Of a DNA stretch of 54,742 nucleotides, positions 1 through 54,742 are shown piece after piece. The translations under genes and the position numbers were made by a program. The notes under the pieces were generated by a model that made no database searches, had not been told where the DNA came from, and saw only the letters and a program-made list of their open reading frames with translations. The stretch comes from a virus: IMG/VR virus record IMGVR_UViG_3300037332_000228, positions 1-54,742 of that record. One strand, written 5' to 3'. Every line of letters starts with the position of its first letter. The stretch's first letter is position 1.

Positions 1-2
1 AG

Positions 3-1736
3 TTTGCAGTCGATAATACTTATGATGTCAGACTGTTTTCGGACCGAGCCAAAGAAGTATACCAATGGTTCAATACTATTCCCAATATTTTGGGAAACAA
101 AATTGACATTGTACCAGTGGTATACAAAGAAGAAAATATTGTGCCGGGTGTTCATATTCTGGAGCACAGTACAGTCAGTCGAGCATTAATGGGTAATATC
201 GCATACCCAATCTCTACCCGTGATATCCCCAATGAAGCATTGGCGCGGGCAAAAATTGATCCTGAAACGTTCAGTCGTTTAAAATCATATTTGGGACAAA
301 ATCTAGTCATTGAATTTGCCATTGGCGCCATTGATTTTTCCGCCAGCCGAGAGACTTTGAGTTATACTACCAAGACAATTTCAGCCGTGGTAGCGAAACT
401 ATTGGAAATTGAAAATAACTTGGTTGATGAATTCAGTAAATCAGTTGAAATGAATACAGATGGTAATGTATGGCAATTGATGAAAAACGTTACGGCAAAG
501 GCGCAGACTAAAATTTACGAACATGCAGCGGGACAGTGGCTGTTGAAGAACAAAGATCGAGTGCCATATGATATTACAGCCGTAAATTTGAAGTACGGGT
601 GGGGCAGTCTTGTTCTTCTAAATATTAAAGATATTCAAGCTGCCTACAATGTAGATATTAGATCATACCGTCGGTCAACATCATATGCCGCGCCAAGTGG
701 ATTTGTCATCTCAGAACATGGCAAAGGAAGTACCACAGTGACACTGGGTGATTACAATATATATGATCATCTTCCTGTATTTGTTACCAATCAAAATAAA
801 ACTCTGGGCATCGCCAGGTTGAAAGGGCATTTTAGGCAAAGGAGTAATCCCGCGGGGCAAATTGTATTACTCACTAGACATGACAATTCTCTGCCAGCAG
901 ATTTTGACGGGTTCTTTGAATTCATTCATTCTCCTCCCAAATCATGCAGAATTGAAATTAGCAGCCTTGACAAAACAACCACTGTGAGTAAGGGCACAAC
1001 TGGTAAAAATTGTTTTATGAATTTACGCGTCCAAGGCAAAACATATTATGGTCATGGGTATGAATGGCTTTGGGAGGCAAATAAGACCGATACTGTTATG
1101 GAACTGGCAAAAAACAGCAAGGTTCCATATTTGTATACTACCATGGTGGGATTCCACAACAGCCGAGCGTGCGGGAACTCAATTGACCTCAAAATACTAA
1201 TGGAAAATTTACAGAATTCAAACCTACCTCAATTTCAAAATCTTCCCATATATGGTGTAAGGAAGGATGGTATGAAATTGATTGACAAGAACTGGCAACC
1301 AGTGGAAAAATGGCTAATTAAGCAATTGAAGTTACTCCCAGATGAATTCTGGGAAATCATAGTACGTGACAGTGCCACGCTGATCCCATCTGTCATTCTA
1401 AGTATGAATCAGAGGGACGTTGACATGATCGATGATAAAACAAGCACCGCGCATGAATTCTTACAATTAGAAGTCAATAAAACAAAAAGGCCCAAATTCA
1501 CAATGCAAGATGTGCAATACACCAAAAGACTAGCACTCCAATTGGGATTTAATGTTGACATTGATAAGAAACAAGCTATACTTGCAGCTAATAATTTGGA
1601 ATTTTTGACCAAGTACCCAATGATCAAATATGTCAAATCAAGCACAACCGACAGTGATGTGACTACTTCCACATTGGAATACATCAACCTAATAAACAAA
1701 CAACCCAAAAATAAAGAGGAAATTAAAATTGACTGA
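3..1736 (+). CDS. rIIA: rIIA-like protein, 5' truncated by window edge
   Basis: The frame is open from the first base of the window with no stop, so the start lies outside it; 577 codons are visible. The region around IGAIDFSASRETLSY (about residue 110) matches the conserved block of RIIA proteins of T4-type phages. In T4, RIIA is a membrane-associated protein that, with RIIB, affects lysis inhibition and exclusion by lambda Rex; its N-terminus (missing here) has a GHKL-like fold. The gene overlaps the start of the rIIB-like gene by 8 bases, as expected for the rIIA-rIIB pair. Family assignment rests on motif recognition and on the neighbour. Confidence 0.82.
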   Translation, partial: FAVDNTYDVRLFSDRAKEVYQWFNTIPNILGNKIDIVPVVYKEENIVPGVHILEHSTVSRALMGNIAYPISTRDIPNEALARAKIDPETFSRLKSYLGQNLVIEFAIGAIDFSASRETLSYTTKTISAVVAKLLEIENNLVDEFSKSVEMNTDGNVWQLMKNVTAKAQTKIYEHAAGQWLLKNKDRVPYDITAVNLKYGWGSLVLLNIKDIQAAYNVDIRSYRRSTSYAAPSGFVISEHGKGSTTVTLGDYNIYDHLPVFVTNQNKTLGIARLKGHFRQRSNPAGQIVLLTRHDNSLPADFDGFFEFIHSPPKSCRIEISSLDKTTTVSKGTTGKNCFMNLRVQGKTYYGHGYEWLWEANKTDTVMELAKNSKVPYLYTTMVGFHNSRACGNSIDLKILMENLQNSNLPQFQNLPIYGVRKDGMKLIDKNWQPVEKWLIKQLKLLPDEFWEIIVRDSATLIPSVILSMNQRDVDMIDDKTSTAHEFLQLEVNKTKRPKFTMQDVQYTKRLALQLGFNVDIDKKQAILAANNLEFLTKYPMIKYVKSSTTDSDVTTSTLEYINLINKQPKNKEEIKID

Positions 1737-2538
1737 ATATTCAACGGATGCACTGCCTTACTTGATTCAAGGTGAAAATATTATTGTGATTATTGACAAT
1801 ATCAACCACACTATCAGCAAGGCACATGTATCATATGGCAAAATCAGGGACTCTATCCGAGATCTCGACTGGGCGTCTGTACGTGAATTCGTCGATCCCG
1901 TCAAACGAATCATAAATTATGGACAAGGCCGCGTGAAAATTGTCGACGAACAAGTGTTCTGGGACGGAGAAGAAATGCATAATACTCTGTCTTCTCGCAT
2001 GGTGGAAATGCTGCGAGAAGGATTCTCAATTGATGCCATGGTGAAATTCATGGACAATCTCATGCTCAATCCGTCTTTCCGAAGCGTCAATGAACTGTAT
2101 GGGTTTCTTGAGCGCAACAACCTTCCTATCACTCCGGATGGTTGTTTTCTTGCATACAAGCGCGTCAGGGAAGATTATACTGATGTACACAGTGGTAAGA
2201 ATGATAATTCAGTTGGTGAAACTGTCATGATGGATCGTAACAAAGTGAATGACAATAAAGACCAGACGTGTTCACCTGGTCTGCATTTTTGCAGTAAAGA
2301 GTACCTTTCCAGCTTTGGCGGATCGCGTATTATGATTGTAAAGATTAATCCAGCTGATGTAGTGTCAATCCCAACTGATTATGGATTTTCCAAGGGACGT
2401 TGTTGCAAATACCAAGTGACGGGGGAACTGGGGATCAAGCCTGAACTGGCATTTACCAAGACAGTGCAGGAAAATGCAAATACACATGAAGATAACATTT
2501 TCACTCCGGACTGGTTAGATGATCCACGTTATCGCTAA
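1729..2538 (+). CDS. rIIB: rIIB-like protein
   Basis: The product has 269 aa. Residues about 185-235 carry the RIIB hallmark: a LHFCSKEYL stretch, then IMIVKINPADVVSIPTDY and a KGRCCKYQV segment. The chosen start is TTG at 1729, because an AGAGGA ribosome site lies about 9 bases upstream and no ATG precedes the conserved N-terminus; starting inside the previous gene also suggests translational coupling. RIIB partners RIIA in T4-type phages. A strong palindrome directly after the stop ends the unit. The N-terminal part (LIQGENIIVIIDN..., residues 12-40) resembles the usual RIIB N-terminal domain. Confidence 0.85.
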   Translation: MTEYSTDALPYLIQGENIIVIIDNINHTISKAHVSYGKIRDSIRDLDWASVREFVDPVKRIINYGQGRVKIVDEQVFWDGEEMHNTLSSRMVEMLREGFSIDAMVKFMDNLMLNPSFRSVNELYGFLERNNLPITPDGCFLAYKRVREDYTDVHSGKNDNSVGETVMMDRNKVNDNKDQTCSPGLHFCSKEYLSSFGGSRIMIVKINPADVVSIPTDYGFSKGRCCKYQVTGELGIKPELAFTKTVQENANTHEDNIFTPDWLDDPRYR

Positions 2539-2545
2539 ATGAACA

Positions 2546-2575
2546 GATACATGGGGCCACGTGGCCCCATGTATC
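2546..2575 (+). terminator. Perfect 30-bp palindrome after rIIB
   Basis: Two 15-base arms with no loop bases (core GGGGCCACGTGGCCCC) start 7 bases after the rIIB stop. The following sequence is AT-rich but has no long T run. It is probably an intrinsic terminator or mRNA-end hairpin; a protein-binding palindrome is possible. Confidence 0.7.
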
Positions 2576-2670
2576 ATTATCAGCATACTGTACCGAACAG
2601 TATCAATGATTGTTCTGTATCGCTTGAATTGAACACTCTAATAGTGATTATATGATATACATAAAATAAG

Positions 2671-2699
2671 TTGACAACATGTTCTACATGTCATATGGT
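2671..2699 (+). promoter_or_regulatory. sigma70-like promoter
   Basis: TTGACA (2671-2676), 17-bp spacer, TATGGT (2694-2699). It lies in the gap after the rIIB palindrome, 22 bases before the next start codon, so it restarts transcription for the 2.7-4.8 kb unit. Confidence 0.65.
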
Positions 2700-2721
2700 A
2701 TTACGAAATGGGGAATACAAT

Positions 2722-2916
2722 ATGAACATTACTTTCAAATCACGTAAAATCTCAAAAATTGAAATAATCCCAGCTGGTACTGTTCTTGAGAATACATGGA
2801 CTACTGTCCAGTTTACTGATGGCAGTCTAAGTTCCACGATATCTGAAATCAAAGCAACTGTTGGTGATTGGATTGGCTTTGACGGGTATGGATGCATTTG
2901 GATCAAACAACAATAA
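2722..2916 (+). CDS. Hypothetical small protein
   Basis: A 64-aa product beginning MNITFKSRKISKIEI. The start at 2722 is preferred because GGGGAA lies just upstream and the -10 box of the preceding promoter would fall inside any longer reading. It is rich in beta-branched residues and has no recognised motif. It is first in a short cluster of unknown early genes. Confidence 0.6.
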   Translation: MNITFKSRKISKIEIIPAGTVLENTWTTVQFTDGSLSSTISEIKATVGDWIGFDGYGCIWIKQQ

Positions 2917-2926
2917 GGAATATAAA

Positions 2927-3937
2927 ATGGACTTTGTTGAAAAATATTATGTGGGGTTTCAGAAAAACCGATATAATACCTCAGAAACACAACGACTGCT
3001 GGGATTTATCACCCCAAAAACTGGTGCAAATTCTGACGGAGACTCGGCGTTTAAAAAGCGAAAGTCCACCGTGGATTCATGGCGGGAGGTTGATATTGCC
3101 CCGCGTGAGATTGATAATACCCCACAGCATGGGTTTCAAATTGTGGATACTACCACTCGAAATTCCACCAGTAACAAATTATTCAGAGTACTTGACCCCC
3201 GAGGGTTTGAATTGGAAATTTCGTCTGAAAATCTGTTTGATATCATCAAGGAATGTGGTATTGTACGTGGATTGATTACTGACCCCATGATCTGGGCCAG
3301 GCATACACAAAAACCATATTTAATCTCAGGTAATTCAGAGGCATACAAAGAATACCTTAAAGGTCCCAAAAAACCAACTGATATGATTCCTGGCACATTC
3401 TTTAAACATCTTGGTGCAGATATCATTTATCGGTATGAAGGCAAGTTTGCATACAACTTTATATCATGTAGTACAACTGTATCACACGCTCAAGGTTGGT
3501 CTGGGCATTACTGGTACCCAGCCAGAACTGATTACACTGGAGTCACTACACAAGTCACTGCCACAGTGGATCGCAAAATGGACAAATTGGTGACAGTATT
3601 CACCCAGTACGTCATTCGGGAAGATGGAGAGGTTGCGCAGTGTATGATTCATATCCGAAAATCACCATTTAAAGGCCTTGTCTCAATTGATACAGCCCAA
3701 GTGCCAGATTCAGTGAAAGTCTCAAGTAATCTCAAATTTGGTGAAGTCTTAAATGCTGATTCTGCTATTGGGTCATATGATACCAAGTATATCCTTTTTG
3801 AGACGCGAGCAGGAGCACTCGCCTCGACGTATACTCAGTCTGAACTTGAAACAATATGCAAACCGTATTGTAATAGAAATGGTATGGGATCATACGGCAC
3901 TATCAACTTTGACATTGAGTACAAGGAACCAAAATGA
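2927..3937 (+). CDS. Conserved-looking phage protein of unknown function
   Basis: The product has 336 aa and starts MDFVEKYYVGFQ, with AAGGAA 7 bases before the ATG. It has no signal peptide, membrane segment or nucleotide-binding motif that I can recognise. The second half is rich in beta-strand patterns (VTATVDRKMDKLVTVFTQYVI). The length and even composition argue for a real protein. The gene ends in an ATGA overlap with the next small gene. I cannot name a family. Confidence 0.7.
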   Translation: MDFVEKYYVGFQKNRYNTSETQRLLGFITPKTGANSDGDSAFKKRKSTVDSWREVDIAPREIDNTPQHGFQIVDTTTRNSTSNKLFRVLDPRGFELEISSENLFDIIKECGIVRGLITDPMIWARHTQKPYLISGNSEAYKEYLKGPKKPTDMIPGTFFKHLGADIIYRYEGKFAYNFISCSTTVSHAQGWSGHYWYPARTDYTGVTTQVTATVDRKMDKLVTVFTQYVIREDGEVAQCMIHIRKSPFKGLVSIDTAQVPDSVKVSSNLKFGEVLNADSAIGSYDTKYILFETRAGALASTYTQSELETICKPYCNRNGMGSYGTINFDIEYKEPK

Positions 3938-4083
3938 TGCAACGTGAAAATATGTCATGGTACTATAAAGCCATTGCTGAAATTGAAAAACAATATAAAA
4001 ACAACGAAACAACTTATTTGGAATTTACAAATGCCATACGGGATTTGAACTCTGAATGGAACGAAAAGGATGGGACTTATTAA
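3934..4083 (+). CDS. Hypothetical 49-aa protein
   Basis: The ATG sits in an ATGA overlap with the preceding stop, and AAGGAACC lies about 8 bases upstream. The product starts MMQRENMSWYYKAI, is charged and probably mostly helical. Tight coupling to both neighbours is the main evidence that it is real. Confidence 0.55.
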   Translation: MMQRENMSWYYKAIAEIEKQYKNNETTYLEFTNAIRDLNSEWNEKDGTY

Positions 4084-4084
4084 C

Positions 4085-4375
4085 ATGAAACCAAGCGATC
4101 TAAAAATCGGTGATGTATTTTATGAATGTCAGAGTGGATTCAACATTGAAGCGCGAGTAACATCAACTCCTGAGTCGTCAACAGACGGTCATGAAGGCAG
4201 AACCCATTGGAAATGGATCGCTGAAAATACTCAGAATGGTGAAGTCATTAACTACGGTTTGACAGAAGGCATGGAACACTATGGTCCTCGTCTATATGAT
4301 TCGCCACAATATTGCCATATGGTTGATGGCAATATTGTGTTTAAATTGATAGGAGCGCCAGATGTGGCCGTTTAA
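4085..4375 (+). CDS. Hypothetical protein
   Basis: The product has 96 aa and begins MKPSDLKIGDVFYEC. An in-frame ATG at 4070 is possible, but the next ATG at 4085 gives a more typical start one base after the upstream stop. The KIGDVFYE opening is common in small beta-barrel phage proteins; no function can be assigned. It overlaps the next gene by 14 bases. Confidence 0.6.
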   Translation: MKPSDLKIGDVFYECQSGFNIEARVTSTPESSTDGHEGRTHWKWIAENTQNGEVINYGLTEGMEHYGPRLYDSPQYCHMVDGNIVFKLIGAPDVAV

Positions 4376-4802
4376 AAAAGAACGAAAACTTACCGAAGAA
4401 GAAAAAACGGACATTTTGAAAGATTGGTCCAAGCCAACTACCGTCCCTGATATTCGAATACTGTATGAGCATACGATATCAGCTGATGTGTATTTGGTCG
4501 GGTACGCTGATCCTTTGACTGTTGAAGTAAGAGCGCAGGACTCTGTTGTGACCAAATATCATGACCTTAGATTATATAGTACCCAACTGGTCAGTACAAC
4601 ACCTGAGAAGATGATCCGTGAGTTTCAAATTGAATGCGCAGAAATCCAAGGTGTCAATAGTTCGAGTGACATTTTCTATCCTGCCCACCGAATCGACTAC
4701 ATCAAATTTGACAGCTCTTCAATTGTAATTGGGACTGGCGAGGTCGGGTTCGGGATCCCGCGCAAGAATGGCAAGTTAAAACGTGTTGACATTACAGTAT
4801 AA
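4362..4802 (+). CDS. Hypothetical protein
   Basis: A 146-aa soluble protein starting MWPFKKERKLTEEEK, with AGGAG 7 bases upstream. The N-terminus is strongly charged and the rest is mixed alpha/beta. No motif is recognised. The last codons overlap the -35 box of the promoter for the downstream kinase gene. Confidence 0.65.
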   Translation: MWPFKKERKLTEEEKTDILKDWSKPTTVPDIRILYEHTISADVYLVGYADPLTVEVRAQDSVVTKYHDLRLYSTQLVSTTPEKMIREFQIECAEIQGVNSSSDIFYPAHRIDYIKFDSSSIVIGTGEVGFGIPRKNGKLKRVDITV

Positions 4803-4814
4803 GTATGTTAATTT
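4786..4814 (+). promoter_or_regulatory. sigma70-like promoter inside gene end
   Basis: TTGACA (4786-4791), 17-bp spacer, TAATTT (4809-4814). The -35 box lies within the last codons of the upstream gene and the -10 just past its stop; it would serve the kinase-to-Thg1 unit. Confidence 0.55.
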
Positions 4815-4842
4815 GCCATTAAAAGAAGATCAAGGAAACAAA

Positions 4843-5355
4843 ATGAAAAAATGTTATGTCATGGTGGGTGTTCCCGCCAGTGGAAAATCAACATTCGTGA
4901 AAAATGTCATCTCTGTTGATCCGGAACATTTCTTTGTGTATAGCACTGATCAGTTTATTGACGATGCTGCTACTCATTTCAATTCAACGTACAATGAAAT
5001 GTTTGAGTCCAATATCAAGGGGGCAACTGCCTCAATGAATAAACTGTTGGAAGAAGCGGTTGCTGATAAACGTCAGTGGATCATCTGGGATCAGACAAAT
5101 CTGGGTATTAAGAAACGCAAGACAATTATTGACAAGATGAAATCCATGGGTTATTCCGTTAAGTGTGTTAGTTTTATCCCACCAGAAACACAAGATGAAC
5201 TTGCTGAGTGGACCCGGCGTCTTGAATCACGCCCAGGTAAGACTATCCCAGACCATATTCTAAATAGCATGATGGCAAACTATCAGAAGCCAGAATTGTC
5301 AGAAGGGTTCGATGACATCGAGACGTATGATATGTTTGGCACGGTGATCACGTGA
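4843..5355 (+). CDS. P-loop kinase of the AAA_33/polynucleotide-kinase type
   Basis: A 170-aa product. The Walker A motif GVPASGKST is at residues 9-17; a WDQTNL segment and a later run of arginines (TRRLESRPGK) fit the lid region of phosphotransferases such as the kinase half of T4 Pnkp/PseT. There is no phosphatase domain, so it is shorter than T4 PseT. The start at 4843 follows AAGGAAAC. Substrate is unknown: a polynucleotide 5' end or a small molecule are both possible. Its position two genes before a Thg1-like enzyme, with an RNA ligase elsewhere in the window, makes an RNA repair role attractive but unproven. Confidence 0.75.
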   Translation: MKKCYVMVGVPASGKSTFVKNVISVDPEHFFVYSTDQFIDDAATHFNSTYNEMFESNIKGATASMNKLLEEAVADKRQWIIWDQTNLGIKKRKTIIDKMKSMGYSVKCVSFIPPETQDELAEWTRRLESRPGKTIPDHILNSMMANYQKPELSEGFDDIETYDMFGTVIT

Positions 5356-5516
5356 GTAACCTACTTCAAAAGGGCAGGAAATTAGGGTACACATCTGAAC
5401 AAGTTCGTTCCATGATTAACAAAGAACGATTGTTTCAAAGGATACTCGACTGTGAATCTGTCGAGGATATCAAGATACTTCTATTGGTGTGGGTTGAAGA
5501 AGGGAAAATTAGATGA
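5352..5516 (+). CDS. Hypothetical 54-aa protein
   Basis: GTG start in a GTGA overlap with the kinase stop; the product VSNLLQKGRKLGYTSE... is basic and helical. The stop overlaps the next ATG in an ATGA junction. The pair of coupled junctions supports it, though there is no recognised family. Confidence 0.5.
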   Translation: MSNLLQKGRKLGYTSEQVRSMINKERLFQRILDCESVEDIKILLLVWVEEGKIR

Positions 5517-5725
5517 GCATTGAAGAACAATTGAAATCAAAGTTGACAGAAACTTCTGTCATTTTAGCTAAAACACGAGAAGGAGCAATTTATCAAATTG
5601 TTTTCTCTGAAGCAGAAGATGAAGATTGTTCCCCTTCATACCACACCGAGAATTGGTCGCACTGCTGGAATACAAACGGTGAATCTGTTAAGAATTCAAG
5701 TCTTGACATTGTAGAGGTAATGTAA
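5513..5725 (+). CDS. Hypothetical acidic protein
   Basis: A 70-aa acidic product (MSIEEQLKSKLTE...), coupled by ATGA to the gene before and ending directly against the Thg1 start. No motif is recognised. Confidence 0.55.
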   Translation: MSIEEQLKSKLTETSVILAKTREGAIYQIVFSEAEDEDCSPSYHTENWSHCWNTNGESVKNSSLDIVEVM

Positions 5726-6538
5726 ATGAAACATGACGACTTTGGAAATAGAATGAAGGCATTTGAATCAGTTTACACTGATGCTCGAATTCCAATTGAA
5801 TTGCCAATGATGGTGAGAGTGGATGGTAAAGGGTTCAGCAAGTTTACAAAAGGATTCAACAAACCGTTTGACGATGACTTGAGTGGTGCCATGATTGCCA
5901 TGACCAAACTGTTAGTCAAAGAGACAGGGGCTGACTTTGGATACACACAGTCAGATGAAACGTCACTTGTGTTCTTTCCCCGAGGCAAACAAAGTGAACA
6001 CTATCTTGGTGGCAAAGTATCCAAGGTAAATTCCATCGTTGCTTCCATGGCTTCAGTAACCTTTAATCACTTCATTATGAAATCCTCACCCATCGCGATG
6101 GCAGGTAGAGGACTCCCATATTTTGATTGTCGTGTGTGGTCTGTAGACAGTGATGTAGAAGCAATGAATACCATGCTGTGGCGGATGCAAGATGCCAAGC
6201 GAAATTCAATTTCCAGCCTGTGTCACAACACAATGGGACACAAGAAGATGCAGAATCTGAGTGGGGACACAATGATTAGCACAATGAAGTCTGATTATGA
6301 TGTTGATTGGTTTTCTATTCCTGCTCGCTATCGCTTTGGTACAATTGTTACCAAAGTGGCAGAATTGACTGAACTTGATGCAGATATTGTGGCAACCATT
6401 CCAGTTGACAAACGACCAATTAACAACATGGTAATGCGGAACAAGATCAATGAAGAACATGCAGGCGAGTTCATGTCATCTACAATTGAGGGAAGATTGT
6501 CCATGATGCTGCACCCAAATTCTGTTGGTGGTCTGTGA
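5726..6538 (+). CDS. Thg1-like tRNA-His guanylyltransferase / 3'-5' RNA polymerase
   Basis: The product has 270 aa. The N-terminal palm is clear: MVRVDGKGFSKFT with metal-binding Asp33, and GYTQSDETSLVF with Asp77-Glu78, the three carboxylates of the Thg1 superfamily. Members add nucleotides to the 5' end of RNA in the 3'-5' direction. Eukaryotic Thg1 adds G-1 to tRNA-His, while bacterial and phage Thg1-like proteins repair 5'-truncated tRNAs. Bacteria encode G-1 in the tRNA gene, so repair is the more likely role here. It is the last gene of the run that starts at the kinase. Confidence 0.9.
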   Translation: MKHDDFGNRMKAFESVYTDARIPIELPMMVRVDGKGFSKFTKGFNKPFDDDLSGAMIAMTKLLVKETGADFGYTQSDETSLVFFPRGKQSEHYLGGKVSKVNSIVASMASVTFNHFIMKSSPIAMAGRGLPYFDCRVWSVDSDVEAMNTMLWRMQDAKRNSISSLCHNTMGHKKMQNLSGDTMISTMKSDYDVDWFSIPARYRFGTIVTKVAELTELDADIVATIPVDKRPINNMVMRNKINEEHAGEFMSSTIEGRLSMMLHPNSVGGL

Positions 6539-6753
6539 GGATTACATATTCAATGTCGCCACCCTCTTTGGCTATAGCAAGGAACACTAGTCGCAGTGTC
6601 CTTTCACCAAGAAGACTGGTGTAACGTCCCATCAAATAAAGTCACTGAAATCATGATGAAATCATCAGGCGGTACGATTAGACCAGTACATGCAAGAACA
6701 TCTTTTTGTAGAATGGTACAAGAAACTGGACTTGATTCAATCGAATAATTGTG

Positions 6754-6782
6754 TTGACATTATCACTGGCATAGTTTATTAA
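6754..6782 (+). promoter_or_regulatory. sigma70-like promoter
   Basis: TTGACA (6754-6759), 17-bp spacer, TATTAA (6777-6782). It is the only clear signal in the 280-base gap after the Thg1 gene; the rest of that gap holds only peptides under 35 codons without good ribosome sites. Confidence 0.6.
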
Positions 6783-6818
6783 TACTATAAACAGAACACA
6801 ATGTAGAGAGACACAAAT

Positions 6819-7220
6819 ATGATCAGCACAGACACAAAACCACTCCTTGGTCCAAATCAAAAACTGTTGGTAGATGCACTACGAAGCGGTAAGTTTACCC
6901 AGACCACTGCAGGAGTTCTTCATGATGTACAAACAGACAGTATGTGTTGTCTAGGTGTAGCTGCCAAGTTGTTTCTCACTGATGAGGAAGTAGAGGAAGT
7001 AAACCTTGGTGATTCTTCTTCAACATATTACGCTTATGGCGGGGAGGTGAGGTCGGCACCAGAATACGTTGTCTCAAATCTGTCTCTGTTTTGTAGTCTA
7101 GGTAGCAATTGTGATAGAGGCGATACACTGGCGGACCTTAACGACGAGGGATCTACCTTTGTGGAAATCGCAGACCTATTAGAAGCTGATCCCAGTAGAT
7201 ACTTCTCTTCACCTACGTAA
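6819..7220 (+). CDS. Phage protein with CCLGV...LADLND motifs
   Basis: A 133-aa product. MCCLGVAAKL (residues 43-52) and the C-terminal LADLNDEGSTFVEIADLLE pattern recur in many small phage proteins of unknown function. It may be distantly like the DUF6197 group. The ATG follows AGAGAGAC. Role unknown. Confidence 0.7.
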   Translation: MISTDTKPLLGPNQKLLVDALRSGKFTQTTAGVLHDVQTDSMCCLGVAAKLFLTDEEVEEVNLGDSSSTYYAYGGEVRSAPEYVVSNLSLFCSLGSNCDRGDTLADLNDEGSTFVEIADLLEADPSRYFSSPT

Positions 7221-7244
7221 ACCTACAATCAAGAGGCACACCAA

Positions 7245-7646
7245 ATGACAAATGTGACGCAAACGATCCAAACGATTCGAAACCGAATTCTAGCTTCCGC
7301 AGCTGAAATCGTCCATTATACAAACTGGGACGATGAATATTCGCGCAAGTCTATCATAGAGGCAAGTTCACCTTCAAAATCTTTTGGTAATAGCCATGTT
7401 CCTTTTATTTTAATCTCGGAGTTACGGGCCTTGAGTTTTGATGCCCTCATGGATTTGGGCTTTTTCAACTTTGATGACAAGTTGATTTTAATCCCACTTT
7501 GGTTAAAGAATTTTATCGATCCAAGAGAAGAAGTGACTGCACTCTCAGGAACAGTAATGAAAATTGCTGATGCAGATAATGACAATCGTTACGGTGCAAT
7601 GGCTATGGGGTTCTTTTTGTCAGAGGAATTGACCAACAATGATTAA
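7245..7646 (+). CDS. Hypothetical protein
   Basis: A 133-aa product (MTNVTQTIQTIRNRI...), with AAGAGGC upstream. An internal hydrophobic part (FILISELRALSFDALMDLGFF) looks like a packed helix rather than a membrane segment. It follows the previous gene by 24 bases and overlaps the next by 8. Confidence 0.6.
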   Translation: MTNVTQTIQTIRNRILASAAEIVHYTNWDDEYSRKSIIEASSPSKSFGNSHVPFILISELRALSFDALMDLGFFNFDDKLILIPLWLKNFIDPREEVTALSGTVMKIADADNDNRYGAMAMGFFLSEELTNND

Positions 7647-7815
7647 GCGATACTCAGTGACTGGACTGTTTAGTGATGGCGGCAGAGATGTTGGAATGAG
7701 TTCTGATCTGGGAGAAGCAAGACTTCTAGCTGAATCTGCAATTGGTAGTGGCGCACAAAGAGTGATAATCACTTTGGTCCAAGAAACTCACATCGAGTCA
7801 ATCAATTCAAAATGA
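7639..7815 (+). CDS. Hypothetical 58-aa protein
   Basis: Starts at an ATG overlapping the previous stop; product MIKRYSVTGLFSDGGRD... has a short beta-alpha-beta look. No family is recognised. It ends just before the next promoter. Confidence 0.5.
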   Translation: MIKRYSVTGLFSDGGRDVGMSSDLGEARLLAESAIGSGAQRVIITLVQETHIESINSK

Positions 7816-7819
7816 CACG

Positions 7820-7848
7820 TTGACAACATACAAGATGTAGTTTATAAC
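7820..7848 (+). promoter_or_regulatory. sigma70-like promoter
   Basis: TTGACA (7820-7825), 17-bp spacer, TATAAC (7843-7848), one of the best matches in the window; it serves the pnuC unit. Confidence 0.7.
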
Positions 7849-7874
7849 AAGACATGTTTTAAAGGAGTTGTGAT

Positions 7875-8135
7875 ATGCAAAAAATCAAAATTTACCAAAT
7901 TGCACTGTGGGACGGCGGAGATAGGCATAACGCTAGTGATGTTTGTTTTTGGGAACGTGTAGATGCTGAATATTATTTGAAAGCTGGTGGACACAGACAT
8001 GATATCATCAATACTTGCGCATTCACAGTCTATAACAATGTGGATGATTACGCGGCTGTACATTCACAGGAAGTTAGGGACACTGCCCTTGCGAAGCTTA
8101 CTGATATTGAAAAGGGAGCATTGGGGCTATCCTAA
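7875..8135 (+). CDS. Hypothetical protein upstream of pnuC
   Basis: An 86-aa product (MQKIKIYQIALWDGGD...) with AAAGGAG 9 bases before the ATG. No motif is recognised. It is the first gene after a strong promoter and probably co-transcribed with pnuC. Confidence 0.6.
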   Translation: MQKIKIYQIALWDGGDRHNASDVCFWERVDAEYYLKAGGHRHDIINTCAFTVYNNVDDYAAVHSQEVRDTALAKLTDIEKGALGLS

Positions 8136-8169
8136 CTAAATTTAACAAAAGCCAAAGGAGTTTTGGTAA

Positions 8170-8781
8170 ATGGAAGTAGTAATGGCGATTATCGCCTATT
8201 TTTCGGGAACGTGGGGGCTTGTGGAACTTGCAGGCACTGTGTTCAGTCTTATTTGTGTGTACCTTGCAACCAAGCACAACCAATGGACTTGGTTCTTTGG
8301 TATATTGGGCATACTGTGTTTTGGTCCACTGTTCTACCACTACCTACTGTACAGCGATGCAATGCTTCAAATTCTGTTCTTTCTTCCCATGCAAGTATGG
8401 GGGTATATGAAGTGGCAAGAACTTTCACAACAATCCAACAACCAATCCATCACCTTGTCATTGCGCAATGACACAGTGATCTATATTGTGTTGGCAATTG
8501 CAGGTCTCACGTTGATTAATGGCTACTTGATGAGTACATATACCCTTGCTAGTTTTGCATATGCAGATGCATGGACCACTTGGATGAGTGTGTTTGCACA
8601 GGTGTTGATGATTAGAAAGTATTGGCAGGCATGGTTGCTTTGGATTATTATGGACATTGGTGCCATCTACATCTACTTCGCCAAGGGACTGTTCATGACA
8701 TCTGGTCTATATGCAGTGTTCTTGGTATTGGCCTCGGTTGGATTGTACAGATGGTATAGAAACTACAAGCAAATCACATAA
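8170..8781 (+). CDS. pnuC: PnuC-family nicotinamide riboside transporter
   Basis: A 203-aa protein with about seven hydrophobic segments and the PnuC features: a first helix region with ELAGTVFSLICVYLATK, then NQWTWFFGILGI, an MQVWGYMKW segment (Trp-rich substrate channel) and the C-terminal WIIMDIGAIYIYFAKGL. PnuC imports nicotinamide riboside by facilitated diffusion driven by phosphorylation inside the cell, and NadR is the kinase that traps it; an NadR homologue lies 3 kb downstream. An intrinsic terminator follows 5 bases after the stop. The family is known in T4-like vibriophages such as KVP40. Confidence 0.9.
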   Translation: MEVVMAIIAYFSGTWGLVELAGTVFSLICVYLATKHNQWTWFFGILGILCFGPLFYHYLLYSDAMLQILFFLPMQVWGYMKWQELSQQSNNQSITLSLRNDTVIYIVLAIAGLTLINGYLMSTYTLASFAYADAWTTWMSVFAQVLMIRKYWQAWLLWIIMDIGAIYIYFAKGLFMTSGLYAVFLVLASVGLYRWYRNYKQIT

Positions 8782-8786
8782 TAACG

Positions 8787-8815
8787 AAAAGAGGGGTTGA
8801 CGAGGCCCCTCTTTT
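8787..8815 (+). terminator. Intrinsic terminator after pnuC
   Basis: Perfect 10-bp stem (AAAAGAGGGG / CCCCTCTTTT), 9-base loop, then a T-rich tail (CTTTT). The clearest rho-independent terminator in the window. Confidence 0.85.
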
Positions 8816-8825
8816 CTTTTATAAA
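8797..8825 (+). promoter_or_regulatory. sigma70-like promoter embedded in the pnuC terminator
   Basis: TTGACG (8797-8802) lies in the terminator loop, and after a 17-bp spacer TATAAA (8820-8825) follows the T tract. One short DNA segment thus stops one transcript and starts the next. Confidence 0.6.
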
Positions 8826-8858
8826 GGATATAGAAACACAAAATAGAGAGATGCAGTG

Positions 8859-9044
8859 ATGAAAGTTTATGTTTTAGAAGCAAACACAATGACAGATGCT
8901 ACATGCCAAGTTACTTCAGGCGGCTATATAGTCGGAACATTTTCATCTCATGAGAAAGCGAGCGAAGCACTTGACGTGATCGGTGACGACTATACCCGAA
9001 AGCGCTGTGATTATGAAATTCAAGAATTTGAAATGGATGCTTGA
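8859..9044 (+). CDS. Hypothetical 61-aa protein
   Basis: Starts MKVYVLEANTMTD at the second of two start options (GTG 8856, ATG 8859), behind AGAGAG. It has the look of a small ferredoxin-like beta-alpha fold (KVYVLEA ... IVGTFSSHEKASEALDVI). Function unknown. Confidence 0.55.
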   Translation: MKVYVLEANTMTDATCQVTSGGYIVGTFSSHEKASEALDVIGDDYTRKRCDYEIQEFEMDA

Positions 9045-9105
9045 TCCATAGCGCCCAGGATCATTTAGAGTGAGGGCAATTGCACAATGAACAGCGGAGA
9101 TTTTG

Positions 9106-9285
9106 ATGGACTTTGATCAGTTAAAACAGTGGGCAACCAAAGCACAACTGTCCGACCAGCACAAGGACAAACGAATGGATGAGTACTATTGTCTAGTAAA
9201 TTCCATAGATAACCTTTGTGGACAATCCAACTCTAAACTTGCAACTGCCATTGGCGTACTCATTGACAAACACTATGATATTTGA
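9106..9285 (+). CDS. Hypothetical 59-aa protein
   Basis: Starts MDFDQLKQWATKAQL behind GCGGAG. Helical and charged. No family is recognised. Confidence 0.5.
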   Translation: MDFDQLKQWATKAQLSDQHKDKRMDEYYCLVNSIDNLCGQSNSKLATAIGVLIDKHYDI

Positions 9286-9358
9286 TAAGACTCAAAAGGA
9301 CCTGTTTCGCATTGCGGCACTGGACGGACAGCTTCTATGATGAATGGAGAAATACCAA

Positions 9359-9613
9359 ATGACAGATATGACAGAAGCAGCAAAAGTTCTATTGGATTCG
9401 TATTTGCCATACTTTGTAATTGAGTTTCCGGTAAATGCGGAAGGAAATGGGCCTGCTTCATCAGATGATGTAGACAAAGTTCTGTATGAAATTTGGGACG
9501 CAGAAACCATCGAATGTCTTCAATCACACGAACAACTGTCAAGTGCAATTTTAGGATGGTTGAAATTGCTATCTGAATACACCCAAGATACAAAACTCAA
9601 GGATTACAAATGA
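9359..9613 (+). CDS. Hypothetical 84-aa acidic protein
   Basis: ATG at 9359 is preferred over the in-frame ATG at 9344 because GGAGA lies 8 bases before it. The product (MTDMTEAAKVLLDSY...) is acidic and mainly helical. Its stop overlaps the next ATG (ATGA). Confidence 0.55.
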   Translation: MTDMTEAAKVLLDSYLPYFVIEFPVNAEGNGPASSDDVDKVLYEIWDAETIECLQSHEQLSSAILGWLKLLSEYTQDTKLKDYK

Positions 9614-10275
9614 TAAAACTGACATTCAGAGAAGAATTGGCAAATTGGATCACCGGCGGAGAGTTCATGGTGTTAAAAATAATGGCCTGTCTCGAAGGCG
9701 GATTGATGAATATGGTTATGGTCGACCGAGATACAAAACTTGCTGCACTGACATCCCGAATTGCCGAACTTGAATCTCAGGCAAAATCAATTTCCAACTT
9801 GGTAAACATCGTGAATGATCCAAAACAGTCTGATACCATAGCAGCCCTACGTGCCAAACTCGCAACGGTAGAGGATGAACGCGAGGCGTGGCATCTTTTA
9901 GTTGATGACCTCTCCGAGAGACTAGCGTCTGCAGAGGCACAGGTCAAAGATGTGGAAGCTGGTCAAGAGATATACGGGGAGGACGATTGGCAGGCCATGA
10001 AAAATATTGCATATCGAGCTGGATACTACCAAGCAGAGTGTGGACTACCAATTGACGATAAACTCCCCGAACTAAATCTCAAACTGTGCGGAAAAGTTTT
10101 GAAGGCACAGCGACGTGTCAGTAACCTGCCCCATGTTACAGAAGAAAAAATACCATGTCTGTTTTGCGGTAAGAGAGTAAATTCGAGGTGTGGAGATTGG
10201 CAAACCGCAGACCAGTGTGGGCTGTTTGCTACTCCGAAAGAAGGCTATCCAGAGCCCAAGCGTGACTCACAATGA
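9610..10275 (+). CDS. Coiled-coil protein with C-terminal zinc-ribbon-like cysteines
   Basis: A 221-aa product. Residues about 40-120 are heptad-rich (LAALTSRIAELESQ ... ALRAKLATVEDERE), predicting a coiled coil. Near the C-terminus a CLFCGK pair with later C residues (SRCGDW, DQCGLF) looks like a small metal-binding unit. Coupled by ATGA to both neighbours. The function is unknown; similar ead/Ea22-like early proteins of tailed phages share this coiled-coil-plus-cysteine layout, but I cannot show homology. Confidence 0.6.
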   Translation: MIKLTFREELANWITGGEFMVLKIMACLEGGLMNMVMVDRDTKLAALTSRIAELESQAKSISNLVNIVNDPKQSDTIAALRAKLATVEDEREAWHLLVDDLSERLASAEAQVKDVEAGQEIYGEDDWQAMKNIAYRAGYYQAECGLPIDDKLPELNLKLCGKVLKAQRRVSNLPHVTEEKIPCLFCGKRVNSRCGDWQTADQCGLFATPKEGYPEPKRDSQ

Positions 10276-10574
10276 TAGACGTGATTGCGGTTCACATGCT
10301 CAGGCAGGCCCATGATCAACTTTGCTTTGAGCAAGGAGACCACAAGGATGAAATCGACACAGCATATTCCATGGGGGCTGACGCCATAGAGCGGCTCGGC
10401 GCAATGCAGCCCAGTGTGTCAAATACCGGACCATATCCAGACCGCCTATATATTCCTCATACGGCCCTTGAGCAGTGGCATCGTAAGTGGCCTGCTCTAC
10501 CAGCGTTTGACCCCGTCGAGGCCCAAGGTGAAAGCTATGAGGTTTATGTAATCCAATCAAGCAAAAACAAGTAG
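10272..10574 (+). CDS. Hypothetical 100-aa protein
   Basis: Product MIDVIAVHMLRQAHDQ..., coupled by ATGA to the coiled-coil gene. It is slightly more GC-rich than its neighbours, like the preceding gene, so the pair may have moved together. No motif is recognised. Confidence 0.55.
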   Translation: MIDVIAVHMLRQAHDQLCFEQGDHKDEIDTAYSMGADAIERLGAMQPSVSNTGPYPDRLYIPHTALEQWHRKWPALPAFDPVEAQGESYEVYVIQSSKNK

Positions 10575-10582
10575 AGCATTCT

Positions 10583-10762
10583 ATGATTAGCACGGTATTA
10601 CGTTACATTTTGGTCAGTTCAACGGTTTTAGCACTATTTTACCTATTCGTACTGCCATGCACATTAGACCCATTTTGGATTGTTAATGTGCATGGCAGTA
10701 TAGGATTGATTTTGGGTTCTCTTGCAATTATGTTAATTGTAATGATACCAGCTGGAGAATAA
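10583..10762 (+). CDS. Small two-helix membrane protein
   Basis: A 59-aa product with two hydrophobic segments (YILVSSTVLALFYLFVL and IGLILGSLAIMLIVMI) separated by a short polar turn. The coding sequence contains a perfect 17-bp inverted repeat (10650-10700). Its own function is unknown. Confidence 0.5.
   Translation: MISTVLRYILVSSTVLALFYLFVLPCTLDPFWIVNVHGSIGLILGSLAIMLIVMIPAGE
10650..10700. repeat. Perfect 17-bp inverted repeat inside a coding gene
   Basis: Arm TACTGCCATGCACATTA (10650-10666), 17-base loop, perfect complement at 10684-10700. There is no T tail, so it is not a standard terminator. Confidence 0.8.
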
Positions 10763-10785
10763 AAGACAACAATACAATTTAGGCG

Positions 10786-10814
10786 TTGACTACGAGTGGT
10801 GGATTTGCTACAAC
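10786..10814 (+). promoter_or_regulatory. sigma70-like promoter
   Basis: TTGACT (10786-10791), 17-bp spacer, TACAAC (10809-10814), 33 bases before the next start codon. Confidence 0.6.
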
Positions 10815-10846
10815 TAATTAACAGTAATGCAATCGGAGACAATAAC

Positions 10847-11014
10847 ATGACCCTTAAAATTAATGATCGCGTAACATTTAAGAGCAACGGCACAGAAGAG
10901 CATGGTCGCATCACCCACATTGATAGCGGAACAGCCACAATCAAAGTGTGGGACAGCATGGTCGGAGAGCATTATCTGACTTTTGAGAAGTTAGGCCGCT
11001 GCTCCAAGGATTAA
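10847..11014 (+). CDS. Small KOW/SH3-like protein
   Basis: A 55-aa product. MTLKINDRVTFKSNGTEEHGRITHIDSG has the pattern of a small beta barrel (KOW/Tudor-like). The start at 10847 follows GGAGAC. Its role is unknown; many phages carry such short proteins. Confidence 0.55.
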   Translation: MTLKINDRVTFKSNGTEEHGRITHIDSGTATIKVWDSMVGEHYLTFEKLGRCSKD

Positions 11015-11037
11015 TAGATCAAATCAAGGAGATGCAC

Positions 11038-11219
11038 ATGTCACATATGTCAGATCAAATCATGAAGCTCACCGGAAGGTGCAAATTGGCAAATTGATTG
11101 AAACTGTGGAATCACTCAGACTGACTGCATATGGATATGATCATCGTTATGAAACTGCATTTCATGGTGAAGTATTTGAAACATTGACCGAGGCATTGAA
11201 CAATTTGACATTGACTTGA
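11038..11219 (+). pseudogene. Possible frameshifted small gene
   Basis: An AAGGAG site leads to an ATG at 11038, but that frame stops after 19 codons at 11097. The overlapping +2 frame then stays open to 11219 with a protein-like sequence (QIGKLIETVESLRLTAYG ... TLTEALNNLTLT) and no good start of its own. This looks like one gene of about 60 codons broken by a frameshift. A 46-aa protein from GTG 11083 is the alternative. Confidence 0.4.
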
Positions 11220-11268
11220 GATTCGCCATCATGTATTACATAGTTAAGCCACACAAAGGGACATGAAC

Positions 11269-11523
11269 ATGACTGTAACTGACAAAATTTCAAACAACGA
11301 CAACTTCATAGTAGTGACCAAATTCAATCACGTACTCACGTGCTTTGGATATGGCGGCACTGTGGATGAGGCTGTTTCTGACACAGACAGTCACATTGAT
11401 ATTCCTGGATTTGAAATTACTGATACCACAATTTGGAAAAACACACACAAAATCACAACCAGCCGAAAGGGATGTGAGTGGGCATTTGAGCGCGTGAGTG
11501 GTTCAGCAATCAAGATTGCATGA
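11269..11523 (+). CDS. Hypothetical 84-aa protein
   Basis: ATG at 11269 is preferred over ATG 11263, as AAAGGG lies 8 bases upstream. Product MTVTDKISNNDNFIV..., mixed alpha/beta, no motif recognised. Confidence 0.55.
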   Translation: MTVTDKISNNDNFIVVTKFNHVLTCFGYGGTVDEAVSDTDSHIDIPGFEITDTTIWKNTHKITTSRKGCEWAFERVSGSAIKIA

Positions 11524-11652
11524 CTGTTCAAGAATGGTACAACAAAAATCATACACATAAAGACTAGAATCGGACATCCTGGATTCGCTCATGGTTCCGA
11601 AGAGGTATATTTGTTCGCAGGGCCTGAATTTAATAACGTAGCTGGAGAATAA
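11520..11652 (+). pseudogene. Possible frameshifted small gene
   Basis: ATG 11520 (ATGA overlap with the previous stop) opens MTVQEWYNKNHTHKD and stops. Reading one base fewer in the A5 run around 11545 joins it to a frame that continues as IIHIKTRIGHPGFAHGSEE and ends at 11652, one base before the next ATG. The join would give a normal small protein of about 43 aa. Confidence 0.4.
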
Positions 11653-11653
11653 C

Positions 11654-11953
11654 ATGACACCATTAATTGCACGAATGCTCAAGCACGCCTTCCTCAGTGG
11701 GGTGGTTGCTGCAAAGAATTTACCAGCGCACGAACCATACAACGGCAATGAACTTTGGGAAGATTACGACCCCATGGATGAAGAACTCAAACAACTTCAT
11801 GCGGTAATTGACGAACATGACAAGAACATGAAACTGGCGTTTGTAGATGGGTTCAACAGTGTGGAATCACGTTCGCTTCATGAGAATACAGTGGAATCAG
11901 CTTGGAAAGATTCCGAAACAAAATATAGACAGAAGGACCCATTAAATGAATAA
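11654..11953 (+). CDS. Hypothetical 99-aa protein
   Basis: Starts MTPLIARMLKHAFLSG behind GGAGAATAAC. Acidic and helical; overlaps the nadR start by 8 bases. No family is recognised. Confidence 0.6.
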   Translation: MTPLIARMLKHAFLSGVVAAKNLPAHEPYNGNELWEDYDPMDEELKQLHAVIDEHDKNMKLAFVDGFNSVESRSLHENTVESAWKDSETKYRQKDPLNE

Positions 11954-12965
11954 AATTGGCATTACCATTGGTAAATTTATGCCGCTTCACCTCGGCCACG
12001 AGCTCTTAATTGAGTTTGGTTCTGCCATGATGGATGAGTTTTATGTTGTGGTGTCAGGCAGGGAAACAGATGAAATTCCACTCACCTTTAGATTTGAGTG
12101 GGTCGAGTCATTTGTCGAAAAGAGCAGACTGAAAAATGTAACTGTGGTATATCACGTGGATGAGTCACCAACTCCTATTGATGTCGACGAACATGGGACA
12201 GTGCTGGACATTGAGTTTCAACAATATTGGGTTACAGAGTTCAATAAGATTGCACCCAATGCAACCCACTTTGTTTCCAGTGATCGTTATGGTAAGGCCA
12301 TGGCTGATGTCATGAGAATTAAATGGCTTCCTGTTGATCCTGATCGAGAAACAGTGAACATTTCAGCAACCAAAATCAGAAACCAACCCGCCTTCAACTA
12401 TCAAATGATTTCTGATGTGGCCAAGCCTTATTTTCAGAAACGGATTGCCGTCATTGGCGCAGAGAGTACAGGAAAGTCCACTATTGTCAAATACTTGGCT
12501 GAACTGTTCAGCACATTAGCAGCACATGAATATGGTCGCACTGTTAGTGAAACACGGAACAGTTCCTTCAATGTAGACGACTTCCATCAGATCTATCAGG
12601 GACAGAGAGCATTGATTGAAAGTTCAGCATGTAAGGCAAATGACATAGTGTTTACTGACACCGAGGCATTCACCACATATCTGTTTGGTAAATTGTATCT
12701 TGGTATGGATTTCACAGAAATGTTTGACTATGCAGTGTATGAACAGCAAATTGATCTTTATATTATTCTTGCTCCAACTGTGCCATGGATTCAGGACGGG
12801 GACAGGATTCTTGACAAACAAACAGACCGAGAGAAATTTCATAATGGACTCGTAAACTTTGTTGAAGAGTATAACAAGCCACATGTAATCATCGACCAGA
12901 AGCATTGGAGTGATAGAACGTACATGTCTATTAACGCAGTTGAACGGTTGAGAGAACCAAACTAA
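11946..12965 (+). CDS. nadR: NadR-like bifunctional NMN adenylyltransferase / ribosylnicotinamide kinase
   Basis: A 339-aa product with two domains. Residues 1-160 are a nucleotidyltransferase with GKFMPLHLGH (9-18) and a C-terminal ISATKIR motif (139-145), which adenylate NMN to NAD+. Residues 165-335 are a P-loop kinase with GAESTGKST (171-179), which phosphorylates nicotinamide riboside. Together they turn imported nicotinamide riboside into NAD+, the step after PnuC encoded 3 kb upstream. The helix-turn-helix repressor domain of enterobacterial NadR is absent. Similar genes occur in T4-like vibriophages. Confidence 0.92.
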   Translation: MNKIGITIGKFMPLHLGHELLIEFGSAMMDEFYVVVSGRETDEIPLTFRFEWVESFVEKSRLKNVTVVYHVDESPTPIDVDEHGTVLDIEFQQYWVTEFNKIAPNATHFVSSDRYGKAMADVMRIKWLPVDPDRETVNISATKIRNQPAFNYQMISDVAKPYFQKRIAVIGAESTGKSTIVKYLAELFSTLAAHEYGRTVSETRNSSFNVDDFHQIYQGQRALIESSACKANDIVFTDTEAFTTYLFGKLYLGMDFTEMFDYAVYEQQIDLYIILAPTVPWIQDGDRILDKQTDREKFHNGLVNFVEEYNKPHVIIDQKHWSDRTYMSINAVERLREPN

Positions 12966-12985
12966 TCGATTGCAAAATTCTTTAA

Positions 12986-13014
12986 TTGACATTGCCTCTT
13001 ACTTAGTATAAGAT
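12986..13014 (+). promoter_or_regulatory. sigma70-like promoter
   Basis: TTGACA (12986-12991), 17-bp spacer, TAAGAT (13009-13014); a TATAAG reading with a 15-bp spacer overlaps it. It drives the large gene at 13.1 kb. Confidence 0.6.
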
Positions 13015-13093
13015 AAAGTACAAGCAATTGGGAAAACAATTCTCATTCCAAAGTACCTAATGAAATACGTCAAAATGAAACAGGAAAGACACA

Positions 13094-15100
13094 ATGAATA
13101 ACTTCAAACACTTTGCAGATCTAGTGAATAAACAAATTTCATATATGTCAGATCATGGTGATTTGTACATCAGTGATGCTGACAAAAATGAACTTTGGGA
13201 TCTATATCTCAGTTCATTCCCAGAAGGCACCAATGAGATCTACAAAGAACGAACTGAGCATGACTGTAATTGCTGTAAGCATTTTGTCCGAAACATTGCC
13301 AACATGGTTGCAATTTCAAATAGTGAAATCACCACAGTGTGGGACACGGCTGAAGAACATGCCAAATACCCATTTAATATTGTCGCGGGCAAGCTGGCAG
13401 AACGAGTGCGCGGGTCCAAAATTGAAACAGTATTTTTTAAGCAAGAAGAAAAATATGGGACTCCCACCAGTGTTCAACTCGCCGATGATATGTCAACTGT
13501 GACCTGGGACCACTTTCACGTGAAATTGGATAAGAAGCATGTGAAATTGGATGCTGCCACGCTGCAATCAGATGCGAATTCCAAGGCGCAGGTGCTGCGG
13601 CGATCACTCGATGAACTATCCAAATCTGCTGTTGAATCTGTACAGGAATTAATCAATGAAAATTCCATATATCGTGGCGCAGAGTTCAAGTCTGCGGTTG
13701 ACGAATTCGCCAAACTTAAAACTGCATATGATCAATTGAACTCACAAACATCACGTGATCTTTTTGTATGGAAACATGTGAACAGTTTTGTCTCCAGATT
13801 CAAAAATACAGTGATTGGTACTCTGGTTGAAGATATTTCAACAGGCGTCGATTTGGAACATGCTGTTCGATCATATGAAACCAAGGTTGCTCCCACTAAC
13901 TATAAGCGCCCAAAGAGTTTGATTACCCCTTCCATGATCAAGGCCGCGATGAAGACCGTTGATGATCTTGCAATTGAGCCCAGTCTACATCGCCGCCACG
14001 CTGCGCTGTCAGATGTGTCAGTGAACAATGTACTATATGTCAATACCAAAAGCCGCGCCAAGATGCGAGACACGGGTAGTATTTCTGACATGCTCATGGG
14101 CGAATCCAAAGCCAAGAAGCCTAAGACTCAACCGGCCATGGGTATTTCAATTCAGGACTTTGTGGACAATATTGTTCCGATGTCAAGTGAAATTGCTGTT
14201 GAATTTAAAAATTCCATGGTTGGCAACTTGATGAGCGTGACTGCTCCCAAGACGGCAACTGCCCCTAGTATTTTTAAATGGGATAACAATTTTGCATGGA
14301 GTTATAATGGCAACGTCACTGACTCAATTAAAGAAAAAGTCAAACGTGCCGGTGGTAACGTGGATGCAGTCATGCGAGTCAGTCTCAATTGGTTTAACAC
14401 AGACGATCTTGATATTCAAGTTCATGAACCAAATGACAATCACATCTACTTTGGTAACAAAGACAACAAACTTGATATTGACATGAATGCAGGGTACGGC
14501 AAAGTTCGCGATGCAGTGGAAAACGTACAATGGCGATCAACCCCACGTGACGGTATTTACAGAGTTCGCGTACATAACTTCGCCAAACGAGAATCGATTG
14601 ATGTTGGATTCAACCTGCAAGTGGAATTTGATGGAGTAATTTATGATTATTCATATGATAAACCTGCCACTGGGTATATTGATTCACTGCGTATTCATGT
14701 CGTCAATGGCAAATTGGATAAGATTGTTAAAGACAAGTCAATTCTGGACCATAGTAGTTCACAGGATGCATGGGGGATTTCCACCGAAAGCTTCGTGCCA
14801 GTCAATACTGTAATTGCAAGTCCAAACCACTGGGATGACAATAAATCAGGCAATAAGCATTGGTTCTTTATTGTGGAAAATTGTCTAAATCCTGAACCGG
14901 TTCGGGGTATCTATAATGAATACTTATCCTCAGATCTTGATAAGCATCGCAAAGTGTTTGAAATCTTGGGAGACAAACTTAAATGTGATTTCTCAGAGAA
15001 TCAAATGAGTGGGTTTGGGTTCTCGTCTACAAAGCAAGAGTCAGTGGTTGCCCGCGTGACAACTGCTACATCAACCAAACTATATAATATCAATTTTTAA
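13094..15100 (+). CDS. Large phage protein with C-terminal DUF2135/YfaP-like beta-sandwich
   Basis: A 668-aa product with AGGAAAG before the ATG. The N-terminus carries a TEHDCNCCKHFVRN motif (about residues 54-67), possibly metal binding, which I associate with large conserved phage proteins of unknown role. The middle is charged and helical. Around residues 430-530, RVSLNWFNTDDLDIQVHEP, then DIDMNAG, VENVQW and GIYRVRVHNF match the YfaP/DUF2135 repeat pattern. The last 130 residues have no assignment. It has its own promoter. It is probably abundant and early, but I infer no activity. Confidence 0.7.
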   Translation: MNNFKHFADLVNKQISYMSDHGDLYISDADKNELWDLYLSSFPEGTNEIYKERTEHDCNCCKHFVRNIANMVAISNSEITTVWDTAEEHAKYPFNIVAGKLAERVRGSKIETVFFKQEEKYGTPTSVQLADDMSTVTWDHFHVKLDKKHVKLDAATLQSDANSKAQVLRRSLDELSKSAVESVQELINENSIYRGAEFKSAVDEFAKLKTAYDQLNSQTSRDLFVWKHVNSFVSRFKNTVIGTLVEDISTGVDLEHAVRSYETKVAPTNYKRPKSLITPSMIKAAMKTVDDLAIEPSLHRRHAALSDVSVNNVLYVNTKSRAKMRDTGSISDMLMGESKAKKPKTQPAMGISIQDFVDNIVPMSSEIAVEFKNSMVGNLMSVTAPKTATAPSIFKWDNNFAWSYNGNVTDSIKEKVKRAGGNVDAVMRVSLNWFNTDDLDIQVHEPNDNHIYFGNKDNKLDIDMNAGYGKVRDAVENVQWRSTPRDGIYRVRVHNFAKRESIDVGFNLQVEFDGVIYDYSYDKPATGYIDSLRIHVVNGKLDKIVKDKSILDHSSSQDAWGISTESFVPVNTVIASPNHWDDNKSGNKHWFFIVENCLNPEPVRGIYNEYLSSDLDKHRKVFEILGDKLKCDFSENQMSGFGFSSTKQESVVARVTTATSTKLYNINF

Positions 15101-15111
15101 AGGAATAAAAT

Positions 15112-15615
15112 ATGACCAAGTTAGACTGGGCCAAGACTGAACTGGAGTTTGCAGGATATCCTGCAAACGATCCAGAAGATGGACCAAATAAATGGCTTCG
15201 TGAAGGCACTCTGGAACTTTTGGAAGTATTCAGTACACAAGGACACAGCGGATCATCTGCACCATTTGCCCTCAATCTATTCTCAAAATTGGCAGCATAT
15301 AAACCATTGACTCCTCTGACCGGGAATGATTCTGAATGGATGGAAGTGTCTGATGATGGGATTTGTCAGAATGTACGGGACGGATCAGTATTCCGTGGGG
15401 CTGATGGACAAGCATATTGGCTGGATGGTGTTGTATTCTGGGAATGGCATTCAGCTGATGACATGTATGATGGTGAACCATTCAAGACATACTTTACATC
15501 CATTGACAGTCATGTTAATATTGAGTTTCCGTGGTGTCAACCTGAGAGTTCAGAATACAAGTTCCGACCAAGTGACGAATACCCAAATGAACAATTAACC
15601 CAAGTAGGAGAATAA
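15112..15615 (+). CDS. Conserved phage hypothetical (PLTPLTG motif)
   Basis: A 167-aa product. PLTPLTGNDSEWMEV, QNVRDGSVFRGADGQAYWLDG and the IEFPW segment form a pattern found in many tailed-phage hypothetical proteins. It follows the 668-aa gene by 11 bases with AAAGGAAT upstream. Role unknown. Confidence 0.7.
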   Translation: MTKLDWAKTELEFAGYPANDPEDGPNKWLREGTLELLEVFSTQGHSGSSAPFALNLFSKLAAYKPLTPLTGNDSEWMEVSDDGICQNVRDGSVFRGADGQAYWLDGVVFWEWHSADDMYDGEPFKTYFTSIDSHVNIEFPWCQPESSEYKFRPSDEYPNEQLTQVGE

Positions 15616-15619
15616 GACT

Positions 15620-16015
15620 ATGAATATTTTTGAAAATGCAACCCGCAAGAACTATATGTTTGCCAGCAAAGTTGGAGAACTCAATGTGATCATGCTATGG
15701 GAACTGCCTTTGACGTCAACGCGGCAGGCGTGTCTCAATGATGTGGCCAAGGGCATTAATGCTCAACTCAAAGCAGAACAAGAGGACAGCTTCGTTGAAG
15801 TGTCTACCAACGCGAAGAAGGCAGAGCTTGAGGCCAAGTTGGAAATCGTCAAGCATGTGATCGCAGTCAAGATGCAAGAGAACGCGGACCGTACCGAGGC
15901 GGCTGAGAAGCATGCTCGCAAGGCACAACTCACAGAACTACTGGCTCGAAAGCGTGATCAGGTACTTGAGTCCAAGACAGTGGAAGAGATCGAAGCTGAA
16001 CTGGCAGCAATGTAA
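15620..16015 (+). CDS. Hypothetical coiled-coil phage protein
   Basis: A 131-aa product. The N-terminal part (FATKVGEL-like; MLWELPLTS) is globular and residues about 60-131 are a long charged helix (AELEAKLEIVKHVIAV ... RKAQLTELLARK). This layout is common in a small phage protein family without known function. A perfect-stem terminator follows 5 bases after the stop. Confidence 0.65.
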   Translation: MNIFENATRKNYMFASKVGELNVIMLWELPLTSTRQACLNDVAKGINAQLKAEQEDSFVEVSTNAKKAELEAKLEIVKHVIAVKMQENADRTEAAEKHARKAQLTELLARKRDQVLESKTVEEIEAELAAM

Positions 16016-16020
16016 ACGAA

Positions 16021-16054
16021 CTCTGGGGCGACTAGTCAAATAGTCGCCCCAGAG
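16021..16054 (+). terminator. Strong hairpin terminator
   Basis: Perfect 14-bp stem (CTCTGGGGCGACTA and complement), 6-base loop, directly after a gene end; only a weak T stretch follows. Confidence 0.75.
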
Positions 16055-16074
16055 CATTATTAGTAAGTTATATC

Positions 16075-16103
16075 TTGACATACAAATGTGATTATTTTAT
16101 ATT
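16075..16103 (+). promoter_or_regulatory. sigma70-like promoter
   Basis: TTGACA (16075-16080), 17-bp spacer, TATATT (16098-16103). It leads only to an 8-codon reading frame before the next promoter begins. Confidence 0.65.
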
Positions 16104-16129
16104 GTCAATTACAATGTAGGAGAATAATA

Positions 16130-16156
16130 ATGCAATCCAATTATGAAATCATTTAG
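16130..16156 (+). pseudogene. Eight-codon frame, probably a truncated gene start
   Basis: A promoter, a TAGGAG ribosome site and an ATG with normal spacing lead into MQSNYEII and a stop. The stop coincides with the first bases of the duplicated promoter block at 16153, so a former gene appears to have lost its body when that block arrived. A leader peptide is the alternative. Confidence 0.4.
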
Positions 16157-16213
16157 AACAAATTAGTTGACACTACGTTCCAATTAGCTTACAACAATAT
16201 ATAATAACAAAGG
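16153..16213 (+). repeat. Duplicated promoter block, copy 1
   Basis: About 60 bases nearly identical to 16970-17033: TTAGAACAAA-TTGACA-TTCCAATTAGCTTA-AACAATA-ATATAATAACAAA. It carries the whole promoter plus untranslated leader. Confidence 0.85.
16167..16195 (+). promoter_or_regulatory. sigma70-like promoter within repeat copy 1
   Basis: TTGACA (16167-16172), 17-bp spacer, TACAAC (16190-16195), 28 bases before the next start codon. Confidence 0.7.
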
Positions 16214-16222
16214 TATTGCATA

Positions 16223-16495
16223 ATGACTGATCGAGCATCTAAATTTCAAGTGACCTTCCGAAAAAAGCAGGAAGACGGCACTGTTATCAGCAGAGAAGAA
16301 GACTGGGTCATGCGAATTCCCAATGTGGGAGAATCGGTTATGATCAATGTTGATGGCAACCAGCCTAACTTTAGCGGCGTGGTCGAGGACATTAGAACGG
16401 TTGTTGTCAACAATGGCGAATATTGGTTAAGGCCAAATGACAGCCTTGATGTATTCTGCTATTACGTTGTGACCCTATCGGTCAAAGACCTGTAG
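16223..16495 (+). CDS. Hypothetical 90-aa protein
   Basis: Starts MTDRASKFQVTFRKK behind AAAGG. Beta-rich (VGESVMINVDG ... WLRPNDSLDVF). No family is recognised. Its last codons form the 5' arm of a hairpin. Confidence 0.6.
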   Translation: MTDRASKFQVTFRKKQEDGTVISREEDWVMRIPNVGESVMINVDGNQPNFSGVVEDIRTVVVNNGEYWLRPNDSLDVFCYYVVTLSVKDL

Positions 16496-16501
16496 GGTCA
16501 C
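16469..16501 (+). terminator. Hairpin overlapping a stop codon
   Basis: Arms GTGACCCTA..GGTC and GACC..TAGGGTCAC with a 2x2 internal mismatch and an AAA loop; the TAG stop lies in the 3' arm. Probable terminator or mRNA-end hairpin without a T tail. Confidence 0.55.
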
Positions 16502-16544
16502 AATATACTTTGGCTTTGATCACACAACTCAAAAGGATAATTTA

Positions 16545-16817
16545 ATGAACATTGATTACAGCAAACTTCCCTTTCACATGCAAGACGGAACAAGGCGTTA
16601 CATCGAGAATGGTATCCCACCAGGCGGATTCTTGTCAGCAGTAATTTGCAACGACTTGAGCGGTGCATACGGTAAAGCAGACCACCACAATCGCACTGTA
16701 ATTGAAGACTGGATTAGTTTCTTCCACAATGATGCGCCTAGGGGCTGTTCGGGAAGTGTGGTCGCATTTAACGATTGGTGCAGTTCAGGTGGAACGATGA
16801 AAGGTGTTATGACATGA
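16545..16817 (+). CDS. Conserved small phage protein (IPPGGFL motif)
   Basis: A 90-aa product. The run LPFHMQDGTRRYIENGIPP and GGFLSAVICNDLSGAYGKAD resembles a widespread tailed-phage hypothetical family. It is coupled by ATGA to the next gene. Function unknown. Confidence 0.7.
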   Translation: MNIDYSKLPFHMQDGTRRYIENGIPPGGFLSAVICNDLSGAYGKADHHNRTVIEDWISFFHNDAPRGCSGSVVAFNDWCSSGGTMKGVMT

Positions 16818-16963
16818 ACGATTATCAAAAATTAAAAGATGTTCTTAAGAAACTGATCCAAGAACAGAGTGAAGGAGAATGGGACGATGCAACTGTCAAA
16901 TCTGATGTTGTAATTTTCGCATTGAAAATTAGCCAAACATTTCCGGAGTTGTTTAACAAATGA
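16814..16963 (+). CDS. Hypothetical 49-aa protein
   Basis: ATG in an ATGA overlap. Product MNDYQKLKDVLKKLIQEQ..., two predicted helices. No family is recognised. Confidence 0.5.
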   Translation: MNDYQKLKDVLKKLIQEQSEGEWDDATVKSDVVIFALKISQTFPELFNK

Positions 16964-16969
16964 AAACAG

Positions 16970-17033
16970 TTAGAACAAAGTAGTTGACACCATATTCCAA
17001 TTAGCTTATAACAATAGATATAATAACAAAAGG
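16970..17033 (+). repeat. Duplicated promoter block, copy 2
   Basis: Second copy of the block at 16153-16213, differing at a handful of positions; see that entry. Confidence 0.85.
16984..17012 (+). promoter_or_regulatory. sigma70-like promoter within repeat copy 2
   Basis: TTGACA (16984-16989), 17-bp spacer, TATAAC (17007-17012). Confidence 0.75.
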
Positions 17034-17041
17034 ACGATGCA

Positions 17042-17242
17042 ATGAAAGTTTACATTTATTTAAATAACTGGCAGATTGATTATGGGACGTTCGGTACTGA
17101 TATCGTCTGGGTGTCAGATCGACTACATCCACCATATTCCAGATCTGAAATTAATGTATGTGATCAAGTGGAGTTTTGGGAAGATGGGATCAAACAATGG
17201 TCCAAGGAACATGACGGGGAAATGTCACCAAATTGGATCTGA
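17042..17242 (+). CDS. Hypothetical 66-aa protein
   Basis: Starts MKVYIYLNNWQIDYG; AAAGGACG upstream. Aromatic and acidic, probably a small beta protein. No family is recognised. Confidence 0.55.
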   Translation: MKVYIYLNNWQIDYGTFGTDIVWVSDRLHPPYSRSEINVCDQVEFWEDGIKQWSKEHDGEMSPNWI

Positions 17243-17260
17243 TAAATAGGAGTCTACATA

Positions 17261-17623
17261 ATGCAGAAGACTAAGCTTGCATTTATGGATGCAGAAACAA
17301 AAGAATACTTTGTCAATGATAAATTTGACAAGTTTATTTTTTCATTGGACATCAACAAGGCAAAACTTTACTATAGAGTTCCCGGAGTCCTCGGAATATT
17401 TGAGTGGGTCAGGATCCGAACAAAAACAAAAAGACTATTGACATTGGTCGACGTTGAAGTTAAACTTGATAATACAGGTACATCACAGTATCTCGATGAA
17501 TTACGCGATGACCGACTCAAAGAGTTCCAGCAGCTGGATCTATTGGCAACAAAGAATTTGGAAGAAATGGAGACATCGTCATATTATCGGTGGCGCACGC
17601 TAAGGAAAGAATTTACAACTTAA
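17261..17623 (+). CDS. Hypothetical 120-aa protein
   Basis: Starts MQKTKLAFMDAETKEYF behind AGGAG. The N-terminal half is beta-rich and the C-terminal half helical (YLDELRDDRLKEFQQL). No family is recognised. It lies directly upstream of the NadM-Nudix gene. Confidence 0.6.
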   Translation: MQKTKLAFMDAETKEYFVNDKFDKFIFSLDINKAKLYYRVPGVLGIFEWVRIRTKTKRLLTLVDVEVKLDNTGTSQYLDELRDDRLKEFQQLDLLATKNLEEMETSSYYRWRTLRKEFTT

Positions 17624-17644
17624 TTAACCAAAGGAGTTTTGGTA

Positions 17645-18658
17645 ATGACTAAAGAATTTGATACACTTGTAACGGTAATGAGGATGCAACCGTTCCACCT
17701 CGGTCACCAAGCAGTGATTGACGCTGCATTGAAAAATGCACATGAAGTAGTAGTGGTAATTGGATCCAGTTTCCAACCACGAACCACAAAAAACCCATTT
17801 ACATTTGAAGAACGCGAAGCCATGGTGCTTGCATGTTATCCTGATCAACCAGTCCGAGTGGTTGGTGTTCGGGACTATCCTTATGACGATAATGCTTGGG
17901 TGTCTGCTGTTCAATATGCAGTGGATTCGGTTAAGACTGGTACTCGAACAGGGTTGATTGGGCACTCCAAAGATTCAAGTTCATACTACTTGAAAATCTT
18001 TCCAAATTGGCGGAAACATGTGGAGGTTGAAAATTATCAGGGTATTAACGCAACTGATATCCGAGCAGATTTATTCTCCAATGGGATACACTTCATTGGT
18101 GGTGATTTGATGCCGACACCAGCCCTCAAATCCATGTCGATCTCGTTGTTGGAAGGAACATGGTGGTCTGAACTCAAAGAGGAATATACGCAGATTAAAG
18201 CATACCATGAGGAATGGCAAGTGGCACCAAAACCACCAACCTTTGTGACAACAGATGCAGTGATTGTACAATCTGCTCATGTATTGTTAATCAAGCGTGG
18301 TAACTTCCCGTTCAAAGGGTGTTGGGCATTGCCAGGTGGGTACCTCGAAAAAGACAAGACAATTGAGGGAAACATGATCAAAGAACTCAGAGAAGAAACG
18401 TGCATCAAACTTCCTGCCAAGGTTCTTAAAGGTTCCATCAAGTCAACTCAAGTGTTTGATCACCCTGAACGTGATCCCAGAGGTCGTACCGTTACACACG
18501 CCTTTTATATTGATCTTGGATTTCCAGATGAAAAACTGCCCCGTGTAAAGGGAGCAGACGATGCAGTCCACGCAGAATGGGTTCCTCTCAGCCAAGTATC
18601 AAGTGACAACATGGCGTTTGACCACTACTCTATTATTTCACACTTTGTAAAAATTTGA
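17645..18658 (+). CDS. nadM: Bifunctional NMN adenylyltransferase / Nudix hydrolase
   Basis: A 337-aa product. The N-terminal domain has MQPFHLGH (14-21) and INATDIR (about 134-140), the nucleotidyltransferase motifs of NadM-type enzymes that convert NMN and ATP to NAD+. The C-terminal domain has a Nudix box (GGYLEKDKTIEG then KELREET, 231-252) with its catalytic glutamates; the usual Gly after EET/EEx is Cys. This architecture is known from Synechocystis slr0787 and from phages, where the Nudix half acts on ADP-ribose. With NadV 2.3 kb downstream it completes nicotinamide to NAD+. The start at 17645 follows AAGGAG. Confidence 0.92.
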   Translation: MTKEFDTLVTVMRMQPFHLGHQAVIDAALKNAHEVVVVIGSSFQPRTTKNPFTFEEREAMVLACYPDQPVRVVGVRDYPYDDNAWVSAVQYAVDSVKTGTRTGLIGHSKDSSSYYLKIFPNWRKHVEVENYQGINATDIRADLFSNGIHFIGGDLMPTPALKSMSISLLEGTWWSELKEEYTQIKAYHEEWQVAPKPPTFVTTDAVIVQSAHVLLIKRGNFPFKGCWALPGGYLEKDKTIEGNMIKELREETCIKLPAKVLKGSIKSTQVFDHPERDPRGRTVTHAFYIDLGFPDEKLPRVKGADDAVHAEWVPLSQVSSDNMAFDHYSIISHFVKI

Positions 18659-18670
18659 GGGTAATTATAG

Positions 18671-18820
18671 ATGAAAACGTTTAAATGGGTGTTGGCCGCA
18701 AGTGGAGGGTTCTTTGTTTTATATGGAAGTGTATTCTATAGCACACCTTACCCAGTACTAATAGGAGTCGCATGTCTCATGTATCTGGCGTATATTCATT
18801 ATACTGATAATGACAAATAA
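18671..18820 (+). CDS. Small membrane protein
   Basis: A 49-aa product with two hydrophobic stretches (WVLAASGGFFVLYGSVF and VLIGVACLMYLAYI). It lies 12 bases after the NadM-Nudix stop; the ribosome site is weak (GAGGG). Unknown role. Confidence 0.5.
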   Translation: MKTFKWVLAASGGFFVLYGSVFYSTPYPVLIGVACLMYLAYIHYTDNDK

Positions 18821-18836
18821 GTTCTAATGAATTCAG

Positions 18837-18865
18837 TTGATATTGAAATATGAGTGTGCTAGTTT
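18837..18865 (+). promoter_or_regulatory. Probable sigma70-like promoter
   Basis: TTGATA (18837-18842), 17-bp spacer, TAGTTT (18860-18865), 25 bases before the next ATG. Weaker than most in the window. Confidence 0.45.
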
Positions 18866-18889
18866 GGTAACAACAACAAGGAAGAAACA

Positions 18890-19105
18890 ATGGAAAATTT
18901 AATCAAGGCACTACAGATGATTCAATCCAAGATGACAAAGGATGTTGCATTTCCAACATGTTGTGATCATGACGTACTCAGAGTATTTGCAGGAATTGAT
19001 CCTTCACACTTTACATTGGAAGAACTCGATCAATTGACAGACTGGGGATTCGATTGGGATGATGACGACGAATGTTTCGAGTCCAGCTGGTACGGGAGTT
19101 GCTGA
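18890..19105 (+). CDS. Conserved small phage protein (HDVL...SSWYGSC)
   Basis: A 71-aa product. The pattern CCDHDVLRVFAGI ... LDQLTDWGFDWDDDD ... SWYGSC resembles small phage proteins that share an HDVL start and a GSC end. GGAAG lies upstream of the ATG. Function unknown. Confidence 0.65.
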   Translation: MENLIKALQMIQSKMTKDVAFPTCCDHDVLRVFAGIDPSHFTLEELDQLTDWGFDWDDDDECFESSWYGSC

Positions 19106-19106
19106 C

Positions 19107-19379
19107 ATGCCATATGGTGATTATGATGGACCTGACAAACCAGACAAGGGATTGAAACATGGGAGTTGCAACCGAACACGGTGTCAGGACTCCCCAGCAA
19201 TACATTACAACCACGGATCATATGCATGGTATTGTACTGGGTGTATGCTTGAGATAAATGATGCGTGGGCAAGGGATAATTGGGCACGAAATTTTTCAGC
19301 CCATAATCATCCACAATTTGAAACAAATGAACAAATGATAGACCGCGGCGCATTGAGCGAGAAAACAAAAGGAAATTGA
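19107..19379 (+). CDS. Small zinc-ribbon phage protein
   Basis: A 90-aa product starting MPYGDYDGPDKPDK. CNRTRCQ (about residues 20-26) and YCTGC (about 42-46) supply four cysteines for a zinc ribbon; the remainder is polar. Similar CNRxxC...YCxxC proteins are frequent in phage early regions. The start lies one base after the previous stop. Role unknown. Confidence 0.65.
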   Translation: MPYGDYDGPDKPDKGLKHGSCNRTRCQDSPAIHYNHGSYAWYCTGCMLEINDAWARDNWARNFSAHNHPQFETNEQMIDRGALSEKTKGN

Positions 19380-19380
19380 A

Positions 19381-19557
19381 ATGACAACAGTGGGCGAACT
19401 CATTAAACGATTGGCAGACTTTGATCTGGGCATGCCTGTTTATTTTGAAACAGTCAATGATAACTCAGCAGAAATGAAATCAATTGACGACAATCTTTAT
19501 TCTGGCCATGGAAGATACCGTGGCGTTTACATTGAATTGGATGAGGGACAAAAATGA
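19381..19557 (+). CDS. Hypothetical 58-aa protein
   Basis: Product MTTVGELIKRLADFDLGMPV...; the first half matches the common phage pattern TVGELIxxLxxxDxxxPV of small proteins with a beta-alpha-beta unit. AAAGGAAA upstream; stop overlaps the next ATG. Confidence 0.6.
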   Translation: MTTVGELIKRLADFDLGMPVYFETVNDNSAEMKSIDDNLYSGHGRYRGVYIELDEGQK

Positions 19558-19661
19558 AACGAACAGTTAGAATTGCATTGAGAATGATTGGACTACCTTT
19601 GATTATATCTTTTCAGATGTTAGTGGCAGTGAGTACATTGATTTACATGTTAAAGGACTAA
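19554..19661 (+). CDS. Very small single-helix membrane protein
   Basis: A 35-aa product with one hydrophobic helix (IGLPLIISFQMLVAVSTLIYM) and a basic N-terminus. Coupled by ATGA to the gene before. GAGGG lies upstream. Confidence 0.45.
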   Translation: MKRTVRIALRMIGLPLIISFQMLVAVSTLIYMLKD

Positions 19662-19665
19662 ATCT

Positions 19666-19950
19666 TTGAAACCCCTGGGAAATTTTATTCCTCTACTGAT
19701 TGGCTCCGCGACGAGGTCCAAAATTTCAAACAGTTCTGGTGGTCGTTTTTCAAATGAACGTATATACGAAGTGGAATACGTGTCCAATGAAGGCGGCAAA
19801 TTTGGAGAGTATGTTGTTGCTGAAGACGAATGTGACGCCATGGATCTTGTGGCAAACAATTTTTACTTTATGTACATAGTATCTTGTGAATATATTCGAG
19901 CGGCCACAGATGAAGAAATCAGAATAGGAGAAGTATATGACTCTGCGTAA
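19666..19950 (+). CDS. Hypothetical 94-aa protein
   Basis: TTG start at 19666, chosen because AAGGA lies 8 bases upstream and no ATG precedes the main body. Product MKPLGNFIPLLIGSATR...; the second half (RIYEVEYVSNEGGKFGEYVV) is beta-rich. No family is recognised. Confidence 0.55.
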   Translation: MKPLGNFIPLLIGSATRSKISNSSGGRFSNERIYEVEYVSNEGGKFGEYVVAEDECDAMDLVANNFYFMYIVSCEYIRAATDEEIRIGEVYDSA

Positions 19951-20239
19951 AATACCGCTCAAACCGCTGGAAAATGTATATGGTGACAAGCAATTCGATT
20001 ACAAATATGTTGATGCCATGAAACCTAGGCTGGTCAGACACCAAGAACTGCTTCGGATCGCACAGACTGGCCCGATCATTATCAATTGGGAGGGCTACTT
20101 TGTTTATACAAAAGATCTCAGAGAATTGGTCAAAATGAAGGCTTTGGTTATGAAACGCGACTACATATCAACCCGAAGGAAAATGAGCAAGTTGCACATT
20201 ACCGAACTGGGACAAACACTTTTAGGAGAAACAAAATGA
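19937..20239 (+). CDS. Hypothetical basic protein
   Basis: A 100-aa basic product (MTLRKIPLKPLENVYG...), with AGGAG upstream; the C-terminal half has an HTH-like feel (LHITELGQTLLGE) that may indicate nucleic-acid binding. No family is assigned. Confidence 0.6.
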   Translation: MTLRKIPLKPLENVYGDKQFDYKYVDAMKPRLVRHQELLRIAQTGPIIINWEGYFVYTKDLRELVKMKALVMKRDYISTRRKMSKLHITELGQTLLGETK

Positions 20240-20469
20240 CAATCAATATTGAAATTTCAGGACATTCAGGCGTAGGAAAAACCACAGTGGCCGCCTATAT
20301 CAATCGAATCCTCAACGATCATGGCTTTGACGTAACGGTGACAGATGATGATAAGCAAGCGGTATTCGACTCAAAGGCCACTGACGAAGCACTGGCTCGA
20401 ATCACAACACAGCCTATTAAAATCACCTGCAAGCAATTGCCAAGAAACACACTGGATATGACAATATGA
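20236..20469 (+). CDS. Short P-loop NTPase
   Basis: A 77-aa product starting MTINIEISGHSGVGKTTVAAY; Walker A GHSGVGKTT is at residues 9-17. A following DVTVTDDD stretch may be the next strand. This is too short for a whole kinase, so it is either a phage mini-P-loop protein or a remnant. TTAGGAGAAAC precedes the ATG and the stop overlaps the next gene. Confidence 0.6.
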   Translation: MTINIEISGHSGVGKTTVAAYINRILNDHGFDVTVTDDDKQAVFDSKATDEALARITTQPIKITCKQLPRNTLDMTI

Positions 20470-20888
20470 AAACATTACACAACAAAGGATGGCTTCTTAA
20501 AATCTCTTCATGGGAAAATGATGGAGATCATAAAAACACTGTTGAATTGGCAGCGAACAGTTCTGAAAAGGCAAAGCAGATGTTTGAATTTGCAAGTCTT
20601 TTTAAAGATACTGAAAGATCTAATCGTATCGGGAACATATATGAACCAGATGATCGAGATATTCAAAATATCTTGCGAGTAGCAAATGCCTTTATTGTAA
20701 AATACCCCGGGTTCATCGAAACCCAAGACGGAGACGACGATGAACTGATTGTAGAATGTTTCATCGAAACAGCATATGACTACGGCCTTACTAGAGGCGA
20801 GCAATATACTAGACTGTGTGAAACAGTAAAAGTTCTATATTTTCCAGAAGATGTACTTTATGAAGATGTAACAAAAGAATATCGTTGA
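20466..20888 (+). CDS. Hypothetical 140-aa acidic protein
   Basis: Product MKTLHNKGWLLKISSWEND..., acidic, coupled by ATGA. The pattern WENDGDHKNT with a long helical middle recurs among phage proteins, as far as I can recall. Its end overlaps the nadV promoter. Confidence 0.6.
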   Translation: MKTLHNKGWLLKISSWENDGDHKNTVELAANSSEKAKQMFEFASLFKDTERSNRIGNIYEPDDRDIQNILRVANAFIVKYPGFIETQDGDDDELIVECFIETAYDYGLTRGEQYTRLCETVKVLYFPEDVLYEDVTKEYR

Positions 20889-20915
20889 CAAACAACATGA
20901 CATGTGTTATAAATA
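20885..20915 (+). promoter_or_regulatory. nadV promoter: sigma70-like with overlapping T4-late motif
   Basis: TTGACA (20885-20890), 17-bp spacer, TATAAA (20908-20913). The -10 extends to TATAAATA (20908-20915), an exact match to the T4 late promoter element, so nadV could be transcribed early and late. Confidence 0.65.
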
Positions 20916-20944
20916 ACAATATCATTAACTAGAGGAGTTCTATA

Positions 20945-21721
20945 ATGAAAAATATTCTAAGCCTGCTTACTTCCATCATGCGTACCGATGGATACAAAAC
21001 TTCACAATTCTTACAATACCCAGCTGATACCCAATACATCAGCTCATATATTGAATCGCGCGGCGGCGCTGACACCAGTGTATTCTTTGGTCTACAAGCA
21101 TTCATCAAAGACTACATGCAAACCCCCATTACTCAATCTGATATCAACTTTGCAGAAGCAGTTTTTACAAAGTATGGTACTCCCTTCAACCGAGCGGGGT
21201 GGGAGATCATCGTCAACGAGTTTGATGGATATCTGCCACTGGAGATTGAAGCGGTTCCAGAAGGTACTGTGATGGCAACCAGAAACATCCAAGTTCAAGT
21301 TGTAAATACTGATCCCAGAATGGGATGGTTGACATCATATGTTGAGACTGCTCTGCTACGTGGGGTATGGTATCCTTCAACTGTGGCAACCAAGTCACGT
21401 GATATGAAGGTGATGATTGCACAAGCACTGTTCAAGTCCAGTGACATTCCAGTTGATATTCTAATGGGGCCTGTGTTGAATTTCACTCTCAATGATTTTG
21501 GTGCTCGTGGGGCAAGTTCAACAGAAACAGCCGTTCTTGGTGGGATGAGTCACCTTGTAAATTTCTGGGGCAGTGACACAATTGAGGGCATGATTGGCGC
21601 ACATGTTTACTACTCCGCTGATGTTACAGACATGTCTGCGTCTGTTGTAGCAGGGTCAATCCCTGCAAGTGAACACTCAATTTCTAGTTCATGGGCGACC
21701 GCTGCTCCGACGCCGGAATGA
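20945..21721 (+). CDS. nadV: Nicotinamide phosphoribosyltransferase, N-terminal part of split NadV
   Basis: A 258-aa product. MRTDGYKTSQFLQYP, GLQAFIKDYM and LNDFGARGASS are NAMPT/NadV signatures; SIPASEHS contains the catalytic histidine (His244). The family continues for another 200-250 residues after this point, but here the frame ends with a tail of about eight unrelated residues (ATAAPTPE). The missing half is encoded at 23095, after an endonuclease gene. NadV joins nicotinamide and PRPP to give NMN. AGAGGAG lies before the ATG. The gene is probably functional as a two-piece enzyme, though a dead gene cannot be excluded. Confidence 0.9.
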   Translation: MKNILSLLTSIMRTDGYKTSQFLQYPADTQYISSYIESRGGADTSVFFGLQAFIKDYMQTPITQSDINFAEAVFTKYGTPFNRAGWEIIVNEFDGYLPLEIEAVPEGTVMATRNIQVQVVNTDPRMGWLTSYVETALLRGVWYPSTVATKSRDMKVMIAQALFKSSDIPVDILMGPVLNFTLNDFGARGASSTETAVLGGMSHLVNFWGSDTIEGMIGAHVYYSADVTDMSASVVAGSIPASEHSISSSWATAAPTPE

Positions 21722-21733
21722 CTTAAGAACATA

Positions 21734-21765
21734 AATACATGCATAAAAGGAATTATGCATGTATT
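21734..21765 (+). promoter_or_regulatory. Hairpin hiding the endonuclease start, with late-promoter-like motif
   Basis: Perfect 13-bp inverted repeat (21734-21746 / 21753-21765). The loop is AAGGAA, the ribosome site, and the 3' arm holds the ATG at 21759. CATAAATA at 21730-21737, one base from the T4 late element, would start transcripts inside the 5' arm and so free the ribosome site. Confidence 0.65.
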
Positions 21766-23093
21766 ACACAATCTACAAGATAACAAACATAATGAACAAT
21801 AAAATTTATATAGGAAGACACAAAACCATGGACTTAGATGATGGCTATATGGGTTCAGGTACTCGAATCTGCGCTGCCATTAAAAAATATGGGGTTGATA
21901 ACTTCTTAAAGGAAATAATATTACAATGTGATAATTATAATGATATGATACTGCGTGAGTCTGAGATGGTGAACTCCGAGTTTGTGAAGTGCGATAGCAA
22001 TTACAACGTCATACCAGGTGGGGACGGATTTAATACTACCGGAATGGTGAGTGCAATATTGGTAGAAACTGGAGAAAATGTTTTTATTAGATCTGAAGAC
22101 TATCAAAAAAACAAGAATAAATATACCACTGCATCTTCTGGATTTGTCACGGTTTGGTGTGATATCAATGAAAAATATCATAGAATTACCACTTCTGAAT
22201 TTGACGGTGATATTCACCGTGCTATAGCCAAGGGCAGAACCTCGGTATGGAATTCTGAAAAGAATAGATTCCACAAAATCCCATCTTCTGATTACGACAG
22301 ACATATACATAGAACCCCATCAGATGGTTTCGTACGGGCGAGACGCATAGGAGAACCCCAATTTAGAAGTGTACCATGTCATGAATATAAAGAAAATAAA
22401 ACTCAATTTGAAACACCGTCCTCGGGCAAACGATCAGTGAAACATAAAGTAACTGGAGAGACATCTTCTATTGGCGTTCACGAATTCGACCAGTTTATAC
22501 ATGAAAGTGTATTCGGCGGAATCGTGGCAATGAAAAACGGAGTTCGACAATATGTAACAGCTGACGAATATTACAATGATAACAGTATGAAAGTAACTGC
22601 GTCTGGAAATGTGACAGCATATGATACAATTGAGAATAGAATAAGGCATGTTCCTTCAGAAGAATATAGACGCAATAAGTCTAGATATCTAGCAAACGGC
22701 AGTGGTACGGTTACAGTAATTGACAAGAAATCAAAAGAGCAGCTCACAATTACGACTGAAGAATTTCATAAAAACAAAGATCTTTATAACACTCCTTCTA
22801 CTGGCAAGAGAACAGTATGGTTGATAACTGATAAAGTATTTAAAAATATACTTAAAGAAGATTTTGACAGAAAATATCACGCATATGCGTCTGATAAACA
22901 TCTGATATGCACTGATGCTAGCGGTGAAGTTATCTTTGATTATTTTGGATCTAAAAGAGATTTTTGTGATTTATACCCGGAGTCATTATATAATGCGGCT
23001 AAAAAAAGTACAAAAATGTGGAAACCATATACAAGAGACAAACGACTAGAAATGTTTAATGGATGCAACTTCGAAAACAGAAAATGGAGATAA
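21759..23093 (+). CDS. GIY-YIG homing endonuclease inserted in nadV
   Basis: A 444-aa product. Residues 1-90 are a GIY-YIG nuclease: YTIYKITN (3-10), IYIGRH (18-23) with the catalytic Arg, DDGYMGSGT, and Glu in LRESEMV. Residues about 110-400 hold eight or so degenerate repeats of 35-40 aa, each with a GxVxV...I...EF/EY core, presumably DNA-binding modules. It sits exactly between the two nadV pieces, in the same orientation. No group I intron core fits in the 40 bases before it, so it is a freestanding gene rather than an intron ORF. Its stop precedes the nadV 3' part ATG by one base. Confidence 0.88.
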   Translation: MYYTIYKITNIMNNKIYIGRHKTMDLDDGYMGSGTRICAAIKKYGVDNFLKEIILQCDNYNDMILRESEMVNSEFVKCDSNYNVIPGGDGFNTTGMVSAILVETGENVFIRSEDYQKNKNKYTTASSGFVTVWCDINEKYHRITTSEFDGDIHRAIAKGRTSVWNSEKNRFHKIPSSDYDRHIHRTPSDGFVRARRIGEPQFRSVPCHEYKENKTQFETPSSGKRSVKHKVTGETSSIGVHEFDQFIHESVFGGIVAMKNGVRQYVTADEYYNDNSMKVTASGNVTAYDTIENRIRHVPSEEYRRNKSRYLANGSGTVTVIDKKSKEQLTITTEEFHKNKDLYNTPSTGKRTVWLITDKVFKNILKEDFDRKYHAYASDKHLICTDASGEVIFDYFGSKRDFCDLYPESLYNAAKKSTKMWKPYTRDKRLEMFNGCNFENRKWR

Positions 23094-23094
23094 T

Positions 23095-23844
23095 ATGATT
23101 GAAGATAACCATAATGAAAAAGCGTATATTAAACATATGCTTACCCTATTAGGCCCGGGGAAAACAGTGGCCATTGTTGCAGATACATATGATGTGTATA
23201 ATTTTTGTAGATTAGTAGGGGAACTCAAGGTTCAAGTGATTGCATCCGGAGGCACTCTGGTTGTACGGCCAGACTCTGGTAATCCGGTTACTGTGCCAAT
23301 CGAAATCCTTGACATACTGTCAGAGCAGTTTGGCTATACAGTAAACAGCAAAGGGTTCAAGGTGTTAGCACAACGTGAAGATGGGTCCGCCATTGTGAAA
23401 GTCATCCAAGGTGATGGCCTTGATGTGGTCACCATGAAACAATTACTGGACAATGTGATTGAGGCTGGATACAGTGTGGAAAACATTGCGCTGGGCATGG
23501 GCGGCGGACTCTTGCAAAAAGTAGACCGTGACACTCTGAAATATGCCATGAAGGCTTCTGCCAGATGTGATTCAGATGGAGTGTGGCATGATGTATTCAA
23601 AGATCCTATTACTGATCCAGGTAAGACTTCCAAGAAAGGTCGGCTGGGACTGATCTACGAATGTGGAGTTGGTTCATGTGGTTACAGGACACTGCCCAAG
23701 AAATTTGCAGATGAAAAGAACAATCTGCTCCGTGAAGTATATCGCAATGGCAAATTGTTGATTGAAGATGACTTTGAAACGGTGCGAGTCCGCGGTGCAC
23801 TTGTTGAGTCCGAATATAATCCACAGATTTCTGAACGCTACTGA
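23095..23844 (+). CDS. nadV: Nicotinamide phosphoribosyltransferase, C-terminal part of split NadV
   Basis: A 249-aa product. VAIVADTYDVYN, VVRPDSGNP (Arg58 and Asp60, which bind PRPP/NMN phosphate in NAMPT), IQGDGLD and GMGGGLLQKVDRDT are NAMPT C-terminal motifs, and SEYNPQISERY ends the protein as expected. The ATG at 23095 has GGAGA 4 bases upstream and starts one base after the endonuclease stop, suggesting coupled translation; an in-frame ATG at 23059 inside the endonuclease gene is the alternative. The catalytic His is on the other polypeptide, so activity needs both pieces. Confidence 0.9.
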   Translation: MIEDNHNEKAYIKHMLTLLGPGKTVAIVADTYDVYNFCRLVGELKVQVIASGGTLVVRPDSGNPVTVPIEILDILSEQFGYTVNSKGFKVLAQREDGSAIVKVIQGDGLDVVTMKQLLDNVIEAGYSVENIALGMGGGLLQKVDRDTLKYAMKASARCDSDGVWHDVFKDPITDPGKTSKKGRLGLIYECGVGSCGYRTLPKKFADEKNNLLREVYRNGKLLIEDDFETVRVRGALVESEYNPQISERY

Positions 23845-23851
23845 ATCCAAA

Positions 23852-23881
23852 ATGGCCCAAATGGTTTTCTGTTTGGGCCAT
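23852..23881 (+). terminator. Terminator after nadV
   Basis: Perfect 10-bp stem (ATGGCCCAAA / TTTGGGCCAT) with a 10-base loop, 7 bases after the nadV stop. Confidence 0.65.
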
Positions 23882-23882
23882 C

Positions 23883-24122
23883 ATGTCGGATGACATCACT
23901 AACAGCAAAGAAAACGGTAATTCAATGATAGCTACATTCCAACTAAAATTTGAAACTAGAATCCAGAGGTTTCTCTGGAAACTGGGACCCAAGAATAGAA
24001 AATACATTCTAAAATTATTTAGGGCATGGACACTGGAAGATGATTTATATGAAATCCTAGCTGAAGAAATACAAACTGAAATCAACAAAGAAATTATGGA
24101 AGTTTTGATGCGTGATCAATGA
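23883..24122 (+). CDS. Hypothetical protein of doubtful start
   Basis: A 79-aa frame; the part from about residue 15 (MIATFQLKFETRIQRF) is helical and protein-like. No good ribosome site precedes either ATG (23883 or 23925), and the first falls on the terminator arm. It may be a decayed gene in the scarred region after nadV. Confidence 0.35.
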   Translation: MSDDITNSKENGNSMIATFQLKFETRIQRFLWKLGPKNRKYILKLFRAWTLEDDLYEILAEEIQTEINKEIMEVLMRDQ

Positions 24123-24190
24123 TGTGCATTTGCTGACATCATACTCAATATTGGTAAATATGAACACACTCACATATCAGGATCAGCAGC

Positions 24191-24334
24191 ATGAGACTTT
24201 CAGAAATATCACAGATAAAATTCTACCACGGCAGCATGACAGAACTTGATGTTGGCACTGTGTTGAAACTGTTCGGACACGGACAAATCTGAAAGAATCA
24301 GAATATAATCCACAACCAATTGAACGATTCTAAA
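24191..24334 (+). pseudogene. Recombination scar: broken YHGSM gene start fused to a second nadV tail
   Basis: From ATG 24191 a 33-codon frame reads RLSEISQIKFYHGSMTELDVGTVL and stops at 24292; the FYHGSM...LxVGTVL pattern resembles the start of ADP-ribosyltransferase-like phage proteins. Right after it, in another frame, ESEYNPQPIERF and a stop (about 24296-24334) mirrors the NadV ending ESEYNPQISERY. A promoter-like CTGACA..TAAATA precedes it at 24133-24160. This looks like a deletion joining two former genes. Confidence 0.6.
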
Positions 24335-24344
24335 CAAAACCTAA

Positions 24345-24377
24345 TAGTCCAAGTGGTCGTCTACTTGGACTATTTTT
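24345..24377 (+). terminator. Intrinsic terminator
   Basis: Perfect 10-bp stem (TAGTCCAAGT / ACTTGGACTA), 8-base loop and a T5 tail. It follows the duplicated nadV tail, so it may be that copy's original terminator. Confidence 0.8.
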
Positions 24378-24390
24378 GTGACAATAACAG

Positions 24391-24417
24391 TTGACATCAT
24401 GCTTTGTAGACTATAAA
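24391..24417 (+). promoter_or_regulatory. sigma70-like promoter
   Basis: TTGACA (24391-24396) and TATAAA (24412-24417) with a short 15-bp spacer; TAAAAC two bases on gives 17. Confidence 0.55.
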
Positions 24418-24449
24418 ACTATATTAACAGCAACAAAGGAATATGTAAC

Positions 24450-24593
24450 ATGAAGATCGTAGCAACAAACAAAGATTTCAAAGTTGAGTTTAACCAGTCC
24501 TCAACATATTTCGTTACAGACAACAATGGAGATTGCTGGAAAACCTACAAGAGTGAAAAAGCCGCAATCAAATATATGGACAGTGTCGCATAA
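24450..24593 (+). CDS. Hypothetical 47-aa protein
   Basis: Product MKIVATNKDFKVEFNQSS..., with AAAGGAAT upstream. Beta-hairpin then helix, like small phage early proteins. No family is recognised. Confidence 0.55.
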   Translation: MKIVATNKDFKVEFNQSSTYFVTDNNGDCWKTYKSEKAAIKYMDSVA

Positions 24594-24622
24594 CAGTTGC
24601 CAGTACAACGAAGGAAATTCAA

Positions 24623-24877
24623 ATGGATCTCAAAACACTATTCAACGATGATGGCAATTTAAACTTCGACCCTAGGCGAGTGGGCCCAGACGATGCCCGG
24701 TATATGACACTGTTTGATGAAGAAGGTGCTTTGTTGTGTGGGATTGATCGTAAATTAAAAAAGCTTGTCAAGAACAACTCGTGGTCACCGTGGTGTGATG
24801 CAGTGGGGTTGGTCCATGCTGAACAGTTTTCGTGGGGCACCAAAGGAAAGTACACCACGATCTATTATTTTCGTTGA
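24623..24877 (+). CDS. Hypothetical 84-aa protein
   Basis: Product MDLKTLFNDDGNLNFDPR..., GAAGGAAA upstream. Has a compact alpha/beta look with Trp-Cys pairs (WSPWCDAVG). No family is recognised. Confidence 0.6.
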   Translation: MDLKTLFNDDGNLNFDPRRVGPDDARYMTLFDEEGALLCGIDRKLKKLVKNNSWSPWCDAVGLVHAEQFSWGTKGKYTTIYYFR

Positions 24878-24896
24878 TAATCAAAAGGTAAATGAA

Positions 24897-25088
24897 ATGA
24901 ATGAATATGACCATGGTCGCAAAGATGTTCTTCTGGAACTGTTGACAAAGTTCAAGCCCTCACGTCCTGAACCCAGCGTGGATTGTAGCAACCCAGGTGA
25001 CATTGTGGATCATGCCACGTGGGCAAGTGACAACTATCACTATAATGCAATTCAAGATCTTCTTGACACCATGATGCGAACAGTGTAG
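24897..25088 (+). CDS. Hypothetical 63-aa protein
   Basis: Starts MNEYDHGRKDVLLELL behind AAAAGG. Helical. It ends 8 bases before the convergent TnpB stop, so the mobile element lies immediately next to it. Confidence 0.55.
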   Translation: MNEYDHGRKDVLLELLTKFKPSRPEPSVDCSNPGDIVDHATWASDNYHYNAIQDLLDTMMRTV

Positions 25089-25096
25089 AACTATAA

Positions 25097-26344
25097 TTAT
25101 GCATGTCCATAAAGTTCGTCGAACTCTACAGGTTTGCTAGTCGCTTCAATGAGGTTTGCCAAACGATTCCTTTGCAGGAACCATTCTGGTCTTATATCCT
25201 CTCCACGATTGTTGATGTCGGGTAATTCCTCCGACAATAGGCCATGAAAATTCTTCATGCCTTCTTTGTAAATGTTTTTGGCAGCATTTATGTCTCTGTC
25301 ATGCTCAGTGTGGCAGGATGGACATGTCCAATCTCTTGTTCCAAGATCCAGCGCATCTAGCTTGTGACCACAACATGAACAGGTCTTGCTTGAGGCAAAG
25401 AACCTGTTCACTTTGCAAACTTCTTTGCCGTACCAATCAGCTTTGTATGCCATCATTCCAACTAAAGTCGACCACGAAACGTCTGCGATTGCCTTGCTGA
25501 GTTTCCTGTTTTTGATCATGTTTTTGACTGCAAGATCTTCAACGAAAATTGAATCGTAGTTGGTAACAACATAGTTACTGATCTGGTGATAATACCAGTT
25601 TCTCTGTCTGGTTATTTTCTCGTGTATTTTGGCAACTTTTAGCCGAGCCTGGTTGTATCTGTTGCTGCCTTTAGTCTTTCGTGACAAATGCTGTTGCATC
25701 TTCTTCAATTTCGCTTGAGTTTTGCGAAAATATTTTGGATTAGTAAATTTAGTGCCGTCAGATAGGATAGCAAGGTGGTTAATACCAAGATCAATCCCGA
25801 TATCCTTGCCTGTTTTAGGTTTTTCTTGTATTTCCTCACATACGAGAATCGATACATAATATTCGTTGGTTTTAGTCTTGGATAAGGTGACGCTTCTTAA
25901 CTCTCCAGTAAAAGTTCTGTCATAGACCACTTTAATTGGCGTCATCTTTGGGATCTTAATTGTACCTGCTTCGAAGTCTACTGCTTTGTTGTATGCCAGT
26001 GCTTGGCCAGGAATTCTCATCGAGTCTCTTGATACTCCCTTTTTCTTGAAATTTGGTCTGCCAGATTTTATCTTGCGTTTCTTGTTGAAAAACTGCTTGG
26101 TGGTTTCATAGAAGTCCATTCTTTTCTGTTGAATAGAATAGGAAATGCATTCCTTGAGCCAATCGTGTTCTGATTTCACATGAGCTTCCGACATATTTTT
26201 AACATGATCATCCGTGCCATAGTTGTTAAAGTTTGCAACCAACTGGTTCCAGACAAATCTTGCTGCACCGAAATTCCGATCGAGAGTACGTCTTTGATCA
26301 AAGGTCGGATAGATCCTGTATTTGTAGGCTTTATAAATAGACAT
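25097..26344 (-). CDS. tnpB: TnpB-family RNA-guided nuclease (IS200/IS605 type)
   Basis: A 415-aa product. The N-terminus AYKYRIYPTFDQ is the usual TnpB opening. RuvC residues are intact: Asp185 in GIDLGINHL, Glu269 in FVEDL, Asp351 in EHDRDINAAKN. A zinc ribbon lies between the last two (Cys322, 325, 341, 344). No TnpA transposase gene is nearby, so it is a lone TnpB. TnpB proteins of this family cut DNA with an omega RNA taken from the element's 3' end. A short hairpin (AGTTCG/CGAACT, 25113-25125) lies in the last codons, where that RNA is normally encoded. It is the first minus-strand gene and sits in an intergenic gap. Confidence 0.92.
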   Translation of the reverse strand: MSIYKAYKYRIYPTFDQRRTLDRNFGAARFVWNQLVANFNNYGTDDHVKNMSEAHVKSEHDWLKECISYSIQQKRMDFYETTKQFFNKKRKIKSGRPNFKKKGVSRDSMRIPGQALAYNKAVDFEAGTIKIPKMTPIKVVYDRTFTGELRSVTLSKTKTNEYYVSILVCEEIQEKPKTGKDIGIDLGINHLAILSDGTKFTNPKYFRKTQAKLKKMQQHLSRKTKGSNRYNQARLKVAKIHEKITRQRNWYYHQISNYVVTNYDSIFVEDLAVKNMIKNRKLSKAIADVSWSTLVGMMAYKADWYGKEVCKVNRFFASSKTCSCCGHKLDALDLGTRDWTCPSCHTEHDRDINAAKNIYKEGMKNFHGLLSEELPDINNRGEDIRPEWFLQRNRLANLIEATSKPVEFDELYGHA

Positions 26345-26413
26345 GTGCTGGTTGAGACCTTGAATAAGACTAGTGGCAATGGATATGTTCAGTATCGCGA
26401 TTGCCTATACCCT

Positions 26414-26421
26414 TATTTATA
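26414..26421 (-). promoter_or_regulatory. T4-late-type promoter motif upstream of tnpB
   Basis: Exact TATAAATA on the minus strand, 70 bases before the tnpB start. An eight-base match is not rare in AT-rich DNA, so this is tentative. Confidence 0.35.
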
Positions 26422-26446
26422 TAAAATGTAACTTCGCTCTTAGATG

Positions 26447-26482
26447 TGCAAATAACACTTGACATGTAGATGTGGATAGCAT
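26447..26482 (+). repeat. Related promoter block, copy 1
   Basis: TGCAAATA then TTGACATGTAGATGTG and ATAGCATA; the same arrangement recurs at 28116-28152 with a few changes. Confidence 0.6.
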
Positions 26483-26487
26483 ACAAA
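26459..26487 (+). promoter_or_regulatory. sigma70-like promoter
   Basis: TTGACA (26459-26464), 17-bp spacer, TACAAA (26482-26487). It restarts transcription to the right of tnpB. Confidence 0.6.
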
Positions 26488-26514
26488 CATGTTAGCAACA
26501 AAGGAATTGATAGA

Positions 26515-26757
26515 ATGGCAACTTTCACAAAATGGATTGACGCACTTGTTTCCGAAAAAGGTATTACTGGACGGACAATTGAAATTCAAGGTGCCAGCGG
26601 TGTTAATCATATGCCATTGGAAGTTGTAATTGACACCATCAAGCAGGCGCCAACGCACGAACAAGCACAAATCAAAAACATATTGATTGCAATTGATTTC
26701 AAGAATGGCGACATCATGCACTTCTTCAAACACCTTGCTGGCGCAATTGCAATTTAA
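26515..26757 (+). CDS. Hypothetical 80-aa protein
   Basis: Starts MATFTKWIDALVSEKG with AAAGGAATT upstream. The pattern (FTKWIDALVSEKGIT ... HMPLEVVIDTIKQAP ... FKNGDIMHFFKHLA) suggests a compact helical protein seen in several phages. Function unknown. Confidence 0.65.
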   Translation: MATFTKWIDALVSEKGITGRTIEIQGASGVNHMPLEVVIDTIKQAPTHEQAQIKNILIAIDFKNGDIMHFFKHLAGAIAI

Positions 26758-26774
26758 TTTTAGGAAGTATTATT

Positions 26775-27218
26775 ATGACAATGATGATTCTAAAGATGGA
26801 AAACAATTCTTTTAACAGCGGCGGGGAATGTGTGTTCTTTGAAATGGCATACAGTCCTTCTCATCACTCTCCCCAACATTTGAAACATGTCATGAACTCT
26901 CATCCAGTCACTATTAAATATCGAGAAATGGGGTATGTAGGGCCTGTCATTGATTCGCAATATTTAAAGTCTTGGGAGCAGGAATACCTAGAAATGCAGG
27001 AAGCATTGAAGATTCCCAGACTTCAACCTAGATTTGCTACTATCTACAAAGAATCCATTATAAATTTACTTCGAGTAAAAGAATTGTATGAAGCCGGTAT
27101 GGTAATTGTTGAATCACATCCTCACTTGACCATTCAGTATGCGACATGGCAGGCTGAAGTGTTCAAATTGAATGATCAAAACAACAAAGAGAAGACAAAG
27201 AATGAAATTAAAAATTAA
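26775..27218 (+). CDS. Hypothetical 147-aa protein
   Basis: Product MTMMILKMENNSFNSGG..., TAGGAAG upstream. His-rich in the first third (SPSHHSPQHLKHVMNSH), then helical. No family is recognised. Overlaps the next gene by 17 bases. Confidence 0.6.
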   Translation: MTMMILKMENNSFNSGGECVFFEMAYSPSHHSPQHLKHVMNSHPVTIKYREMGYVGPVIDSQYLKSWEQEYLEMQEALKIPRLQPRFATIYKESIINLLRVKELYEAGMVIVESHPHLTIQYATWQAEVFKLNDQNNKEKTKNEIKN

Positions 27219-27447
27219 ATGGCATCAAGGAAGTGAATGTCCAGAAAAGTACCAAGCCCAAGTAATCGACGATTTGATTAAAACATGTGAAAGGATGACT
27301 ACCGCCAGTGATCTCCTTGAGCATGTGATTATTTTAACAGATGATTTTGATGGTCCATCCGTATATGCGTATGGCGATCTTGATACTCTACAGTGTACAT
27401 ATTCTGAAAATACACCATGGGAGACACTTAATGAAATGGAAGACTAA
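27202..27447 (+). CDS. Hypothetical 81-aa protein
   Basis: Start MKLKIKWHQGSECPE at 27202, where GAGAAGACAAAG lies upstream. Mixed alpha/beta, acidic C-terminus. Overlaps the next gene by 17 bases. Confidence 0.55.
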   Translation: MKLKIKWHQGSECPEKYQAQVIDDLIKTCERMTTASDLLEHVIILTDDFDGPSVYAYGDLDTLQCTYSENTPWETLNEMED

Positions 27448-27625
27448 ATCCAAAATCAAAGAGGGTGAACGACGAACAAGAAAATTGTTTGCGTTCACTA
27501 CAACGGAACTCACTGACGGTAACACAGTGCTGTGGGAAACATATTGGGCACTTGAAGAATTCGCGAGTGGTGGAATGCCTGGTGATTTTTGGGTCATCAA
27601 AAAGACATGGGCAGTGGGAAATTAA
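27431..27625 (+). CDS. Hypothetical 64-aa protein
   Basis: Starts MKWKTKSKIKEGERR behind GGGAGA. Strongly basic N-terminus, then a beta-rich half. Ends one base before the next ATG. Confidence 0.5.
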   Translation: MKWKTKSKIKEGERRTRKLFAFTTTELTDGNTVLWETYWALEEFASGGMPGDFWVIKKTWAVGN

Positions 27626-27626
27626 C

Positions 27627-27866
27627 ATGAGGTGGACTGATGAAATCGGAAATATACTGTTTTCACAGATGCCAGGTGATACGGTAATATTAGACTGGCA
27701 TTCTAACTCTAACCTCGTCCCAGGTGACAAGATTAGAAGGGTATTGGATTGTATGGAAAAGAGAGCAATTATATGTGCAGCTGGACTCGATGAACTCAAC
27801 GAGCTTGAAAAGTTGGCAGTGGAACTACTACTTGATTCGGCATTTTTGAGAGAATATCATGACTGA
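27627..27866 (+). CDS. Hypothetical 79-aa protein
   Basis: Starts MRWTDEIGNILFSQMPG. Contains MPGDTVILDW and helical C-terminus (LDELNELEKLAVELLL). Overlaps the next gene by 8 bases. Confidence 0.5.
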   Translation: MRWTDEIGNILFSQMPGDTVILDWHSNSNLVPGDKIRRVLDCMEKRAIICAAGLDELNELEKLAVELLLDSAFLREYHD

Positions 27867-28131
27867 TTTAACATCACTACTGCCCAAACATAAGTCATCG
27901 CTTACTATTATTCACAATGATCACTTGAACTCGTACGAAACGGTTGAATGCTATTTGTCTGCGTTCGGTGACTTTAATAAACACGAATGGTATTCTCAGT
28001 CGGAGTACGACACTGCTGTAGAAACCAACGAACTCTGGGAAATTCACTGGTACCCTGATACCCCGATTAGGTCATATAAAATATATGGGTCAACTTTGGA
28101 AAATGCCCTCAGGTATGCAAATAGTATTTGA
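27859..28131 (+). CDS. Hypothetical 90-aa protein
   Basis: Product MTDLTSLLPKHKSSLTII..., with many Trp/Tyr (WYSQSEYD, WEIHWYPDTP). Its stop codon overlaps the -35 box of the next promoter. Confidence 0.55.
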   Translation: MTDLTSLLPKHKSSLTIIHNDHLNSYETVECYLSAFGDFNKHEWYSQSEYDTAVETNELWEIHWYPDTPIRSYKIYGSTLENALRYANSI

Positions 28132-28152
28132 CATGTGGATGTGCATAGTGTA
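28116..28152 (+). repeat. Related promoter block, copy 2
   Basis: Second copy of the block at 26447-26482; the shared part runs from TGCAAATA through the -35 box and spacer. Confidence 0.6.
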
Positions 28153-28156
28153 TCAA
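28128..28156 (+). promoter_or_regulatory. sigma70-like promoter
   Basis: TTGACA (28128-28133), 17-bp spacer, TATCAA (28151-28156). Confidence 0.6.
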
Positions 28157-28190
28157 CTTATTAACAAACAAACAAACAAGGATGCACACA

Positions 28191-29000
28191 ATGACAACTG
28201 CAATTAAAATTGAAAAAACAGATGGTCGTATGAAGATTCTCCAGCGTGTTATGAACTTGCGCAACCGTGCAGAAGATGCAGGATCTTCAGAAGCCGAAAT
28301 GCATACTGCATTCACAATGGCCATGAAGCTGATGGATTCATATGGCATCGAAGAAGCAGAGTTGGCAATTGCAGAAGCCAGTGGTGAGATCAAATTGGAC
28401 GTGATCACCAAAGAAGCCAGTACTTCTTTGCGCAAGGGCAAAAGTCAGCTTCACAAAGTATTGAATTGTCTGAATGCAATTGCTGAATTTACTGAAACGC
28501 GGGCTGTATATACCAAACATACTGGGGCGGCAACATTCACAGGGCACCGCCCGGACATTGAACTTGCAGACTTTCTGGTTGCAGTAATCAAGGAAGCAAT
28601 GGATCGTGAATATCATAACTACCGTGCTCGCATGGGGACAGTTGGCAATGGTGCAAAGAACTCATTCCAAACAGCAATGACATACCGAGTAAGTGGTCGC
28701 TTGCGTGAAATGGCAGAGGAGCGTGTTCGTGAACGCCAAACAAACAAAATCAAAGCAGAGCGTCTGAAGATTGAGAATGCAGCAACCTCAACGTCAACTG
28801 CCATTATGGTGTCTGATATTGCAGAGCAGAAAGCCAAAGAAGTAGAGTCTGAATTCAAAATGGCACACCCCCGTCTTCGCACTGTTCGGACAGTTAGTCG
28901 TTCCACTAACTCAACAGCACATGGCGCAGGGTATACCGCTGGTGATCGTGTAAACCTTGGGCGCGCAATTACACAAGGGTCGACCAAGTCACTTGCGTAA
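28191..29000 (+). CDS. DUF2786-domain protein
   Basis: A 269-aa product. Residues about 12-55 (MKILQRVMNLRNRAED ... EAEMHTAFTMAMKLMDSYGI) match the DUF2786 helical domain, and the following part resembles the DUF7168-type extension common after it. The C-terminal third is a charged helix followed by a Ser/Thr/Arg-rich tail. DUF2786 proteins are frequent in phages and plasmids; no biochemical role is established to my knowledge. ATG 28191 is preferred to 28182 for its spacing to AAGG. Confidence 0.75.
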   Translation: MTTAIKIEKTDGRMKILQRVMNLRNRAEDAGSSEAEMHTAFTMAMKLMDSYGIEEAELAIAEASGEIKLDVITKEASTSLRKGKSQLHKVLNCLNAIAEFTETRAVYTKHTGAATFTGHRPDIELADFLVAVIKEAMDREYHNYRARMGTVGNGAKNSFQTAMTYRVSGRLREMAEERVRERQTNKIKAERLKIENAATSTSTAIMVSDIAEQKAKEVESEFKMAHPRLRTVRTVSRSTNSTAHGAGYTAGDRVNLGRAITQGSTKSLA

Positions 29001-29037
29001 TAAATAGGCAACACTTTCATTCAAAAAGGAAAATAAT

Positions 29038-29331
29038 ATGAAAATTGGGATTAGCACGGTCCTCGGCGTTTCGGTAATTGAAATTGATTATATGGAAACC
29101 GCAGATCTCATTACAAGGATTAGTGCAATGGCAGACAGTGATGAACTTGCTCACTGGGGTGGGATTATCACAGACCTGGGTGAACTAGATGATGCAGAGG
29201 AGACTGGCCTGTTTATCACCATGGATCAGGCCAAAGCGGCCATGGTGAAATTGATGAACATGACACACCATAACACATTGAATGATGACGATTTCTTGGA
29301 TGTCTGGCAGAATGATCTGAATCTTTTCTAA
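29038..29331 (+). CDS. Hypothetical 97-aa acidic protein
   Basis: Product MKIGISTVLGVSVIEID..., AAAGGAAAA upstream; strongly acidic. No motif is recognised. Confidence 0.6.
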   Translation: MKIGISTVLGVSVIEIDYMETADLITRISAMADSDELAHWGGIITDLGELDDAEETGLFITMDQAKAAMVKLMNMTHHNTLNDDDFLDVWQNDLNLF

Positions 29332-29338
29332 ATTGCAC

Positions 29339-29367
29339 TTGACAACATGTTGCAAGTTGTGTTATTC
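29339..29367 (+). promoter_or_regulatory. sigma70-like promoter
   Basis: TTGACA (29339-29344), 17-bp spacer, TTATTC (29362-29367); the -10 is weak. Confidence 0.5.
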
Positions 29368-29394
29368 ATTAGTTGAAATACAGGAGAACGTGAT

Positions 29395-29844
29395 ATGCTG
29401 CATGCGATTGATTCAACAGGTTGGGACACATTCACATCTTGGTGTGTCCCAACAGTGATCAGTTTTCTTTCTGGGATTCCTCTGATTCATTCTCACTCTC
29501 GAGCCGCTTTTATCCAAGACAAGACATTAAAGGAAGTTAAGGGCGTATACGCGGCGGAGGCACTGTTGATGCTCAGAGAACAGGGATACAAAGGTGAGAG
29601 AGTTGATCTCAGCAGCCGGTACAATGATGCCCCCAGACTTAAGAAATTTCTCGAAGGTCGTACATCATGGGAGAAGGTCATGCCCCTAATGATTCAAATT
29701 GAGGATTCCAAAGGGTTTTGTCATATGATTGCAAGTCACTTTGAGTATGCCGCTGACAACCATACAATGAAGCCTGTAACAATTGATAAATTCCCACACC
29801 TTAACAAATATGTGACATCAGCTTGGGTTGTGTCAAAACTTTAA
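29395..29844 (+). CDS. Hypothetical 149-aa protein
   Basis: Starts MLHAIDSTGWDTFTSWC behind AGGAGAAC. Contains a hydrophobic VPTVISFLSGIPLIH stretch too short to be a sure membrane helix. No family is recognised. Confidence 0.6.
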   Translation: MLHAIDSTGWDTFTSWCVPTVISFLSGIPLIHSHSRAAFIQDKTLKEVKGVYAAEALLMLREQGYKGERVDLSSRYNDAPRLKKFLEGRTSWEKVMPLMIQIEDSKGFCHMIASHFEYAADNHTMKPVTIDKFPHLNKYVTSAWVVSKL

Positions 29845-29855
29845 TGGAGAATACT

Positions 29856-30029
29856 ATGAAACTACTTTTAGGACTACTGGCTATTCTTATGGTTACGTTC
29901 GTGCCATTTGTACTGATCTGGGCGGTGAACACTTTGTTTCCGATTGCTGCCATCCCGTTCACACTTGAGACTTGGTTGGCTGCACTTGTGATCGGCTCCC
30001 TGTTTAGTAAAACCACTTACAGTAAATAA
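29856..30029 (+). CDS. Small two-helix membrane protein
   Basis: A 57-aa product, MKLLLGLLAILMVTFVP then a second hydrophobic part (LETWLAALVIGSLF). TGGAGAATACT precedes the ATG. Unknown role. Confidence 0.55.
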   Translation: MKLLLGLLAILMVTFVPFVLIWAVNTLFPIAAIPFTLETWLAALVIGSLFSKTTYSK

Positions 30030-30040
30030 TGGAGAACACA

Positions 30041-30277
30041 ATGAATCGACATAAATTGGACGGCAATGCAATTGCAGCAGATGCCCACTATGCACAAACC
30101 ACAGTAGCCGATGATGCAATGAACATTCTCGAAGCACTATCCAATTCAGAATTTGAAGATATTGCACGGGATCTGTCAGATTCTGACGATGATTTTGATT
30201 ATTCTGCACCAGAAGATGCTGTACTTGATTATATCGTTGCCAATATTGGGTTGTTTGTTCCGAACTTTGAAGAATAG
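30041..30277 (+). CDS. Hypothetical acidic protein
   Basis: A 78-aa product (MNRHKLDGNAIAADAHY...), GGAGAACACA upstream. Very acidic middle (SDSDDDFDYSAPED). Confidence 0.55.
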   Translation: MNRHKLDGNAIAADAHYAQTTVADDAMNILEALSNSEFEDIARDLSDSDDDFDYSAPEDAVLDYIVANIGLFVPNFEE

Positions 30278-30287
30278 TAGATAGCAC

Positions 30288-30647
30288 ATGGACAATAAAA
30301 TGACACCACAGTCGCCCGCAGAGGGAATTCTAAAAACTGGTGATTGGGGAGATTCCATATCGTATCATGTTGTATGTGAATGTACGGATGATGATTGCTC
30401 ACACTCAGTTGAGGTTGAAGCAGACGACCATTCAGTCACTGTGTACATCTACACCAATCATCGTACCAAATTTTGGGAGAAATCACGGTGGTCACAGATC
30501 TGGCAAATTCTCACAAAGGGATATGCAGAATACCAAACCACTACTATCATGAGCCAACAGACTGCAATCAATTATTCTGCTGCTCTCACTTCAGCATCAA
30601 ACGATGTAACTGAATTTAAAAGAAAGAGACAAAATGAAACTGTATAA
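30288..30647 (+). CDS. Conserved phage hypothetical
   Basis: A 119-aa product. ECTDDDCSHSVEVEADD, the KFWEKSRWSQIWQILTKGYAEYQ region and a QQTAINYSAAL end follow a pattern seen in many phage proteins. It is a predicted beta-sandwich followed by helices, function unknown. Overlaps the next gene by 14 bases. Confidence 0.65.
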   Translation: MDNKMTPQSPAEGILKTGDWGDSISYHVVCECTDDDCSHSVEVEADDHSVTVYIYTNHRTKFWEKSRWSQIWQILTKGYAEYQTTTIMSQQTAINYSAALTSASNDVTEFKRKRQNETV

Positions 30648-30954
30648 GTATGAAGAAGATTTTGGAAGAATGGGTTCCTTGGATGGTCTGTTCTTTGCAA
30701 CAGACGATGAATACACTTACTTCATGGGTAGAACAATCTGGCAAGGTGATATCCTCGGCAAACATTCACAAATCCAACTTGACTTTGACAAAACCACTGT
30801 AACAGAAGTCAAACTTAGTCAAACTACAATTGACGAGATGTTCGCAGTGTTCGGGTCACATGTTTCTGGGGTTTCACCCTTGTATAATTTTGATCAGTGG
30901 GCAGAGGAAGATGAGGAATCTGATGATGAGGAAGATGAATCAGAAGATGAATAA
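30634..30954 (+). CDS. Hypothetical protein with poly-acidic tail
   Basis: A 106-aa product. The body (SLDGLFFATDDEYTYFMGRTIW) looks like a conserved phage fold; the last 18 residues are almost all Glu/Asp/Ser, as in DNA-mimic or highly charged phage proteins. Function unknown. Confidence 0.6.
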   Translation: MKLYKYEEDFGRMGSLDGLFFATDDEYTYFMGRTIWQGDILGKHSQIQLDFDKTTVTEVKLSQTTIDEMFAVFGSHVSGVSPLYNFDQWAEEDEESDDEEDESEDE

Positions 30955-31150
30955 AATATTGAGGTTTCTAAAATTATGGGCATTGATTGTTGTGGCCATA
31001 ATTTCATTGTTCGCGGTTGTCATTATATCTATTTCAATAATAGCATGGACTCTACCTGTAATAAATCCATTCAACTGGGCCATGCTGCGACTATTTGTAG
31101 TGTTTGGGTTTATCCTTGCCAGTCTAATATCAGTGATGGATCGGTGTTAA
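30947..31150 (+). CDS. Small two-helix membrane protein, first of a tandem set
   Basis: A 67-aa product (MNKILRFLKLWALIVV...) with two long hydrophobic segments. Starts inside the acidic-tail gene. With the frames at 31164 and 31535 it forms a run of three similar membrane proteins. Confidence 0.55.
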   Translation: MNKILRFLKLWALIVVAIISLFAVVIISISIIAWTLPVINPFNWAMLRLFVVFGFILASLISVMDRC

Positions 31151-31163
31151 TAGGAAAAATGAC

Positions 31164-31428
31164 ATGATAATTAATTGGTGTAAAGTTGGAGCCGCGCTTG
31201 AAAGGTCCTTTTTGCCTGTCCTAGGGTTTTTGGTATTAATACTGATTCTAATTTTTTCTATGGTTCGTTTCACTTTTTATCTTTGTCGTAGTATGGGTGC
31301 TGTCCACGTGGCTTGTGCCAACCATGCCTGTTCTCATGATTAAAATAGTGACGGGAGTCATCAGTCTGTTCATTGGTGTAAATGCATTTGTGATTTGGTA
31401 CAAGCTTTTCGTTCATTGGGATGGTTAA
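31164..31428 (+). pseudogene. Frameshifted membrane protein gene
   Basis: ATG 31164 opens a hydrophobic 59-aa frame that becomes polar and Cys/His-rich after a T6 run (31252-31257). The +1 frame after that run stays strongly hydrophobic (LFIFVVVWVLSTWLV ... ISLFIGVNAFVIWYK) to 31428. With five Ts the two join into one protein of about 87 aa resembling its neighbours. Confidence 0.5.
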
Positions 31429-31464
31429 ATTATCAATGACTGACGGTTACTACTATATTATTAC

Positions 31465-31494
31465 TTGACACCACGTTATTGATTATAATATAAT
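31465..31494 (+). promoter_or_regulatory. sigma70-like promoter
   Basis: TTGACA (31465-31470), 18-bp spacer, TATAAT (31489-31494): consensus boxes at both positions. Confidence 0.75.
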
Positions 31495-31534
31495 ATAGTA
31501 TGTGGACATTACTCAATGAAATAGGATACATGAC

Positions 31535-31762
31535 ATGCCCAGTGATACAAATTTTCTAGATTCATTCAATCGAGCGTTAATCATTGCCATCAGTCTAAAA
31601 TTCTTGTTAGTGGGATTGGCACTTTTTGTATTTTACAGTTGTGTTTTTGTCTTGATTCTGTCTGTATTCATTCAATCACAGATCATACTGAATGTAATCA
31701 CTGCAATTGTTATAATCATTAATGCAATAATTGCTGTTCTTTGCCTGTGTATTTTGGTATGA
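31535..31762 (+). CDS. Small two-helix membrane protein, last of the tandem set
   Basis: A 75-aa product (MPSDTNFLDSFNRALII...) with two long hydrophobic segments. It has its own consensus promoter. Function unknown; host envelope targeting is possible. Confidence 0.6.
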   Translation: MPSDTNFLDSFNRALIIAISLKFLLVGLALFVFYSCVFVLILSVFIQSQIILNVITAIVIIINAIIAVLCLCILV

Positions 31763-31871
31763 ATACACAACGGGTCGTCGTTGAAATATACCAAGTAATA
31801 TGTGCATAGCTAATGCGAATTGAGTCAATATTAAAGAACTATTCAGAAATGCAATTCAAAGGATAAAGGCA

Positions 31872-40335: not shown

Positions 40336-42165
40336 ATGCTCGAAGAATTTAAGATACTATCACCAAGGGACCACGTACGACAACGAATGGGGTTGTATTT
40401 GGGATCAAGTTCCATGGAATCAGTAGAGAGATTCGTACGAGGAAAATGGGAAACAACCAAGTATGTGCCTGCCTTGAACAAAATAATTGATGAAATATTG
40501 GATAATTCAATTGACGAAGCCATACGAACTGAATTCAAGCATGCCAATAAAATTGACGTATCTATCTCAGGTGAATGGGTTACAGTTACTGATAATGGCC
40601 GAGGCATACCTCAGGACGAAATATATGACTCTGCTTCGGACGAGTATATCAAACGACCTGTTGCTGCATGGACTAGAGTAAATGCGGGTACCAGCTTCAC
40701 TGAGGACCGTGTTTCAATCGGTGCGAATGGAGTTGGATCGTCATGTGTGAATTTCGTAAGTTCTGAATTCCAAGGCGAAACATGGTGTAAAGGTACCATG
40801 GTGAAAGTTTATTGCACTGATGGTGGCCTTGAAGTCAAAGTCATTGAAATGCCCCGGTCAGGATCAGGTACCAAAGTATCATTTACTCCAGACTTTGAAT
40901 TGTTTGAAACTGATAGTCTTGTCAAACATGACATTTGGAATTTAGTCGAAGATCGCGTCATGAGTTTACAACTGGCATTTCCGGAAATTACATTCAGTTT
41001 AAATGGCAAACGAGTACAAGTGAATACTTTGAAAAAGTATTCAGAGTTGTTTAGAAACAATGAAAATGATTCTGTGGTCGTGGCACAAACTGACACGGTG
41101 TCATATTTCATTACTTCATCTGAGGATGGATTTAGAAGTAACAGTTTTGTAAATGGAGTTAATACTCGACAAGGTGGTACATATGTGGACTGGATGACAA
41201 ATTCCTTAGTGGATGAACTCACCAGCATGATCAAACGAAAATTCAAGATTGAAGTTACCAAGAGCACCATCAAGAGTGGCCTGACCTTTGTGCTGTTTTC
41301 CAGAAACTTTACAAATCCAAAGTTTGACAGTCAGACCAAAGAACGTTTGACTAACACGGTGGGAGCAGTCAAGGAGCATTATGAGTCATCCGGTGCCATG
41401 GACTTTGTGACAATGGGCCGCAAGATCATGGCATCCGAAGATATCATTGGCCCCATTGTGGAGGCACAACTTGCAAAGAAGTTGGCAGCAGATAAACGAG
41501 CAGCAACATTGGCTCAGAAGAAACTCAAGAAAGTCAAAGTGCCCAAGCATGTTGCTGCCAATGGCAAAAATGCCACATGTATGTTAGTCGAGGGGGATTC
41601 AGCTATTTCTTCATTTTTAGAAGTAAGAAACAAAGATATGTTGGGGGGCTATCCTCTTCGTGGCGTAGTGATGAACACATGGGATATGAAACCAGCCGAC
41701 GTACTAAAGAACAAAGAACTGAGTGAATTAGTGTCAGTATTAAATCTTGACATAACCCATCCAGACAGCTACAAAGACATGTCGTACCAAGACGTGGCAA
41801 TTTTTGCGGACCCAGATCATGATGGTGGCGGCCATATTTGTCCACTACTTATTGCATTCTTTTATAAATTCTGGCCTGGATTGATCCTGGATGGTAGGAT
41901 AAAGATAACTCGGACTCCGATTATGATATCCACTAATGGTAAGAACACAGAATGGTTTTACACTTACAATGATGCACAAGCATTCAAGGCAACATCAAAA
42001 GGATATAGTCACAGATACATCAAGGGACTGGCCAGTCTAGTCAATGATGAATATGAAAAAATAATTAATAATCCAATCAATGATGTAGTCAACATGGATG
42101 ATGCACAATGCTTTCAAATTATGTTTGGCAATGATCCAGAACTCAGGAAAGAATACCTAACATGA
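40336..42165 (+). CDS. 39: DNA topoisomerase II large subunit (gp39/gp60 fused)
   Basis: A 609-aa product. GHKL ATPase: IIDEILDNSIDEA, TDNGRGIP, IGANGVGSSCVN. Transducer follows, then TOPRIM with MLVEGDSA and FADPDHDGGGH. In T4 this protein is split into gp39 and gp60 by an inserted endonuclease gene; here it is one piece, although an endonuclease gene lies just upstream. With gp52 it forms the T4-type type II topoisomerase used in replication. Its stop overlaps the gp52 start (ATGA). Confidence 0.95.
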   Translation: MLEEFKILSPRDHVRQRMGLYLGSSSMESVERFVRGKWETTKYVPALNKIIDEILDNSIDEAIRTEFKHANKIDVSISGEWVTVTDNGRGIPQDEIYDSASDEYIKRPVAAWTRVNAGTSFTEDRVSIGANGVGSSCVNFVSSEFQGETWCKGTMVKVYCTDGGLEVKVIEMPRSGSGTKVSFTPDFELFETDSLVKHDIWNLVEDRVMSLQLAFPEITFSLNGKRVQVNTLKKYSELFRNNENDSVVVAQTDTVSYFITSSEDGFRSNSFVNGVNTRQGGTYVDWMTNSLVDELTSMIKRKFKIEVTKSTIKSGLTFVLFSRNFTNPKFDSQTKERLTNTVGAVKEHYESSGAMDFVTMGRKIMASEDIIGPIVEAQLAKKLAADKRAATLAQKKLKKVKVPKHVAANGKNATCMLVEGDSAISSFLEVRNKDMLGGYPLRGVVMNTWDMKPADVLKNKELSELVSVLNLDITHPDSYKDMSYQDVAIFADPDHDGGGHICPLLIAFFYKFWPGLILDGRIKITRTPIMISTNGKNTEWFYTYNDAQAFKATSKGYSHRYIKGLASLVNDEYEKIINNPINDVVNMDDAQCFQIMFGNDPELRKEYLT

Positions 42166-43490
42166 AATATCAAGAAACCTCGCGGCCCTACAAACTATCC
42201 GATTTGACTAATAATGAATGGCGAGAATTTGCATTATACACTATTGCTCATCGAGCCATACCAAATATGTACGATTCACTGAAACCAGTACAGCGATTCT
42301 ATTTATATTCATCATTGATTAGCTCAATGAAAGAATTCAAGAAAGTGTCGAGTATATCAGGTTCACTCAGTAACCATGGTTATAACCATGCTGAAGCAAG
42401 TGGGGCGTCTGCTGGTAAACTCATGGCGGCAAAATGGTATAATAATATTTGCCTAGTCGAAGGCAGAGGGGCATTTGGTACTAGGCTCATTCAATCCCAA
42501 GGCGCGGATCGTTATGTGTATACCAGAGTTCATCCAAATTTCAACAAATACGTCAAGGATTTGGATCTTAGTCCAACGCACTCTGATCCGGAGCATGAAC
42601 CTCCTGCATTCTATTTGCCTGTTATTCCACTTGTTCTTGTAAATGGCACCAAGGGTATTGCCACGGGGTTTGCCACAAATATTCTACCCCGTAGTGTCAA
42701 GCATATTGTTGCGGCATGTGAAGAATATGTGAAGACAGGCAAAATTAATCAATCATTACCAATTAGTTTTCCTGAGTTCTCGGGAACTACGGTATATGAT
42801 GTAGAAGCTGATCGTTACGTTTCAGAAGGAATTTATACACGACCATCAAAAACCAGGATTGTAATTGAGGAGGTACCATATGGGTTTGACCGAGAAGGGT
42901 ATATCAAGATTTTAGACAAGCTGGAAGATGCGGGTGAGATCGTTGGGTATGATGACTTGTGTGACAGTAATGGGTTTGGGTTTGATGTCAAACTCAAAAA
43001 TGTAAACTCATCCTGGAAGCATGAAGACATCATAAAGCATTTCAAGCTTACCAAGACACACAGTGAAAACTTGAATGTAATTGATGAGAATAACAAGCTT
43101 AGATCATATTCTGATGCCCGAGACTTGGTCAAGGATTTCTGCAATTTTAGAAATGGTATTTTGCAAAAACGTATCGACTTACGGATCAAAGAATTACTGG
43201 AAGAAGTCAGATGGCTAACAGTTAAAATGCAATTTATTCAGGCAGTAATTGATAACAAAATTATTTTCAAGAATAAAAAGAAACAGTTGGTAGTGGATCA
43301 GATCATTGCAGTCACTGATGCAATTGATGCGGATTGTGACCGATTGTTGAGAATTAACATCATGAGCTTGACTGATGAAATGGTAAAAGATCTCATGGCT
43401 CAGCAAAAAACCGCAGGCCAGAGTCTGTTGTTTTGGCAAGCAACCACAGTAAAGGCACAATTCCTTTCAGACCTCAAAGAAATAAAATAA
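42162..43490 (+). CDS. 52: DNA topoisomerase II medium subunit (gp52)
   Basis: A 442-aa product. AIPNMYDSLKPVQR is the typical winged-helix opening, and GADRYVYTRV carries the DNA-linking tyrosine (Tyr118). GTKGIATGFATNI is the gyrase A/ParC-like block and the C-terminal part is a coiled coil. Coupled by ATGA to the large subunit. Confidence 0.95.
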   Translation: MKYQETSRPYKLSDLTNNEWREFALYTIAHRAIPNMYDSLKPVQRFYLYSSLISSMKEFKKVSSISGSLSNHGYNHAEASGASAGKLMAAKWYNNICLVEGRGAFGTRLIQSQGADRYVYTRVHPNFNKYVKDLDLSPTHSDPEHEPPAFYLPVIPLVLVNGTKGIATGFATNILPRSVKHIVAACEEYVKTGKINQSLPISFPEFSGTTVYDVEADRYVSEGIYTRPSKTRIVIEEVPYGFDREGYIKILDKLEDAGEIVGYDDLCDSNGFGFDVKLKNVNSSWKHEDIIKHFKLTKTHSENLNVIDENNKLRSYSDARDLVKDFCNFRNGILQKRIDLRIKELLEEVRWLTVKMQFIQAVIDNKIIFKNKKKQLVVDQIIAVTDAIDADCDRLLRINIMSLTDEMVKDLMAQQKTAGQSLLFWQATTVKAQFLSDLKEIK

Positions 43491-43552
43491 CACTTGCGGG
43501 TTGATCAAAAATCAACTAAAGTAACTTTACATTGTAATTTAGGAGAACTTCA

Positions 43553-43819
43553 ATGGCCAAAGGTAAATCATCCAGTGCAAAAGGTATTCAGTCAGCTGGT
43601 ATCCATCGCGCAGTATCTCGCGCGACTACTCAATTGATCCGAAAAGGATATCGCGCCAGCGGTGAACGAGTCACTAACCAACGTAATGCGTTTGACTCTG
43701 GAAAGCGTGTCATGGTAACCATTCCAAATCCAAATCCCAATGAGACTAATAAATTGTTCATTCGGGTGTCGGCCAAGGACGCAAACTGGAAGCCCAAAGA
43801 ATTCAAGAAAGGTGCCTAA
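43553..43819 (+). CDS. Basic conserved T4-type phage protein
   Basis: An 88-aa strongly basic product (MAKGKSSSAKGIQSAGI...) behind TAGGAGAAC. The SKGIQSAG...GERVTNQRNAFDSGKRV pattern looks familiar from T4-type phages of aquatic hosts, without known function; nucleic-acid binding is plausible from charge. A weak TTGCGG..TAAAGT pair lies upstream. Confidence 0.65.
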   Translation: MAKGKSSSAKGIQSAGIHRAVSRATTQLIRKGYRASGERVTNQRNAFDSGKRVMVTIPNPNPNETNKLFIRVSAKDANWKPKEFKKGA

Positions 43820-44138
43820 GGCAAAGGCATCTAAATCCATTAGATTACAGCAAGCCAGAGCAGAACAGGTGCTCTGGCTTGCTAGATATGGGATTGATGG
43901 GACTAAAAAACCAAAAATAAAATCTCAGGTAAATTCATTGCCCAATCTCAAAGTCAAATCAAATGGTGTGGACATGGGTAATCAAGTTGCCACTCATGGT
44001 ATTGCAAAATGTATAAATAGATATACAGGCGACGAACTTATGGGAATAGGCCTGGTCCATAAAAGTGGATATGCTCCCATTAGAAAAGATAACCCCCAGT
44101 CAGCTAAAGATTTGGCCAATATGCGCCGATCAACATAA
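43812..44138 (+). CDS. Hypothetical basic protein
   Basis: A 108-aa basic product from GTG 43812, overlapping the previous gene by 8 bases with AAGAAAG upstream. MPKAKASKSIRLQQARAEQ..., later DNPQSAKDLANMRR. It probably accompanies the preceding basic protein. Function unknown. Confidence 0.6.
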   Translation: MPKAKASKSIRLQQARAEQVLWLARYGIDGTKKPKIKSQVNSLPNLKVKSNGVDMGNQVATHGIAKCINRYTGDELMGIGLVHKSGYAPIRKDNPQSAKDLANMRRST

Positions 44139-44150
44139 CAAGGAATTTAC

Positions 44151-44690
44151 ATGACAACTCATGCCATGATTGACTTAGAGACTCTCTGTACTCTGCCAAC
44201 GGCTCAAGTCTTGACTATTGGTGCAGTAAAATTTGACCCAAATTCGCCGACGGCTCCTCACAGTGATTATTACCATAGAATTAATATTGATGAACAGGAC
44301 GCCAAGGGCCGGACGATATCCCAGAGCACTCTAGATGAGTTCTGGGCAGTACAATCACCTGAAATTGTAGAAGAAGCTTTCTCAGATAAAGATAGACAGA
44401 CTGTGGAATCCGTGCTACTATCACTAAGAAAGTGGTTAGTGGGTGTGGATAATATCTGGTGTCAAGGATCATTTGATAATGTAATCCTTGAGGATATGTA
44501 TCGACAGTGGAATATTCCCATCCCATGGGCATTTTGGCAAATTGACAACTGTCGATCAGTATTCAAGGTTATGCCCAGTGATCCACGTAAAAAGTACACT
44601 TTCGCCGCCCACAATGCACTCGAAGATGCAAAAGTTCAGGCTCGGGCATTACAAGATACACTCAAGCACCTAGGTGTAAAATTAAAATAG
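44151..44690 (+). CDS. DnaQ-fold 3'-5' exonuclease (DexA-like)
   Basis: A 179-aa product. MIDLETL supplies the DxE pair (Asp8, Glu10), CQGSFDNVILEDM the middle motif and HNALEDAKVQA the ExoIII-type H...D end. The size and the SPTAPHSDYYHRI region are like T4 DexA and the Rv2179c-type exoribonucleases. It may degrade host DNA or trim RNA. Preceded by AAGGAATTTAC. Confidence 0.85.
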   Translation: MTTHAMIDLETLCTLPTAQVLTIGAVKFDPNSPTAPHSDYYHRINIDEQDAKGRTISQSTLDEFWAVQSPEIVEEAFSDKDRQTVESVLLSLRKWLVGVDNIWCQGSFDNVILEDMYRQWNIPIPWAFWQIDNCRSVFKVMPSDPRKKYTFAAHNALEDAKVQARALQDTLKHLGVKLK

Positions 44691-44697
44691 GAATTAT

Positions 44698-45054
44698 ATG
44701 AAATATCAAGAAAGCGTAAATCGTTGGCTCATTGAGTGTTTTGGTGAGAAAATTGCCCGAGACAAAGTTGAACGTAATCATAGGTTCATGGAAGAGAGTT
44801 TGGAACTAGTGCAGTCCACTGGATGCACCAAAGAAGAAGTTCTCCTACTAGTTGACTATGTATTTTCCAGAGAAATTGGCGAAATTGAACAGGAAGTTGG
44901 TGGTGTAATGAACACATTAGCTGCTCTATGTTTGTCCCAAGGCATTGACATGCAACATGCAGGCGATATTGAATTGGAAAGATGTTTTATGAACGTTGAA
45001 AAAATCCGAATCAAACAGGCAAATAAGCCAAAATTTTCACCACTACCACAATAA
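44698..45054 (+). CDS. MazG-like NTP pyrophosphohydrolase (probable)
   Basis: A 118-aa all-helical product. RFMEESLELVQ and IEQEVGGVMNTLAALC provide the ExxE...ExxD-type metal residues of the all-alpha NTP pyrophosphatases, although the last carboxylate differs. TAGGAATTAT lies upstream. Phage MazG proteins are thought to act on (d)NTPs or alarmones. A second, clearer MazG gene lies 0.5 kb downstream. Confidence 0.65.
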   Translation: MKYQESVNRWLIECFGEKIARDKVERNHRFMEESLELVQSTGCTKEEVLLLVDYVFSREIGEIEQEVGGVMNTLAALCLSQGIDMQHAGDIELERCFMNVEKIRIKQANKPKFSPLPQ

Positions 45055-45067
45055 GGAAAAATTACAT

Positions 45068-45571
45068 ATGATCAATCAACCTGTTGCATACAAATATGTT
45101 TCAACAAAAGAATACGTGGATGCCTTTCCATGTGCATATCGCCAATGGCGTGCAGACAGTCATTGTAACAAAAATCATGGATATTCCTTTTCCATGAAGT
45201 TTTATTTTGGCACTGACAGTTTGGATGCACGAAACTGGGCTGCTGATTATGGGGGACTTCGTGAACTCAAGAAGATACTCGAAGATCAATTTGATCATAC
45301 TACATTAGTGGCCGAGGATGACCCGGAACTTGAATTCTACAAGGAAATGCAAAATCGAAAACTGGCCAAACTCACAATTCTACCAAGCCTAGGATGTGAG
45401 TCACTTGCTGATCAATTGTACAAATATGTGAATGGGGTTTATATCCCTGATCTTTGGGGCCAATCTGAATCAGATAGAATATGGTGCTTCAAAGTGGAAG
45501 TCAGGGAAACACAGGCCAATATGGCATATCGAGCCGGCCACCGCGAGTGGAATGAAAATCTTTTCGAATAA
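45068..45571 (+). CDS. QueD/6-pyruvoyl-tetrahydropterin synthase-like protein
   Basis: A 167-aa product from ATG 45068 (AAGGAAAAATTAC upstream). FPCAYRQW, KNHGYSFSMKFYF (zinc-binding His), DYGGLRELKKILEDQFDHTTLV and EDDPEL are the phage QueD/PTPS patterns. The enzyme makes 6-carboxy-tetrahydropterin, first intermediate of the 7-deazaguanine (preQ0/queuosine) route. No QueE, QueC or DpdA is visible in this window, so it may support host queuosine or a DNA modification encoded elsewhere. Confidence 0.8.
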   Translation: MINQPVAYKYVSTKEYVDAFPCAYRQWRADSHCNKNHGYSFSMKFYFGTDSLDARNWAADYGGLRELKKILEDQFDHTTLVAEDDPELEFYKEMQNRKLAKLTILPSLGCESLADQLYKYVNGVYIPDLWGQSESDRIWCFKVEVRETQANMAYRAGHREWNENLFE

Positions 45572-45588
45572 TAAACAAAGGAAAACAA

Positions 45589-46002
45589 ATGACAACCAAC
45601 AATGAAAAATTTCTAAACGACTATTCTGAATTTGTGGAATCAGTTATGAGCGCCACTAGTCTGGACACTGAGGTCTATATTGATAGACTTCGCGAACTCA
45701 TGGGAACAGGCATTGAGCCCAGTCTTTTGCAAACCGGCGCAATTGGCCTAGCTGGCGAAAGTGGCGAATTCAATGATCTTGTAAAAAAGATCATGTTTCA
45801 AGGTAAACCAATTACTGACGAGACACGCACCCATCTGGAAAAAGAACTTGGAGACATTTTCTTTTATTGGACAACTGCCTGTATGGCTCTGAGCGTGGAT
45901 CCCTATGCTGTGATAGCCAAGAATCAATTCAAGCTCAGCAACCGCTATCCAGAAGGTTTCAGCACTACACGTTCTGAGAATAAGCCTGCGACAGATGTCT
46001 GA
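45589..46002 (+). CDS. mazG: MazG nucleotide pyrophosphohydrolase
   Basis: A 137-aa product. AIGLAGESGEFNDLVKKI and LEKELGDIFFYW are the two helix motifs (ExxE and ExxD) of MazG. FKLSNRYPEGF ends the fold as in phage MazG proteins. Substrate probably (d)NTPs; alarmone cleavage has been proposed for phage members. AAAGGAAAACAA upstream. Confidence 0.85.
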   Translation: MTTNNEKFLNDYSEFVESVMSATSLDTEVYIDRLRELMGTGIEPSLLQTGAIGLAGESGEFNDLVKKIMFQGKPITDETRTHLEKELGDIFFYWTTACMALSVDPYAVIAKNQFKLSNRYPEGFSTTRSENKPATDV

Positions 46003-46240
46003 TGAAATAACAGATGTCAATGAAATCAATGCATATTTGACCAAAATCTTCACTAAGAAAGAAGAGGCTGAAAAGCGTAGATTGCAGGCATACAGTATGG
46101 GACTAAGTAGGGGCATCACTAGTCAATTGGACAATATCATTGAGGCCATGGAATATGACATTCTTTACTATAATGCCAAGAAATCACTGATCAATGAGCA
46201 GAATGGTGAAGACGATGACGACGAGGGATTGATTGTCTAA
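45995..46240 (+). CDS. Hypothetical helical protein
   Basis: An 81-aa product (MSDEITDVNEINAYL...), helical with an acidic EDDDDEG tail; overlaps mazG by 8 bases. No family is recognised. Confidence 0.6.
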   Translation: MSDEITDVNEINAYLTKIFTKKEEAEKRRLQAYSMGLSRGITSQLDNIIEAMEYDILYYNAKKSLINEQNGEDDDDEGLIV

Positions 46241-46243
46241 TTT

Positions 46244-46753
46244 ATGCCCACACGAAACTCAAATCATCAAGTTGTAATAACTGAAGAAGATGCAATAAGG
46301 GCGTTATTATCTGACATGCGACTACATGAAATTGTTACGATTGATAAAAATTGGGCGGAAAAATATAATCAAACCAGCAGGTTGTTCGATCTGCATGACC
46401 CGCTGGTTTATACTGAATCAGATGAAAACAGTGATTTTTTAGATTCATGTGTAAATGAATGGCATATTCCAACGGAATATCAAGTACTCGATGTTCATGA
46501 ATATATACTTGATAAATGTAACACATCTTCACAAATTGACAGAGTAACATATGAACTTGGTGAGTTTGAGTCTAGAAAAATGATGCCAGTGTTGAAATTT
46601 ATGATTTATTTTGTTGCAAATATGCGCAAAAATAATATAGTATGGGGAGTAGGCAGAGGATCCAGCGTGGCCAGTTATGTACTCTACTTGATTGGCATTC
46701 ACAAAATCGATTCACTAAAATATAATTTGGACGTAGGAGAATTTTTAAGATGA
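46244..46753 (+). CDS. DNA polymerase III alpha-like fragment protein
   Basis: A 169-aa product. The C-terminal IVWGVGRGSSVASYVLYLIGI followed by DSLKYNLDVGEFLR closely follows the GPGRGSAAGSLVAYLLGIT...DPLKYNLLFERFLN block of bacterial Pol III alpha, just before its palm. The catalytic aspartates that come later are absent. Similar stand-alone proteins exist in T4-type cyanophages as far as I recall. It might bind DNA or 3' ends or act as a decoy; function unknown. Overlaps the next gene by 4 bases. Confidence 0.7.
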   Translation: MPTRNSNHQVVITEEDAIRALLSDMRLHEIVTIDKNWAEKYNQTSRLFDLHDPLVYTESDENSDFLDSCVNEWHIPTEYQVLDVHEYILDKCNTSSQIDRVTYELGEFESRKMMPVLKFMIYFVANMRKNNIVWGVGRGSSVASYVLYLIGIHKIDSLKYNLDVGEFLR

Positions 46754-47127
46754 CTGTGATTAAAACTGCCATGGGCAAAACACTTGACATGGATGCATTG
46801 CGACGACAACATGAAGAAATAGAAGCAGTGGGCAATGTCAAAATGAACTCGCGCGGCGACCGACTGGATTCACAAGGAGACGTGAAATATACAGTACAGG
46901 AAGTTGTCAGAGAACAAGCCACAATACCAAACCAACCACGGCAGGCCAAAATGAGCGATACTGTTACCCCGTCTAAGACAGGCAAAAAATTAAAGAAAAC
47001 ATCACATGAGGTTTCGCGGAATCCCGTCTTCAATGATGAAGGCAAGACCGTATCGGAAGAAATTGAATACAGTGATGGCAGCATGGAAGTGATTGACGTA
47101 CTACCAGACGCTGATATAGGAGAGTAA
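46750..47127 (+). CDS. Conserved phage hypothetical (low complexity)
   Basis: A 125-aa product. MTVIKTAMGKTLDMDALRRQ, then VKMNSRGDRLDSQGDV and a polar, probably disordered C-terminal half. The N-terminal pattern resembles a small protein of aquatic T4-type phages that accompanies the replication genes. Function unknown. Confidence 0.65.
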   Translation: MTVIKTAMGKTLDMDALRRQHEEIEAVGNVKMNSRGDRLDSQGDVKYTVQEVVREQATIPNQPRQAKMSDTVTPSKTGKKLKKTSHEVSRNPVFNDEGKTVSEEIEYSDGSMEVIDVLPDADIGE

Positions 47128-47128
47128 A

Positions 47129-47443
47129 ATGAGAACACTAACAGCAATCCGCGATAAAGTCATTGGTAAAATGATAGACGGCTTTGGAATTAAAAAGACA
47201 TCAGGTGGACTGATTGTCAATGAACACGACGGCACTGAAGAAGCCATCCGCGCCAGATGGTTTGAAATTACCCACACGGGACCTGACGTCATTGATATTG
47301 TAGTGGGTGACTGGGTATATGTCTCCCATGGCCGCTGGAGCCGAGGATTCCCAATTGATAAATCAGATGATACCAAGTATTATCACTTGGACAATGATGA
47401 AATTCTATGTAAATCAGATGAATACCCAATTGTAAAGGACTAA
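47129..47443 (+). CDS. GroES/gp31-like co-chaperonin
   Basis: A 104-aa product. IRDKVIGKMIDGFGIKKTSGGLIV with the mobile-loop-like Gly-rich part, FEITHTGPDV, VVGDWVYVSHGRW and YHLDNDEILC follow the Cpn10 fold. T4 gp31 replaces GroES so that GroEL can fold the large capsid protein gp23. Similarity is to the GroES family rather than to gp31 itself. It lies directly before the clamp loader gene. Confidence 0.78.
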   Translation: MRTLTAIRDKVIGKMIDGFGIKKTSGGLIVNEHDGTEEAIRARWFEITHTGPDVIDIVVGDWVYVSHGRWSRGFPIDKSDDTKYYHLDNDEILCKSDEYPIVKD

Positions 47444-47445
47444 GA

Positions 47446-48372
47446 ATGACCATTCAGAAACTTTGGTTTGAAAAATACCGACCAAAAGCAATCACAGAAT
47501 ACGTATTCAAAAATTCAGCATTAAAAAACCAAGTTGATAGATGGATTGCTGACAAGGATATGTCGGGCCATCTACTGTTAGCAGGCCCTCCCGGTACTGG
47601 CAAAACCAGTCTGGCCAAAGTTTTAATGAATGAGTTTGAAGTTGAAGAAGCGGATAGACTATATATCAACGCCTCCAGGGATAATGGCGTTGATCTATTC
47701 CGTAAAAAAGTGCAATCATTTTGTGAAACTATGCCATGGGGTGATTACAAGGTTGTTCTACTCGACGAAAGTGACCACCTCAGTAAGGAAGCACAGGCTG
47801 CGTTTCGAGGAGTCATGGAACAATATGCAGCAGGCGTGAGATTTATCATGACATGTAATTACCCAAACATGATGATTCCTGCAATCCATAGTCGAAGTCA
47901 AGTAGTATACCTTGATCAACTGGACATGACAGATTTCACCGTGAGATTGGCCGAGATTCTAATGGCAGAGTCAGTTGAATTTGAAATTGAAACGTTGGAT
48001 TCTTTCACCAAGGCGTCATACCCTGATCTCCGAAAAGCCATTAACAATATTCAATTGCATTCCACTTCTGGTAAATTAAAATTGCCAGAACAGGATGATT
48101 CATCAAGTGACTGGCGATTGACAATGATTGCATTATTCAGAGAAGGCAAGATGACTGAGGCCAGAAAATTTATTACCAAAACCATTAGGCCAGATGAATA
48201 TATCGACACATTTACATTCTTATATAATAATTTAGAATTCTATGGGTCAACCCAGGATCAACAAGACGAAGCAGTTTTAGTGATCAGGAATGGACTTGTA
48301 AAACATTCACAATGTGCTGACCCTGAAATCAACTTGTCAGCTACTCTAATTGAACTCGAAAGGATTACCTAA
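47446..48372 (+). CDS. 44: Sliding clamp loader large subunit (gp44)
   Basis: A 308-aa AAA+ product. LWFEKYRPK opening, Walker A GPPGTGKTS (47-55), Walker B VVLLDESDHL, the SRC-like IPAIHSRSQVV sensor region and a helical collar. In T4 four gp44 and one gp62 load the gp45 clamp onto DNA. No gp62 or gp45 gene is recognised in the window. Confidence 0.93.
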   Translation: MTIQKLWFEKYRPKAITEYVFKNSALKNQVDRWIADKDMSGHLLLAGPPGTGKTSLAKVLMNEFEVEEADRLYINASRDNGVDLFRKKVQSFCETMPWGDYKVVLLDESDHLSKEAQAAFRGVMEQYAAGVRFIMTCNYPNMMIPAIHSRSQVVYLDQLDMTDFTVRLAEILMAESVEFEIETLDSFTKASYPDLRKAINNIQLHSTSGKLKLPEQDDSSSDWRLTMIALFREGKMTEARKFITKTIRPDEYIDTFTFLYNNLEFYGSTQDQQDEAVLVIRNGLVKHSQCADPEINLSATLIELERIT

Positions 48373-48374
48373 TC

Positions 48375-48986
48375 ATGCAAACCCCTGTCATTACTTATAA
48401 TGTATTGCCGAGAGAATTTAAGAAAACGTTCACTGTACTTGCTCATGAATATAGACTGGATTCAAAAATAATTGGGTACCTTGATCAATTGCAGTCCAGT
48501 TCTCTGAATGATTCACTGGATCTAGAGATTGATGTACGGGCAGACGGTGAGCCTGATAATGATGTAATTATAAAACTCATCAGTATAACATCACAGAAGG
48601 TTATCAAATATATATCACCGCCGACGACTTCCCCCCAGGTTACTGTATTACCTTCACAGGCACCGGCACAGTATCAAATGGTTGAAAAAATCGAGACTCA
48701 ACATGTTGATACAGTGACTGCTAAAATTTTCGTTTCGTACTCTTTCCTAAGTAACAGATACATGCATCCAGATTTCTATGTTCGATCATGGGATCTGTTG
48801 GCCAGACACATTGCAGCAGGCATTTATCTTGAATATTCAAATTTTTGCGATGAATATGATTTGACTGGAGTACACGAATTCTATCATAACGGTAAATGGT
48901 TGAATAATGAAGAGTATAGGACCGAAATGATTGCACAAGAAACCAATCGTATTATATATGAATCTGACTTGGTTTTAGTTACATGA
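48375..48986 (+). CDS. Unknown protein in the gp62 position
   Basis: A 203-aa product directly behind gp44, where T4 has gp62, but I see no likeness to gp62. Start MQTPVITYNVLPREFKK; a Pro/Gln-rich linker in the middle (TTSPQVTVLPSQAPAQ); C-terminal half contains FVSYSFLSNRYMHPDFY and acidic helices. A strongly diverged clamp loader small subunit cannot be excluded. Confidence 0.6.
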   Translation: MQTPVITYNVLPREFKKTFTVLAHEYRLDSKIIGYLDQLQSSSLNDSLDLEIDVRADGEPDNDVIIKLISITSQKVIKYISPPTTSPQVTVLPSQAPAQYQMVEKIETQHVDTVTAKIFVSYSFLSNRYMHPDFYVRSWDLLARHIAAGIYLEYSNFCDEYDLTGVHEFYHNGKWLNNEEYRTEMIAQETNRIIYESDLVLVT

Positions 48987-49156
48987 ATCTATTTAGTGGA
49001 ATTGACTTGCATATTGTTGTAAATGATCATAAACTAACAGATGACATAACGGTAACACATGGATCTCCTGCTACGAACGGACGTATTATGTACCTTACAC
49101 AAATTGATTATGATAAATTGAAAGAACAAAGTAATGACATCACAAGAAACAAATGA
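48983..49156 (+). CDS. Hypothetical 57-aa protein
   Basis: ATGA-coupled to the gene before; product MNLFSGIDLHIVVNDHKL... beta-rich. It overlaps the next gene by 23 bases, so one of the two may start later. Confidence 0.45.
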   Translation: MNLFSGIDLHIVVNDHKLTDDITVTHGSPATNGRIMYLTQIDYDKLKEQSNDITRNK

Positions 49157-49346
49157 AGCCAAGAGAAATATTGAAACTGGTTATTATATTATACGAGTCC
49201 CATTTCCAGACGAGGGACTGTGGACATATCTCACTGTTACCAGCCATTCTGGCGAAATGTTGTTGCGTAAGTTTTATGACATTACAATGGCGAATAAAAT
49301 AGCCGCACAATATACAGGCGCCCAAGTGATATTTAAAGAATTATGA
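49134..49346 (+). CDS. Hypothetical 70-aa protein
   Basis: Product MTSQETNEAKRNIETGYYIIR..., beta-rich core then helix (YDITMANKIAAQ). ATGA-coupled to the next gene. No family is recognised. Confidence 0.5.
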   Translation: MTSQETNEAKRNIETGYYIIRVPFPDEGLWTYLTVTSHSGEMLLRKFYDITMANKIAAQYTGAQVIFKEL

Positions 49347-49594
49347 GGATCAATTTCTCAATTCTTAATAAAATAGATGAAACTGCACCTGTGACAATTA
49401 CCCGCACAGAGTATAATGAATACCAATGTATGAAAACAACTAGAGACCGAGAAACTGCTAGAATTCGAGAATATATTCTTATCAAGTCTGTTTGTTCATC
49501 TTGCGGTGTACAAAGCATGGATATTTATCCCGATTTGGGCAATATGTGTAGTGGCACTTGGTGCGAAGGCAGTATGATTTCACTAAAAAATTAA
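49343..49594 (+). CDS. Small zinc-binding-like protein
   Basis: An 83-aa product. The C-terminal half holds CSSCG and CSGTWC, four cysteines suited to a zinc ribbon. The N-terminal half is charged (TTRDRETARIREYI). Function unknown. Confidence 0.55.
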   Translation: MRINFSILNKIDETAPVTITRTEYNEYQCMKTTRDRETARIREYILIKSVCSSCGVQSMDIYPDLGNMCSGTWCEGSMISLKN

Positions 49595-49606
49595 AGGAAT
49601 AAGGTA

Positions 49607-50206
49607 ATGGCAAGTAGACTTCAAATGATGAACAAGAAAGGACTTGTTCATCCACCAAGATGGTTACCACAAAATGTACATTACGAAGTAATCACGGGAT
49701 CGGTGAGTTACGGTGCCTCGAATGATTCATCTGATATGGACATTGTGGGAGTTGTTATCCCGCCCAAAGAAGACATATTCCCCCACTTGAAGGGTGAAAT
49801 TCCAGGATTCGGTAGGCAAATCAAGAAGTTTGAACAATATCAGGAACACCACATCAATGACAACGATACTGGCAAGGAATATGACTTTACGTTTTATTCT
49901 ATTGTCAAATTCTTTAACCTTGCAATGGAAAACAATCCAAATATTGTTGATATTTTGTTTACCCCACAACAATGTGTTCTTTTTGCATCTCAGGTTGGCC
50001 AAATAATCAGAGACAACCGAAAGATCTTCCTCCACAAAGGCTCATATCAGAAACTGAGAGGGTATTCCTATGCCCAATTACATAAGATTGGCACCAAATC
50101 CATCCCCATGCCCGACAATATATCAGAAATTCTTTCTAAAATCGACAAAAATGATCTTAAATTGATCGATCAAGAAAAGATTAGAAGGGTATCTGAACAA
50201 CAGTAG
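49607..50206 (+). CDS. RlaP/COG3541-like nucleotidyltransferase, N-terminal part of split gene
   Basis: A 199-aa product. GSVSYGASNDSSDMDIVG (31-48) is the Pol-beta-type nucleotidyltransferase signature with Asp43 and Asp45; VVIPPKEDIFPH, YDFTFYSIVKFFNLAMENNPNIVDILF and KGSYQKLRGYSYAQLHKI are typical of the RlaP/YcgL group assigned to RNA repair. Intact relatives go on with a helical domain beginning YxxKFxxHVVRLL; here the frame ends soon after HKI and that domain is encoded at 51315, beyond an endonuclease gene. AAAGGAATAAGGTA precedes the ATG. Confidence 0.8.
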   Translation: MASRLQMMNKKGLVHPPRWLPQNVHYEVITGSVSYGASNDSSDMDIVGVVIPPKEDIFPHLKGEIPGFGRQIKKFEQYQEHHINDNDTGKEYDFTFYSIVKFFNLAMENNPNIVDILFTPQQCVLFASQVGQIIRDNRKIFLHKGSYQKLRGYSYAQLHKIGTKSIPMPDNISEILSKIDKNDLKLIDQEKIRRVSEQQ

Positions 50207-50207
50207 T

Positions 50208-51158
50208 CTACATTCTTAAAGGCTTTGTCTTCCCCAGCCGCCAACCATCAGTGAGATACTCATCTACTTTTTCTGGTTGTACTCTTTTATTTTTGCCATC
50301 TTTCGTGATGGTTATAATACCCTTGCAATTGGATCCAACAGTCCAACCATCAGTGAGATACTCATCTACTTTTTCTGGTTGTACTCTTTTATTTTTGCCA
50401 TCTTTCGTGATGGTTATAATACCCTTAAAGCATTCACTTCTAAGCTTCCTTAATTCTGGATTATTAATATATGATTGCTTAACTGATTCACTCGAAGACA
50501 GTGCCCGCTCTCTTTTTTCTTTGTCGGTCAACCCATCCCATGAATCTTTTCCTTTTTGTGATCTTTCTTCTCTTTGGGACTCGGTTATATTTTTCTCTTC
50601 TTCAATACGACGAAGACTGGTGTTTTTCGAATGAGATTGTAGTTTCGGAGATGTTTTCCATGATTCTTGTTTTTTCTGCTTCATGGCTTTTCTAAATTCG
50701 TTATCCCAGTTCTCGGATATAGTCTTTAGTCTCTTATCATTTATTTCTGGTTGTTTATTTTTAATTATTGACTTCCAGTATTCAGTTTGAGAGATGTTTG
50801 TTATTCCATCACCATATAAAAGCTCAGTTATAAATTTATTTTTGTCAGAATCAAAAATGAAATCGTTGTTATGCATATTATAAAAATCAATATTCTTCCT
50901 GGCATTCACTTTTTTTAGAAATCTTGTTTCATAGTCGACCGCGGCTCGACCATCTTCGAATATTTTAATTTTTCTAATCTTGAATGAGTCAATTCCGTTT
51001 TTCTTGATTATATTTTTGATAGTATTAGATGATGTATTATACCCATCTAATTTTAATAATTCCTCCGGATCGCAGTCCTTGATCCATCTTGCTCCGGCAT
51101 AATACATGCCGTTGCTGGTATCTTGTAAGATATAGAAATATGGGGCATAAATATACAT
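50208..51158 (-). CDS. GIY-YIG homing endonuclease splitting the nucleotidyltransferase
   Basis: A 316-aa product. PYFYILQDTSNGMYYAGARW is the GIY-YIG core and YETRFLKKVNARKNIDFYN holds the catalytic Glu. The middle is a long basic helix region and the C-terminus has two nearly identical 34-aa modules (KRVQPEKVDEYLTDGW). It is on the strand opposite to the gene it interrupts, and its stop lies only 2 bases from the upstream piece. Close relative of the endonuclease at 38.8-40.2 kb in its first 90 residues. AAAGGAACACAGCAT precedes the ATG. Confidence 0.88.
   Translation of the reverse strand: MYIYAPYFYILQDTSNGMYYAGARWIKDCDPEELLKLDGYNTSSNTIKNIIKKNGIDSFKIRKIKIFEDGRAAVDYETRFLKKVNARKNIDFYNMHNNDFIFDSDKNKFITELLYGDGITNISQTEYWKSIIKNKQPEINDKRLKTISENWDNEFRKAMKQKKQESWKTSPKLQSHSKNTSLRRIEEEKNITESQREERSQKGKDSWDGLTDKEKRERALSSSESVKQSYINNPELRKLRSECFKGIITITKDGKNKRVQPEKVDEYLTDGWTVGSNCKGIITITKDGKNKRVQPEKVDEYLTDGWRLGKTKPLRM
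50241..50426. repeat. Exact 84-base direct repeat in the endonuclease gene
   Basis: 50241-50324 and 50343-50426 are identical by eye, period 102 bases, encoding the two C-terminal DNA-binding-like modules; identity at the base level means a recent duplication. Confidence 0.9.
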
Positions 51159-51192
51159 ATGCTGTGTTCCTTTTGCAAAATTTAAACATAGA

Positions 51193-51254
51193 GTGGGCAG
51201 GTTTCGACCAAGTCACCGTGGCCCACAATGTAATTCTATTTACCAAATAGAATT
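51193..51254. other. Two hairpins upstream of the endonuclease
   Basis: GTGGGC (51193-51198) pairs with GCCCAC (51220-51225), enclosing GGT-TTCG-ACC. Next to it is a perfect 10-bp inverted repeat (51232-51241/51245-51254) with a 3-base loop. They lie between the endonuclease start and the second nucleotidyltransferase piece; they may act in the endonuclease mRNA leader or as insulation. Confidence 0.5.
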
Positions 51255-51267
51255 CAGTATACACTCA

Positions 51268-51296
51268 TTGATATATGTGTTACAATAAGCTATATT
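51268..51296 (+). promoter_or_regulatory. sigma70-like promoter of the C-terminal nucleotidyltransferase piece
   Basis: TTGATA (51268-51273), 17-bp spacer, TATATT (51291-51296), 19 bases before the ATG. A 9-bp inverted repeat (51264-51272/51300-51308) encloses it, with the GAGG ribosome site in or beside its right arm. Confidence 0.6.
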
Positions 51297-51314
51297 AAAA
51301 TCAATGAGGCTCTA

Positions 51315-51773
51315 ATGAAAAGTACATTATCAAATTTATCAGACTCTGAACTAACAGAACTATCTAATTGGTACGAGTCATTGACTAAACGCAATAAGGA
51401 CATTCTAGTACATTCTTATTCAACCAAATTTGGGATGCATGTTGTCAGGCTGTTATTGCAATGTGAGCAGATTCTAACTGAACACGATCTCAATCTTCAG
51501 AGAAATGGCGGGATACTCAAGGCAATCCGCAGGGGAGAGTGGAGTGAAGTCAAGCTGCGTTCATGGTTTGATGAAAAAGAAAAACACCTCGAGGAACTGT
51601 ATGTGAAATCCACTCTTAGACATTCTCCAGATGAGGATGCGATCAAAATACTTCTTTTAAATTGCCTTGAGCACCATTATGGTGACCTGTCAACGGCAGT
51701 AAAAAAAGAACACTCAACTGTTGACAAGTTAGTGGAAGAATTGTATGCTGTACTGAACAAGAACGGATATTAA
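51315..51773 (+). CDS. RlaP/COG3541-like nucleotidyltransferase, C-terminal part of split gene
   Basis: A 152-aa helical product. STKFGMHVVRLLLQCEQIL, LQRNGGILKAIRRGEW and DAIKILLLNCLEHHYG match the second half of intact phage RlaP-like nucleotidyltransferases. About 30 N-terminal residues before STKFG (MKSTLSNLSDSELTEL...) appear to be an added start after the split. It has its own promoter and ribosome site, so both pieces may be made and joined as a complex. Confidence 0.78.
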   Translation: MKSTLSNLSDSELTELSNWYESLTKRNKDILVHSYSTKFGMHVVRLLLQCEQILTEHDLNLQRNGGILKAIRRGEWSEVKLRSWFDEKEKHLEELYVKSTLRHSPDEDAIKILLLNCLEHHYGDLSTAVKKEHSTVDKLVEELYAVLNKNGY

Positions 51774-51775
51774 TT

Positions 51776-52126
51776 ATGCTGTCAATGCGATCAAAGGTAT
51801 ATTCAGTTGGCACTGTGAATAACGTTTTCAATCGAAATAAAATTACCATGATTGACGACGACGGCATCGAGTGGCATCGATATGATAGACTGAGTCTAGA
51901 ATACTATATCGTCGAATGGCGGGTCATTGGACTAGTACAATATCATGTCACTGGCGAATTAGTTGAATTTGCAGACCAGGTGGTTGATGGTGAAATTTGT
52001 TATCACCTTCGCTGCACTGACACAGGAGCTGATGAACGATATTATTCTACATACGATGACGACATATATATGACACGCGCGGATGCACTAGTAGAAATCA
52101 AGGAGAGACAAGATGCAGAAGCCTGA
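51776..52126 (+). CDS. Hypothetical 116-aa protein
   Basis: Product MLSMRSKVYSVGTVNNVF...; beta-rich, ends in a charged helix. Overlaps the next gene by 14 bases. No family is recognised. Confidence 0.6.
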   Translation: MLSMRSKVYSVGTVNNVFNRNKITMIDDDGIEWHRYDRLSLEYYIVEWRVIGLVQYHVTGELVEFADQVVDGEICYHLRCTDTGADERYYSTYDDDIYMTRADALVEIKERQDAEA

Positions 52127-52445
52127 TAACTGGGTTGTACTTAAACTAGAGCACGAGTCTGGTAATATTACTTATAAAATTCTGGCAGGCTGGAGTGGCG
52201 GGTATACTCAAGGCAGTTCATGGTCTATGAACAGTGGAATTGTAAAAATAACAGACCATATCACCCACTGGGATTTTCATGGAACATCAGGGTCTACGTA
52301 TTCATGCAGTAAACAATCATATGGTCTGCGTATGAATAACGCATATGTGTGGCATCGACTGAAAGAAATGCATGGTGATAAGGTTCACATGATGGACGAA
52401 CACACCGACTGGCAGACAATAGTATGGGAAGAGGAACATGATTAA
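52113..52445 (+). CDS. Conserved phage hypothetical (AGWSGGY...SGSTYSC)
   Basis: A 110-aa product. NWVVLKLEHE, YKILAGWSGGYTQGSSW and FHGTSGSTYSCSKQSYG form a pattern found in many phage hypothetical proteins; a small beta-sandwich is likely. Overlaps the next gene by 8 bases. Confidence 0.68.
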   Translation: MQKPDNWVVLKLEHESGNITYKILAGWSGGYTQGSSWSMNSGIVKITDHITHWDFHGTSGSTYSCSKQSYGLRMNNAYVWHRLKEMHGDKVHMMDEHTDWQTIVWEEEHD

Positions 52446-53265
52446 ATTCTTCAAAAGACACAGGATTAATTATTGGAGTTGCACTGATTTTGCAGATTGG
52501 ATAAGAGGATCTGGCAAATTACCATATGGCACTGCGGATGAGTGGAAATCTTGGCATGAGGACGCCAAAATTAAATCCATTCGTTATTGGATTGCAGAAG
52601 ATTTACTTGACATATTGCAGGGAATCTGGTTGTTTATTCCTGATATCTCACATAGTATAATTTATTACATCAGGAATCGTTGGATGGACCAAACCAACGC
52701 ATTAGTTGCACATTCCAAGCATATCAAATCAGGGGACTGGTGTGACCTTGATCATAGAATCCTTTACTGTTTATTTGATGAATTAGTTGACTTTGTTGAG
52801 ATTGAAAAAGCCCTATCAAATGTAAGGTCTGGTGATGTTGTCAGACCCAAGTTCTGGCAGAGTGGTAAATGGCGACTTGGAAACTGGCGAGATGCTGAAT
52901 TGGGCAAGGATCATCTTAACTGGGAAGTTAATCTTATTATGGACGAGGATTATACTAGTGATCCAGAGCAATATGGAACCCCCACACTGCAATCAATTTC
53001 GGCATCTGAAATACTTGCACTATATGAATGGTGGACAGTGACCTATCCCAACCGCATTGATGCATATGATAAATCTGGATGGAGTGCCTATTGTGATGAC
53101 AAGACTGCCCGAGGTATAGGATTTATGGAAACTGACCCCATGGAAGACCGAGAAAAAACGGCAGTAATACTAAAAACATCAAATGAAATTGATGCAGAAT
53201 ACGATCAAGAAGACGAAGACATGCTAATACGTTTAATCAAAATAAGGAAAAGTCTATGGACATGA
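52438..53265 (+). CDS. Conserved phage hypothetical
   Basis: A 275-aa Trp-rich product. The N-terminal CTDFADWIRGSGKLPYGT with WKSWHEDA looks like a conserved T4-type phage domain; a hydrophobic IWLFIPDISHSIIYYI may lie at a membrane. The acidic C-terminus ends DQEDEDMLIRLIKI. Function unknown. Confidence 0.65.
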   Translation: MIKFFKRHRINYWSCTDFADWIRGSGKLPYGTADEWKSWHEDAKIKSIRYWIAEDLLDILQGIWLFIPDISHSIIYYIRNRWMDQTNALVAHSKHIKSGDWCDLDHRILYCLFDELVDFVEIEKALSNVRSGDVVRPKFWQSGKWRLGNWRDAELGKDHLNWEVNLIMDEDYTSDPEQYGTPTLQSISASEILALYEWWTVTYPNRIDAYDKSGWSAYCDDKTARGIGFMETDPMEDREKTAVILKTSNEIDAEYDQEDEDMLIRLIKIRKSLWT

Positions 53266-53516
53266 AAATTTCAAAAGAAGATATCAAGAAATCACTGACC
53301 GAGAATGTGGTCACGATCAAATTCAATAAAGTTTCAGGAGAAGAACGGGTGATGTCATGTACTCTGAATCCAGTGTATCTACCTGCACTTGTTGAGTCAT
53401 CTGATCAGACAAATACTACTCGCGCTGATAGTCCAGGCGTACTTCGAGTATGGGACGTAGAGAAGTCAGGCTGGCGCTCCATGCTCTGGGACAATATCAA
53501 AGAAGTCACAGTGTGA
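53256..53516 (+). CDS. DUF2693-like small phage protein
   Basis: An 86-aa product. VVTIKFNKVSGEERVMSCTL and VLRVWDVEKSGWRSMLWDNI follow the DUF2693 pattern (FxKxxGxxRxMxCTL ... VWDxxxxxWRS). The family is frequent in T4-type phages; role unknown. AAGGAAAAGTCT precedes the ATG. Its stop overlaps the heme oxygenase GTG. Confidence 0.75.
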   Translation: MDMKISKEDIKKSLTENVVTIKFNKVSGEERVMSCTLNPVYLPALVESSDQTNTTRADSPGVLRVWDVEKSGWRSMLWDNIKEVTV

Positions 53517-54070
53517 CTTTGAATCTCCGAGAACTTTCCAAAGACGAACATACTCGTGCCGAAAAGACTCCATTCATCAAACGAATGCTCAAAAAGCAAA
53601 TCAGTGACTATGAATATTATGTGTACCTGTTCAATCAATACATCATGTATTCTGCACTCGAAGCCAGAGCCGATGAACTTGGGCTACTCAAAGGTATTGA
53701 ATCATCAGCTAGACTAGATGGAATTATGAAAGATCTCAGAGAACTAGAAGCGTTGGGGGGATTTACTGCTCCCCAACCGTTAGTCTCTTCTGTGAAATAT
53801 TGGAATTACATTACCAATGACATCACCATGGACGAAGATAAACTCATGGCGCACTTGTATGTTAGACATTTGGGAGACATGGCAGGGGGACAAATCCTCA
53901 AACGTATGACTCCAGGCTCTGGTCGTTATTATTCTTTCCCAGGCGAAGATATCACTGTATTAAAATCACAATTGAAAGAACGATTGAATAACGATATGAT
54001 TGATGAAGTCAAGAAATGTTTTGAAATGGTGATTGCTTGCATGATTGAACTTGGTGAATTTCTTGAGTGA
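53513..54070 (+). CDS. ho1: Heme oxygenase
   Basis: A 185-aa product. ELSKDEHTRAEKTPF contains the heme-binding His13, and LGDMAGGQILKRM is the distal-helix signature GDxxGGQ of heme oxygenases; YVYLFNQYIMYSALE fits the following helix. The GTG at 53513, in a GTGA overlap with the previous stop, gives the family's normal N-terminus; an in-frame ATG at 53450 would add residues unlike any heme oxygenase. The enzyme opens heme to biliverdin IXalpha with CO and iron, using reduced ferredoxin. It is shorter than typical cyanobacterial or phage enzymes (about 230 aa). Directly followed by a bilin reductase gene. Confidence 0.92.
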   Translation: MTLNLRELSKDEHTRAEKTPFIKRMLKKQISDYEYYVYLFNQYIMYSALEARADELGLLKGIESSARLDGIMKDLRELEALGGFTAPQPLVSSVKYWNYITNDITMDEDKLMAHLYVRHLGDMAGGQILKRMTPGSGRYYSFPGEDITVLKSQLKERLNNDMIDEVKKCFEMVIACMIELGEFLE

Positions 54071-54742
54071 AGTATGGGATTCATTGATTTCAATCCAGGA
54101 TTATTTGATTGAGAAATTAAATAAAGACGGAACTGAATATCATGAAAAAAGCATGGAACCATTTAATCATGCTGGCTGGACCAACCGCCTTTGGCAGGGG
54201 GATGGGTACCGCCGCGCGCACATTGACACAGTGGATGCAAGATCAACAAAAGGACTTTGGATGATGCATTGTTGTATTCAACCAAATTTGGACAACAATG
54301 CTCCTATTTTCGGACTGGATGTCATTGCAGGAGAAAACAAAGTCACTGGGTTTTTTCATGATTACTCACCAGTCTCTTCTCATGATCATGATCTTTCCAA
54401 AGAGTTTGCTAATATGGTTGCAGATCTGGATTGGTCTAAGAAACGAGAGTTGCCAGATTGGGCCAAAGCAATCTTTAGTGATGATATGATCGCCGCGGGC
54501 AATGTCAGAGCAGGCACACAGGATCTCACACAGATTGTTGAAATTAGCAAATCAAGTGTTGACTATTATCTCATGAGAGTAGCTGATTTCAACGAAACAA
54601 TGGAAATAGAACAAGGAAAAATAGCACACAATCGATACGCTCACTATCAGAAACAAAATCCACATACACCAAGAACGATGAAATCACTTGGTCTGAGCGA
54701 AAATGATGTCGACACATTCATCTCAGAATGTCTATTCCCAGA
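54054..54742 (+). CDS. Ferredoxin-dependent bilin reductase (PcyX/PebS/PcyA family), 3' truncated
   Basis: At least 229 aa, cut by the window edge near its end. LWMMHCCIQP, APIFGLDVIAG and FFHDYSPVS are the core blocks of ferredoxin-dependent bilin reductases. Hand alignment to what I remember of PebS places Asp89 (in FGLD) at the catalytic Asp105, His72 at position 88 (His in PcyA) and Asn202 (in QNPHTPR) where PebS has Asp206; the PcyA Glu76 site appears to be Arg. The likely start is GTG 54054, 17 bases inside the heme oxygenase gene; other starts (TTG 54063, ATG 54153) are possible. It reduces biliverdin to a phytobilin. A PcyX-type enzyme is my best guess because no other cyanophage traits are present. 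Confidence 0.85.
   Translation, partial: MNFLSEVWDSLISIQDYLIEKLNKDGTEYHEKSMEPFNHAGWTNRLWQGDGYRRAHIDTVDARSTKGLWMMHCCIQPNLDNNAPIFGLDVIAGENKVTGFFHDYSPVSSHDHDLSKEFANMVADLDWSKKRELPDWAKAIFSDDMIAAGNVRAGTQDLTQIVEISKSSVDYYLMRVADFNETMEIEQGKIAHNRYAHYQKQNPHTPRTMKSLGLSENDVDTFISECLFP

Follow-up and report, generated by a model that had tools for sequence, protein, structure and literature searches.

We report that, in the window analysed here, a free-standing SegB-type GIY-YIG homing endonuclease gene lies within nadV and would be governed by a switch of its own, in which a hairpin at the gene start is evaded by transcription from an overlapping late promoter; we assign this reading a probability of roughly 0.83. 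The window is the whole stretch of 54,742 bases that was analysed (IMG/VR virus record IMGVR_UViG_3300037332_000228, positions 1–54,742), and it is a fragment. The switch itself is already known, and what is new to us is its context: the endonuclease is free-standing, has no intron, and splits nadV between divergent flanks suggesting homing. A classic T4 regulatory trick is thereby extended to a new setting, a gene for NAD salvage in an uncultivated phage. Should the switch move together with the gene, it would help to account for the entry of DNA-cutting genes into early metabolic genes with no premature expression.

A homing endonuclease gene splits nadV

The window encodes the T4-type proteins rIIA and rIIB, topoisomerase subunits and a gp44-like clamp loader, and the nearest relative of its source phage is a 208-kb contig (L008, equivalent to G004; hereafter the relative phage). 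The endonuclease gene (21759–23093, plus strand) encodes 444 amino acids with a SegB-like nuclease domain, and its matches to PHROG 314 (E = 1.8e-28) and Pfam SegE_GIY-YIG (E = 1.7e-5, above the cut-off) place the product among homing endonucleases. The general GIY-YIG Pfam model PF01541 missed the gene in the search of its own genome. The first 102 residues, which span the GIY-YIG domain, are 47% identical to T4 SegB, itself free-standing, and no meaningful alignment of the two proteins was found beyond residue ~102, the C-terminal part being unrelated to that of the 221-residue SegB. The gene thus has the GIY-YIG homology of the SegB family, without a shared DNA-binding part or a location in a tRNA region. 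By eye, residues ~120–400 seem to comprise approximately eight diverged repeats of ~30 residues with the pattern SG.VTV...I...EF..NK..Y.TPS, which were not reported by a BLAST self-comparison of the protein and perhaps form a modular DNA-binding array. No close nucleotide relatives of the insertion were found among 50,697 phage records, and because the full-length endonuclease query gave no confirmed relative in viral contigs, relatives were sought via the nuclease domain.

Aligned to human NAMPT, the 5′ part of nadV (20945–21721, plus strand; 258 amino acids; PHROG 448, E = 1.9e-71; Pfam NAMPT_N, E = 8e-21) covers residues 12–254 and the 3′ part (23095–23844, plus strand; 249 amino acids; PHROG 448, E = 6.7e-62) covers residues 257–481. 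The two parts together tile the whole enzyme, each with its own start and stop codons, and GGAG at 23086–23089 (plus strand), within the end of the endonuclease gene, was read from the sequence as the Shine–Dalgarno site of the 3′ part. In the relative phage, nadV is uninterrupted and encodes 499 amino acids, and the 5′ part in the window is 94% identical to it; nadV is thus a gene in pieces, with both parts kept here and an intact counterpart in the relative. Outside the endonuclease reading frame, only 37 nt before it and 1 nt after it separate the two parts. A group I intron was rejected, since a search of positions 20900–24000 against Rfam detected neither an intron nor another known RNA at E up to 1 and these short spacers leave no room for one, and a split intein was rejected as the tails at the break are too short for intein halves.

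Away from the break, dS between the window and the relative phage is 0.22 in the 5′ part of nadV and 0.41 in the 3′ part, and synonymous sites are saturated in the 49 bases before the insertion (21673–21721, plus strand, the blastn match ending at 21672) and in the 126 bases after it (23095–23220, plus strand, the match resuming at 23221). The right flank has accumulated 22 amino-acid changes on the branch of the window versus 0 on that of the relative. Co-conversion fits these tracts better than selection for a new interface because selection raises dN, not dS. The divergent flanks are thus probably foreign DNA imported by co-conversion during homing, as judged from one genome pair. A search for the donor gave only weak matches of the flanks to other phage nadV genes (best E 0.05–0.2). 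Outside the junction, the dN/dS values of nadV are 0.11 and 0.15, and this constraint may predate the split. The two NadV parts probably assemble into one enzyme, and the split nadV becomes an added candidate on the short list of two-piece phage enzymes. Among the papers examined in a literature search, none reported a nadV split by an endonuclease.

Two further endonuclease-like reading frames with GIY-YIG-like N-termini lie on the minus strand at 38788–40215 and 50208–51158, opposite to their neighbours, and an inverted-repeat search for the same lock at these genes found no hairpin over a ribosome site. The window also carries a TnpB-like gene on the minus strand at 25097–26344 (OrfB_IS605, E = 1.7e-29; Cas12f1-like TNB domain, E = 6e-25), with a terminator-like hairpin at 24374–24343 downstream of it.

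The start of the endonuclease gene is enclosed in a perfect hairpin

The sequence-only reading had described a perfect 13-bp hairpin with AAGGAA in its loop and the ATG in its 3′ arm, and this description proved correct to the base. On the plus strand, the 5′ arm AATACATGCATAA (21734–21746) and the 3′ arm TTATGCATGTATT (21753–21765) are 100% complementary over 13 bp, the 6-nt loop AAGGAA (21747–21752) is the Shine–Dalgarno site of the endonuclease gene, and the ATG of the 444-residue reading frame (21759–21761) lies within the 3′ arm; a further ATG, at 21755, lies in another reading frame. Folding of the hairpin gave a minimum free energy of -15 kcal/mol, with z between -5.7 and -6.1, and none of 200 dinucleotide shuffles folded equally well. 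Six places in the window have perfect stems of at least 13 bp with loops of 3–12 nt and 30 dinucleotide shuffles yielded none, and the stem is therefore not attributable to chance. Strong hairpins as such are no rarity in the genome; what sets this one apart is how it is aligned with the ribosome site, the AUG and a late-promoter-like box.

The hairpin may lie in an early transcription unit. A putative nadV promoter, TTGACA-17-TATAAA, was read from the sequence at 20885–20915 (plus strand), and no plus-strand terminator was called at the hairpin, suggesting that nadV is transcribed early and that this transcription reads through into the endonuclease gene. The -10 element of the promoter overlaps a late-type box, TATAAATA, at 20908–20915, and the intact nadV of the relative phage is also preceded by TATAAATA. 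Because the -10 element is also a late box, nadV may be transcribed both early and late, one site serving as sigma-70 and late promoter; late nadV RNA, if made, would still carry the lock.

A hairpin placed directly after the 5′ part of nadV might instead act as a terminator or an RNase barrier for the nadV 5′ RNA, its overlap with the start codon being incidental, and the terminator scan did flag a terminator-like site at this position, on the minus strand. However, no T run follows the hairpin on the plus strand, the scan called no terminator on that strand, and there is no minus-strand gene here that needs one. Moreover, hairpins at unrelated locations, namely the tRNA clusters of Vibrio phages and T4 segB, show the same placement relative to the box and the AUG. 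We therefore consider termination or RNase protection very unlikely, and the least probable of the alternatives to a translational lock.

A late-promoter-like box overlaps the hairpin and would release the lock

The late-promoter-like sequence that had been noted as ending just inside the 5′ arm was confirmed as CATAAATA at 21730–21737 (plus strand), which extends 4 nt into the arm. This 8-mer does not match the T4 consensus at position -13 and is no commoner in the window than chance predicts (2 found versus 3.9 expected), so that the box needs comparative evidence. Upstream of 196 genes of the relative phage, the commonest 8-mer was TATAAATA and the commonest 7-mer ATAAATA, and TATAAATA/NATAAATA was the most enriched motif. 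CATAAATA is acceptable as a late box because the first base varies and T4 segB has the same variant. Late transcription factors were likewise recognized in the relative phage, namely a gp55-like protein at E = 4.5e-20 and a clamp resembling gp45 at E = 3e-27, so that the components of T4-type late transcription, together with TATAAATA promoters, are seen in the closest relative, the window being a fragment.

It might be supposed that the box is not a late promoter here and that the hairpin simply holds endonuclease output at a constitutively low level or responds to some other factor that opens it, given that the box is a variant and that searches of the 54.7-kb fragment turned up neither gp55 nor gp45. 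The closest relative, however, has both the late factors and the motif, the same variant box precedes T4 segB, and NATAAATA occurs in 45 of 68 distinct related leaders versus 2.7 expected. This explanation is thus very unlikely, and a late promoter overlapping the hairpin accounts better for the box.

In T4, the late box starts at -13 (PMC2988020), and by this rule late transcription is predicted to start at 21743 (plus strand). The predicted promoter is placed such that an RNA begun there would be without 9 of the 13 bases of the 5′ arm. The cost of opening the start region was computed as the free energy of releasing the ribosome site and the AUG (bases -14 to +3) from pairing. It was 15.3 kcal/mol on read-through RNA, a value stable across leader lengths of 40–300 nt, versus 0.85 kcal/mol on RNA from 21743, which has no predicted structure; in these computations, the lock was released by any start at or after 21742. 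The sequestering of the ribosome site and AUG on read-through RNA, and the openness of the late RNA that had been expected along with it, were thus borne out by folding. The T4 leaders used as positive controls behaved alike, the opening cost falling from 16.3 to 5.7 kcal/mol for segB, from 15.4 to 3.8 for e and from 13.1 to 0.4 for I-TevII, and the leaders of T4 mobB, mobC and mobD, which are without a late box, had opening costs of only 0.9–5.3 kcal/mol. Every step that could be tested in the sequence turned out as predicted, and the interpretation as a lock combined with a late promoter is supported computationally.

The lock is common among related endonuclease genes

The search for the hairpin in related endonuclease genes, which had been suggested as a check, was positive for T4 segB, for the Vibrio phages phiKT1024 and Va1 and for about 70% of 57 box-bearing leaders. 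In phiKT1024, its near-twin phiTY18 and Va1, TATAAATA lies at the 5′ edge of the hairpin and the start codon lies within or directly beside the 3′ arm; phiKT1024 has two copies, one of which is energetically weak. For a broader survey, 160 metagenomic viral loci and the relatives in phage records were reduced to 113 leaders by removing those more than 75% identical. The box NATAAATA was present at -51 to -19 in 57 of the 113, and a Shine–Dalgarno-like site in 48 of these 57. The median opening cost of the 57 leaders fell from 10.9 to 3.2 kcal/mol upon late initiation, with a median gain of 8.1 kcal/mol; the gain exceeded 4 kcal/mol in 72%, and was 4 kcal/mol or less in the remaining ~28%, including one phiKT1024 copy. 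Compared with these, 24 ordinary late genes of the relative phage had a median gain of 1.0 kcal/mol, with 25% above 4 kcal/mol (Mann–Whitney p = 3.7e-7, an optimistic value as the leaders are related by descent). When upstream parts were swapped among relatives, the lock became weaker by a median of 4.4 kcal/mol (Wilcoxon p = 1.7e-9, likewise optimistic owing to kinship), and for the leader in the window none of 40 swaps equalled the true upstream part. Because swapped upstream DNA weakens the lock, it is specific complementarity, not base composition, that makes it. As a controlled computation, the survey shows that the predicted hairpin lock is common among the relatives of this endonuclease and not a curiosity of a few T4 genes.

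These comparisons also bear on the possibility that the palindromic DNA is an operator, through which the endonuclease or another protein represses its own transcription at the late promoter in the manner of I-TevI, the RNA hairpin being secondary. I-TevI binds an operator overlapping its late promoter (PMC2988022), and the arms of the hairpin contain the self-complementary ATGCAT. However, the relatives keep the pairing over the ribosome site and AUG with differing arm sequences, which points to RNA pairing rather than to a fixed protein-binding site, and the reference operator of I-TevI resembles a homing site and is not a perfect palindrome. An operator as the primary role is thus unlikely, though it and an RNA lock are not mutually exclusive.

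Proposed scenario and comparison with known switches

Considering these results, we propose the following scenario. A SegB-type GIY-YIG homing endonuclease gene would have inserted into nadV without an intron or intein, each nadV part retaining a separate start, stop and ribosome site and the two probably forming a joint enzyme. On read-through RNA from nadV, the computed 13-bp hairpin at the start would block ribosomes, so that little or no endonuclease would be made during early nadV expression. Once the gp55/gp45 machinery is active, RNA polymerase would start from CATAAATA, which overlaps the 5′ side of the hairpin, and by T4 rules the late RNA from ~21743, without 9 of the 13 arm bases, would not fold and would be translated. 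Endonuclease synthesis would thus be deferred to the late phase, in which homing can draw on replicated DNA and recombination.

Hairpin switches of this kind have been reported for I-TevI, I-TevII, I-TevIII, T4 segB and Aeh1 mobE (PMC2988022; PMC3014915). For I-TevI, I-TevII and I-TevIII, read-through RNA folds over the ribosome site, and the RNA made from a late or middle promoter a short way upstream is unfolded; the lock of I-TevI also protects the splicing of its intron (PMC2988022; PMC3014915). The likeness to I-TevI drawn in the sequence-only reading therefore holds for the logic of the switch; the closest match, however, is T4 segB, and the three I-Tev genes lie in group I introns, unlike the endonuclease gene in the window, which has no intron and does not belong to the intron-encoded I-TevI type. 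The segB leader resembles that in the window in having the variant box CATAAATA at -30 (-29 in the window) and a stable hairpin whose 3′ arm contains the AUG, and in showing a similar kind of fall in computed opening cost on late RNA. It differs in that its box lies wholly within the 5′ arm and that segB sits between tRNA genes, not in nadV.

Aeh1 mobE is a free-standing gene with a hairpin over its ribosome site that splits nrdA into two reading frames, and the split enzyme is active (PMC2988022). It shares with the window the splitting of a metabolic gene by a free-standing endonuclease gene with a hairpin at its start, though it encodes an HNH and not a GIY-YIG enzyme, interrupts nrdA and not nadV, and has a hairpin tested experimentally, that of the window being computed. 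The lysozyme gene e of T4 follows the same lock logic, a hairpin on the long early RNA blocking the start and late promoters in the 5′ strand removing the hairpin (PMC3014915), but e is not a mobile element.

A putative leaderless class of endonuclease genes

In 22 of the 113 leaders, the box lies exactly at -13 or -12 from the A of the AUG, and in one more it lies at -15; none of these 23 leaders (box at -15 to -12) has a Shine–Dalgarno-like site. The start regions assigned to this class before GIY-YIG genes are L067, L071, L077, L082, L089, L092, L097, L116, L121, L127, L131, L137, L162, L164, L180, L181, L189, L199, L202, L203, L209 and L210. No box at -13 or -12 was found among the genes of the relative phage. 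With the box at these positions, RNA would by the T4 rule start at the AUG, giving a leaderless late mRNA. The box is predicted to replace the Shine–Dalgarno site in this arrangement, such that read-through RNA would be without a ribosome site and only the late RNA would be translatable. An exact pattern search of viral contigs returned 11 stretches (L222–L232), all before GIY-YIG-like genes, which the pattern favours, and some of them overlap the earlier leader set. The box arrangement was also seen at one nucleotidyltransferase-like gene and one HNH-like gene.

It thus appears, with somewhat better than even odds, that SegB-like endonucleases of T4-type phages tie translation to the late promoter in two ways, by a hairpin lock or by leaderless late RNA. 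The leaderless arrangement, if true, would be a second and simpler solution to the same problem, and one that is directly testable. No report of leaderless late messages for homing endonucleases was found in a literature search from whose reach subscription journals mostly fell outside, and this class is a more novel lead than the hairpin lock.

In four other leaders without NATAAATA (L099, L107, L117 and L120), a TATTTATA-like sequence is present ~11 bases before the AUG, and it is possibly another phage-specific start arrangement.
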